Assembly (NCBI RefSeq): GCF_964019385.1
Contig: NC_088647.1
Span: 9,998,157 to 10,062,156, forward strand
Reading direction: 5' to 3'
DNA length: 64,000 nt
DNA from: Sycon ciliatum
Taxonomy: Eukaryota; Porifera; Calcarea; Leucosolenida; Sycettidae
Part shown: positions 1-64,000 of the stretch, piece after piece
Layout of the letters: every line of letters starts with the position of its first letter
How positions within the stretch are numbered: position 1 is the first letter of the stretch
The notes under the pieces: generated by a model
Told to the model about the DNA's origin: nothing
The model's input: only the letters and a program-made list of their open reading frames with translations
The model's database searches: none
Translations under genes and position numbers: made by a program

Positions 1-2
1 CA

Positions 3-449
3 AACCTCAAATCCTTTAAGCATTACAGCATCATGCCCGAGTGCATCGAAGACATGGATCTCCAGCCTAATACCTATGTGATCATTGATGACATCAGAGT
101 GATGGGTTTGAAGCATGGTAGTCAAAGAGAGTGTCTCTACAAGTTCTTCACCATGTACAGTCATCATCATAAGTTGAACGTGTTCTTTCTCTCTCAGAGC
201 TTTGATAACATTAAGGACATGAAGATCAATGCAAACTTTATGTATCTGTTTCGCTTCACCGATAAAAGCAACATCAAACGTTATCTCAATACTCTGTTTG
301 GTGGTCTGTGTACGAAGTCATTCATTATCTTTAGATTGTATGAGAAGTTATTGACGGTGTGTCGCAGGCCTATCCTAACCATTGATTGCTCTTCTAATCA
401 GTACTACACGTATTGCGAAGACACTGCATTAAAGGTGTTTTTTGAATAA
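3..449 (+). CDS. Polinton FtsK/A32-type packaging ATPase, C-terminal part
   Basis: The reading frame is open to the left edge of the window, so the start and the Walker A loop lie outside. A Walker B-like strand (TYVIIDDI) is followed by an SHHHKLNVFFLSQSFDN stretch, the sensor-type region seen in A32-like and Polinton ATPases, and then the typical hydrophobic MYLFRF block. In related elements this enzyme pumps DNA into capsids. The stop is followed within 20 bases by a TG microsatellite and the border of the inserted Penelope-like element. The first visible Met at 33 is internal and not the true start. Family assignment rests on these motifs and on the neighbouring protease and integrase. 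Confidence 0.8.
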   Translation, partial: NLKSFKHYSIMPECIEDMDLQPNTYVIIDDIRVMGLKHGSQRECLYKFFTMYSHHHKLNVFFLSQSFDNIKDMKINANFMYLFRFTDKSNIKRYLNTLFGGLCTKSFIIFRLYEKLLTVCRRPILTIDCSSNQYYTYCEDTALKVFFE

Positions 450-597
450 ACCCCTCGTTGATGTGTGTGTGCGTGTGTGTGCGTGTGCGTGTGTGTGTAT
501 ACGATCGCGATACATGTAGTCGATAATAGCTGAAATGTTAGCCTGAAAGTTAGTCGAAACATTAAAAAATAAAAATAAAATAAAGAAAAAAATAATA
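450..597. other. Short spacer: TG repeat, GTTAGCC repeats, AT-rich flank of the Penelope insertion
   Basis: Contains a TG/CG microsatellite (about 462-500), two or three degenerate GTTAGCC-type repeat units that also occur at 9360-9630, and an AT-rich tract that is nearly the same as the tract directly after the Penelope-like element at about 9307-9335. No gene seen. Confidence 0.6.
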
Positions 598-762
598 TTC
601 GACGAGGAGACAATAATTTTAATATGGCAATAAGTAGGACGAGCTGAAGCGACATGTGGACTACTTTATTAACAATGTAAGCGATGGAGACGATGCAAGA
701 AACAACCTAAAGGGTAAGGAAAAATACATGTAAGAAGAAAAAGGGCAATGGAAAAAAAAAAA

Positions 763-806
763 GATGATTCGAACAAGTTTTCGTACAACACTCTTCAGGA
801 ATCACC
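763..806 (-). ncRNA. Type I hammerhead ribozyme, inverted Penelope copy
   Basis: Read on the minus strand: stem I strand GGTGATTC, core CTGAAGA, a 3-bp stem II (GTG/TAC with one G-U pair), core GAA, a 3-bp stem III (AAC-TT-GTT), cleavage C, and stem I strand GAATCATC. All invariant core positions are present. Predicted cleavage lies between 771 and 770. The very short stem III is typical of Penelope-associated hammerheads. Confidence 0.85.
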
Positions 807-1086
807 GTTGTACTAAAGAACAAAATGAGAACAAAGGAAATAATATAGCAATCAAGGTAGGGTGACACGATACAATGACAGCACTAGAATATCGAGGTGC
901 GATTTCTCACAAAAGTGTGCAGAAAACAAGGGTATACAAGTAAGAACTAAGCGTGACAAGTGTGTATCAGCAACAAAAAACAAAAAAGTGAGAACGAATG
1001 ATAATAATAACAATAATAAACAAGAAGGTGACAAAACACATTTAGGCACAAGTGGCAACAACGTTGCCACACTACACAACAGAACA

Positions 1087-4000
1087 TTATTTGAACAATT
1101 TTAAGGTAATAACACTATCTTTCTGGACACACAAATTCGGCTTATGAATGCGCTGACAAACAGCTTCCAAAACTTGTAACTGCAAAAGATAACCATGACG
1201 AGCACGGCACAAAACAGAAAAACAGGAATCAGAATAAGTACGACAACAGTCAGTACTAGAAACCAAATGATTGTATACTGAAGACTTGTTATTACGAGAC
1301 GGACGCACACAATCTCGACTCACGCGCACACCCTCACACTCACTCTCACCCTCACTCAGCTCACCTTCTCCCTCACTGTCCGAATCAGAACCTGCTCCGT
1401 CATCCACCGCGGTTTGACTCTCCTCCTCACTTGCATCGTCCTGCGTCTCACCTTCACCACCCACGCCAACCCTGAATGCCGTTGCCTTCACGTCAGTCGT
1501 CGTCCTTTCCGATTGTTTCCTTTGTATTTTTACCGTGAATTCATAGGTCCGGTTGTAATCTGCTGTAGATCTCCGTGGTCTGTCATTTGCTGCTTTGTTT
1601 TGTGGATTAGTTGTTGTTGTTGTTGGATGTGAACCTGGTGTTGTTGTTGGATGTGCAGCTGGTGTTGTTGTTGCAGCCATGGTTGTTGGTCTTTCTGTTG
1701 GATCCAGCTCTGGTTCCGGTGGGACAAATCGACCGCCGCGGGTGCTCCCCACCAACACAGACCTCGAAGGAGGAGGGTCAGGGGGAGGCAGAGGTGCTGT
1801 CACCACTCGAGGCACAGCCCCATGCAAAGCACCCAGAGACACAGACTTAGGCACACCCGAGGGCTGCACCAATGGCGGTTCCGCACGCACCTCCAAAGAG
1901 CTGCCAAGCTCCAGCCCGTCCAACACAGATGTCAGAGGGGGAGTGGCAGACAGCGGCAGGGAACTATCCTGCCGTCTAGGTGATGGGTTTTTCCTAGGCC
2001 TCCCGCGTTTGGGCCTCTCAGATTGCGCACTGGGTGGAAGGATGTGAAGTGGAGTGTGTTGTTTGATACGTGCGTTCAGGTGCTGAACAGTCCTACCAAC
2101 ATACCGACTAGCACAATGTCGGCATTCGAAGTTGTAGATAACATGACTGAGGTGGAGGGTTGGTAGGACGTCCTTCCGCACCGTGAACGCACGCATTGTT
2201 GTGAAGACTGGCACAAAATGTACTGCATAATAAGTACGACGGACGATAGACTTGACTGCGTGACACACTTTGATCGATTCCTGCCCCTTCCATGGCAAAC
2301 ATAGATAGACGGGACAGCGAGGTGGACCAATCAGCACCGATTTCGGTTTCTGCTCCATGGACAGAAACTTACGCAACAAGAATTCCGGATAGCCATTCTT
2401 CAAGAACACAGATCGAAGGAAATCGAGCTCGGCCTGCAGCTTACTGGGCGAACAAATACGTTCCGCACGGTCCACGAGGTTACGAACTAAGTTGACCTTG
2501 TATTGAGACGAACAATATGAATCGAAGGCAATGTACTGACCGGTGAACGTAGGCTTACGATACACAGAAGTCAACATTTCACAGCCAGTCTTCTCTACAA
2601 GCACGTCTAGAAATGACAACTTACTAGACTGCTCGTGCTCACAAGTAAAGCGGAGGGAAGGATGTAGGCTGTTGAGCACATCGAGAAACAATTCACTGCT
2701 CTCAACACTGTCAAAATGCGTGAACGAATCGTCAACAAAACGCACGTAGAACGCGGGCCAAAGCGACTCATCAATCTTGCACTCACAATAACCAACGAAT
2801 ATATTGGCGAGGACGGGACCAAGAGGAGATCCCATCGCCACACCATCTACTTGCTTGTACATCACATCGTTGAACGAAAATTCGACACCAGTTGTAACTG
2901 ACAGCATCAAATGACGAAACGCCGCTTCCGATACCCATGGAGTATCAACATCATCGTTACGGTACAATACATCCATACAGATGTCAACAGTCTCATCAAT
3001 AGGAACATTCGTAAAGAGACTTACAACATCGAAGGAACACATGTGTGCATTGAGAGGGACCGGACTATCACGAAGCCTCGCAACAAAGTCGAAGCTATCC
3101 TTCACAGTGCGTTTGCAATAGTAATCTTGAACAGGCTGTAGGTAGATGCACAGCCATTTCGAGATAGAGTATTGAGGGGAGGCGGTCATGGATACTATTG
3201 GTCTAACAGGGCATGTAGGTTTATGAATTTTAGGAAGGCCATAGAGTCTAGGACGAAGGGTACCAGTCGGTTTGATGCGATCGAATTCATGTTTTGATAT
3301 TTGTTCTTCATTCTTTAGCTTCTTAAGGTAAGTTACAAGATCCTTTTCTACTTTTTCAGTTCGATCACAGGTCTTGACCGGACCAAGTGTACGGAACTTT
3401 GATGTGTCATTTAGGATAACGGACATCTTCTCGATGTAGTCAGTTTTATTCATTAAAACAGTTGCACGACCCTTATCAGGGCGCGTGACAATAATGTCTT
3501 TGTTATTCCGTAGCTCATGCAGGGCTTTGAGATGTTCGCGTTTCAATGAAAACGTTCTTCTATCCGGTAATGCATCAGCGTGTTCCTCGGCCTCTGCCCG
3601 GATCTTTGCGGCGCAAATGGACTGTTGTGACTCGGACACCGGTCTGAAGCGTAATAACTTGCGGTAAAAGAGCTCAAACTCGGTCATGATTACTTCCTTC
3701 TTGTTTGATTTTGGTGGAATCCCGAAATCGGTTCCACGACAGAGGAGCTCTTTCTGAAGAGTGGTCAACTCTAGTGATGTCATGTTAATTATGGTGGTAT
3801 CAGGATCGATGGTGACATGTCCATATCTTTTCTGTCTTAGCCAATTGTAGGTCTTGTCATGTTTTGTGATTAGATGGATACGTTGTTTCTGGTCATTTTC
3901 CGAAAGGAGCATAGAGAATCTCAAGAAGTCGTGAGAGGAGAGAAAGCAGCGTGCACGATCATACAAATACCTAAACCGCGAACGTGACTTTGACAAAGTG

Positions 4001-4236
4001 TCGCAGGACCGGGCAATCTCGTCTTTCATGAATACGCGTTCGATGTTTAACGTGTGGTAAGCTTTGGTCCTGCGGACACGGTTCTCTACACCACCTGGAC
4101 AAACACCATTGTCCAGACAACGTCTAAGGAACACTACGTTAAATGCAACACTACGATAATGAAATCGTGACTTCAGCGCATGGTTCAGAATATCTATCTG
4201 AGTCTGGCTATATCTCGACCTGAAGTATTTAAAAAT
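1087..4236 (-). CDS. Penelope-like reverse transcriptase/GIY-YIG ORF, inverted copy without its own start
   Basis: Near-identical to the ORF of the full copy at 5619-8825 from its residue 20 to the stop, but lacking the first 19-20 codons, because those lie in the pseudo-LTR and this copy abuts that segment head-on. The frame stays open into antisense pseudo-LTR sequence up to 4680, so a fused protein with about 129 unrelated N-terminal residues is possible on paper but is probably accidental. All RT motifs are present, including the Asp-Asp pair and the LYGLPKIHK block. It differs from the full copy at isolated positions only. Probably not expressed as a normal Penelope protein. Confidence 0.75.
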   Translation of the reverse strand: MFKYFRSRYSQTQIDILNHALKSRFHYRSVAFNVVFLRRCLDNGVCPGGVENRVRRTKAYHTLNIERVFMKDEIARSCDTLSKSRSRFRYLYDRARCFLSSHDFLRFSMLLSENDQKQRIHLITKHDKTYNWLRQKRYGHVTIDPDTTIINMTSLELTTLQKELLCRGTDFGIPPKSNKKEVIMTEFELFYRKLLRFRPVSESQQSICAAKIRAEAEEHADALPDRRTFSLKREHLKALHELRNNKDIIVTRPDKGRATVLMNKTDYIEKMSVILNDTSKFRTLGPVKTCDRTEKVEKDLVTYLKKLKNEEQISKHEFDRIKPTGTLRPRLYGLPKIHKPTCPVRPIVSMTASPQYSISKWLCIYLQPVQDYYCKRTVKDSFDFVARLRDSPVPLNAHMCSFDVVSLFTNVPIDETVDICMDVLYRNDDVDTPWVSEAAFRHLMLSVTTGVEFSFNDVMYKQVDGVAMGSPLGPVLANIFVGYCECKIDESLWPAFYVRFVDDSFTHFDSVESSELFLDVLNSLHPSLRFTCEHEQSSKLSFLDVLVEKTGCEMLTSVYRKPTFTGQYIAFDSYCSSQYKVNLVRNLVDRAERICSPSKLQAELDFLRSVFLKNGYPEFLLRKFLSMEQKPKSVLIGPPRCPVYLCLPWKGQESIKVCHAVKSIVRRTYYAVHFVPVFTTMRAFTVRKDVLPTLHLSHVIYNFECRHCASRYVGRTVQHLNARIKQHTPLHILPPSAQSERPKRGRPRKNPSPRRQDSSLPLSATPPLTSVLDGLELGSSLEVRAEPPLVQPSGVPKSVSLGALHGAVPRVVTAPLPPPDPPPSRSVLVGSTRGGRFVPPEPELDPTERPTTMAATTTPAAHPTTTPGSHPTTTTTNPQNKAANDRPRRSTADYNRTYEFTVKIQRKQSERTTTDVKATAFRVGVGGEGETQDDASEEESQTAVDDGAGSDSDSEGEGELSEGESECEGVRVSRDCVRPSRNNKSSVYNHLVSSTDCCRTYSDSCFSVLCRARHGYLLQLQVLEAVCQRIHKPNLCVQKDSVITLKLFK

Positions 4237-4239
4237 TCC

Positions 4240-5188
4240 ACCCAGTGCGCAATCTGAGAGGCCCAAACGCGGGAGGCCTAGGAAAAACCCATCACCTAGA
4301 CGGCAGGATAGTTCCCTGCCGCTGTCTGCCACTCCCCCTCTGACATCTGTGTTGGACGGGCTGGAGCTTGGCAGCTCTTTGGAGGTGCGTGCGGAACCGC
4401 CATTGGTGCAGCCCTCGGGTGTGCCTAAGTCTGTGTCTCTGGGTGCTTTGCATGGGGCTGTGCCTCGAGTGGTGACAGCACCTCTGCCTCCCCCTGACCC
4501 TCCTCCTTCGAGGTCTGTGTTGGTGGGGAGCACCCGCGGCGGTCGATTTGTCCCACCGGAACCAGAGCTGGATCCAACAGAAAGACCAACAACCATGGCT
4601 GCAACAACAACACCAGCTGCACATCCAACAACAACACCAGGTTCACATCCAACAACAACAACAACTAATCCACAAAACAAAGCAGCAAATGACAGACCAC
4701 GGAGATCTACAGCAGATTACAACCGGACCTATGAATTCACGGTAAAAATACAAAGGAAACAATCGGAAAGGACGACGACTGACGTGAAGGCAACGGCATT
4801 CAGGGTTGGCGTGGGTGGTGAAGGTGAGACGCAGGACGATGCAAGTGAGGAGGAGAGTCAAACCGCGGTGGATGACGGAGCAGGTTCTGATTCGGACAGT
4901 GAGGGAGAAGGTGAGCTGAGTGAGGGTGAGAGTGAGTGTGAGGGTGTGCGCGTGAGTCGAGATTGCGTGCGTCCGTCTCGTAATAACAAGTCTTCAGTAT
5001 ACAATCATTTGGTTTCTAGTACTGACTGTTGTCGTACTTATTCTGATTCCTGTTTTTCTGTTTTGTGCCGTGCTCGTCATGGTTATCTTTTGCAGTTACA
5101 AGTTTTGGAAGCTGTTTGTCAGCGCATTCATAAGCCGAATTTGTGTGTCCAGAAAGATAGTGTTATTACCTTAAAATTGTTCAAATAA
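4240..5188 (+). pseudogene. Orphan C-terminal part of the Penelope protein inside the pseudo-LTR
   Basis: Encodes the AT-hook, Pro/Thr-rich and acidic region and the last part of the GIY-YIG domain, ending in KPNLCVQKDSV and TLKLFK, but has no reverse transcriptase in front of it. An ATG-initiated frame runs from 4349. This is a by-product of the pseudo-LTR structure rather than a separate gene. Confidence 0.75.
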
Positions 5189-5468
5189 TGTTCTGTTGTG
5201 TAGTGTGGCAACGTTGTTGCCACTTGTGCCTAAATGTGTTTTGTCACCTTCTTGTTTATTATTGTTATTATTATCATTCGTTCTCACTTTTTTGTTTTTT
5301 GTTGCTGATACACACTTGTCACGCTTAGTTCTTACTTGTATACCCTTGTTTTCTGCACACTTTTGTGAGAAATCGCACCTCGATATTCTAGTGCTGTCAT
5401 TGTATCGTGTCACCCTACCTTGATTGCTATATTATTTCCTTTGTTCTCATTTTGTTCTTTAGTACAAC

Positions 5469-5512
5469 GGTGATTCCTGAAGAGTGTTGTACGAAAACTT
5501 GTTCGAATCATC
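5469..5512 (+). ncRNA. Type I hammerhead ribozyme in the pseudo-LTR
   Basis: Stem I pairs 5469-5476 with 5505-5512 over 8 bp including one G-U. The core is CTGAAGA at 5477-5483 and GAA at 5493-5495; stem II is 5484-5492 and stem III is 5496-5503 with a 2-nt loop. Predicted cleavage is between C5504 and G5505, about 114 bases upstream of the ATG of the full-length ORF, so it would define the 5' end of the processed RNA. Confidence 0.88.
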
Positions 5513-5618
5513 TTTTTTTTTTCCATTGCCCTTTTTCTTCTTACATGTATTTTTCCTTACCCTTTAGGTTGTTTCTTGCATCGTCTCCATCGCTTACATT
5601 GTTAATAAAGTAGTCCAC

Positions 5619-8600
5619 ATGTCGCTTCAGCTCGTCCTACTTATTGCCATATTAAAATTATTGTCTCCTCGTCGAATTTTTAAATACTTCAGGTCGAGAT
5701 ATAGCCAGACTCAGATAGATATTCTGAACCATGCGCTGAAGTCACGATTTCATTATCGTAGTGTTGCATTTAACGTAGTGTTCCTTAGACGTTGTCTGGA
5801 CAATGGTGTTTGTCCAGGTGGTGTAGAGAACCGTGTCCGCAGGACCAAAGCTTACCACACGTTAAACATCGAACGCGTATTCATGAAAGACGAGATTGCC
5901 CGGTCCTGCGACACTTTGTCAAAGTCACGTTCGCGGTTTAGGTATTTGTATGATCGTGCACGCTGCTTTCTCTCCTCTCACGACTTCTTGAGATTCTCTA
6001 TGCTCCTTTCGGAAAATGACCAGAAACAACGTATCCATCTAATCACAAAACATGACAAGACCTACAATTGGCTAAGACAGAAAAGATATGGACATGTCAC
6101 CATCGATCCTGATACCACCATAATTAACATGACATCACTAGAGTTGACCACTCTTCAGAAAGAGCTCCTCTGTCGTGGAACCGATTTCGGGATTCCACCA
6201 AAATCAAACAAGAAGGAAGTAATCATGACCGAGTTTGAGCTCTTTTACCGCAAGTTATTACGCTTCAGACCGGTGTCCGAGTCACAACAGTCCATTTGCG
6301 CCGCAAAGATCCGGGCAGAGGCCGAGGAACACGCTGATGCATTACCGGATAGAAGAACGTTTTCATTGAAACGCGAACATCTCAAAGCCCTGCATGAGCT
6401 ACGGAATAACAAAGACATTATTGTCACGCGCCCTGATAAGGGTCGTGCAACTGTTTTAATGAATAAAACTGACTACATCGAGAAGATGTCCGTTATCCTA
6501 AATGACACATCAAAGTTCCGTACACTTGGTCCGGTCAAGACCTGTGATCGAACTGAAAAAGTAGAAAAGGATCTTGTAACTTACCTTAAGAAGCTAAAGA
6601 ATGAAGAACAAATATCAAAACATGAATTCGATCGCATCAAACCGACTGGTACCCTTCGTCCTAGACTCTATGGCCTTCCTAAAATTCATAAACCTACATG
6701 CCCTGTTAGACCAATAGTATCCATGACCGCCTCCCCTCAATACTCTATCTCGAAATGGCTGTGCATCTACCTACAGCCTGTTCAAGATTACTATTGCAAA
6801 CGCACTGTGAAGGATAGCTTCGACTTTGTTGCGAGGCTTCGTGATAGTCCGGTCCCTCTCAATGCACACATGTGTTCCTTCGATGTTGTAAGTCTCTTTA
6901 CGAATGTTCCTATTGATGAGACTGTTGACATCTGTATGGATGTATTGTACCGTAACGATGATGTTGATACTCCATGGGTATCGGAAGCGGCGTTTCGTCA
7001 TTTGATGCTGTCAGTTACAACTGGTGTCGAATTTTCGTTCAACGATGTGATGTACAAGCAAGTAGATGGTGTGGCGATGGGATCTCCTCTTGGTCCCGTC
7101 CTCGCCAATATATTCGTTGGTTATTGTGAGTGCAAGATTGATGAGTCGCTTTGGCCCGCGTTCTACGTGCGTTTTGTTGACGATTCGTTCACGCATTTTG
7201 ACAGTGTTGAGAGCAGTGAATTGTTTCTCGATGTGCTCAACAGCCTACATCCTTCCCTCCGCTTTACTTGTGAGCACGAGCAGTCTAGTAAGTTGTCATT
7301 TCTAGACGTGCTTGTAGAGAAGACTGGCTGTGAAATGTTGACTTCTGTGTATCGTAAGCCTACGTTCACCGGTCAGTACATTGCCTTCGATTCATATTGT
7401 TCGTCTCAATACAAGGTCAACTTAGTTCGTAACCTCGTGGACCGTGCGGAACGTATTTGTTCGCCCAGTAAGCTGCAGGCCGAGCTCGATTTCCTTCGAT
7501 CTGTTTTCTTGAAGAATGGCTATCCGGAATTCTTGTTGCGTAAGTTTCTGTCCATGGAGCAGAAACCGAAATCGGTGCTGATTGGTCCACCTCGCTGTCC
7601 CGTCTATCTATGTTTGCCATGGAAGGGGCAGGAATCGATCAAAGTGTGTCACGCAGTCAAGTCTATCGTCCGTCGTACTTATTATGCAGTACATTTTGTG
7701 CCAGTCTTCACAACAATGCGTGCGTTCACGGTGCGGAAGGACGTCCTACCAACCCTCCACCTCAGTCATGTTATCTACAACTTCGAATGCCGACATTGTG
7801 CTAGTCGGTATGTTGGTAGGACTGTTCAGCACCTGAACGCACGTATCAAACAACACACTCCACTTCACATCCTTCCACCCAGTGCGCAATCTGAGAGGCC
7901 CAAACGCGGGAGGCCTAGGAAAAACCCATCACCTAGACGGCAGGATAGTTCCCTGCCGCTGTCTGCCACTCCCCCTCTGACATCTGTGTTGGACGGGCTG
8001 GAGCTTGGCAGCTCTTTGGAGGTGCGTGCGGAACCGCCATTGGTGCAGCCCTCGGGTGTGCCTAAGTCTGTGTCTCTGGGTGCTTTGCATGGGGCTGTGC
8101 CTCGAGTGGTGACAGCACCTCTGCCTCCCCCTGACCCTCCTCCTTCGAGGTCTGTGTTGGTGGGGAGCACCCGCGGCGGTCGATTTGTCCCACCGGAACC
8201 AGAGCTGGATCCAACAGAAAGACCAACAACCATGGCTGCAACAACAACACCAGCTGCACATCCAACAACAACACCAGGTTCACATCCAACAACAACAACA
8301 ACTAATCCACAAAACAAAGCAGCAAATGACAGACCACGGAGATCTACAGCAGATTACAACCGGACCTATGAATTCACGGTAAAAATACAAAGGAAACAAT
8401 CGGAAAGGACGACGACTGACGTGAAGGCAACGGCATTCAGGGTTGGCGTGGGTGGTGAAGGTGAGACGCAGGACGATGCAAGTGAGGAGGAGAGTCAAAC
8501 CGCGGTGGATGACGGAGCAGGTTCTGATTCGGACAGTGAGGGAGAAGGTGAGCTGAGTGAGGGTGAGAGTGAGTGTGAGGGTGTGCGCGTGAGTCGAGAT

Positions 8601-8825
8601 TGTGTGCGTCCGTCTCGTAATAACAAGTCTTCAGTATACAATCATTTGGTTTCTAGTACTGACTGTTGTCGTACTTATTCTGATTCCTGTTTTTCTGTTT
8701 TGTGCCGTGCTCGTCATGGTTATCTTTTGCAGTTACAAGTTTTGGAAGCTGTTTGTCAGCGCATTCATAAGCCGAATTTGTGTGTCCAGAAAGATAGTGT
8801 TATTACCTTAAAATTGTTCAAATAA
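5619..8825 (+). CDS. Penelope-like reverse transcriptase with GIY-YIG endonuclease, intact
   Basis: 1068 residues. The ATG lies in the end of the pseudo-LTR, downstream of the ribozyme, and residues 1-20 come from it. Motifs seen: the DKGRATVLMNKTDY block, LYGLPKIHKP, motif A FDVVSLFTNVP (Asp422), motif B GVAMGSPLGPVLANIF, motif C FVDD (Asp521-Asp522), FLDVLVEK and VYRKPTFTGQY. These are the Penelope/telomerase-related RT hallmarks. A GIY-YIG start (CRHCASRYVGRT, about 717-746, with Arg742 and His746) is followed by about 255 residues containing an AT-hook (KRGRPRK, 762-768), Thr/Pro-rich and Ser/Glu-rich acidic runs, before the rest of the nuclease (about 1002-1068, with LEA Glu1043 and KPNLCVQK). 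RT copies element RNA and the nuclease nicks target DNA. No frameshift or stop is present. Confidence 0.9.
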   Translation: MSLQLVLLIAILKLLSPRRIFKYFRSRYSQTQIDILNHALKSRFHYRSVAFNVVFLRRCLDNGVCPGGVENRVRRTKAYHTLNIERVFMKDEIARSCDTLSKSRSRFRYLYDRARCFLSSHDFLRFSMLLSENDQKQRIHLITKHDKTYNWLRQKRYGHVTIDPDTTIINMTSLELTTLQKELLCRGTDFGIPPKSNKKEVIMTEFELFYRKLLRFRPVSESQQSICAAKIRAEAEEHADALPDRRTFSLKREHLKALHELRNNKDIIVTRPDKGRATVLMNKTDYIEKMSVILNDTSKFRTLGPVKTCDRTEKVEKDLVTYLKKLKNEEQISKHEFDRIKPTGTLRPRLYGLPKIHKPTCPVRPIVSMTASPQYSISKWLCIYLQPVQDYYCKRTVKDSFDFVARLRDSPVPLNAHMCSFDVVSLFTNVPIDETVDICMDVLYRNDDVDTPWVSEAAFRHLMLSVTTGVEFSFNDVMYKQVDGVAMGSPLGPVLANIFVGYCECKIDESLWPAFYVRFVDDSFTHFDSVESSELFLDVLNSLHPSLRFTCEHEQSSKLSFLDVLVEKTGCEMLTSVYRKPTFTGQYIAFDSYCSSQYKVNLVRNLVDRAERICSPSKLQAELDFLRSVFLKNGYPEFLLRKFLSMEQKPKSVLIGPPRCPVYLCLPWKGQESIKVCHAVKSIVRRTYYAVHFVPVFTTMRAFTVRKDVLPTLHLSHVIYNFECRHCASRYVGRTVQHLNARIKQHTPLHILPPSAQSERPKRGRPRKNPSPRRQDSSLPLSATPPLTSVLDGLELGSSLEVRAEPPLVQPSGVPKSVSLGALHGAVPRVVTAPLPPPDPPPSRSVLVGSTRGGRFVPPEPELDPTERPTTMAATTTPAAHPTTTPGSHPTTTTTNPQNKAANDRPRRSTADYNRTYEFTVKIQRKQSERTTTDVKATAFRVGVGGEGETQDDASEEESQTAVDDGAGSDSDSEGEGELSEGESECEGVRVSRDCVRPSRNNKSSVYNHLVSSTDCCRTYSDSCFSVLCRARHGYLLQLQVLEAVCQRIHKPNLCVQKDSVITLKLFK

Positions 8826-9105
8826 TGTTCTGTTGTGTAGTGTGGCAACGTTGTTGCCACTTGTGCCTAAATGTGTTTTGTCACCTTCTTGTTTATTATT
8901 GTTATTATTATCATTCGTTCTCACTTTTTTGTTTTTTGTTGCTGATACACACTTGTCACGCTTAGTTCTTACTTGTATACCCTTGTTTTCTGCACACTTT
9001 TGTGAGAAATCGCACCTCGATATTCTAGTGCTGTCATTGTATCGTGTCACCCTACCTTGATTGCTATATTATTTCCTTTGTTCTCATTTTGTTCTTTAGT
9101 ACAAC

Positions 9106-9149
9106 GGTGATTCCTGAAGAGTGTTGTACGAAAACTTGTTCGAATCATC
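9106..9149 (+). ncRNA. Type I hammerhead ribozyme, full Penelope copy
   Basis: Same 44 bases as the copy at 5469-5512: stem I 9106-9113 with 9142-9149, core CTGAAGA 9114-9120 and GAA 9130-9132, predicted cleavage between 9141 and 9142. It lies in the 3' UTR, about 280 bases after the ORF stop. Together with the upstream copy it could release a unit-length 3.6-kb RNA. Confidence 0.88.
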
Positions 9150-9292
9150 TTTTTTTTTTTCCATTGCCCTTTTTCTTCTTACATGTATTTTTCCTTACCC
9201 TTTAGGTTGTTTCTTGCATCGTCTCCATCGCTTACATTGTTAATAAAGTAGTCCACATGTCGCTTCAGCTCGTCCTACTTATTGCCATATTA

Positions 9293-9640
9293 AAAAAAAT
9301 AATAATAAAAAATAAAATAAAGAAAAAATAATAATAATAAAAAATTTAAAAAAAAAATCCAATAATAGCCGAAAAGTTAGCCCAGAAGTTAGCCGAAATG
9401 TTAGCCTGAAAGTTAGCCGAAATGTTAGCCTGAAAGTTAGCCGAAACATTAAAAAAATATATATATATATATAAAAAAATACTCAATCTGCGGACAGCAT
9501 GCTCTTTCGTTCTAAAAAAAAATAAAATAAATAAATAAATATAATAAAAAAAAATCCAATAATAGCCGAAAAGTTAGCCCAGAAGTTAGCCGAAATGTTA
9601 GCCCGAAAGCTAGCTGAAACGTAAAAAAATTCCAACCATG
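9293..9640. repeat. AT-rich tracts and GTTAGCC minisatellite
   Basis: Poly-A/AT-rich runs alternate with two blocks (about 9360-9447 and 9556-9622) made of 12-bp GTTAGCC(C/G)(A/G)AA-type units arranged in tandem. The same units lie left of the Penelope insertion at about 525-567, so the repeat predates the insertion and belongs to the host Polinton or its intergenic spacer. No gene seen. Confidence 0.7.
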
Positions 9641-9647
9641 AATAAGA

Positions 9648-10709
9648 ATGGAGCATCTTACGGTGAAATTCTCCAATGGGCTACCGAGCAGTATACAAAG
9701 AGTGGGGCTCAGAAAGGGATCTTTCGTGATACCCAAGCGGAAAAGGTTGCAAACCTTACAGTTTATGTCAAAACATCCCCAGCACATCATCAAGAAGAGA
9801 GCAAATTCGTGGGAAGTTCTCGGTATACCACCACCGATGCGGCAAAAAGGAGGTAACAACTACAATAGCTACTTGAAAAACGTCAAGAAAGTTCTTTCTC
9901 AAGTGCCAGATCACAGTTTGAACACCTCCACCCTGTTGGAACTGCAAGCCGATCCGCGTGTAAAGCGTCTATATGACACCCACTTCAAAAACAATCCCGA
10001 TCACATCAGTTACCCGTCTGTGAGAAATGTGATTGCATCCAACATACTCAACTATGATTCCACTACCGATCAAGTTCGCGATTCCGTTGCAGATGTCAGG
10101 AAGAAGAGAAAGGCACCTTTAACATCGGTGCCTTTCAATCTACTACAAGATCATGAATTTGACCGATGGATCCTGCAAATCCTGGACAGTTTCCTCCGGC
10201 ATACAAATATACCGGTAACCTTTTTGAAGAGCAACTATTTCACAAGCCGATCACAACTGCTGCAACTCTACGACGAAGATCGACTGAGGTTCAGGAGTCG
10301 GGTGGAAGCGGCTGCGGATGCTCTGAAGACGCAGACGCTGGACGACTACACTACTCTGGTGAACGAGACGAATCGCATCTACATGTCCAGGTACCCGTTT
10401 GCAGCCATAGCAGGTGCCATGGGAATCGACAAACACGTCGATGGGTTCCTTCGATCGGAACGAAAGATTCATGAACTAACCACCCTTGTGCTAGCTGTAC
10501 CGGGATCACAGCTCAAGTTTCAAGATCTCAACGATATGACTTCCACCTATGGTAGAACAACAGAAGCAAAATTGATCCATCCCGAGCATTTCATGATCAG
10601 AGGACAAAAGGTGATGGTGGACGATGCATCATTCATTCAACAGGTGCTGAAGGACAAAAGCAGAATCACTCGTATCATCAAGGATATCCTGAGCGGACGC
10701 TCCATGTGA
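9648..10709 (+). CDS. Polinton protein of unknown function, 353 residues
   Basis: Long open frame directly before the protease gene and in the same direction. I do not recognise a domain. The N-terminal 90 residues are rich in Lys/Arg, the middle and end look alpha-helical, and a KKRKAP basic patch lies near residue 160. Position between packaging ATPase and protease fits a structural or capsid-associated gene of Polintons, but the order of such genes varies and no capsid motif could be seen. A second frame starts at 9638 and ends at 9856; the 9648 frame is preferred because it stays open for the whole gene. The stop is 35 bases before the protease start. Confidence 0.6.
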   Translation: MEHLTVKFSNGLPSSIQRVGLRKGSFVIPKRKRLQTLQFMSKHPQHIIKKRANSWEVLGIPPPMRQKGGNNYNSYLKNVKKVLSQVPDHSLNTSTLLELQADPRVKRLYDTHFKNNPDHISYPSVRNVIASNILNYDSTTDQVRDSVADVRKKRKAPLTSVPFNLLQDHEFDRWILQILDSFLRHTNIPVTFLKSNYFTSRSQLLQLYDEDRLRFRSRVEAAADALKTQTLDDYTTLVNETNRIYMSRYPFAAIAGAMGIDKHVDGFLRSERKIHELTTLVLAVPGSQLKFQDLNDMTSTYGRTTEAKLIHPEHFMIRGQKVMVDDASFIQQVLKDKSRITRIIKDILSGRSM

Positions 10710-10743
10710 TCACGTGCCAAATATTTTCAGGCTATGATCAAGA

Positions 10744-11289
10744 ATGGACTATCCTCTCAGCAGTGCCGATATCAAAGGAAGATTGAATGGTGTCGGAGGG
10801 TTCGTGGGCTGTACGAGTTACGACCTCTTGCCACCCTTGAACAATGGAGACTTTTGTATCGTCAACACCGACAACGTTCTACCGGTGTACGATGCAACGG
10901 AAGGCGGACATCATTGGTTGACCGTGTGTCGCGAGCAAAACGTGATCTTGGTTTTCGACAGTTTCGGACGCAGTCTATACACTATGGAGCAAGATTACAC
11001 TGAACCTGCACTGTGCGATTTCTTTAAAGAAGCCTACGCAGACTGTAAGATCATCACCAACACCCAAGCCGTTCAAGACAGAAGCACAGCAGTATGTGGA
11101 TGGTATGCCATATTGATGGGAAAGCTATTTTCCAAATATGGTCTGGATGAAGCACTTCGAATTTTCCGAAGAGTCTTTGATGATGACGAAAAGCTGGAAA
11201 ACGATAAACTGGTTCTCAGTTTTAATAGGTGCCTTGCAAGGCGGTGGTGGAGTCTTGTGGGACACCAAAGCGCAAAGAGCAATTCATGA
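10744..11289 (+). CDS. Polinton adenain-like cysteine protease
   Basis: 181 residues. It shows the adenovirus-protease (C5) arrangement: GGHHWLTV (His57), LVFDSFGR (Asp72), NTQAVQ (Gln111) and STAVCGWYA (Cys118), giving the His-Asp-Gln-Cys catalytic set in order and with normal spacing. In Polintons and related viruses this enzyme is thought to mature capsid proteins. The last 50 codons overlap the start of the integrase frame. The C-terminal tail after DKLVLSF reads poorly, so the true end of the protein may be by splicing or a frameshift into the next gene. Confidence 0.85.
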   Translation: MDYPLSSADIKGRLNGVGGFVGCTSYDLLPPLNNGDFCIVNTDNVLPVYDATEGGHHWLTVCREQNVILVFDSFGRSLYTMEQDYTEPALCDFFKEAYADCKIITNTQAVQDRSTAVCGWYAILMGKLFSKYGLDEALRIFRRVFDDDEKLENDKLVLSFNRCLARRWWSLVGHQSAKSNS

Positions 11290-12247
11290 TGGAAGACCGA
11301 AGAAGAAGAAGATACAACCCGCACAGTTCCATACGAAACTGGCTAACGAATTGCACAAGCCCAGACGAGTGCATTTCAAAAGACGCAAGGTGAAGAGCAG
11401 AGCAATTGACCATATATGGAGTGCAGATCTCGTGGATATGCAACGGTTTGCCCGAAGCAATAAGAACATCAAATTCCTGCTAACAGTCATCGACTTATAC
11501 AGCCGCTATGCCTGGGCAATGCCTTTGAAATCGAAGACGGGTATCGCCGTGAGAGATGCGTTCGATGAGATTGTCAGTACATCCGGAAGGACACCGTTAA
11601 AACTCTGGGTAGACGAAGGCAAGGAATTCTACAATGCCCCCATGAAACGATGGTTATCACAACACAACGTCATCATGTACAGCACCCATAACGAGGGTAA
11701 AGCGGTGGTGGTCGAGCGCTTCAATAGAACGTTGAAGTCAAGAATGTGGCGTCACTTTACAGAGAAATCCACGAACACGTACCTCAACGTCCTACCTCAA
11801 CTACTAGACCGCTACAACCAGTCAAAGCATAGAAGCATTGGGATGACACCTACCGAAGCATCGAACAGTAGAATACCAAAAGATGCAGATCAACAAGACC
11901 CCCTGCAGTCGAAACCCAAGTTCAAAGTGGATGATGAGGTGCGCTTAACCGTATCTAAGCGTCATTTCGAGAAGGGCTACACTGCAAACTGGACGGAGGA
12001 AGTATTCAGGGTGGATGACATCCTACCAACATCACCACACACCTACAGGATTCGTGATCTGATGGGAGAACACATCATCGGATCGTTTTACGAAGCAGAA
12101 CTGCAACACGCCAGAGAGACCGGTTTGAGATTCGATAAGGTGTTGAAATACAACAAGGATCAACGTCTTGTGCAATGGAAAGGCTACACGGATAATAAAT
12201 TCAATACCTGGCTCACAAAGAAGGATGTGAACAGTCTTAGATCATGA
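11138..12247 (+). CDS. Polinton retroviral-type integrase with chromodomain
   Basis: The ELHKPRRVHFKRRKV leader is typical of Polinton integrases. The rve catalytic core follows: first Asp in WSADLVDM, second Asp in LWVDEGKEF, Glu in VVVERFNRTL. An SH3-like region (FKVDDEVRL to SFYEAEL) and a chromodomain-like end (VLKYNKD, VQWKGY, FNTWL) complete it; in other integrases such domains bind histone tails and steer insertion. The assigned start is the first ATG of the open frame, but the first 30-35 codons overlap the protease gene in another frame and are probably not translated as shown. Conserved sequence begins near 11225, which suggests an intron or frameshift between the two genes. No stop inside the core. 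Confidence 0.87.
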   Translation: MVWMKHFEFSEESLMMTKSWKTINWFSVLIGALQGGGGVLWDTKAQRAIHDGRPKKKKIQPAQFHTKLANELHKPRRVHFKRRKVKSRAIDHIWSADLVDMQRFARSNKNIKFLLTVIDLYSRYAWAMPLKSKTGIAVRDAFDEIVSTSGRTPLKLWVDEGKEFYNAPMKRWLSQHNVIMYSTHNEGKAVVVERFNRTLKSRMWRHFTEKSTNTYLNVLPQLLDRYNQSKHRSIGMTPTEASNSRIPKDADQQDPLQSKPKFKVDDEVRLTVSKRHFEKGYTANWTEEVFRVDDILPTSPHTYRIRDLMGEHIIGSFYEAELQHARETGLRFDKVLKYNKDQRLVQWKGYTDNKFNTWLTKKDVNSLRS

Positions 12248-12510
12248 TTCACAATGTCATTCATATGAAAAAATAAAATATAAAATAAATGAAACGAGTG
12301 CTCTGTACGCGGGTTGACTTGCATCATGATCCTGCACGGGTAGTGATTGTTGGCGACTGTCCATCTGTTGGATGCCATGCTGATCCCACCACCACCACCA
12401 CCACCACCATCACCATGACCACCACCACCACCCACCCACCCTTCTTTCCATGCTCGATGACATTGTCGATAGGTCGCTGATGTCTCATCCAGCGAGACCT
12501 TGGTGAGCTT
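12248..12510. other. Polinton 3' flank with CCA-rich tract
   Basis: AT-rich 60 bases after the integrase stop, including AATAAA-like signals at 12270-12292, then a (CAC)n-rich stretch at about 12388-12443. No coding region seen. The right terminus of the Polinton may lie here but cannot be fixed. Confidence 0.5.
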
Positions 12511-12796
12511 CGGTCCCAGTATATATAGTCAATTTGAGCCTTCCCTCTTATGCATAGTCGTCCTGGTCGTTTGGTACAGTTGGTGCTTTCAGTACGAGAG
12601 GTTGCGGGTACGAATCCAGCTTTGTTACATGATGCGTTTTTTCTTCTTCTTTACGGTCCGGGTATAAATAGGTGATTTGAGCCTTGGGTCTTGTGTGTAG
12701 TCGTCCTGGTCGTTTGGTACAGTTCATGCCTTCCGTACGAGAGGTTGCGGGTACGAACCCAGCTTTGTTACATGATGCTTCTTTTCTTCAAAGCCT
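12511..12796 (+). repeat. 143-bp tandem dimer with TATA box and tRNA-like B box
   Basis: Two head-to-tail units (12511-12653, 12654-12796). Each has a TATA-like box (TATATATAG, GTATAAATAGG), the shared TTTGAGCCTT segment, then GTCCTGGTCGTTTGGTACAG resembling a tRNA D-arm, and GCGGGTACGAATCC or GCGGGTACGAACCC resembling box B and the T-arm (four of five stem pairs). The anticodon arm and acceptor stem do not fold convincingly, so this is not a tRNA gene; it may be a tRNA-derived SINE head. Confidence 0.55.
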
Positions 12797-12839
12797 CAGA
12801 CAGAAAGGACCTCAATGATTGTTTCAACTGCATGCCTAC

Positions 12840-13270
12840 TATGACCTGGCCAGGATACGCATGCCATATAAGGCATCTTCCACCCACTATGGAATATGCC
12901 TTATTTAAAAACTACAGCATATACACCTTCCCTATAAGGACACTTCACCCTACTATGGAATATGCCTACTATGACATCATCCGTGTACAACTTCCCTATA
13001 AGGACACTTCACCCTACTATGGAATATGCCTACTATGACATCATCCGTGTACACCTTCCCTATAAGGACACTTCACCCCTTTATGGCACATGCCTTCTAT
13101 GACATCATCCGTGTACACCTTCCCTATAAGGACACTTCACCCCTTTATGGCACATGCCTACTATGACCTCATCCGTGTACAACTTCCTTATAAGGACACT
13201 TCTCCCCACTATGGAAGATGCCTACTATGACCTGAACCACGTGCACCTTCCTTATAAGGACACTTCACCC
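12840..13270. repeat. 65-66 bp minisatellite with CArG-like boxes
   Basis: About six units start with CCTTCCCTATAAGGACACTT or a close variant at about 12926, 12992, 13057, 13122, 13187 and 13249. The last two carry CCTTATAAGG, an exact CArG box; the others carry a one-base variant. Each unit also has an ACTATGG or TTTATGG segment and a CATCATCCGTGTAC segment. Confidence 0.8.
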
Positions 13271-13570
13271 CATATATAGACCAATCCCAAAGGTCAAAGG
13301 TCACATTCCTTCTATGGACCAATCATCCGTATTTGGAAAGGTCAAAGGTCACAGCAAAGGTCAAAGGTCAAAGGTCATCTTCCATATATGGACTATTCAT
13401 CCTTATATGGAAAGGTCAAAGGTCAACACCAAAGGTCAAAGGTCAAATGACATCTTCCATATATGGACTATTCTGCCTTATATGGCAGGTCAAAGGTCAA
13501 AGGTCAACTCAAAGGTCAAAGGTCATCTGCCATATATGGACTATTCTTCCTTATTAGGCAGCCAGGGGTC
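13271..13570. repeat. Array of AGGTCA direct repeats and CArG boxes
   Basis: More than ten AGGTCA hexamers, mostly as AGGTCAAAGGTCA pairs (DR1 spacing), are interleaved with perfect CArG palindromes CCATATATGG (about 13382, 13459, 13531) and CCTTATATGG (about 13402, 13474). The period is roughly 75-80 bp. It follows directly on the previous minisatellite. Confidence 0.8.
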
Positions 13571-13967
13571 AAAGGTGGGATTTGAGCCAGAACCCCCATC
13601 GCACTATACTACTCCCAGCAGCTCGCTTTGCATACGTACACCCTTCAGCAGCCTTCGTGCCTGGCTCTCTTTGTTAGTTGCATTGGCTCGCATGACTCTT
13701 GCTCCGTGTTTTCACCCACCCACCCACACCGACTTCATTGTGTTACAATTCTCATTCTGTAGCACCCCGCTTATACTACTAACCTCATTCGTCTTCCAAA
13801 CTCACTCTGCTAAACAAAAACAAGCAGGGATTGGGCACTGAACTCTCAGTAGCTGGCAGCATTCTCTCTACTCTCCCGAATCCCTCTATTCGGTTACTGC
13901 CCTTGGCAGGTCAGCCGCCATTTCGGTCTCACTCTCGGTCCCCGCCTCTGTCGGGTCGGCCGCCTCC
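13571..13967. other. Sequence between minisatellite and gypsy pol, no recognised gene
   Basis: Open frames continue upstream of the gypsy ORF but show no gag, zinc-knuckle or protease active-site motif, and no sequence matching the putative 3' LTR. The 5' border of the gypsy element is probably somewhere here. Confidence 0.5.
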
Positions 13968-16900
13968 ATGGTTACACACTGCCAGCTCCTTCGCCCAGTT
14001 ACCCTGTGGTGCCAACCAACTACTGCTGTGTCTGTGTGTGGGTCGTGTATGCCTCCGCGTACGGAGCATGCGTTAATGAAATGCAATGGCTCCTTGTCTG
14101 AGCTGGTACCATCCAGCATCACCCTATCTACATACACAGGAAATCCAATCAAATGTCTGGGTGAAATCGAAATGAAAATGGCTTTGGGTGGTGTAGAGGA
14201 GAATGTTCTGGTCAGAGTTACTGAATGTGATGGTCCTTCTCTCTTAGGCCGGGATGTCTTGTCCAGGTTTACTTTGCCATGGAAATCTATATTCAAAGTG
14301 GGCACTGGCGGGCAATCCACTACCGATTTCGTTAAGAAATACCCGAATCTGTTTGACAACTCCACTGTGGGTACGGTGCAAGGGGTGCAAGTAAAGCTGC
14401 ACGTGTCAGATGAGCAACCGGTCTACAAACGAGCAAGACCAGTACCTCTAGCAATTCGACAGCGGTACATCGACGCGTTGAACAAACTCGAGGCTGATGG
14501 GGTGATTGAGAAAGTGACGCATTCCGAATGGGCCTCACCAACGGTACAAGTAGAGAAACCAGGAGGAGGATTACGGATTTGCGCAGATTACAGTGGGACT
14601 ATTAACAAGCATTCAGAATGTGAACAGTACCCACTCCCCACCCTCGAGGAATTGTTGCACAAGTTGGGCCCGGGAGGGAAGTTTACCAAACTCGACTTGT
14701 CCCAAGCATACCACCAGCTAGAGGTAGCACCGGAAAGCAGGAAATACACCACCATCAACACAATTCAGGGCCTGTACCAGTACAAACGCTTACCGTTTGG
14801 TTTCCACAGTGCCGTATCCATTTTCCAAAGGGTAATGGAAGAAACCTTGGTTGCGCTACCAGGCAGCGGCGGGTACATTGATGATGTGCTGTGTACCGGG
14901 GAAAATGATGAAATCCATGAGGAAAACGTGGACCGGGTACTCCATCGACTGGATGAGAAAGGTTTCAAATTGAATCCGGAGAAATTCTGTTACATGGCTG
15001 AGGCACTCTCTTACTTAGGTCACACGATCAGTGGGCAGGGCGTCTCCCCTTCAACAGCCAGGATACAGGCACTGAAAATGGCCAAACCACCACAGAATGT
15101 TGCCGAATTGCAATCTTTCATCGGTTCTGCAAATTTCGTGCGGAAGTTTGTGCCTCATTTCGCAGAAATTGCAGCTCCTTTGTTCGACCTCTTGAAAAAG
15201 GGTGGGAAATGGCACTGGGAGACCACTCACGAGCAAGCTTTTGGCAAATTGAAGGATGCTATGTGTTCAGAAGCCCTACTGGCACACTATGATCTACAAA
15301 GGCCAACAGTGTTGCAAGTGGATGCTTCGGGAGTGGGCCTTGGCGCAGTCCTACTGCAGAAGCAGGAGAATGGCGAATTACGACCGATCGCATTCATGTC
15401 GCGTAAGCTGACCCCAGCAGAGTCACGCTATGCTCAAATTGAAAGAGAAGCATTGGCTGTGGTGTTCGGAGTGACCAAATTTCGCCAGTACCTACTCGGT
15501 AGAGAGTTCATAGTGGTCACTGATCATCGTCCACTCTTGAAGTTACTGGGAAATCACGAGGATGTCCCCACTCTCGCCTCTAATCGAATCAAGAAATGGG
15601 CATTGCAACTGGCGGCGTACGATTACGAAATGCAGTATCTCGCGGGGAAAGAAAACGTCCATGCGGATTTTCTCTCGCGACAACCAATGCAATCTGTGTC
15701 ACCGAGTGAGGAGGAGACCGTCACGGTACAGGTCTTGCTTATCGAGAACGACTCTATAATCAAAGCGGCTGTGGTGAGAGCAGAATCGGCAAAGGATTCT
15801 GTATTGGCTAAAGTAATTCGCTATACGGTTAATGGGTGGCCTGCTGAAATTGAGGAAGACCTCAAGGCATATGCTAGCAAGAGAATGGAATTGTCTGTGG
15901 AGAATGATATCTTGTTATGGGACAACCGGGTGGTGATTCCTAACTCACTTCGAATGCTCTTGCTACGAGATCTGCATGCAGAGCATTTTGGCATGGTGAA
16001 AATGAAGCAAGTGGCCCGGCGCTACTTGTGGTGGCCCAATATTGACCAGGATATAGAATCTAAAGTCAATGCGTGTTTGCAATGCCAAGAGAATGCCAAA
16101 TGCCCACCGGCAAAATCCGGTGTTTGGTCATGGCCTACGGGTCCATGGAAACGGATACACATTGATTTTGCCGGGCCATTTCTGGGAAAAATGTTCTTGG
16201 TGGTGGTAGATGCTTACTCTAAGTACTTGGATGTAATACCCATGGCTCATGCAACCAGTGCGACCACGATTTCTGCTTTACGCCATCTGTTTTCTGTGTT
16301 TGGTTTGCCTGAGCACTTGGTTACAGATAACGGCAGTCAGTTCACGAGTGCGGAATTCCAGGCGTTCCTGGATGGCAATGGCATTCTACACACAACAACG
16401 GCGCCAGGTCATCCAGCAACTAATGGCCTCGCCGAACGCTACGTTGGCGTCTTCAAGCAGAAGATGAAAGAAATGTCGAACACTGGTGAACCACTCAACG
16501 TCAGGCTCGACCGGTTTCTCTTAGCGCATCGAACAACGCCAACCACCAGTGGGAAGACGCCGGCGGAGCTGTTAATGGGCCGGCAACCGAGAATCCGGCT
16601 CAGTGCATTGCGGCAGTCTGAGAGTCATCGGCAGGTCAAGGTGTACCAGGAGAGCTTGACTACGCCAAAGTTTAACACCGGTGACGCTGTGTTCGCCCTG
16701 AACTTTGGTCGTGGAGCAACTTGGGTACCAGCTACTGTAGTGCATGTCCACAGCCCTCACAGTTTCGGAGTACAGGTGGATGATGTCGTCTGGAAGCGCC
16801 ATAGGGACCAACTACGACCGCGGGCGGTGCAGTTTGGCCAAGTACCCGTTTCTTCTTCTGCGGACCAGGCGGTCGCACAGCTGCCTACACCGACCAGTGA

Positions 16901-17099
16901 CCCGCCGGCAGTACTAGATTCTCCTCTACCACTTCCGGACGCTAGCAGCAACAGTAGCACTGTCAGGCCGGATGATACGCTAGCCCCAGCAGCAGACGCC
17001 GTAGGAGTCGAGACGGCTCCCAGTGTTGTTGCACCGGCACCCTTGCGTCGCTCCGACCGACATGTCTCCGCGCCCAAGCGCTTGATTGAGAACTGCTAA
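13968..17099 (+). CDS. Ty3/gypsy pol polyprotein (RT, RNase H, integrase), protease truncated
   Basis: 1043 residues without a stop. Order: the C-terminal part of a retropepsin (LSTYTGNPIKCLGEI to LLGRDVL) with its catalytic Asp region missing; RT with KLDLSQAYHQ, LPFGFHSAV and YIDD (about residues 303-306); RNase H (LQVDASGVGLGAVL, TDHRPL, LAGKENVHADFLSR); integrase with an HHCC zinc-binding segment (HAEHFG to CLQCQ), catalytic Asp in HIDFAG, Asp in TDNGSQF and Glu in NGLAERY. This is the K02A2.6-like gypsy type common in aquatic animals. RT makes cDNA and the integrase inserts it. The N-terminal 60 residues look unrelated. Intact RT and integrase suggest recent activity, yet the 5' loss makes this copy non-autonomous. 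Confidence 0.88.
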   Translation: MVTHCQLLRPVTLWCQPTTAVSVCGSCMPPRTEHALMKCNGSLSELVPSSITLSTYTGNPIKCLGEIEMKMALGGVEENVLVRVTECDGPSLLGRDVLSRFTLPWKSIFKVGTGGQSTTDFVKKYPNLFDNSTVGTVQGVQVKLHVSDEQPVYKRARPVPLAIRQRYIDALNKLEADGVIEKVTHSEWASPTVQVEKPGGGLRICADYSGTINKHSECEQYPLPTLEELLHKLGPGGKFTKLDLSQAYHQLEVAPESRKYTTINTIQGLYQYKRLPFGFHSAVSIFQRVMEETLVALPGSGGYIDDVLCTGENDEIHEENVDRVLHRLDEKGFKLNPEKFCYMAEALSYLGHTISGQGVSPSTARIQALKMAKPPQNVAELQSFIGSANFVRKFVPHFAEIAAPLFDLLKKGGKWHWETTHEQAFGKLKDAMCSEALLAHYDLQRPTVLQVDASGVGLGAVLLQKQENGELRPIAFMSRKLTPAESRYAQIEREALAVVFGVTKFRQYLLGREFIVVTDHRPLLKLLGNHEDVPTLASNRIKKWALQLAAYDYEMQYLAGKENVHADFLSRQPMQSVSPSEEETVTVQVLLIENDSIIKAAVVRAESAKDSVLAKVIRYTVNGWPAEIEEDLKAYASKRMELSVENDILLWDNRVVIPNSLRMLLLRDLHAEHFGMVKMKQVARRYLWWPNIDQDIESKVNACLQCQENAKCPPAKSGVWSWPTGPWKRIHIDFAGPFLGKMFLVVVDAYSKYLDVIPMAHATSATTISALRHLFSVFGLPEHLVTDNGSQFTSAEFQAFLDGNGILHTTTAPGHPATNGLAERYVGVFKQKMKEMSNTGEPLNVRLDRFLLAHRTTPTTSGKTPAELLMGRQPRIRLSALRQSESHRQVKVYQESLTTPKFNTGDAVFALNFGRGATWVPATVVHVHSPHSFGVQVDDVVWKRHRDQLRPRAVQFGQVPVSSSADQAVAQLPTPTSDPPAVLDSPLPLPDASSNSSTVRPDDTLAPAADAVGVETAPSVVAPAPLRRSDRHVSAPKRLIENC

Positions 17100-17547
17100 G
17101 TATCCGTACTATTGCCTTTGAGTATGTATTGCTTGTCCTGTTACTTTGATCTGATGCGGCCTGAGTGTAGGAAGTGGACATTTCTGGGCCAGATGAATAT
17201 TCTACATGTAGGTCATGACGAACAGTCTTCACATAAGATTGTTTTCGTTCAATTCATTGAAACATTTGCATGGTTTCTCTTCCGATCTGATCTAATTCCC
17301 CAACGCTATGCAATATTGGCTGACTTTATCTGTCATTCCTAGCTCGATCTATAGCTCAGCTCTCATGGACTATTCTGGAAGCTGCAGTAACTGTTATAAG
17401 TATATGTGTGCAATGTGTTTTTTGAACTTTTTGCTTTTGTATTATCTGGCCGTTGTAGTGTCACCAGCTATATCTGTCGGCGCCAAATTTGACTGGCTCT
17501 TTGCTTATGTTATAATTTTACCCCGGGGAAAATTCTTGGGGGGCGAT
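17100..17547. other. Gypsy 3' non-coding region
   Basis: No env-like or other ORF above background. Ends in a purine-rich run before the LTR-like sequence. Confidence 0.5.
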
Positions 17548-17744
17548 TGCTGTGTACGTGATGTGATAAGGCGCGCATGCGCGCCTGGGCTCGTGGCTGG
17601 TTTTGCATGCTTGCTGTGCTGGACTAGGTCCGAGAATGTGAGCTCTCTTTTCCTTGTCTTTCTGTTCCTTGATTATTAGTATATTACAATAACTGTACGA
17701 ACCTGAGTAATGCTGTGTGTGGGCCCTTAGGGCCAGACATAACA
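17548..17744 (+). repeat. Probable 3' LTR of the gypsy element
   Basis: Begins TGCTGTGTACGTGATG right after GGGGGGCGAT, in the place and style of gypsy LTRs, and ends ACATAACA. It contains a perfect 16-bp palindrome GGCGCGCATGCGCGCC (17570-17585) and a GGGCCCTTAGGGCC palindrome near its end. There is no 5' LTR to compare with, so both ends are provisional. Confidence 0.5.
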
Positions 17745-17895
17745 TCTGGACTGATCATTACTTTGCTACAAGATTGCAAGACAATTAGTGTGTGCATTTT
17801 GTTCACAACAATGCAACATCACAAGGAACTAAAAGAAAATGTGCCGCACAGTTCTTTCCACATTACAGTGAACAGTACACGTGTTAAGTCATTAC

Positions 17896-23602
<5,707 letters not shown>

Positions 23603-25064
23603 TGCCTTTCAGCTCAGCATGGATTCGATCGCTACACACACGCACTCTCTCTGTCCAAGATGGTGACTGCCTCCATTGTGCTGTGGGTGGATCATGCTCG
23701 TGAAATGCCCCCCAACGCTCATCTTTGTGCGACCGTCCTGACCCTAATCAAACAATACATCGCAAAGTAAATTAGTTGCACAATTGTTGCGTGAACGAGA
23801 AGATTCTAGCAGGCTGGCTAACCGCATTGGTGTTTACTAGCAGAAGCCGGGATAACAGTAAATTTGAATGGGGAGGCCAGAACTTCAGACAAGAAGCTTT
23901 TCAGGTTAGAGGAGAAGATGAAAACAGATCTTGTAGAATTATGATAATGACGTAGACTTTCTGCTTTTCAAGTAACTAACTAGTAATAATAGTTTTCATT
24001 GACTCGGATCGGAACGTCAAGCACAAGCAAGTCTTTGCCTGATCCCTTGACCCCATGTTTCCTAGGCTACGAAGGGGCTTTGTCGCCGCCGGCGCCGGCG
24101 CCCTGCACCATGATGATTGTAACGACGCGTATTGTTATTCACGCACGTCCGTCAAAACAGGATGTGAAAGCGACTGTCTTTCCCGCGCTCTATCTAGCTC
24201 TTGGCTTCGGTCACTTCGTGGTTTACAAAAAATAATGATCTACCGGTACACACATGGTACAGACTGTAACAGCTTTTACTGCAATACTGGTCAAGTCTGG
24301 GCTCCGAAATATTATAATGTGACACGGTTTCCTGAGATAACTCACAACTACATGACTTGTACTAGTAGTAGTACTAATCAGTAATCTTCAAAAGTCGATC
24401 TACCCGCGTAGTCTACGTTGGAGTCGAGTGGACGAGGGGCATGGCTACATGATGTACATCTAAACAGAAAGATCTACCCACTATTTTACCCACGACCACG
24501 TAGATTCAACATGCCCTACCTGTATTATTATTATTATGCACTGGCATGGGGTGTCATTTGACACGCTTTCGAAAAATGTAACGATCAAATTTCCTCGGAC
24601 GTGTCAATGGAGTCCAGGATCATGGATATGTACCGAGCTAGCTGTGTGTCAGAGTGCGTAAGCCTGGACAGTGACACACGATCGTAACGGTGAAACTGTG
24701 ACTTTCTTTTCCAGCTAGAGAGTAGAGTAGAGAGTGGAGTGTTGACTGTTGATAATGAGACTGTAGTAGGAACTGCGTTCTTCGTGTAGATCCATGATCC
24801 TCTGGTTGTGGAGCGAAGAAAGAAGCAAAGGCGAAACCAGAACAGGAGTCAACTGGCTCCGGAGCATCATTACACGACGGCCAGTAGCACAGGCACCGTT
24901 TGATCGTTGTACCGGTACCGGCGTCGGTAGCTGACTGGCGTCGGAAAGTTTTAGATCGCTTCGGACTCGTTTCCATCCCTGCTGCTTCCTGCCACCTTCC
25001 GAACATTGCTAGTTGTAGCTCGTTCACACGTAGGATTGAAGGTACTACCACTGGGTAATCAATC
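23603..25064. promoter_or_regulatory. Divergent intergenic region between NPHP3 and the LMO7/LIMCH1-like gene
   Basis: 1.46 kb separates the two start codons, which point away from each other. Near NPHP3 a CCAAGATGG (YY1-like) motif sits at about 23657. A short GC-rich block with GCCGCCGGCGCCGGCGCC lies near 24085. No TATA box is obvious. Whether the genes share control elements is not shown. Confidence 0.4.
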
Positions 25065-28000
25065 ATGGATGTAGGAGACGTGCTGTCCGTGGAGAGAGAC
25101 TGCCAGGATTGGATTGAGGTAGGTCGTAATCCACTGCACCGGATTCTCGTGTCAACACGCACATGTTGCTTGTGAACTCTCTGCGTGCTCGGGCCTTTTC
25201 GCGGACAGATGGTAGAAAATCTTGCCTGTTCCGCTGTGCGTTGTGCTGCTCAGGCGATGACTGGATGCTACTTCGAGAAAGAGAGCTTCAGGGAATCTCT
25301 GCAAGACGGCGTATTGCTGTGCAAGTACGTGGTCGGAAAGCAAACATCTTGTCCACACTCCGGAGCTGTGGAGCCGGACAGAACACCTGTTTGCCCTAGT
25401 AGTAACTATTTTTGTCATGTTCTGCTGTAGATGTGTGCCGGCCAGCCGGCACTTGTTGATTGTTTTGTGCTTTCCGTGCAGTGCTTCAAAGTACTAGAAA
25501 TCCCCGATCGCCCGTTGATTGTTTTCGGGTTTACCCTTTTGTGATTTCAAAGGTGCAACAACACCTGAACGCCCGTGGAGTATTCTGCAGTCTGCATGCA
25601 CGTGCTGGCTGCAAGTGTGTCAAGTAAAATAGGAGTTTTCTTGTAGAACTCTGAACTCTGTTTTCTGGCTTTCGCTTTGCGCTTCTCTGGCCAGGCTGCT
25701 GAATGCAATAAAACGGGGAGCGGTCACAAAGATCAACACACGCCAAGGCACTTTCGCCAATATCGTAAGTCACTTTGTGTGGATGCTAGATGCTCAGGAT
25801 GGCGTGTGAATGGAAACAAACTCCACTCTACCCGGCAAGACTTAGTAAAGTTCTTGATTTGGCTATCTGGTCGGGCTTGCGGTCGTTTATCTTGCCATCT
25901 AGCGAGTGACCAGCCATTAGCCGTGCCGCCTAGCTAGCGTCACTCATCTGCTCATAGTCTAGCACACCTAGGCTGGAGCATAAATCTTCGCTGCTTCTAA
26001 AAATAATTAATTTTGTCATGTGGTCTGCCACATCTCTCAACGTTACACTTACTAGTACAGTTTGTACTATAGTACTAGATATAGAGCCTACAGTGCGTTT
26101 TTTTATAACAGACCATTGTCGATTTTGATTTTTTAGTTTGTTCTCATTCCAAATTTGAAAATTTTTCTTCACAGCTGCGTTTGTGTGGGTCTTGGATCGA
26201 AGAAAATTAAGTTTGGGAGTCGGAATAATAATAATTGTCAAAGTTACATATTCGGCCGGGTTTCGGCTGGAAATCCGGTTTTAAATGGTTTTCAGTGGAT
26301 TTTGATTTTGTAAACGGAAGTTTTAGCCAGGAAAGCTCATCACTTGCATGGTGCCCGGCATGAGTTCGAATCCAGTACAGTTCATCTTGATTCTTTTTTT
26401 TCTTTTCTTTTTCGGTATACTGTAGTACAGCGCATGCATGTACATGTACATGTACATGCACATGGCTAGGCTGTGCAGTTGTGCACTGCATGCTGTCTGC
26501 AGTTCTCCTAACCTTTGTAGGAAACCAGTGAGTCGTGGCTTTTCACGACTTATTGTGGCAAACTGTACTGAATAATTCAAGTCCTGTATTGCAATTAGCT
26601 CAGTAAATCAACACATTCCAGCATGCATGTAGGAAACTTCCCTCGATCCCTGAAATAATGCAGTGAAAATTCAAACACCACAACAAATCACAAAGGCAAT
26701 TCACACAGCTCCCATAAAGAGACTAACAAAAAGGAAGCATGAGCAGTTTTACAAACACACAAACACACACAATGCAAATAGGTCACAGTTGTGTCCGGTT
26801 CAACATCTGCGAATAGTAGAAGACCAGCGAGGAACGAAACGGCCCCAATAATTCCGTGTTTTGTGTTGCACTTGTGACGACAGTATTACACAGTGAACAG
26901 ATGTGCTCGGACAGCCGACGACGTATATCATCGTTGGCGCCGGCCTCCAGTCACGAACACATCGGCGCAGTTTTTCATGAATCTGTCCCGTCCACCAGTA
27001 TGCAGAACAATAACGCGCTTGCCTTTACCTGATGATGCTTCATTCGGTTGCTTGCCTATACACTCCTGTCACCATTGTCGTACCACCTCCTAGTACCTGT
27101 GTGACGCGCATTGACCCACGTCTCATCCAGGTATGTCTCACAGGTAGCGATGCCGCCATGACACAATCCTGTGCTGTTCCATCATTATTTGTGTGATACC
27201 TCTGGTCTTGCCACACTGGAATCCCATGGAACGCAACATTTTCCAAGAGCTGGTTTTGCTCATGTCTGGAAAATCGTCGATGGTTTCTCTGCAGCGAGCA
27301 GGAACTTTGTCCAGTGTTGGGTCCTCCTTCGCAGCATAGAATCCGTAAATTATTTCTTATACAGTCCAAAGCAAATCCGTCAGGGTTGAGTGGTTTCATG
27401 GCACGAGTCTCACATCGGGGATTGTCACTCTCGTTGCCTTCATCACTGGAGATAGACAAGGCCAACGCAGCACGCTGATTTTCGCCGTCAGCATCCCTGG
27501 TACATCTGTTCATGGTGGAAATGCTGACGCCACACGCAACAGCAGCATGACGAATGGAATACTTGGGACCAATTCGATGCCCAGCCATTGTTCTCCTCGT
27601 CTTCGCAACAAATTGTAAAACAGACACCACCATGTACCATGGCCCGTTCGCGTTTTGTTATAATTATGTTGCATGTCGAGAGAACAAGTTGCCACGAACG
27701 AAAAGACACTCGAGAAAAAGCAAAATAGGGCCACAGAGCAGTCAGCAACAAAATTAATGATTCCTCCGGCCACCATGGCCACGAGGCAAGGAGCTCAAAG
27801 GACACTCTGAACAAGATGGCGAAATGCCACGAGTCACACCTGGTTTTTCGAATTTCGCGCGCAGATTTTCGTGACGCAACTCGCATGACATTTTCTCAAA
27901 AGTGTCCTTGAGTACGTTCTCAAGGTTTTCAGAGTCTATTATAAAAAAACGCACTGTAGTAGAGGCAATAGAAAGTCTCATTTATAAATAATATTATAAT

Positions 28001-30521
28001 ATATTTTATATTTTCTAGCGACACATTCCGGACGAAGATAAATCGAGACTTACCGCCTTTATAGGCTGATAGCCATCTGTGCTGCTGTGCAATGAATGTC
28101 ATGCTGAATAAAAAATATTCAATCATGGGGTGCTCTGAGTTCAATGAGGAGCCAACACTGGGTACATCCATGAAGTGAGGCAGCACTGCACTGGCTTATC
28201 AGCTTTCACCGAGAGCTACATAACATAATCATTGTAAGCTGCTCATGTCATCTCCTCGCAGAGTCACAGCAGGTAGTGAATGAAAAATAGCCTCCTTGAT
28301 GAGAATGCACACCGGCTGTATTTCCGGGGTCGCAGCTGCACCCAGTGGTGGCTAATGTTGCATTTCTAAATGATTTTCAAAAAAGATGGAAGTAATTGTG
28401 CTACAGTACTAGTACCCTATCTCTAGTCTCCTACTGTTGCGGACATTGAAGTTCGTTAAGAGGTCAAGCGGCCACGGGGCGCTGGCCATGCAGCCGTGAG
28501 CACTACTGGTCCATTTTTACAGTGTTACAATCCGTGTACGCGTGAAGCAAGTAAGGGTGCGGGTCCCTGTCATTTCACCAGATTTCTATGTCCTCAACAA
28601 TACATTCTCAGAGATACATGTAGTCAGGTACTTCAGGTGGGGTAACCAAAACACTTCCTTGGCGCAACACGGGCCATTAATTTAATAATCTGCAGAGGCA
28701 ACTACTCAAATGATCAGACGAAACCATGAATACTAAGACTAGGCACTGTGATGTACTCGAAATTGTGTAATCTGCTGAGGAGATTGATGATGAATGGGAT
28801 GTCTTCCTAAATTGAAAGAGTCCCTGAGTAGACTCCCTGAGAAGAGTCCATGAGTAGCTGTGAAAGGGAAAACGACATCACGTCACTTGAAAACTACTTG
28901 AGTTGTGTGAAGTTTTCCATTGGGGCTTGTATTGCCCAGATGGCAACATTCTGTTGCGTAACAGTTTGCCCACAAGCCACCTTTGAAGCCTTTATTAGAA
29001 AGTCATTGCTTACATAGATTATTAGTACAAGCCGCTGAGTAATTACTTCTGTCTTCTGGCTTCTTGCCACATAGACAGCACCCATATCTCTCCTGTCTTT
29101 CTCTGTCTAAGTATCTTGGTGTTCCCATGGTTACTGCAGGAAAATCTCAATGCCTTCATTGCGGCCTGCAAATCACTGGGGATTCCCCCTACGGCTCTCT
29201 TTGCACCCAGTGATATCCAGGCACCACCTGCGACATCCGTGTCACTGAGAAGACGCCAGTCACACCTTGAGTACGCTCCTCTAACATGCACAGTGTGGTT
29301 TTTTCTCAAGTACATGTGCTGCTCACGCAGAGGCAGGGGGAGAAGCTCACATGCATCTGCTGTGAAAAACGTATTGAGCATTGATACAGCAAGAGAGAGC
29401 GCTATAGAAGTGTGTGTCAACAACAGTGTGCTGTCCTCAAAGTGGTCCTTGTCAGTGCTCACGACATTGTCAGGCTGCCTGTTAGGCCTCTAGTGAAGAC
29501 TAGCATGTGTTTGAGCATGGGTGTACATGTATGTCCACACTGCTTGCATTGCACTCCCCTGCTGGTAACAGCAATACGAAAGACATTACAATGTCGTGCA
29601 GAACAGTCATGGCCAGTACGGTATGCAGTCTCATGATGGTAGACTCGCACACGGTATTGTGATAAGCACTGCAGTAATTTTCAAGTTGAAAAGACGTAGT
29701 CCTTTGTGAATGGTTTCAGGACCTAATTTTACACCAGTGGTGTGAACAACCACTAAAGCCTTGCTTTGAGCTCCCCATCACCATTGCACTAGGCACTACA
29801 CGTGACTAATAACGTTACTCCAGCCTGAAGGTGTGCATTATTGTATCACCGACAACCGTTGTTGGCTCGTGACAATTGTGAACAACTAACAGTTACTGTA
29901 CTCGCTGGCTTTGAGCTGTAAAAGTGACCTAAGGCAATGGAAATGCCTGGCAAAACCCAGGCCGGTACAATAGTTAACTAGCTGGTGGTGGTGCTGTGAA
30001 CAAGAGAGCAGCAGCGGATGCATGATGTGTTGGATGGGTTGATGTACACAGTGGTGCTCCTGCGAAATTACCTACTTTTGAAGTGATGGTGTTACAGCCG
30101 TACAGGGCCTACCCCGCATACTGCCTAAACCTTGCCGGGAGGTAGAGAGGGGGCATGATGATCACGAAGTTCATGTTGCGTAATTGCTGTGTGCTTGAAG
30201 GCATTGCTTCTGTGGCCCTGGGGTAGCACTGTGAAGTCCTGCCCGTTAGGCTACGACCTAGACCCGCACCCTTGTGCAGTGCTTTGCATGACAGCTTGAA
30301 TGCCCTGTCCACCAGTTACCACCACACTCACTACTAGTCTGTGCTCTGTGTCCTTTCCTCTTTCGTATTTCGTATTTCTGCACAGAGCACAGCGTCGAGA
30401 GGATGACAAGCGTGTGCGCAACGTTCTCGTCACTTTGTACTGGCTCAATCAGAAGGCAATGGCCATGCCAGGATACAATGGACCGCAGCTAGCCACAGAG
30501 AACTACTATCAGCTGATGAAG
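25065..30521 (+). CDS. LMO7/LIMCH1-like exons 1-5: calponin-homology domain
   Basis: Residues 1-154. Exon 1 gives DCQDWIE, exon 2 MTGCYFEKESFRESLQDG, exon 3 LLNAIKRGAVTKIN, exon 4 NLNAFIAACKSLGI, exon 5 VRNVLVTLYWLNQKA. This follows the human LIMCH1 pattern (WIEQVTGRSF, LLNAIKPGLVKKIN, KNVLVTIYWLG) piece by piece. The start ATG at 25065 has no other in-frame Met nearby and places the Trp-Ile-Glu near residue 16. Exon 4 was extended to CTTGA|gtacgc because only this donor keeps the phase with exon 5. Confidence 0.9.
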
Positions 30522-33500
30522 GTAGGGTGGGGTTGATAGTACTTGCTACGAATGCTGTGATGAGGTGCTGCTTTTTTTTGTGCAATCCCACTTTCCAGAA
30601 TGTCCTCAGATCATCTAAGCGCGTGTTTCGGCGAGTCAACTCAGCACATTCCCTTTGATGCATGACATATTGCCATACGTACATGTACATTTCATTAGCA
30701 GCAGCTTAGCACAACTATCATACTGGTGTGTTTTGGTATTTCCATTCACCACCAGGATCCCTGGGCATCACCAGCCAAGTCCGCTACACTCGGTCGCATA
30801 CAGAAGCCACCTCCGTCTGGAGTTGTGACCGACTCGCTGGATTCGAACGAGGTGACCGGCCTGCGCCGAGCGACATTGCCGAGAGCCGCGTCGCCATCTT
30901 TCTACGGCCAGTCATCGTCTCGCTCGCCTGTCTCCGACCGCTCAAGGTCCCCTCTAAGCAGTACGTCCAGCCATGCCACCGCTCACTCTTACTCATCACG
31001 TGCCAGTACCAGTAGCATTGATGGTAGCGTGCGTGGATCGTCGCCGGCTGATTCAATCGCATCACCCACGTCATCAGCGAGTGCTCCAATTAGCCGACCC
31101 ATCAGGCAATCCCCGTCACCAGATTCGGCACCTTCTACCCACCGCTTATCCACGGGCGGCACTATCATGTTCTCGCCTCGGCAACGGGCACTACAGGCTG
31201 TCTTTGACCTGACTGAGGACCCACTGGATTCCGTATCCGTTGAAATGCCGCCATCTGCACAGCAGAGCGGCGGCAAGCGTTCTGTCAGCATCACCTCTGC
31301 ATCATGGCAGAAGGAGCCGCAGTGCACAGTGTCAGAGCGACCCTACACCATGAGCATACCTCCAACTACACCACAGGTAACCGATGGTGGAAAACTGGCC
31401 TCGGCGGATACAACACTTTCCACCGAGCCCTCTGCGGGCAGGGCACGGAGTGACAGTGGTATTGCTTTCCTTACATCTCCGGTGGTGACGGTGAGTACAA
31501 AGCACCATATTAATTGTACCTCTCTCTGTGTGCTCCGGGTCACAGTTAGGTCACTCTGACTTTAGTGCTTTGCACCAATTTAAATATTTTTGCTTTGCTC
31601 GAGTTTGCTATTCACCTAGACTTCTATGCAATCAGTTCGGCCAGTCACTTTGAGCTCTGTCTAAGACGTCCTAAGAAGGTCAAAACAGCTAGGTGTCCGG
31701 AGAATAGGCAGTACTGCATTATTTGAGGTGTATTTGAATGCCATCATCCCGGATGAAGGAGTAGAAAAACAGTGCATGTGATTTCACTTCGTATAAATCA
31801 CCTCAAGTGATGACGTAACCACATTTAGCCGCCTCTATGCTATTGCCATGATCAGGATTTATGTAACCAACTTACGCATGTATTTGTACTCAATCTACAC
31901 TTTGGTTTTTGTAGTAAAAACTTGTGTTAATCCACTCCTTCGGACGGAGACCGCCTTTTATCTACAGACTGATCCCCTTAGATACCAGCCCCTGTTGTAA
32001 AGTGCCAGTGAACTACTATGTATAAAGACTAACATGTCTTCAAAGACCAGTTAACTATCAGCTTGCTATGGATTGGTTGCTAACATGGGCTTCACTACAT
32101 TCAAACATACTGCAGTATGCATGTGTAGTTTTAGTGTAAGTGTATGGATTGTGCTCCTCAGCAGCCCTTGCCGATTTCACATACACACCAGACTTAGGTA
32201 GTAACCTGGTCGTTGTAGATGCATTTACTATTTAATAGTAAATGCATCTACAACAACCAGGTAGCTAATTCAATGTTTGCACCGACTAGTAGTCCTGGTC
32301 GCGAACTTGAAGATGTAGTCCTGTAGTACTGATATGTGGACTGAGTAAAATACTAATTTTCGATATTACCGTATTACTAATGTGTCTTTTATGTATGGTC
32401 ATGACACTGCATGCAGATGACTATCACTGGCTCTGCTGTCAGCGATTCCGATAGCAATGATGATGCTCCGCGAAGGCTTGAGAACGTATCATCGTCTCGA
32501 AGCCAGCCAAGGAGCACTGCAAGCCCGCTGGCAAACGGTCAGCCGGCGGGCCGCTATAGCAAGATATCTGAACAGCCCGCAACCGCATCGATGCCATCCA
32601 TGCCGCTACAACAACCGAAGCATGTCGATCTCTATCCCACACCGTCGCCTGATACAAGCCAATCTCCCTCGCCCGATCTCTTCGTGCCCCCGTCCACCAA
32701 AGCAGCTCAGCAGAAGCCACCACCAGCTTCACAGTCACACAGCCGCTGGACCAAGGAACAACCTGCGTCAGTACAAATGCCCAAACCAGCGTGGCAAACC
32801 TCCAAGCAGCCGCACTTCACACCAGCTTCTGCAGTGCACACGCAGGACCTGCAAAGCACGAGGCCGACCGCTCAAACGACGACCTCATCCTATAGCAGTG
32901 GAGGAACGGCTGCATCGACATTGCCGCGTTCGTTTGGTGCCAACTCAGCTAGTGGCGCTAGCAGCAAAGCTATCACACAGGATGATTCAAGGTACGGCCA
33001 CACTGTTATGCCATGCACCAATTGTGGTCATTTTTTAGTTATGTACTAGAATGTAGCATGTGTGGTTACGAAGTTAGTTATGTATGCAGCATGTGTGGTC
33101 ATTTTGTCATTTTGTTTTTATTTATTTTTACGAGAAACCACGAACTTCGAGAACAGAATACTGCATGGTAGAGGTGAGGTGGCTGCAGACGCAACTGTGG
33201 TGGTGAAATTGGAGCATCTCTGCCGACCTGAGGTCTCGGCTTCAGCGACACTTCAGTGCACCAAAAAGTGGGGAGGAGTAGGCACAGGGGGGGGGGGGGG
33301 GGGGGGGGGGTACTAAATTTTGTGTAGAGGGTGAAAAATGTATGTCGGATGTGTGGGCATTTAGTTATGTATGTAGCATGTATGTGACTGTGTGTACATG
33401 GTGTAACCTACCACAGCCGCTATGGCATACCCCTCTCAAAGTACAACATTGCACTCTTAGGCTGACCGCAGCCCTGTAGCTGATTCTAAACTGACACCAA

Positions 33501-36500
33501 GTCTACTATTCGAACCGAAAATTCAATTTGCTAATGCTCTGTATGTGTATTTTAAGATGTTGTACACGAGTGTATGATCGATGTTGAGATTGTTGACACA
33601 TCCATTGTGTCCCTAGATCAAGCCCTGGGCTTTCATTCGTTTAGAGCTCAGGCCGATTATACACCAGCTAATCAGAAATAATGGCGACGGATTGCCTCAG
33701 CTTGTCAGTACTAATGGTGACAGAATAGTAGCCGGGAATATCTCAGTTTGTCAGCAATGATGTCATGATGATGCCATGATGATGTCATGATGGAATGAAA
33801 CTGGTTGAATATCAGTGCACTTGTAGAATATCACTGTTCTTGAGCAATGCAATGCTGTCTCGCTGTCTACGCTCACCACCCTACATAGTTTAAGTACTTA
33901 AACACACGATGTGGCTGGCCTGTGCATTTGTTGGTATAGGGTGAACTCAGGGCCGCCTCCACCGCCGAAGCGAGACACCGCTGCTGACACGATGCGTAGC
34001 CAGATCATTGCAAGTGAGTAAACCACGTGGCTGGTTATGCCTGCTGCACAATGCGTAGAACAGTTACTGGTATTTTCTCTCGGTACTCAACAGCTCACGA
34101 AGATGTGTTGCATGCCTATGACCCTAGATTACCAAGGTTACCCAAGTACACCACTGACATTTCTGGCCATACAATAGTTGATCCTTGCATCCTATTTTCT
34201 TAATAAGAAGATCCACTACTCTTCTTGTTTTGGACTTGGGTTTGATTGGAGTATTTTCGGCCTGAGCATTTTTGGCCGAAATTTGCTTTGCAAGGTTCAG
34301 TGTGACAGTGTATACAGGCAGCAGCAGTACAGGCTGAACTTTTAATGGGGCCGAAATGTGTTTTAGCCCAGGAGGCCGAAATTTAAACGCGCCGAAAATT
34401 TGTAGATTTCCAGTACCTTATGTTGTGTGCACTGCTGTAGTATAAATCACAGTTTGCACTACTTTTTCTTGGCATTATATACATTGGATATCGAGCAAGA
34501 TGAGTTGGACACAAATGGTGAGCTCCTGATCACGAGCAAGGCGGTTGGTTTGCGCAGGGTGTTAGCTGTGAAGTGCAAGTATACGTGCACGCAGACGGCT
34601 TCCCATTGCAATTGTTTCCATTGAAATAGCGGCGATTCCAAAGCAATGTTTCAGTGCACTGTTTTGAATGTTTTCCCCTGTCTAGGCCACAGTCAAGCTT
34701 CACGATTCACGCCATCACCGCCAGCTGCCCGTGCTGCACCTGCTTATGATACTATGGCACAGCCAGTTCCCGAGCCGAGCAAGGTGACAACAGACAACCG
34801 AACCGATGAGGACATCATTGCCACCCTGCAGTCGGAGATCATGGCAGACCTGGAGAACTTTGCACCGCCATCTCGCGCCGATCCGCCAAGTCCAGCATCT
34901 CAGATAGACGGTGCTGGTCCGACACCAAAGGATGTACCATTGCAAGTTGATACGGAATACCTCCGAGAAACATCAGAGCCCATTTCAGACGAAGTGGTGG
35001 TAAGTTGGAACAGTTAGTGGTAAATTGTGCTGAAAGCGTGAAACTGTAACGCAGCCCGTACTGCCGTGAAAAAAACATTTCATTACAGTTTACATGTACA
35101 CGTATATGTATCGCTGTTTATAAGTTAGTCCTCAGCATGCAATGTGGAGAGGACTCCTTATCAGCTGGATGTAAGAACACGGGTCAAATTGCAACTTTGA
35201 GTCTGTACACCGTGCCATTGTGAACTTTGCAAAGTTCCACAGCTTTTGCCGTAGTGGTGATGCATGGTAAACCGTGATGATGGTAACATGATGTTCTGGT
35301 ATACTACAGTCCTGTCGGCCGTCGTCGAAGAGCTGGGGGTCAACCTCCTAGCGTAGACCGTTCTTATTTTCATGTATTACAGTCCATGCACGGTTGAGTC
35401 ACCATGTATACATTGGTATGCTGTACTCGGTGAAATTCTAGCTTGGCCGTTCTTCGACGCTCCGTTCTTCGGAGCTCCGTTCTTCGGCGCTCTGTTCTTT
35501 GGCGCTCCGTTCTTCGGCGCTCTGTTCTTTGGCGCTCCGTTCTTCGGCGCTCTGTTCTTTGGCGCTCCGTTCTTCGGCGCTCTGTTCTTTGGCGCTCCGT
35601 TCTTCGGCGCTCTGTTCTTTGGCGCTCCGTTCTTCGGCGCTCTGTTCTTTGGCGCTCCGTTCTTCGGCGCTCTGTTCTTTGGCGCTCCGTTCTTCGGCGC
35701 TCTGTTCTTTGGCGCTCCGTTCTTTGGCGCCCCACAGTACTGTAGTAGTACCTGCATAGTTTCATGTCCCATCAGCCCCAGTCCTCATTGCTGTTGTGGA
35801 GCTGTTGAACAAAAATGGGTACTGCACAGGAAATGTACAGTATGTGTGTGCAGTAGATATTCATGAAATCTCCAGACAGCTAGCTGTGCTCCTGACAATG
35901 GTCACGAATCCCGAAACATTGACAACACACTGGATTTTGTGTGGAATGCAGTGCATACGTGAGTGTAGGCGAGTTGCCTGCAATCAGTGATTGGCATTCA
36001 ATGAAGCTGCGTGAGGCGTCCTTTAGATTAGAAGTTCTGAAGCTAGCCGTTAGCAGTAGATAGATGTTTGTACCTTTCGTTTGTTTCTGTGATGCTCATC
36101 TCCACTGTGTGCATGTGACATGGTACATTGCAGCTGCCGGCCATCACAGCTCAAGCAACTACAGTATCAGCGCCCATAGTTCAAGCAGCTGCAGTACCAG
36201 CGCCAACAGTTCAAGAAGCCCTGAAGCCGAAAGCCGTGGTGAGCGTGCGTAAGTCCAGCTTGAGCAAGTCCTTCAGCTTTGGCAGTGGCGGCGACACGCA
36301 GCGACTGATTGCCGAAGAGCAGAAGTGGCGAGCCAGCAGGCGTCGCTCCGAGCTGGCCAAACAGGTTGACATGCTACTAGACGACCAGTTCCTGTTGAAG
36401 AATGTGTCTCAGCCGCTCTCTTCCTCGGGCAGCAGCCGTGACGGATCGGAAGCCTTCCTGGATGCTGCGGCCAGCGATGCCCGACTGCAAGAGCAGCAAC

Positions 36501-39167
36501 AGTTGAAATTGCTACAGGTGAGGAGGCTCTGTTCATAAATATGGCCTGGAAGTGCTACACCACAGCCTGACCCGAGTCATGACAATGCTAACTTTCGGAT
36601 CTACTCCATCCCGGCAGTTTTGCATGGATCCATACAAGTTTGGGTGGTTTTCCTTCACAGCATAGTGACACATCCACTGATGGTGACTGGATTGGGCAAT
36701 CCCGGTCAGGGACCCACTCCTGGTACAGAAAAAGAATCACACCTGCAAGCGACACGAGTGGTCCACCCACCATATCCTGTACTTCGCTAGGGCAAAGTGG
36801 ATCCCAAAGTTGCTATTTGTCATTGGATTTTGACTTCTGACTTTATCATATTCAAGGCATACACCACCTTTTTTTTCAAAGCCAGCATGGACACATGTAG
36901 GTTCTCTCAACCTATCCCCCCCCCCCCTCACTTTTTAGCAAGCATGCTGTCATACTTATGGGTTAGCAGTCACCTATCTTCCAGCCCTTAGAGATCTGAC
37001 ATCATGATCACAAATTGATATTATCCATGTACATGTGAAGTGATCCAGTCCCTAACCCCTCCTTGTAAGCGGACCATGTTTGCTTTGAACAATCAGATAT
37101 GGATGGTTTCTCAGGAATTATCATAACTCAACTAGTGCTCTTCATCCGCTCTTCACTTTTCCAATACAATGGGGTTCCATTTCCCTACAAGCCAGGTTCT
37201 CTGGAGGTCCAGCCGCAGGGTAAATAGCACTGGAACTTTCGTTTTTTAGCCAGAGTTCTCTTTGAACATGTGCCGCTTTGGTTGCATTGTGATGACACGG
37301 GTTTCATGGACTGTTTTGCTGATCAAACTCATACCGAGCAGAATTCACCTGAGCTTTAAAATACTGCTTCTCTTCAATTGGTTTGCTCTTGTTTGATAGG
37401 GAAAGGCAAAGCACTCCCCCTCTGCTTTATCAGCAACTGCACCCGCTACCCAGCGTCCAGCATCTGCAATGGGCTACCTACATGATGATTACACGGCATC
37501 CAGCAATGGCGGAGGCAGTGGTCGCATGGAACAGGATGCCACACCCGCGCCGCCTGGCCAGCTACGTTCCTCTCGTCTTGCCAGTCCAGCATCACCGCTC
37601 GACCTGGCCACCAGCATTGACGAGGACAGGTCGGAGATGGAGCGGCTGCTTTCCTTGGCCGAGCAGGAGCGCTCTCAGCAGCTCCAGGCAGCAGAGGAAC
37701 ATCGGCGCATGTCTATGGATCAGAGAGAGGAGATGACCAAGAAGAAGCGAGAGAAGGTGCTCCGCAACCTTGTCAAAGACCGGAAGATGCGCGAAGAGAA
37801 GGACAGGGAGAAGCGATGGGAGAAGCTCGAGGCAGAAAGACAACGGCAGCTGGAGGAAGAGGAGGAAGAGGAGGCCAGACAGCTTAGTGGAGAGATTGCC
37901 ATCATCCGTGGAAGTCAAGAAGATGTGGGAACATCTGCTACGGATGGTGGCGATGAAGGGGAGACAGAGGATGGTACTGATGATGGTGGTAGTGGCGGTG
38001 AAGATCGTAATGCCGTAGAGGAGATTGATGACGAGCCAATCTGGGGTGACTTACCCGCCAGGTCAGAGCCAAGCAGCGAGATCGACACAGCAGCACCTGA
38101 AGATTATAGTGCTGAACCTGACAACACACGGGAGGACTCTCAAGCTGATCACGCAATAGAAGAGAATAGGACCACCTCGCATGATTGTGTTTCTACCACT
38201 GAAGACAACGACCAAGGTACTAATGATGATGATTCGGCTGTGACCCATGGCGACTGTCCCATTGAGAATGCTATGATAACACCGCGGGAAGATACCAAGA
38301 ACAATGGCCGTTCAGGTGTAGTCGGTGATGTGTCCATTTCCAGCATCCTAGATCCTCTGGCCAGTGCCATAGAAAGCATAGCACAGGGTCAGACTGAAAA
38401 GCGGCGCAGCATCACACGCCTGTCAGCGTCCAGCTTCACACGAAGCCCGCTGCGATCGCCACATGTCAGCGGAACAGCCCTCAACAAGGAGTCCCCGCCA
38501 CCAGCAAAGCCTCCGCGTCCGCCAGTTATCGTCGAGGTAGACCCAGCTCGGCGGATTTCCTCTGCTAGAACATCAAGTACGACAAGCCATGCGTCTGTAT
38601 CATCCACCGAAATGACCGACTCGGCTGTGGGATCGCCTTCAAGTAGCCTCAATATATCAAATGAAGCCGGTAGCGCGGACATGTCAAGGTATTTCGGCAG
38701 TGCGCTCAAGGATTTCTGTGGAGATGAGGATGATGAGGATGATGAGGATGCAGAGTTGGTGAATGAACCTGTCGACCAAGGTAAGTTTTTTTTGTTGAAT
38801 CTGAACACGTTGCTTGCAGACATGCAGTCACAACTTACCGTAGTGTCTTGCCTGTCTCATAGAAGCCTGTTTTGAATACAAGCCGGATGCTAAAAGAGCT
38901 ATGTACTGTCCACCACTGCAACTAGATAATACGCAGGCAGAACGTGCGATAACTGTAGGCCACAACTTTAGTTAGCAATGACTTGTTTTTAAATAGAAGT
39001 CAAGTGTAGTCGTTTTGTCTGGGCTCTCTAAGCTGGCCTAGCAGTTACATGTCGAGCTGCAAACACTCTCGTCACGCATGGCGTGTGCACTCACCAGTGT
39101 CCGTGTAATTGTGCTGCCTCCATTCGTTTCACCCACAGGTATGGCAGGTGTCTTCACTGAGGTGTAG
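25065..39167 (+). CDS. LMO7/LIMCH1-like calponin-homology protein without LIM domain
   Basis: Exons: 25065-25118, 25254-25324, 25695-25764, 29140-29270, 30386-30521, 30756-31490, 32417-32991, 33940-34013, 34686-34999, 36134-36517, 37400-38780, 39139-39167. Every junction is AG/GT and every phase fits; the sum is 3954 bases, or 1317 residues plus stop. A type found in LMO7 and LIMCH1 is recognised from the CH domain (DGVLLCKLLNAIK, VRNVLVTLYWLNQKA). These proteins bind actin and act at adherens junctions and in non-muscle myosin II control. Then come Ser/Pro-rich linkers, a charged coiled coil (about 920-1010) and an acidic stretch. The vertebrate C-terminal LIM domain is absent; the last exon ends FTEV, which resembles a class I PDZ ligand. 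A later LIM exon used by alternative splicing cannot be excluded. Confidence 0.82.
26330..26410 (+). repeat. Possible tRNA-derived SINE fragment
   Basis: AAGCTCATCACTTGCATGG followed 10 bases later by GAGTTCGAATCCAGT resembles a tRNA box A / box B pair, and a T-rich run follows. It lies inside the Tc1/mariner remnant. No cloverleaf acceptor stem could be built, so it is not called a tRNA. Confidence 0.35.
26928..27633 (-). pseudogene. Tc1/mariner-type DDE transposase pseudogene
   Basis: Read on the minus strand in changing frames: an N-terminal helix-turn-helix-like piece (YSIRHAAVACGVSISTMNR), then in another frame TYLDETWVNARHT carrying the first catalytic Asp, then in a third SSGKGKRVIVLHTGG. 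At least two frameshifts and a stop separate the pieces, and the second catalytic Asp region was not found. It is a dead copy. Confidence 0.75.
27957..29139. other. Rest of intron 3 of the LMO7/LIMCH1-like gene
   Basis: No exon seen. Contains a MITE copy at 28441-28593 (separate entry). Confidence 0.5.
28441..28593. mobile_element. Small MITE, copy A (GGACATTGAA ends)
   Basis: Begins GGACATTGAAGTTC and ends GATTTCTATGTCC, which are imperfect inverted repeats. The inside (GCCACGGGGCGCTGGCC, GTGAGCACT, CTGGTCC) matches copy B at 63581-63750 over its whole length. Confidence 0.7.
30756..32991 (+). CDS. LMO7/LIMCH1-like exons 6-7: Ser/Pro-rich linker
   Basis: Exons 30756-31490 and 32417-32991, residues 155-591. 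Rich in Ser, Pro, Thr and Arg with many SP dipeptides, which suggests a disordered, phosphorylatable region; no folded domain seen. The intron between them holds a 59-bp near-perfect palindrome at 32203-32261. Confidence 0.8.
32203..32261. repeat. Near-perfect 59-bp palindrome
   Basis: Arms of 29 bases with one mismatch around a single central T; would form a long hairpin in RNA or a cruciform in DNA. It lies in an intron, 150 bases upstream of exon 7. Confidence 0.85.
33286..33310. repeat. Poly-G run
   Basis: About 24 consecutive G in an intron; may form a quadruplex. Length could be a sequencing artefact. Confidence 0.8.
33940..36517 (+). CDS. LMO7/LIMCH1-like exons 8-10
   Basis: Exons 33940-34013, 34686-34999 and 36134-36517, residues 591-848. 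A proline run (GPPPPPKRD) opens exon 8. Exon 9 has a helical patch (DEDIIATLQSEIMADLENF). Exon 10 begins with an Ala/Pro/Gln repeat built on TVSAPIVQ-type units, then KSSLSKSFSFG, then a charged helix ending QEQQQLKLLQ. No known domain. Confidence 0.78.
35447..35735. repeat. 30-bp minisatellite, about 9 units
   Basis: Units of GTTCTTCGGCGCTCTGTTCT followed by TTGGCGCTCC are nearly identical. Because 30 is a multiple of three, all frames stay open and simulate repetitive proteins; it is intronic in the LMO7/LIMCH1-like gene (between exons 9 and 10). Confidence 0.95.
36518..37399. other. Intron 10 of the LMO7/LIMCH1-like gene
   Basis: No further exon seen. Contains a poly-C run at about 36918-36927. 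Confidence 0.5.
37400..38780 (+). CDS. LMO7/LIMCH1-like exon 11: coiled coil and acidic tail
   Basis: 460 codons plus one base. A strongly charged Glu/Lys/Arg region (KKKREKVLRNLVKDRKMREE onward) predicts a long coiled coil, the part of LMO7/LIMCH1 proteins rich in DUF4757-like and myosin-binding sequence. It ends in EEEEEEE, then an Asp/Glu-rich disordered tail and a second acidic run (GDEDDEDDEDAEL). The donor is CAAG|gtaagt. Confidence 0.82.
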
Positions 39168-39995
39168 CTGCCGCCCTACTGATGCTAGCCAAATCTGCGG
39201 TCAGCCTGCTGCTTTGCTGGTCAGTGAGCTATGCACGGAAAAACTGTGTTCTGGCACTTAGCGACCGCACTTGAGTTGATCGCAACTTGTTATTCCATTG
39301 TTCTCCTTCTTTCGGTGTAATGGAGTGGGGCTATGGAAGTGCCGGTTAGGTTTTGCTGGAGAGATTTGAGTCATTTTCCACCGACCACACTACAACTACA
39401 CTGCCCATTAGCTGCAGTTCACAGAGAGAATATTTTTTATCAGCACCTGGTGGATTTTCGCAGCATATTTCACCAGTATAGCTTTTGACCATTGACATAT
39501 TGTTCACTCAGAATTACGTCATTATAATTATCTCTATTTGTTTGTGCATGTACATGTAGATCCACTAGGCACTATTAGCTTTGGCCCCGGATTAGATGTT
39601 GATGCTGCATTTATGCATGTTAAAATTGTTTGTGATTATTTTTTTTGAAGCTATCCTCATGTAAAGATAGTCCAGAGTCTCCGGCATTCTCTGCCTAGAT
39701 GGAGGCGTCGCAGCACGTTGCCAGTCGAGTCGCTTGATGACTGCAGTTTGGCATGCTGTGGGTTGCTCGGACAATGCTTAGGACGGCAGTGCTCATTCAT
39801 ACCTGGCCTGTTTGAGTAGAGGACTTTGTTATTGCTCTGGTTTGCACTCCAGTCCTGGTTACACCTTTTACTGCTCACATTCATGTAGTGACTTGATATC
39901 TGTACTGCTATGATACTTGTACTGCACAAGAGCCAAAGAATGTCAGCTTTGTATTACCTGTGTGTTTGTGTGTGTGTGTGTGTGTGCATGTGTGT

Positions 39996-40060
<65 letters not shown>

Positions 40061-40625
40061 CGTGCGCGTCAGACTGTCATGTGTGTGCGCGACTTGATCC
40101 CGGGTAGAAGCATGTTGCCGGGATGTGTACTCACTGTGTTCAGAACGCTTACGCGCAGCCTTCTTCAGTGTGTCAGGGAGCTCTACCGAGCCCAAATTTG
40201 TAACCCTTTGGTGCCTGTGGGAGGTCGAGTACTGTGTACGTATGAGACCCACTAATATAGAGGTCACTAGTATGCGATTACATCATCCGTTGAGATCGTG
40301 AGATGCTTTGGCGAAAACATGGACTCGTGGCACAGACTGTCAGTAATGCACTTTCACTAGCGACTCACGCTGCATACATAGCGCCCGTTAGAAAATCCGC
40401 TGACTCAACCCGTGAAGTCATTCGCAGAACCTACAAAGGCTACAATATACAGCTGTACTTACATTTTATCAATGGTACATGACTCTATGGATGTCTCTGG
40501 CCTCGATCGATGATTGACCGAACCATGTCCCAATCATCGGATTTTCACCAGGCGTCCATTATGGACTCTTGTTTTCACGTACATTGTACCGGTACTCAGC
40601 GCGGTAGTCCCGTACATGACTGTAG
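39168..40625. other. 3' flank of the LMO7/LIMCH1-like gene
   Basis: No AATAAA in the first 500 bases after the stop and no further exon recognised. A (TG)n microsatellite occupies about 39961-40057. Confidence 0.5.
39961..40057. repeat. (TG)n microsatellite
   Basis: Mostly TG with a few A and C interruptions. Confidence 0.95.
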
Positions 40626-40772
40626 TGCTGCTCAATGAAATCCGATCTTGCGAGGCGCTGTGCAGCCCCAGACCCGTGAACACTGGGCTAGCTAGCTACT
40701 AGGCTAGCTGTGCACTGGCGCAGAGAACGCAAACTGGACTTATGCGCCAAGATCGAATTTCATTGAGCAGCA
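40626..40772. mobile_element. 147-bp MITE-like inverted repeat
   Basis: Ends TGCTGCTCAATGAAAT on the left and its reverse complement on the right, about 25 bp with one mismatch. No clear target-site duplication seen. Confidence 0.6.
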
Positions 40773-41125
40773 TGCACTGACTGTCTGTAGCCTACACTAC
40801 AGTGTACTGAAGCCACTCCCAGTGCAGTGTCAGAATACTCTACCAGCACTGCAGTAAGGGTTAGTGAATAAATACAATGATCTACAGTCATGGTTGATAA
40901 ATATGGTGGTAAAGACACACCTGGCAATATGGCGGTAAACACACGCCTGCCCACACACGCTCTCTAGGCTGCAAAGTTCTGGTACAGAGCTCTCCTTCTC
41001 ACCACCACCACCATCAGTTCGCGCCTGGCGCCTGGTCGATGCTTGGCTGGCGGTATCCGGCATAGCAGGCTGGTACATCAAGTAGCGCATGACACATAGA
41101 AGATGACACAGCAACGACATAGCTC

Positions 41126-41175
41126 GATTGCGACGTAGATCTACGTTTCGTCCCCGCTGGACTCGTCAGGCAATC
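41126..41175 (-). ncRNA. Type I hammerhead ribozyme, left arm
   Basis: Minus-strand order: stem I GATTGC, core CTGACGA, stem II GTCC-AGCGG-GGAC, core GAA, stem III ACGTA-GATC-TACGT, cleavage C, stem I GCAATC. Core complete. Stem III is 5 bp with a 4-nt loop, longer than in the right arm. Cleavage is predicted between 41132 and 41131. Confidence 0.88.
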
Positions 41176-41207
41176 TTCAAGCTCCGTATGAAGACATCCA
41201 AGAAGAA

Positions 41208-41251
41208 GATTGCCTGATGAGTCCAGCGGGGACGAAACGTACGTCGCAATC
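41208..41251 (+). ncRNA. Type I hammerhead ribozyme, right arm
   Basis: Stem I 41208-41213 with 41246-41251 (6 bp), core CTGATGA 41214-41220, stem II GTCC-AGCGG-GGAC 41221-41233, core GAA 41234-41236, stem III ACG-TA-CGT 41237-41244. Cleavage is predicted after C41245 (GTC site). Core complete, with the minimal stem III of retrotransposon hammerheads. Confidence 0.9.
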
Positions 41252-41487
41252 GAGCTATGTCGTTGCTGTGTCATCTTCTATGTGTCATGCGCTACTTGAT
41301 GTACCAGCCTGCTATGCCGGATACCGCCAGCCAAGCATCGACCAGGCGCCAGGCGCGAACTGATGGTGGTGGTGGTGAGAAGGAGAGCTCTGTGCCAGAA
41401 CTTTGCAGCCTAGAGAGCGTGTGTGGGCAGGCGTGTGTTTACCGCCATATTGCCAGGTGTGTCTTTACCACCATATTTATCAACCAT

Positions 41488-42391
41488 AAGTACAGCTGCA
41501 GTGGTGTCTTCAATTTCATTCTCCCGATCTACAGTATGTCTTCAGAAAACTCTACCACTAAGGCACTGTTTGTAGTACATGTAGTACCAGCCTGAGGATG
41601 CCATGGTAGAGTCTTCTTGTCGGCTGCTCCGATCTGAGCAGAGACTGAGGCACGCGTGAGGGATTCGCCACCTCGTTTCGTCACAAAGACGAAAGAGATG
41701 CATGCAAACGATCTCGATGATGGGGTTAATCATCATTTTGATGCCATCACTGGCATCAGACATCATTCAAGCTGAAGGTCCAAAGGTCGTCACCATGGTC
41801 ACGCAGCTTCCACTGTTCCAGGATCAAGCAGCTGCATGCGCATGCACATGGTATGAACGATTGGTACATGTACCGGGAAATCAGCCAATCAACGTGCAGC
41901 TTGTGTTTGAGCAGTGCTAACAGCGCATGCTCGATAACGCCATCTAACGCCAAGCAATCTTCCTCCTTCGTCTTCCTGCTTCTTGATGTGCAATGTAAGT
42001 TGGCTGTGTGGTTCGTTTCGCTGTGCGGCTTCTGTTTGTTCCTCTTTTGTTTGTGTTGTCATTTCTGAAGGCCACTGTCGGTTTCGTGGCACATAATGAT
42101 GGTGTAGAGAACCAACCATGCCTTATCAGACGCTTGGATAGCGAGCAGTCCATTCCTGGCACAAACGTGAAACGTAAGGTTGTTTTCAAAAAATTAATAT
42201 GGCTTCCTTGAGCCCGAATGGAATTTGTTGTAGAAAAGTGACAACGAAGCTACATGTGTCTCTGGCATTGACTCTTGGCTATTATCGGCTCTGCCAACTC
42301 GATTTCTTGTGATTGAAATGCTCGGTAATGAGGTTACATCCTTTGCCAGTAAGGTAATTTGGTGTTTGCTAGCTGCTTAGATAGACCTGCT
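41488..42391. other. Non-coding stretch, nothing recognised
   Basis: ORFs in both directions are short, and none continues through a convincing splice site. Confidence 0.4.
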
Positions 42392-42568
42392 TTAGCATGT
42401 CTTGACGATTCTGTACATGAGACCATGTAGCGAGGGGATCCTCTGCAGGACGATTAGGAAACTGCTTTCTTTCATTTCTGCATGTTTCTGCTTCAGCTTC
42501 CGGATTATGGCACGCTGCTTCTCGGCAAGATCCGTGCTCGAAAGCCTTGAACATTCTCTGCTGGCCAT
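42392..42568 (-). CDS. Candidate small ORF or first exon, unknown
   Basis: 58 codons from ATG, including an amphipathic helix (DLAEKQRAIIRKLKQKHAE). It starts just next to an NRF1-like palindrome and points away from the 159-residue gene, as expected for a divergent promoter. It may be a complete micro-ORF or the first exon of a longer gene; no strong donor is visible. Not recognised. Confidence 0.3.
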   Translation of the reverse strand: MASRECSRLSSTDLAEKQRAIIRKLKQKHAEMKESSFLIVLQRIPSLHGLMYRIVKTC

Positions 42569-42640
42569 TAGGCTATCCACCGCGCATGCGCACCGCATCC
42601 AACTCCCGCACGCGCACATGGTCGTTGTTGTAGGTAAGGC
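42569..42640. promoter_or_regulatory. Candidate divergent promoter with NRF1 motif
   Basis: CGCGCATGCGCA at 42581-42592 is a perfect NRF1-type palindrome in a small CpG-rich patch. On the plus strand GTTGTAG|gtaagg at about 42634 could end a 5' UTR exon whose next exon begins at about 42857 (acceptor ttggcag). Confidence 0.4.
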
Positions 42641-42874
42641 CACTAAGTAAGGGTCCTGAGCGATGTTCGTATTTATTTTTTTGTGGTCGAGATTGTCTTC
42701 CCCGTGTCCTTACGCTTCCAATACATGTAGCTAGCGATCTCTTTCCAGTGCTATCTTATGAATTTGGGCTCAGGTTTTTATGAGGGAGTCCATTCCTGGG
42801 TAAAGGCGGCAGTATCATGTGTAAGTATTCGCTGCTTCCCTGCTTCTTGATTTGGCAGGAATATTGCTCTGAAG

Positions 42875-45800
42875 ATGTTCGGTGTCCCGCCGAAGACTTG
42901 TGCTTGTCGAACCGAAGCGGATGCTTGCAGGTCCTACTATAGCCGCTCTTTTACCGCTTCATCTGGTGCTACGGGACAGGTGTCTGACCGAGATCAGCGG
43001 GAGGTGGCCGATCCCTACCGGTACCCTCCGGCCAAATTCGATCTTCACGCCAGGAGGCGCGGACTCGCAAGGTACGTTTGAGAAGCGATGAAACGAATTT
43101 GCTAGTCGTTGTGCTATGTTTGTGTGTAACTAGCAAGCAGAGTCGACGCCAGGCAATATCCATCCATGGTATTCACTAATATCATCAAACAAGGACGCAG
43201 CGCATGTCCGTGGATCGTATGTGGCAGAATATCATTGTTGAAGTTCGTTTTCTTTGACGATGCGGGGTTCGCGGGGTAGATCTACATTGTACAGACAGTA
43301 CTCGTTTCAGGAAACAGTCCTCTACAACACAGGACTATTTTGATGCGGATTAGGCCAGTGGCTGTGGTAGATTTGTCTTCACGGGTGTGTTTATGGCCTT
43401 ATCATTTAATGAGTTGGTTAGTTTTCATGATTTTACTTCTCCTTTGTTCACTTTTCTTCTGTTCGCGAGTGCGTGAAGACTCTTCTACCATGCCGGCCTG
43501 CATCAGTTTGCACCTCGCGTAAATTTGAAGTAGTCTACATCTTTGATTTGACAGCGGAACACACGAGCAGAAACTTGCACTGCGATTTCGGGGCTCATTT
43601 GGGCCACGTTTTTCCACATCCATCCAATGGGAAGTCGAGGAAAAGTGAAATTTTAAAAAAATGTCCGGGTGTGGATCTTGACTTGAGTGCATCCAGATTC
43701 GACACATAGACAAAAGTATGTTATTAGCGGTGTGTGTATCGAGCTTTGTGGTGCTTTTGCTGTCTGCGGCATGACGTGTACGGCGTTGAGTGTATGTGAG
43801 TCAGTTTGTGCAGGTGATCCGTACATTCTTCCTGCCGGCACAAACGTACCACCATCGCGAGCACACTCCGCTATCCAGAATGCAGCTGCTGGTCTCCCGT
43901 CTTCTTCATCGTACAGCGAACTGAGCGACATCCTATGAACATGATTGTGGTAACCTTATTTTTGGTCAGTGCAATTCTATTGTCAATGAACATGGGTGCA
44001 TCTCAAAACAATTACATGTACATTGTAAGCTGCGTGGTCTTCTTCTAATGGATTGTGGTGGTTGCATTGCACTGATTATGGTGGCTCACTCCGAGGTCTT
44101 AAAATGTAGAGATCCACCATATTTGCTCTACAGCGTCCTATATGCTACGTGAGACAATGAAGTCTCTCTTTCGTTTTGTTTTCTGAAATGTGTGTGTCTG
44201 TGTGTGTGCGTGCGCGTGTGTGTGTGCGTGCAAATGTCCATGCCATGCTTGTCCTGTATATGCATCGCAGTTTGCACGTGATCTGTGTGTATGTGGTTTC
44301 CCCCCTTTTCTTCTCCCTCCTCTACAGGACTCTCATCCGTCACCTTATAATTTCGTTTTGCCCCTGAACTATTGAGGCATTGGACATTTGTGATAAGCCG
44401 TCCTTGCCAGTCCATACTTTTTTTAAACAGCCTTTGGGCAATGGAAGTCCTCAAACACGGGTTGCCATAAAAAGACAGGTGTTCTGTTCAGCCCACGGGG
44501 ATTGAGTGTGGATGGGGGTATGGGGTTGCTGGTGATGGCAGGCTTGGTCGACTCCTTGACTTGGCTGATCAAAGATATCATGCCACAAAAAGAGGCATGA
44601 TACTCACCAAAACTCTTGTAATGTCTTCTGGTGTCAAGCTTTAAATTTAACATGCTCGGCGTACCTACACTTCGTAGCTGTACATTGTTGTAGTCCAACT
44701 CGCTTTAAGCGCTCTAGCAAGGCCAACAGTGGTTTCTAAGAAACAGACTGATTGGGACTGTCCTGGGGAAAAGATCAAATATGTGGCATCAATGAAAGAT
44801 GACCATGCTTCCGCTACCGTAAGTAACTTAGTTCCTGCTCACTCTACAGAAGTTATGAGTACTCAGGTTGGGAATGAGTTTATTCACAAAGCCAATTGTG
44901 TGAAACCATGAAGTAAGAACCAAGTGATGTATACTGGTGTTGGTGCATATCACTAAAATTATTACTTGTAGATGTAACTGCTGTGATGCCAGAACTGGAT
45001 TGCATAGGGCATCTGCCGCTCGGAGCACTTGGCCAGCATTCTCATACCTGGTATTCTTGACTGTTTTCACCTCTACAGGTCCAGACCCGTCAAGCCCGGG
45101 GGCTGGATGCTTGCCGTTGAACAACAACGTCGGCAGGAGGACCAGGTATGTCCGCGTACCACGTTTGTCGGTTGAATTACCAGTAGTTCTGGCAAAAAAA
45201 GCATCCAAATAGAAGTACCATCCATGTGAATCGTGTTTGCCTTGGTTGAGTGAGCCCCCCCCCCCCCCCCCCAGCTGAGGTCTGACGACACAATAACATG
45301 AGATCAGAGCCTGACCGGAATGCGTGTCTTTCGTTTGTGTTGCTGCAGGGAGATCAACGCCACATCGCCACGGAGCCGGGTGACAAAAACCCTAAGTATT
45401 TCTGTGATGTATTGTTTTACCAGACTGTCAGCCATGACAGTATGGTACTAATTCCTGGGTAAATTACCTCTCTCCAGCCAATTTGTAAGAAAACACTAAA
45501 AATGCACATAATATTGACGGTTATAGATCACAAAATTGTATAAACACAGAATTTCTTTGAATATTAGCTCGAGTCTAGTTGTGGCTAGTAGCCCTTGTCC
45601 TATTTTCTATAGAAAGAAAGCTGCAGAACACACCCAGGCTCATCTGTAACTCAATGCAGTAAATTTTGTTTCCATGGCTAGTTTGAATTTTGAGACCATC
45701 AGGGACTGCAGGACATTTCTAGTTGAACTAGCTCTGCCTCTCTTGGACATTTCTAGTTATACGTGTCCACAACATAGCCAGCAATCGCATGTCACCACGC

Positions 45801-48459
45801 ACATTCAAAATAAACATAATTTTGCGAATCGACCTTTTTTTCAGGATCATTTTTCAACGAGGACGAACCAAAGTCGGCCGAACGAAGCCTAGAGGAAGAA
45901 AATCACCCTCTCCACTTCACCATCACGATACTGACATAGATACGAGATGAAACAACTAAAAAATCCACAAGAAAACTGTACAGCCATCATCGCTTTGGTC
46001 TGACTTTGGTCTGAGAATTTCTGTCACGATCAAAAATGTACGAGGAGCACTCAAAAATAAGCCACAGACGTACCTTTATCGCTCTCTACTCCTTTTTCGA
46101 GGCACAAAAGTCGACTCTCCACTTTCGAACCAGACATACCAGTGGTCCTTTTCAGCTGCTCCACGAGCGCAGGAAAGGTTCACCAAGGGGCGCAGAGCAG
46201 CATCCATTCCAGAAAAAGAGCTAAAATACGAGTGAGACTGCATGCCTGAGTACATGAGTACATGCAGAAAATAGTCAATTTCAGCGTTTCTGCTCCAAAC
46301 AGCAACTAGCTTCGACTAGAAACAAAGATTACACCAAAGGATCAAACAACAACCATTTTCTGCAGTTTTTTTGCAGATGGCTTCCTTGTGCTTGGCCCAG
46401 CACGCCAAAAATCACACCTCGGAGGAGTACAAAAATTACAACTCTCAGATGTCCTCGATTGCTGGCCATGGTTTCTGCACAAACCGCTGGTCTGTTTGTC
46501 CAAAAATTTTCTCCTGTGCGACAGCGTCAAATTTGAAATTGGCTGGGGAAGGGGAGTTGCCTAGTGTGTTTATTTTCCGCAAACACTTCCATTTCCTTGA
46601 CGTTTTCCACATCTGAGAGCTACAGTAAAGGAAGATGTCACTTGCTCTGGAGCAGTTACCGTAGATGTGAATTTTTTATCAAATAAAAATCACTCCAGTT
46701 GTGCTTTCATGACATTTGCAAAGAATTGGCTTGAAAAGGACATTTATTTTCTAAAACTTGTGACCAAAATTCAGTTTGTTTCCTTTTTCCAGGAGGAAGT
46801 GTTTGCGGAAATGTGATGTAGGTGCTTCATTGAAAACTTTGCATTCATTGTATTCATTGTTGCTTGTATTATCTGCATTATTTGTTCTAACTACTATTGT
46901 TTGCTCTTATGCTTCCCTGTAGTCCGTCAAGCCCAGCGTCAAGATGGACGACGAGCGCTACGGACATCACCGTCGCCATAAACAGTCTAAGTATCTCTTT
47001 GCTGTGCATGTCACTTGCATCAATAGACCAGTGCAAAAGGTCTTCTACATTTCATTTTCTCCCAGACAAAAACGAGGTTGTTCAACCTGAACTTCGTTAC
47101 CTACCGCAAGGCCGTCACAGCCAGGGCGGCTGAGGCAGCCCCACTTTTTGGCTTTTTTTAGAACACTGCAAGCAACAAAATGCGATGATCGCAGCTCAGC
47201 GCAAACGTAGCAAATAATGAAAAATCCTTGTCCCCGACCGTGGTTTGCTGCAGCATCAAACGTCTGTCATGGCAGTTACACTGAAATTGTACCAAATGCC
47301 TCGCAATGCTTGCAATTGGTTTCAATTTTTGAATTTTTTCCCGGCGGAGTGTAATGAAGAATCTTTGTCCCCGATGGTAGCGTCTTCTTGGTTTGGTGCA
47401 GAATCATAAAAGTCTTTCATTATAGTTACAGTGAAATGGCACCAAATGCCCGGAAATGCTTGCTATTGGCTTCAATTTTGGAAATATTTTCAGGGGAGGG
47501 CCCCGGACCCCCTTCCATGGTCGCCCACCTCCAAAGACTGGCCTGAACCGAGTCATTAGATTTTCAGCCATAACATTTTGCACTGGTCTGTTATAAGTGT
47601 ATTTGAACTCTGCATGATTTTCTATCCCACCCCTTCCCCTGCAGGTCCCTCTGCATTCAGGGAGTTGGGTTGAACAGCAATGCATGCTTCACTGCTTTCA
47701 TCCACCCTGGGTAGTAGCATGTTGATGTAACCCTGCCTGCTTCCTACATGGTCTTGTCCGCATGCTTTGGCAATCCCCATGGGTGGGTAGTTAGGGTACT
47801 GATGTTGTAGTACCGGTTCATCGGTTTTGCTATCTCCTGTGTGTTTCTTCTCGCCAGTCCAGGTCAAGCGTCGTGGACGGAGGACTTGATGGTGTCGCCG
47901 GAGCCGTGCAAGGTAAACCATGATGCCGTGCTCTGTGAAGATTTGTTGTAGCATAGCGATAATTAAAGTGGGTCTAAACCCCTTGAGCCTTGGTTTCCAG
48001 TGCTATGTTTTGACCCACATGCTAATGTTCTACCTTTTAATGGTGGCCCAGATTCTGAAAATTATAGTTCTCCGTAGTTACCTTGACAATCCCGTATAAT
48101 GTTCTACCTTTGGGCGACATCCCTGAGTCTGAGAATTATAGCTCTCACAGAAGAACCTTGACTGCTGGTCAGAGTGCTTGATGCACGACTGCATGCTTCC
48201 GTTTGAATTGTAGCTCTCCGTATGTGGCTTTACAATTGAGTCTTTTCTATTGGACGTACAGTGTTTGGGTGGGAAATTGAACTATCCCCAGATGTATCTC
48301 CAGTTCCTACCTTGCGCTTCGCTTTTGTTCTGTTTTCTTCATTCGCCTATGCTCATAGGGAGCTATACAGCATTTCAGCCTCCAAGAAATGTCGATGTTG
48401 CTGACCATACCCTTTGGTACGGTCTTGCACATCGGATGCCAAGTCAAGGAGCGACCTAA
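42875..48459 (+). CDS. Predicted five-exon gene, 159-residue protein of unknown family
   Basis: Exons: 42875-43071, 45079-45145, 45349-45395, 46923-46990, 48359-48459. All sites are AG/GT, phases run 0-2, 2-0, 0-2, 2-1, 1-stop, and the sum is 480 bases, exactly 160 codons. The chance of such a chain arising at random is low but not negligible, since exons 2-4 are short. The protein is basic and has no signal peptide or membrane segment. It has Cys near the N-terminus (TCACRTEADAC), ADPYRYPPAKFDLHARRRG, a KPGGWMLAVEQQRRQED helix, and PPRNVDVADHTLWYGL near the end. The proline-tyrosine-basic composition reminds me of small axonemal proteins, but this is only an impression. ATTAAA at 48572 could be the polyadenylation signal. 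The introns hold a TG tract near 44190. Confidence 0.5.
43072..45078. other. Intron 1 of the 159-residue gene
   Basis: Contains an open stretch at 43687-43938 ending in LPSSSSYSELSDIL and a piece at 44740-44820 followed by gtaagt; neither can be joined in frame to the gene, so both were left out. A TG/CG microsatellite is at 44189-44233. Confidence 0.4.
47863..47912 (+). CDS. Possible cassette exon of the 159-residue gene
   Basis: A 50-base exon (acceptor ccagtccag, donor CAAG|gtaaac) that can be joined in phase to the exon ending at 46990, giving QASWTEDLMVSPEPCK. Including it changes the frame of the last exon to one starting GAIQHFSLQE and ending at a different stop. It may be an alternative exon or a chance match. 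Confidence 0.3.
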
Positions 48460-48576
48460 GCCTGCCATCGCCAGCAATCCCCCGTCCTGGGAATTATTAT
48501 TTTGGTCGGGGATGTGGGCTTGAACAGAACACCTGTCACCCTGGGAGGGGGTGAGTCCTGCATGTTTCTGTATTAA

Positions 48577-49437
48577 AGGGGAAGTTAAGGCAAAAATTAA
48601 AATTTCACCAGTTGTAGTCTTCGGGGTGCTGAGTCGAATGGTCTTGGTCCGAGAATGCTGAGACGCTCCCTTCCTACTTGAATCCCAATCGAACTCGCGC
48701 ACTTCCACCGAAACTGGGTGACTGCGCCCTACTAGATGGGGATTTGTATGCAAAATGTCACTAAAAGCGCCATTTCGTTCTTATAAAAGCACGGATGACC
48801 GCGATTCGCCCATATGTTGTAGTCTTTTGGACGCTGCGTCGACTGGTTTTGGTCCGAAAAGGCTGCGATGCAGCGTTCCTCCTTTATTCCCAATCGAACA
48901 TGGTTGAACAAGTGGTCACGTGCTCCTGGGTGCCCAAATCACCTGGTCACCACGCCAGCAGGCGACAACTTTCACACCAAGGTTCAACTCGAGTGACAGG
49001 ACTGCACCCAAAAAAGGTCAAACAGGCTAGTAAGTTAGTTGTACCCTAGGCCCTGCAGGCACGGTGACCAGGTGACTGGCGTACGCAGGAGCACGTGACC
49101 GCTTGTTCAACCATGTTCGATTGGGAATAAAGGAGGAACGCTGCACCGCAGCCTTTTCGGACCAAAACCAGTCGACGCAGCGTCCAAAAGACTACAACAT
49201 ATGGGCCAATCGCGGTCATCCGTGCTTTTATAAGAACGGAATGGCGCTTTTAGTGACATTTTGCATACAAATCCCCATCTAGTAGGGCGCAGTCACCCAG
49301 TTTCGGTGGAAGTGCGCGAGTTCGATTGGGATTCAAGTAGGAAGGGAGCGTCTCAGCTTCCTCGGACCAAGACCATTCGACTCAGCACCCCGAAGACTAC
49401 AACTGGTGAAATTTTAATTTTTGCCTTAACTTCCCCT
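48577..49437. mobile_element. 861-bp foldback element with TTAA flanks
   Basis: The ends AGGGGAAGTTAAGGC are perfect inverted repeats, and the similarity continues inward so that almost the whole element folds back (arms of about 400 bp). TTAA lies on both sides (48573-48576 and 49438-49441), the target site of piggyBac-type transposases. Each arm holds two diverged direct repeats of about 90 bp (TTGTAGTCTT, TGGT, GGTCCGA, CCCAATCGAAC shared). No ORF for a transposase. Confidence 0.85.
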
Positions 49438-49441
49438 TTAA

Positions 49442-51402
49442 ACGCTGGGTCTTTCTATTCCATTACGATTGTTGTATTGGCAAGGTAGGTATGAATGCAT
49501 GTTGCTGCCTTTGTTTCAGGGATGAACTCTTTCGGGATCACCAATGGCTCTGGGCAACGGCTAGCGCAAGCTGGCAGCTGGGTGATCCTGAAGGACTTCA
49601 TTCCATTTTGGCTTTGTGAAATTGTGTGTTGCGGTGGTTTCCCTATTGGGAATGAATGGCTCATGAATAATGACATCAATGGTGACGAATTATTCATTGC
49701 GATGGTATTGCATGCTGGGGTGCATGCATAATTAGGTCAGCTGATTCATGAGGGCCAAAGCCTTATGCATAAAGCTTATAATTGGGGTGCATGAAAGTGA
49801 CGTCATTCACATGCATGAAAGCTGAAACCCCCAAAAAAAGAGATTGCCCCAAGTTCATGCCCAAAATTTCCAACACTCCAACTCTACATATCGATGCAGG
49901 TCAGTTGGCGTGTAACACATCTTCCGGCCCTGCAGTATAGACCCCAACAAAAGAAGATGGTTCTAACTTCTATCACTTCACGTAGACTCTCTACATGTTA
50001 TCACTTACTGCATGTGGTGGATCTACCTCCTCGCCAGGGTGTTGGACTGTTGGCAGAAAGGATATACAATTGCATGTACGGAGCACTTCCACACGATCTG
50101 CATCATGCAATTGTTAGATTGACAGCATGAAACAAGCTAATACTGGTTTTTAACATGTGTTAGGTTATACATGTATATCAAGTCATTCACACACTTGAGA
50201 GGGACGAAAAGCGTTTCTTCTGTAACTCTGAGTCATACATGTACAGTGTAGATCTACATGATAATCATCATGTCCCCATGCACTCGCTCCATACCGGCTC
50301 GGGTCTAACCAGCACTGAATGGGACAATCCATCATATTATACATAAACATGAACGCCTCCTAGTACTAGTACTACGGTAGTACTAGTAGTAGTAGTGACG
50401 TACTAGTACTAGTACTAGTCCTAGTCCTAGTCCTTGATCATACAGTATAGCGGCAGTACAATCATGTACATGTACATGATGTAGGTCTACAGTCATGCTG
50501 AAGTACATGACAATGTTATGTACAGTCATGTACATGAGTCATGATTGTATGAATATGAACGGCACACGTTCATACGAATCATACTATTCATAGCCTGGCA
50601 TCCATGGGGCGGTGATGTGAACCAGGGAGTCGTGTAACCATGTCCCTGTACGCGTGCACTGCTCTCACTGTCTGAGCTCAGGCTAGATTCACTGCGCCCA
50701 GTGAATCTAGCATGCGCCTGGTGACCGGTGACAGACCTACACAGTACACCATGCCCATGGTACAGCCTAGACTGCAGGCTTCACTTCATAGACCAAGTAC
50801 ATGTACTAGTAAGTGAGCAGATCTACCAGTGTACCACGAAAAGACTTGGCCATCCAGGGCTCACAGTCACATGGTCCTAGATCCTGGCAATCATTATGCG
50901 GGCGCCAGGCATCAACATGATCAACGTCCCTGGCCCTGTCCGGCGATTTCGTCCGCCCGCTTGTTCGTGGCATGGATGCAGCTGCATACGCGCTACCAGA
51001 TCAGGGCTAGGGTCCAGCGGATAATGCTCCGAACATGTTCGAATAATGCTAACCATAATACTCCAAAACTACCATAATATAACGCAGAGGCTCCAGCAAG
51101 AGGGCTATGATGCTCTTGGTTTGGGACAAAAATGGAAAAAAAAGGCTGCACCTTGTCAAATTTCCAGGAAAGGGTGCATACATGTACGTGTAGTCGACCT
51201 GCTCTGAAGCTGCCATATCTCTCACAAGCTCCACCACTAATAAGAACTACAAGACTTAAGACATGATCTCTTCTCCATTGGCTGCTCTCCATTGCAACTT
51301 TGATGCAGGGATATGACTGAATAGTGGGTGTATGAAATCTTTCCCCTTGATATTCCGTGTAGTGACTAGTGAGAGGTGAAACCATTACATTGTATTACAG
51401 GT
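49442..51402. other. Non-coding stretch with TACTAGTAC and ACATGTAC repeats
   Basis: No exon recognised. The segment 50340-50540 is dense in TACTAGTAC, CCTAGTCCTAG and CATGTACATG palindromes. Confidence 0.5.
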
Positions 51403-51560
51403 GAGCATTGGGATGAAGTTTATCTTGGCAAATACCGTTAGTATTCCTGCGTGCAGACAAGCATTCACTGCTTCCACTCTGTTAATACTGTCTTCATCTG
51501 GAACAGCAGACGTGAGGCCAGTTCCTGAGAGCCCGGCGATCTCAAACCGAGATCCCTCCG
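51403..51560. other. Possible exon, strand undecided
   Basis: On the minus strand a good acceptor (gtgttttcag) at 51571 precedes an open frame with FEIAGLSGTGLTSAVPDED. On the plus strand an acceptor (tgtattacag) at 51400 precedes an open frame that ends in a hydrophobic tail with a stop at about 51650. Both may be chance; no family recognised. Confidence 0.25.
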
Positions 51561-51652
51561 GAAATCCTGAAAACACGTCGTCAGAAGTTATTTTTCCGCT
51601 CTACATCCTTTGCTTGTTCTGTCTTCTTCTCCTTGAGGGGTTGTGCTTATAG

Positions 51653-52457
51653 TTGGACACAATACTCTTTAGGCTGAGTTGAAGCCTTCTTTTCTGATAG
51701 CACGGCCACTTGACTGTTGGCCTGGCATTACAACCCGTTATCGTCCGGGACTACGTGCTTCATGGCCTGGCCTGATGCTATTTCAAGTAATGGCTTCATC
51801 TGCCCTGGACTAGACTGCAGTCTTTTTTTTATCTACCCACCGCGACAGGTTTTAGAGACCACTTTTTTGGACGCCAGATAGCTGGCCTGCTTCAACTACT
51901 GCTTCGAGTGCTTTCACACGCTGTCTACCAGGTCTACACTGTGCATGGTGTACATGTGCATGTATGTAGTACAACATCATTCACGTTTCCCTGTTTCAAC
52001 CCACCTTTTCAGCAGGTACTACTACTACTAGTCCTAGGTCTTTCCAGTGCGCTTGTTTGCAGGCACAATGACCATGAGGCGTTGAGGGGGTGTACTTGCA
52101 TGCAGCACCTGCTCTTGTGACAGCTAACCACTTCTGTTTCACTTCAGTTTTAGGTGTCGAGCATACCAGAACTGAACTTTTTTTGGCAGAAGGCAGAACT
52201 CAGCTGTTTCTACATGTAGCTGCAGCTACAGTGCAGTACCGAGTACACTGACTGTACCGGCATCTTCTTCCTTTGACTTTTGAGTACAATGTACTACTAG
52301 TACTAGTATAGCACTGAGTTCTCGTCAAGCCTGCGATCAGCATACATTGTGGATTTGTGCCGTGTACATGTACGTGGTGGCGCCACAACACCAAGCCGCA
52401 GAGGCCTGTCATCATACGATACATGCCCCAAAGCAGAACTGATCACGCCACGCGATA
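51653..52457. other. Non-coding stretch, nothing recognised
   Basis: No exon, RNA gene or element border seen. Confidence 0.4.
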
Positions 52458-53040
52458 ACCACTGATACCACCCCTCTTACCACTGACCTTCTCTGGTTGG
52501 CCCATTTCCCGGCAGCCAATTGAGTAGGCAATTCCAGGAAACCTCTGCAACACAGTTGCGTAACAAGCACCTGACGCCTGCTGCCGGCCTAAACCGTCAA
52601 GTACCTGAGAGATACATAGCAGCGTTTCGTAGCATGAGATCGAGAACGTCTATTCTAAAGCTAACCCCGACTGTTATGAAACAAACCACTGATACTAGCG
52701 TAGCGCCCGCTCTTACCACTGGAGCTCTCTGGTTGGCCCATTTCAGGGCAGCCGATTGAGTAGGCAATTCCAGGAAACCTCTGCAACAAGCACCTGACGT
52801 CTGCTGCCGGCCTAAATCGTCAAGTACCTGAGAGTCATGTACAATCATGTGCATGTAATTATGTAATTATAATAGCAGTGTTTCGTAGCCACCACTGGCG
52901 CTCTCTGGTTGGTCCATTTCCCGGCAGCCAATTGAGTAGACAATTCCAGGAAACCTCTGCAACGCAGTAGCGCAATAAGCAGCTGACGACTGCTGCCGGC
53001 CTAAACCGTCAAGTACATGTACCTGTATTTTTAAGGCTGT
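52458..53040. repeat. Local triplication of a 180-230 bp unit
   Basis: Three diverged direct copies begin at about 52458, 52687 and 52889. They share CTCTGGTTGG, CAGCC(A/G)ATTGAGTAG, CAATTCCAGGAAACCTCTGC and GCTGCCGGCCTAAA, in that order. No coding sense. Confidence 0.8.
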
Positions 53041-56000
53041 AAGACTAGTGAGAGGTACATGTACAATAGCAGTGTTTGGTGGCCTGAGTACAGCTGACGA
53101 GCTGTACCAGTCCTGACTGTACTACTAGTTGAACGTCTACCTCCAACTGGTCATGCAAAACGCAATGCTCAGTAGCTGGCAGACATGCTTGGTGTTATAT
53201 GAGAGTGAAGTATTTGTCGAGATTTCACAGCTGAGGTTGTTGATGCACACATACACGTACATGTATGCAAGCTAGCCTAAGGACAACGCAATGGATGGGC
53301 TAAAATATGCAGGATAAGAGAAGGTTTGCCACTAGAAACGTTACGTTGGTCCAGTCCTTCATGCTGCACCAAGGCAATAGCAACATTTACACCAGGCAAT
53401 GATCGGCACAGTTGGCATATTGACGCGTGCGGCAAAGCCAAGTGTAAGACAGTAATGTTACAATACTAATCTAGTGGAGCGGCACGCGCCTGTGAACGAC
53501 AATCCATCTCTCTGTCATTATCTAATGCAAGTGTCAGATGTATAATGTAATTAATTGTAATTTTATTTATTTGTATTGTTCCGTGCACTGTGACCAACTC
53601 CTAACTGTATAATGTATGACGTACAATGATAGACTGATACACTTACCGGTACATGTACGTGTACGTCTGACCTGATTCAGTGATTGACTTGATGTCAGTG
53701 TTGACCTTGACATGGTATCTATTCTGATCTGGTGGATCAGACACAGAGGGAAAGGTGTAGTGTCTGACACACAGTTCGCTGCTGTGAAAACTGAGTACGT
53801 ATAAAACACATTTCCCTCTAACGCCTACTTTTCCCCTTTTCAGTCCCTCAAACTGTTCAATAACTAGTAGTAGTAGTAGTAGTAGTAGTAGTACTAGTAG
53901 TAGTAGTACTCCTTGCAAGGGCACATGGCTGTACTGCTTGTTTTGAAGTATTGGGTTATGCAAACGCTACTGTGAACAACTACTGTGGTTCCTCTATCAC
54001 GATTCACGCCAATGTGTGCGTAGCAAACCACTCAAGAGTCAAGGTTAATAGCACCTCCACGGTTCATCGCAGGTCTATTGTATCTCACTCTCAGGCTGTG
54101 CTGTAGTCTTGGCCAGCCTAGTGCCAGTTCGAGTAGTAGTAGTGGCATTGTGCCGAACTGGCAACACCCTATGGTGAGCCCTTGGTGGGTATCACTAGTG
54201 CACTAACCAATCAAGATTCAAGACAGCACGATACAACTAGCGTCGCTGTGTACATTGTAGCAAGGCTTATGTCAGTTGTGCTGCAGCTATGGAGAGTTAA
54301 GGTTGCATGATGTGTGGTGCATCTCAACACAGGGCGTTCGGTCATGATTCACAGCCTACTCTACAATCATCAGGGTGGGTACAAGCAGGTAGCACACCCA
54401 ACTGGCCTTTCCCTTGCCGAACCGGCCGGCCGAACTTGAATAGTCCCTTTTTCCTCGCGCCGCTCTGCTACACTCGGTGAATGGCAAGCTCTGAGCTTCT
54501 AACAGCCCATGCCCAGTGTAAGACAGCAGAAGAGTCTTGCAGCCCACACTGCCCCAGTGACTTTCAGTTACTACTATACTAGTACTACTGTACTCAAGAA
54601 ACAGTGTGCATGCAGTGACTGTTCACCAATAATGGCAATATCCAGTCTGTAGTACTCTGTACAGTGAACACCTACACAAGGCTACAGTCTACATGTAACT
54701 CCTAAGTCCTTGAACACTGACCACGTGGGCCCATCATAGTTCCATACTGTAAGTGTAAGTCAATCTAGTGAGTAGTGTACTAAGTCATGTATTTCCATGT
54801 AGTGTGTTCTGAGATACCTCCCTGCCCCACTGAGACTCCGAGATGCTACTAGTAAGCCTTGTAACTCCTGGGAATCAACCGTATTGCGTGACCGATCCTT
54901 TCAATGTTCTCTAATCTTTCCTTTTCCACCTGGACTCCTCCTTGGTTTCCCTTTTCTCTCTGGCTCTTCTCTTGACTTGTACCTTCTTGCTATTATTCAC
55001 TAATAGTGCGGGGCTTTGAATACAACAAGTACATATACACAGTCAGCCTTACTCCTCAGAGCCGGTATACATGTACATGTACATGTGTTAGTGCAATGGG
55101 CAATGGGGTTCATGAAGGTTTTGAAGCATAGAACATAATTATTAGAAGCCCATAGCATTGTAGACAGTTCGATGTCTCTGGGCTTAGGATCTAGGACACG
55201 ACAACGGTGTCCACAAGGCACAAGCTGCATGACTTGTACAAGTGATTTCCACTACCGGAGGCTGGTGGTGACTGGCTCAATCGCAGAGAATGGGAAATCT
55301 GACCGCAGAGAGACAGTTCTTCCAGCTTGCATTGACTGAGTATCTGTGCGTGTGACAAACAGTTACTTGTACACAGACTGATCCGCTACCTGCGAGTCGT
55401 ACTACCCTCTAGCGCACTCTGCTAAACATCTGTCTTGCCTGTATTGGCATCACTTGCCTTCACTTGTTAGTCGCACTCAGTTCCAGCTACCGAACCTGGC
55501 ATTGATGTCATTTTTCAACTGATCGAAGTCGGCTTCGGAAGGAACCCAATCTCCCGATGCCTGACTCGGGCACCAAATGAAGTGGCCTGCTTTTCCACAC
55601 TAGACTTCCGATGTTAGGAGAGGACGAGACGAAACCGTTCATTGTTGTTCCGTAACAGCTGCACTGCGCAAATGCAGTTCTCACACAGACGAGCACGTAC
55701 AGCGGTTGCGCGACACTTGTCATTCGCAGAACTGTACCTGTCCTAGGCTAGCGCTTCCCTGTCGTGTCAGGAATCAGGATGATAGTACAAAATACGTGTA
55801 CATCCAACCTCTTTCGGCCGCACACACACACGTAGACCTACGCACATACATGCTGGAAAAGTGCGAAGGTGCATCACTGCATGTGCGTGATCCTGAACTC
55901 CACTACAGCACTCTCCGTCATCGGGGCCGTCACATCCACGTCCACAACTACGAAACTCTATCTGCAAGTATGGGCCAAAGCCACCAGCTGCTAACCGTCA

Positions 56001-56090
56001 AAATTAGGCCAGCCAATCAGCGGCGAGCACTCAGCGTCATGGCCGCCACTACAATGCAGCGCTGGCCTTCGCGATATGACGATGGGAGGA
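53041..56090. other. Intergenic stretch before the beta-thymosin gene
   Basis: No exon recognised. Holds an (AGT)n tract at about 53865-53911 and several ACATGTACATGT copies (for example about 55070). Confidence 0.5.
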
Positions 56091-56091
56091 G

Positions 56092-56189
56092 GATAAAACA
56101 AGTGCGCACTGCATCAGTTCTATAACGCGAGCACTGTTGCAAGTTCTTCATCGTTTGCCATTTTTTTGTCGGAGGTTCCAATTTTCCAG
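56092..56189 (+). promoter_or_regulatory. Beta-thymosin core promoter and 5' UTR exon (putative)
   Basis: A TATA-like GATAAAA at 56092-56098 is followed by an initiator-like TCAGTTC at 56114-56120; the spacing is a little short. The transcribed part would end at the donor CCAG|gtaaag (56189/56190) and join the acceptor at 56326 (gtgtag), eight bases before the start codon. Confidence 0.45.
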
Positions 56190-56279
56190 GTAAAGACTTC
56201 TTTTTGAGTTTGTTCCCAGTGGCGGTTTAGCCACAGCGCTGCATTCTCGTTCGGTCTTCTGGCTATTGGCTGTGGATAG

Positions 56280-57094
<815 letters not shown>

Positions 57095-58332
57095 GTGGAC
57101 GGTCGTGTGTGCTATTAGGCCATCTCGGTGTACAGAATGGAGAATTGTATAGTACGTATCCGTGTAGATAACGAAGATACCTACCCACAGCTAGCTACTC
57201 AAAATGGTGAGGGAGAGCCTTCTCAGCATCATGCATGACAAGTTTAGCCGTGTGCGTCGCCCGCTCAACAGTCCAACACCCTGACGTGAGCTTGTTTGCC
57301 GATCCTGGTCTAGTGGTCTGTCTTGGCCTCTGTGTTCCATTATAAACCAAGCTCCTTTATTTGACCCTTTTCCAGCTCCCCTCCCTTTCACTTTGGCCAA
57401 TTGTAAATGTGTTCTCAACCAAACAATCTGTCCGTGTTTTCAACGTTTAGTGCCCGCGTCCCTAGCATCGTTATCACTTTGCTCTGCTTCGCTGCTGCTG
57501 CTGGTTTTTACTGCCGCACCTGGCTATCCGTTCATGCTTTAGCGCGTCCTGGATTGTGGCCATCCATCCCACCCCACGGTCTAGATGCTCGTTGTGTGAA
57601 TCGAAATAGTCCAGCCCTGCGGAGGTAGATCTCGGTTGCAGAGTAGTGCACTTTGCTGCGAATTCACTTTGAACCCAGAACTCGAACGCTTGTCCTCTGT
57701 GTGTGGTGTTTGTGGTGGTGGTGGTGGTGAGTGGTTGGGATTGTAACAGTAACACTGGGCTGGGTTGGTTCCTCTGGCTTCAGCTCGGCTTCTTTGGGTT
57801 TGACGATGCCACCCTGAGACCACTCGTTTTGCCTGACAGGTGACTTGTGACATGCGGGCATTCAGGAACCGAGTCTCTGCCTGTATAGTGTATGGGAGAT
57901 ACCCTCAAATCAAGGCTCAATTATTTTTGAGTCAATATCGAGGACGTGGGGCCAATGAAGTGTGCCAGTAAAAGGATGTCTGTGGTGGTATGGCACCGTC
58001 CGTGGACGAGTTCCATGAATGGTGGCGGTGCATTCTGGCACTTGGTATGCGCCAAGTAACAGCTGCAGAAATTTTTCAGGCACCACCAATGCCATTATTT
58101 TTATTACTAGGAATTCACAGTGTAATTGGGGCTGTTTGTCGTTGAAGTGTTGGTGCTCTTGAGATTGAGGAGCTCTTCATAGTGGAATGATTTGAAACAG
58201 TTATGTCATGCTGTGGCAGACTGAAAAGCAGTGAATGGAGCAGGTCCACAATCATTAATTTTGCCTATATGGAAGGTCCATAGCACCGTCCATAGTCATA
58301 GTATAGGGTAGATCTACTAATAATAGTAACTA
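57095..58332. other. Non-coding stretch after beta-thymosin
   Basis: 3' UTR and intergenic DNA; a (GGT)n tract at about 57712-57730. No further exon recognised. Confidence 0.5.
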
Positions 58333-58513
58333 CAGTGAAAGCTCGTTATTACACTGATAAAACAAACTTTCGCTTAAGAAGAACTAGTATTTGTAACTCT
58401 ATTGGATTAATCACAGTGTATTCACTGGGTATAAGATGTGGATAAGAAGAACTCCCGTTATTGCGAACAAATCCCGTCGGTCCCTTGGTGTTCGTCCTAA
58501 AGAGGTTTGACTG
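58333..58513. mobile_element. pogo/Tigger-like MITE
   Basis: Left end CAGTGAAAGCTCGTTATTAC and right end reading CAGTCAAACCTCTTTAGGAC on the other strand resemble pogo-type termini; TA flanks both sides (58331-58332, 58514-58515). 181 bp, no ORF. Confidence 0.65.
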
Positions 58514-58572
58514 TACTAGTATGTAGACTCTACCAACAGGTGTCAGTCTTGGTATGCTACACTGTAGCCTGT

Positions 58573-58641
58573 TTATTATTATTAATATGTCTACACATAC
58601 TAGCCTGTTTAGGATAGTATGTGTAGACATAATAATAATTA
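58573..58641. repeat. Hairpin-forming inverted repeat
   Basis: ATGTCTACACATACTA and its reverse complement face each other across a 12-base loop, with AT-rich extensions. Confidence 0.75.
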
Positions 58642-60102
58642 TTATTATTACGGTATCAGTTCTGGTGCCTGATGAGAAGTATCATTCTGTCCGGTGATAG
58701 TCTAGTATTGCAATGCAGCGTATGTGACCATGGTGACTAACCTCATCTGCTCTATAAAATTAATAAAGTATGATATGTATAATTTTGGTCAGAGTATTGT
58801 AACAACCTGGCCACTTACTCGCACTTGGCTTTAGCCTAGTTTATTTGTATCTGGTATCATGATTGTGTTAGTGCAGGTGTCTTTTGCAGTGTAGGCAGTA
58901 GTCAATACTTACTATTTTAGTGAAAGTACGAAATGTACATGTACTACTAGTACTTCGAAGTACATGACTGTATTGTATTACTTCAAAGTAGGTAATTTTT
59001 TTATGGTGATTTCACATCTGATTAGAAGGTGTGAAATGCAATATTCATTCTGGCACAGGTAGTATATTAGATACTGGCAGCCATCAGTGACTCGGGCTCA
59101 ATGGCAGCTGTCTGGTGTACATGTTTCCATCAGGACACCAGGAAGTGCAGTAACCCAACCCCTAACGTCCAATGGTGTAGTATACTGTACTACTGTAGAC
59201 AAAGAGGATATCTTGGCTAGTGAGTAGTGTTGTTCGCCAAACAAATTCCATGTTGGCTGACAAAAGTCTTTAGGCATCATCGGATATGATTTCACATGAA
59301 AAAATGAAAATAGTCTGTGCAACTTGTACTTCGAAGTATCCATATTGTATCCCATTCCTTTCTAGAATAGTTTGTGGCTACGAATTTGTCAGAAATGAAA
59401 CAATTGAGGTCAGAGTCATCCCATGCAAAGCCAGCAGGCAATTTACTTGGCGGGAGGGTCTTTCTGTGGCCAGTAGGTGCTAAAAAAGGGTTTCCCTGGT
59501 AAGCTTCTGCCTGCGTGCATTTACTCTGAAGCAACCACACCTAGTGCCTGCATGCTTGCTGCTCAGTCTGGGGGATGTCCACAGCGCAGCACAAGTCTAT
59601 CGCGGCAAGATAGACCATAAGCCAGAATTAACCAATACGTATCTATTATTGCACGATTAAAGAGGCCAATGTTATGAATATAGAACGAGTAAAAGACCGA
59701 GGTCCCCCGAGGTCTTTTACGACCCCTGCTGGAGACCTTGCTTTTACTGGCAGAGGTTTTTTTTTATTGAGTAACTGAGTTTTATGTTTCGTTACATTGT
59801 CGACAGATCTCCTGTGTACATGTACCGGTGTTGTGGCACAATGATTATAGCCATTCAGTGTCATCTCCATTCTTGTGCAATCATGCATATGTAGGTTGGT
59901 TCTCTTCATGTTATTGTGACCTATTTCATAGATGTTGGTTGCCTTGTTGCTTTCTCTCCCCTCTCCTCTCACCCAAGCCATTCTGCATAAGCGAAGCTGT
60001 GGACACAGCATACTCAGCTGCTACACTTCAACGCGGGAATGCGTATAATAATAATAATACCTAATAATAATAATAAACATATTTCATATATCGACCGATT
60101 AT
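58642..60102. other. Intergenic stretch, nothing recognised
   Basis: A small hairpin (GTAAAAGACC with GGTCTTTTAC) lies at about 59688-59720. No exon seen. Confidence 0.4.
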
Positions 60103-60322
60103 GGGGTCAATATAAGCGGTCAATATATTATGCTGATATTTGACCGCTTAGAGATCACACGTTTCTGCGGCGGTCAATAATAAGAGAGTGATAAATCAGC
60201 ATTATCACTCCTTTAGTATTGACTCCCATGGATTTTTGCTAAACCTAAGCAGTCAAATATTCCTGCATAACATTATTTCACTCCTTAGGGCTATATATTA
60301 TTGACTGCCTATATTGGACTCC
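60103..60322. mobile_element. Candidate MITE with GGTCAATA-type ends
   Basis: Left GGGGTCAATATAAGCGGTCA and the right end read on the other strand (GGAGTCCAATATAGGCAGTC) are imperfect inverted repeats of about 30 bp; inner copies of GGTCAATA also occur. No target duplication seen. Confidence 0.45.
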
Positions 60323-61134
60323 TTTTTAGGGATTGCGCTGCCACCTTGCGTGCACGCTATTGCTCCATTGCCTCCTCGAGAGGGTCCTGCTGCATGATTT
60401 TTCCGTCAGCGGTTCAGTGGAGGTCTCGTACTGCTTGACCAGATCTGAAGGCATGGCGACTCCCAGGCCTCCCAAGTCCCAACCTGCATGGGAGAGCTAA
60501 CGGAGTTGGGTGTTGGGCTCAGGGCGACCTGTTAGAGCTGAGATGAGCTTCCTGGCGATGGTCACATATTTATATGATCCTCCAACTCAACTGGCCAAAT
60601 GCCGCCTTGTTGGTTGGGTGTGGTCCAGGCAAGGAAGTCCACTTGCAAGAATAATGTAAGCTCGTAGACTACCGCCGGTTATCAATGGTTATGCCTCCCT
60701 GCTTCTACGCATCAGGGACAGAGAGTCGTCAAATACCGGTATTTTGACGACTACCCCCGCCCCCCCCCCCCCGGCCCCCTCCCTGCTATGCACGTACTCA
60801 GTTCGCCATCTACGAGCGTACTAAATTAGTTACTTATGCGCTGGTGGGAGTCGTAAACTTACTACATCATCAATTTCGGTGCACCGTGAATGGGTGACGT
60901 AATCCTGCAGCAGAAAATAAAAATCGAGGATGCGACATTTCTTGTTTCAAGTGAGAACTTTTCCTTTGATGGTTTTTTTTGATATCGAGTCTTCTTCACC
61001 TTGTACCTGTTGTGTTGAGAATGGCTGGGTGGTGGTAGTTCTCCTCTTCGGGAGTTGAGGAAGCGATTAATATTTACTGGCACAGTGTAGCGTCCTAAGT
61101 CATTTTCCGTGTAGTATTTTCATCGTTAGTGGCC
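60323..61134. other. Upstream region of EXOC8
   Basis: No exon recognised. Contains a poly-C run at about 60765-60780. The EXOC8 transcription start is expected in the last few hundred bases, but no clear TATA box is visible. Confidence 0.4.
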
Positions 61135-63276
<2,142 letters not shown>

Positions 63277-64000
63277 GTATCCTAAACATTGCTACTAGGT
63301 CCAGTCTATTATGGTGTATTGTCCCAATGGTATTTATATATTGGTTGTGTTTTTGGTGCTTGCTCTTGTGTGTGTGTGCGTGCGTGCGTGCGTGCGTGTG
63401 TGTGTGTGTGTGTGTGTCGCTAGCCTTGATCTGTTTCATTCAGAATCAGATCCGCTATTGTTGCTATAAGAGAAAATCTGAGAGTGCACATCCAGTGCAT
63501 TTGCAGGTTTGTGTACTTCTCTTGCGACGGGTGAAAACACGGTACATGGTGCGTGTCTGTGCATATGTGTACAAAATTTCGGACATTGAAATCCATTGAG
63601 AAGTCAAGCAGCCACGGGGCGCTGGCCTTGCAGCTGCGAGCACTGCTGGTCCCTTTTTACGATGTGTACGTGACCTAACGTTACAGTGCATGTACGCGCT
63701 AAGATCGGTAACAGTGCCGGCCCCGGTCATCCCATCAGATTTCAATGTCCACGACAGTACAATATGGTTCAGGCTAGGACTGCGGAATATCCATGAGGGT
63801 GTCTGAAAGTACATACTTAGTGAGCGTTGCCTGTGGGAGGTGCACATGCTTGAGGCCATGTACTACTGCCATTATTATGTACAGGTCTACCTCCGTTAGT
63901 ATGACATTGGTTACAAGACAAACCTCATTAGTAGATAACAATCAAAAATTCCCTGACACCTGAAACGCGTACATTCACGTCCAGGTACTAGTAGTAGATA
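63277..64000. other. EXOC8 intron 2 (partial)
   Basis: TG/CG repeat at about 63368-63417, then MITE copy B. The next EXOC8 exon was not found before the window ends. Confidence 0.6.
63581..63750. mobile_element. Small MITE, copy B (GGACATTGAA ends)
   Basis: Begins GGACATTGAAATCC and ends GATTTCAATGTCC, good inverted repeats of 13 bp. Same family as 28441-28593, 35 kb away; about 75-80 percent alike by eye. Confidence 0.75.

Follow-up and report, generated by a model that had tools for sequence, protein, structure and literature searches.

Metazoan (non-LTR) retrozymes are described by Cervera and de la Pena (2020; PMC7229834) as direct tandem repeats with a G+C content below 50%, and the words 'inverted', 'opposite' and 'head-to-head' are absent from the main text of that paper. 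Their mobiliser is only proposed there, as LINEs or Penelope-type elements (PLEs), with PLEs as a strong candidate, and a 2020 review describes retrozyme repeats as having no motif that reveals an autonomous partner and names PLEs as likely candidates (PMC7761336). In rotifer Penelope elements, head-to-head was the most frequent inverted arrangement observed, and these elements have target-site duplications of 8-10 bp, while one of the inverted repeats may carry a 31-bp tail (PMC3846280). The purified PLE protein PAc of a lizard (Anolis) cleaves both strands, extends both of them and initiates synthesis internally; its tail is the stretch between its two start sites, and ribozyme cleavage was unnecessary for insertion in vitro (PMC11167929). 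We found no account of head-to-head retrozymes in the literature searched, which took in few subscription papers. The initial annotation of the locus studied here had called its layout undescribed, which agrees with these searches as far as retrozymes are concerned, but the same layout is known for Penelope elements.

In this study, we analysed 64,000 nucleotides of Sycon ciliatum DNA (the window), in which a palindrome had been annotated as a head-to-head pair of retrozyme-like units with type I hammerheads on both strands. Rfam matches and mapping of the units bore out this identification. The results showed that the palindrome is a single insertion of a high-copy retrozyme-like element, and we consider it highly probable that it represents one insertion of a non-autonomous animal element of this kind made by Penelope-type machinery. 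The arms (40890-41178 and 41205-41487), annotated as reverse complements of about 285 bp, were confirmed as a palindrome (97.2% over 289 columns), but the unit is 351-352 bp long and the right arm runs 38 bp beyond 41487, up to 41525. The true extent of the element is 40890-41525, between 10-bp target-site duplications GATCTACAGT at 40879-40888 and 41526-41535 (neither with a strand). We mapped the insertion on the unit of a tandem locus (L041). The left arm (40890-41178, minus strand) is one retrozyme run from unit position 283 to 1, with an outer end that has no tail and a private 6-bp insert in stem III. The right arm (plus strand) starts with unit positions 324-351 at 41177-41204, overlapping the left arm by 2 bp at the junction, and continues with positions 1 to about 320 at 41205-41525; its 38-bp extension (41488-41525, plus strand), found on the right arm only, is the tail. 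The supposed 26-bp spacer corresponds to unit positions 324-351 and therefore belongs to the right-hand run. The G+C content was 52.8% for the window element and 52.7% for the L041 unit, outside the published description, and we therefore call the element retrozyme-like, a variant. It carries neither reverse transcriptase nor GIY-YIG endonuclease, only a 124-codon stop-to-stop frame that overlaps the right arm and extends into the flank. Retrozyme-like is thus what the element is, whereas PLE-made is how its insertions look; the element itself is not a PLE. Directly to its left lies a separate 25-bp inverted repeat with a 97-bp gap (40626-40772, 96% complementary).

A type I hammerhead had been annotated at the inner end of each arm, and both were recovered. 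The right-arm copy (41208-41251, plus strand) matched Rfam Hammerhead_1 (RF00163) at 35.4 bits against a cut-off of 34; it has T7 and a stem III of 3 bp without a tetraloop (ACGUACGU), and cleavage is presumably between 41245 and 41246. The left-arm copy (41126-41175, minus strand) scored 27.8 bits, below the cut-off, yet its core and stems are intact; it has C7 and a stem III of 5 bp with a GATC loop. These differences had been described correctly, but the suggestion that the kept pairings reflect selection proved weak. The same T7 and stem III were present in 139 of 152 hammerhead-like motifs from 56 loci, whereas C7 with the 6-bp palindromic insert was confined to the window left arm and therefore looks like a private change. 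With the variant in one copy among 152 motifs, we dropped selection as a reading of it. Rfam reported 118 hammerhead matches at cut-off (55 + 63) in loci L006-L045. With one ribozyme per strand, the window locus has no means of freeing a circle of unit length through double cleavage, which loci with tandem runs could do. The annotation had also foreseen complementary RNAs or one long hairpin, and the hairpin was borne out in prediction: the predicted fold of the window transcript (-619 kcal/mol) contained 283 pairs between the arms. Such a hairpin would be expected to mask the ribozymes, and the predicted transcript might give rise to double-stranded RNA. By pattern only, additional hammerhead-like motifs, whose stems are unrelated, were found near L006, L007, L011, L024, L028, L033, L035 and L036, and none of these was among the Rfam matches at cut-off. 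The genome may hold several more ribozyme-bearing families.

The genome-wide search for other copies proposed in the initial annotation was run on the 538-Mb assembly. The ribozyme pattern, with at most 2 mismatches, occurred in 1247 copies (647 and 600 by strand), compared with 0 copies of a reversed control pattern, indicating that the family is not due to chance. Both direct tandem (L041) and inverted (34 pieces) forms were found. The search ruled out a two-copy curiosity at one locus, since the family is dispersed and high-copy, and a 285-bp unit was ruled out by the ribozyme spacing of 351-353 bp in tandem loci. No similar DNA was found in phage records, and the exact 32-base ribozyme pattern was absent from the viral and prokaryote contigs, sets from which near records may be missing. 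In one region of about 205 kb (G000:C1:69380844-69586234), many same-strand ribozyme copies were seen, several pairs of them 345-352 bp apart; they recur every several kb, perhaps as a larger repeat that captured a retrozyme.

Our main sample consisted of 40 loci fetched from the best matches to the palindrome and is biased towards inverted loci. Before counting, two L016 pieces separated by about 1.1 kb of other sequence were joined, one piece at the end of L028 was dropped, and a minus-strand fragment 43 bp beyond the plus arm of L035 was counted as a separate piece. Among the resulting 44 pieces, 34 were head-to-head (minus-strand units followed by plus-strand units), 10 were one-armed and none was counted as tail-to-tail. 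As a check on the bias, we read 16 loci with the exact ribozyme in order along contig C1, chosen regardless of inversion, out of 17 not already fetched in that stretch (the locus at 915,625 was omitted). Eleven of these were head-to-head, four one-armed and one cut by the fetched end, and none was tail-to-tail; two pairs in this set, L050/L051 and L060/L061, look like near-duplicates. Head-to-head is the commonest insertion product among the loci read, and the inverted pair is not the peculiarity of one locus that it was first taken for. It is known that long perfect palindromes can be artefacts, and these structures could in principle be assembly or long-read hairpin errors. However, the arms differ in unit end positions, lengths and flanks, they are mostly closed by target duplications, and they occur in dozens of places on many contigs, so that we give this explanation hardly any weight. 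An origin from ordinary satellite arrays through inversion and recombination would agree with tandem runs as long as that of L041 (14 ribozymes on one strand), but duplications, two preferred outer ends and a one-way, head-to-head orientation are unexpected from recombination, which makes this origin extremely improbable.

The outer ends fell into two classes, which we defined by unit position as 272-291 (no tail, about 283) and 309-330 (tail, about 318). Both ends could be classified in 29 of the 34 head-to-head insertions, and all 29 have one end of each class, with the tail on the left in 15 and on the right in 14. The remaining five have one end outside both classes (L008 at 301, L013 at 258, L018 at 265, L019 at 222 and L034 at 218). 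The arm with the tail was the longer one in 25/34 insertions, the left arm being taken as the tail arm if its outer end was at least 300. Exactly one tail was also found in 6 of the 7 classifiable loci among the 11 head-to-head loci of the unselected set. In that set, L050 has two no-tail ends without a duplication, and its near-duplicate L051 has one end of each class and a 12-bp duplication. By alignment, the runs of L053, L054 and L055 end at unit position 72-80 (the L055 duplication overlaps its run end), possibly because of a third start site or later damage, and one end lies at 240 in L060 and at 256 in L061. In RNA fold predictions, the 318 start lay in a hairpin loop throughout and the 283 start only in some predictions; the starts of the PLE and of the second hammerhead family described below were not consistently placed in loops, and we give these placements no evidential weight.

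Target-site duplications 8 bp long or longer were present around 34 of the 44 pieces (30/34 head-to-head and 4/10 one-armed), compared with 1.0% of 1892 mismatched left-right pairs. A narrower rule gave 28/44 at the same length; it was widened after ends overlapping the repeat were seen, and the widened rule was used for the mismatched pairs as well. Of the 34 duplications, 21 measure 12 or 13 bp and 4 sit in AAT-type repeats. In the unselected set, where 15 loci could be tested, 9 had duplications of 8 bp or more. Retrozymes might alternatively be moved by LINE-type target-primed reverse transcription with twin priming. In twin priming, the second cDNA starts at variable internal sites, whereas both outer ends here lie in two narrow classes, one of each in 29/34 head-to-head insertions, as in PLEs; a poly(A) end was not evident in the flanks inspected. 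We therefore regard this route as very improbable, although LINEs also leave target duplications of such size and Nematostella repeats with 15-bp duplications have been likened to them (PMC4918200).

The window also contains a PLE insertion, with a left arm at 594-4241 (minus strand), whose outer end at PLE unit position 209 has a tail, and a right arm at 4236-9295 (plus strand), whose outer end at position 186 has none. The arms are head-to-head and 99.9% identical, and the unit is 3637 bp long. Its frame (5568-8825, plus strand) combines a reverse transcriptase (RVT_1, 7.6e-5) and a GIY-YIG-like domain (0.019), both below the Pfam cut-offs. The frame matched 778 proteins at E 0.001 or better; among the 120 of these 778 matches listed, the named ones included a reverse transcriptase of the octocoral Chrysogorgia stellata and proteins of parasitic flatworms. 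No solved structures similar to the frame were found. The cores of minimal hammerhead-like motifs were located, by pattern only, at 5477-5496 (plus), 9114-9133 (plus) and 779-798 (minus), and Rfam reported none of them at cut-off.

Five PLE insertions were read, namely that of the window, L062 and L063, which were picked for listed opposite-strand pairs, and L064 and L065, which were picked because the match stopped at the tail end. All five have the head-to-head orientation, and in each of them one outer end carries the tail (209-215) and the other lacks it (184-193); the tail measures 22-30 bp. The retrozyme signature thus matches the PLE insertions of the same genome in orientation and in the tail rule (5/5); the PLE flanks are AT-rich and often (AAT)n, so the likeness covers orientation and tail only. 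At G000:C3:530089-541359, the PLE start region occurs four times in direct orientation with a spacing of about 3.65 kb, which makes up a tandem PLE array. As judged by eye, a second hammerhead-bearing family, at 548-1152 of L028, is likewise head-to-head; its duplication measures 11 bp, and only one of its arms has a tail, of 30 nt. Its hammerhead is a pattern match without an Rfam match at cut-off, and blastn gave no match between this family and the retrozyme. The insertion anatomy points to a partner for the retrozymes, in that their scars are of the same kind as those left by PLEs in the same genome.

The inner junctions are scattered over the whole unit on both arms and are not mirrored between them. 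Of the 34 junctions, 21 overlap by 1-9 bp, 4 are blunt and 9 have extra bases; an overlap of at least 2 bp was present at 14/34, compared with 16% expected (binomial P 3e-4). The inner positions of paired arms lay within 20 bp of each other in 5/34 insertions versus 4.4 expected from shuffling, and their mean distance was 71.9 versus 83.1 in shuffles, slightly closer (P 0.08). We also compared rare variants, defined as those in at most 3 of 44. A rare variant was common to both arms in 13/34 insertions, including that of the window, and in 6/34 (L008, L016, L024, L032, L042 and L043) no such variant was common to the arms and 6-14 were confined to a single arm. These data bear on snap-back self-priming, in which one cDNA folds back, or an antisense template primes itself, and the second arm copies the first. 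This process has been proposed for rotifer Penelope head-to-head repeats with junction palindromes (PMC3846280), and it would agree with the slightly closer inner positions and with the PLE insertion L062, in which both arms start at unit position 3573. The near-chance number of close inner positions, the unlike lengths and outer ends (tail or none) of the arms, and the six insertions with one-sided variants argue against it, and we consider it improbable.

The one-sided variants require two different RNAs or later mutation. Units differed on average by 0.95% between opposite arms of one locus, 0.63% within the same arm and 2.0% between different loci. Enough sequence was available at 26 loci; at 20 of these the opposite arm was more similar than other loci were on average, and at 6 it was not. 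Together with the shared rare variants, this closeness suggests that both arms often come from the same or a sister RNA. The near-identical tandem units are compatible with the copying of a circular RNA; a linear transcript with tandem units is a possible alternative template.

We infer the following scheme of insertion by PLE machinery, including its enzyme, the circular form of the template and the sequence of steps. Tandem copies would be transcribed, and their hammerheads would cut the RNA into units of about 352 nt, which, by analogy with published retrozymes, may circularise. A PLE enzyme, probably a dimer, would make a staggered double cut in AT-rich DNA (stagger about 12 bp), and each exposed 3' end would prime reverse transcription of the retrozyme RNA, with one start near unit position 318 and a second near 283. 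Tandem runs would arise where a cDNA circled the RNA more than once. On meeting head-to-head, the two cDNAs would be joined at random positions, often by microhomology, and gap filling would produce the target-site duplication. A dimer with one subunit restricted to one of two sites would give the one-tail rule. No start-site difference between strands was seen for PAc (PMC11167929), and the published PAc start-site data therefore do not explain one tail per insertion. We put at about even the chance of a more specific form of this scheme, in which one circular RNA, or two in a dimeric PLE particle, would be copied simultaneously from both 3' ends with obligatorily asymmetric starts (318/283), every complete insertion being a divergent double array with one tail. 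If this is true, bidirectional rolling-circle retrotransposition would be how animal retrozymes move. Against the PLE account, the analysed PLE family has no significant sequence in common with the retrozyme. Kinship of the retrozyme with the window PLE by sequence was rejected (best match only 17 nt, E 0.78), so that this single family does not identify the actual partner.

We compared the element with the described systems. Like the metazoan retrozymes of PMC7229834, it has a type I hammerhead, a unit within 170-400 nt, direct tandem runs and a high copy number, and it co-exists with a PLE that has a minimal hammerhead-like motif. Unlike those retrozymes, which are reported there in direct tandem and with G+C below 50%, it shows two divergent runs per insertion, a PLE-type signature and a G+C content of 52.7%. 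With endonuclease-bearing PLEs (PMC3846280, PMC11167929), it shares head-to-head inverted copies, an optional tail of about 30-40 bp and internal starts, but its duplications are mostly 12-13 bp, compared with the 8-10 bp given in PMC3846280. A hammerhead is present in PAc as well, for which AT-rich targets and both-strand priming have been shown (PMC11167929). The retrozyme differs from PLEs in that it encodes no such protein and has a unit ten times shorter than that of the window PLE, and its hammerhead passes the Rfam cut-off whereas the window PLE motif does not. In the newt satellite hammerheads, the stem III region is likewise very short and palindromic, a feature that in the newt favours dimer action (PMC7229834); stem III of the sponge element, by contrast, is ACGUACGU (3 bp, no tetraloop). 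The many short tandem retrozyme copies would provide a natural record of the PLE mechanism: where synthesis starts, how the cuts are spaced, the pairing of the two start types in each event and the joining of ends by microhomology. The idea of mobilisation by PLEs also lends itself to testing, both with the PLE assays already published and in any retrozyme-bearing animal genome.

Two other parts of the window were inspected. A gene model for 37400-38875 was rejected; it had one relative, without a name (E 4e-43, 40% identity). An open frame at 13842-17099 carries reverse transcriptase, RNase H and integrase domains and is an LTR-type retroelement polyprotein.
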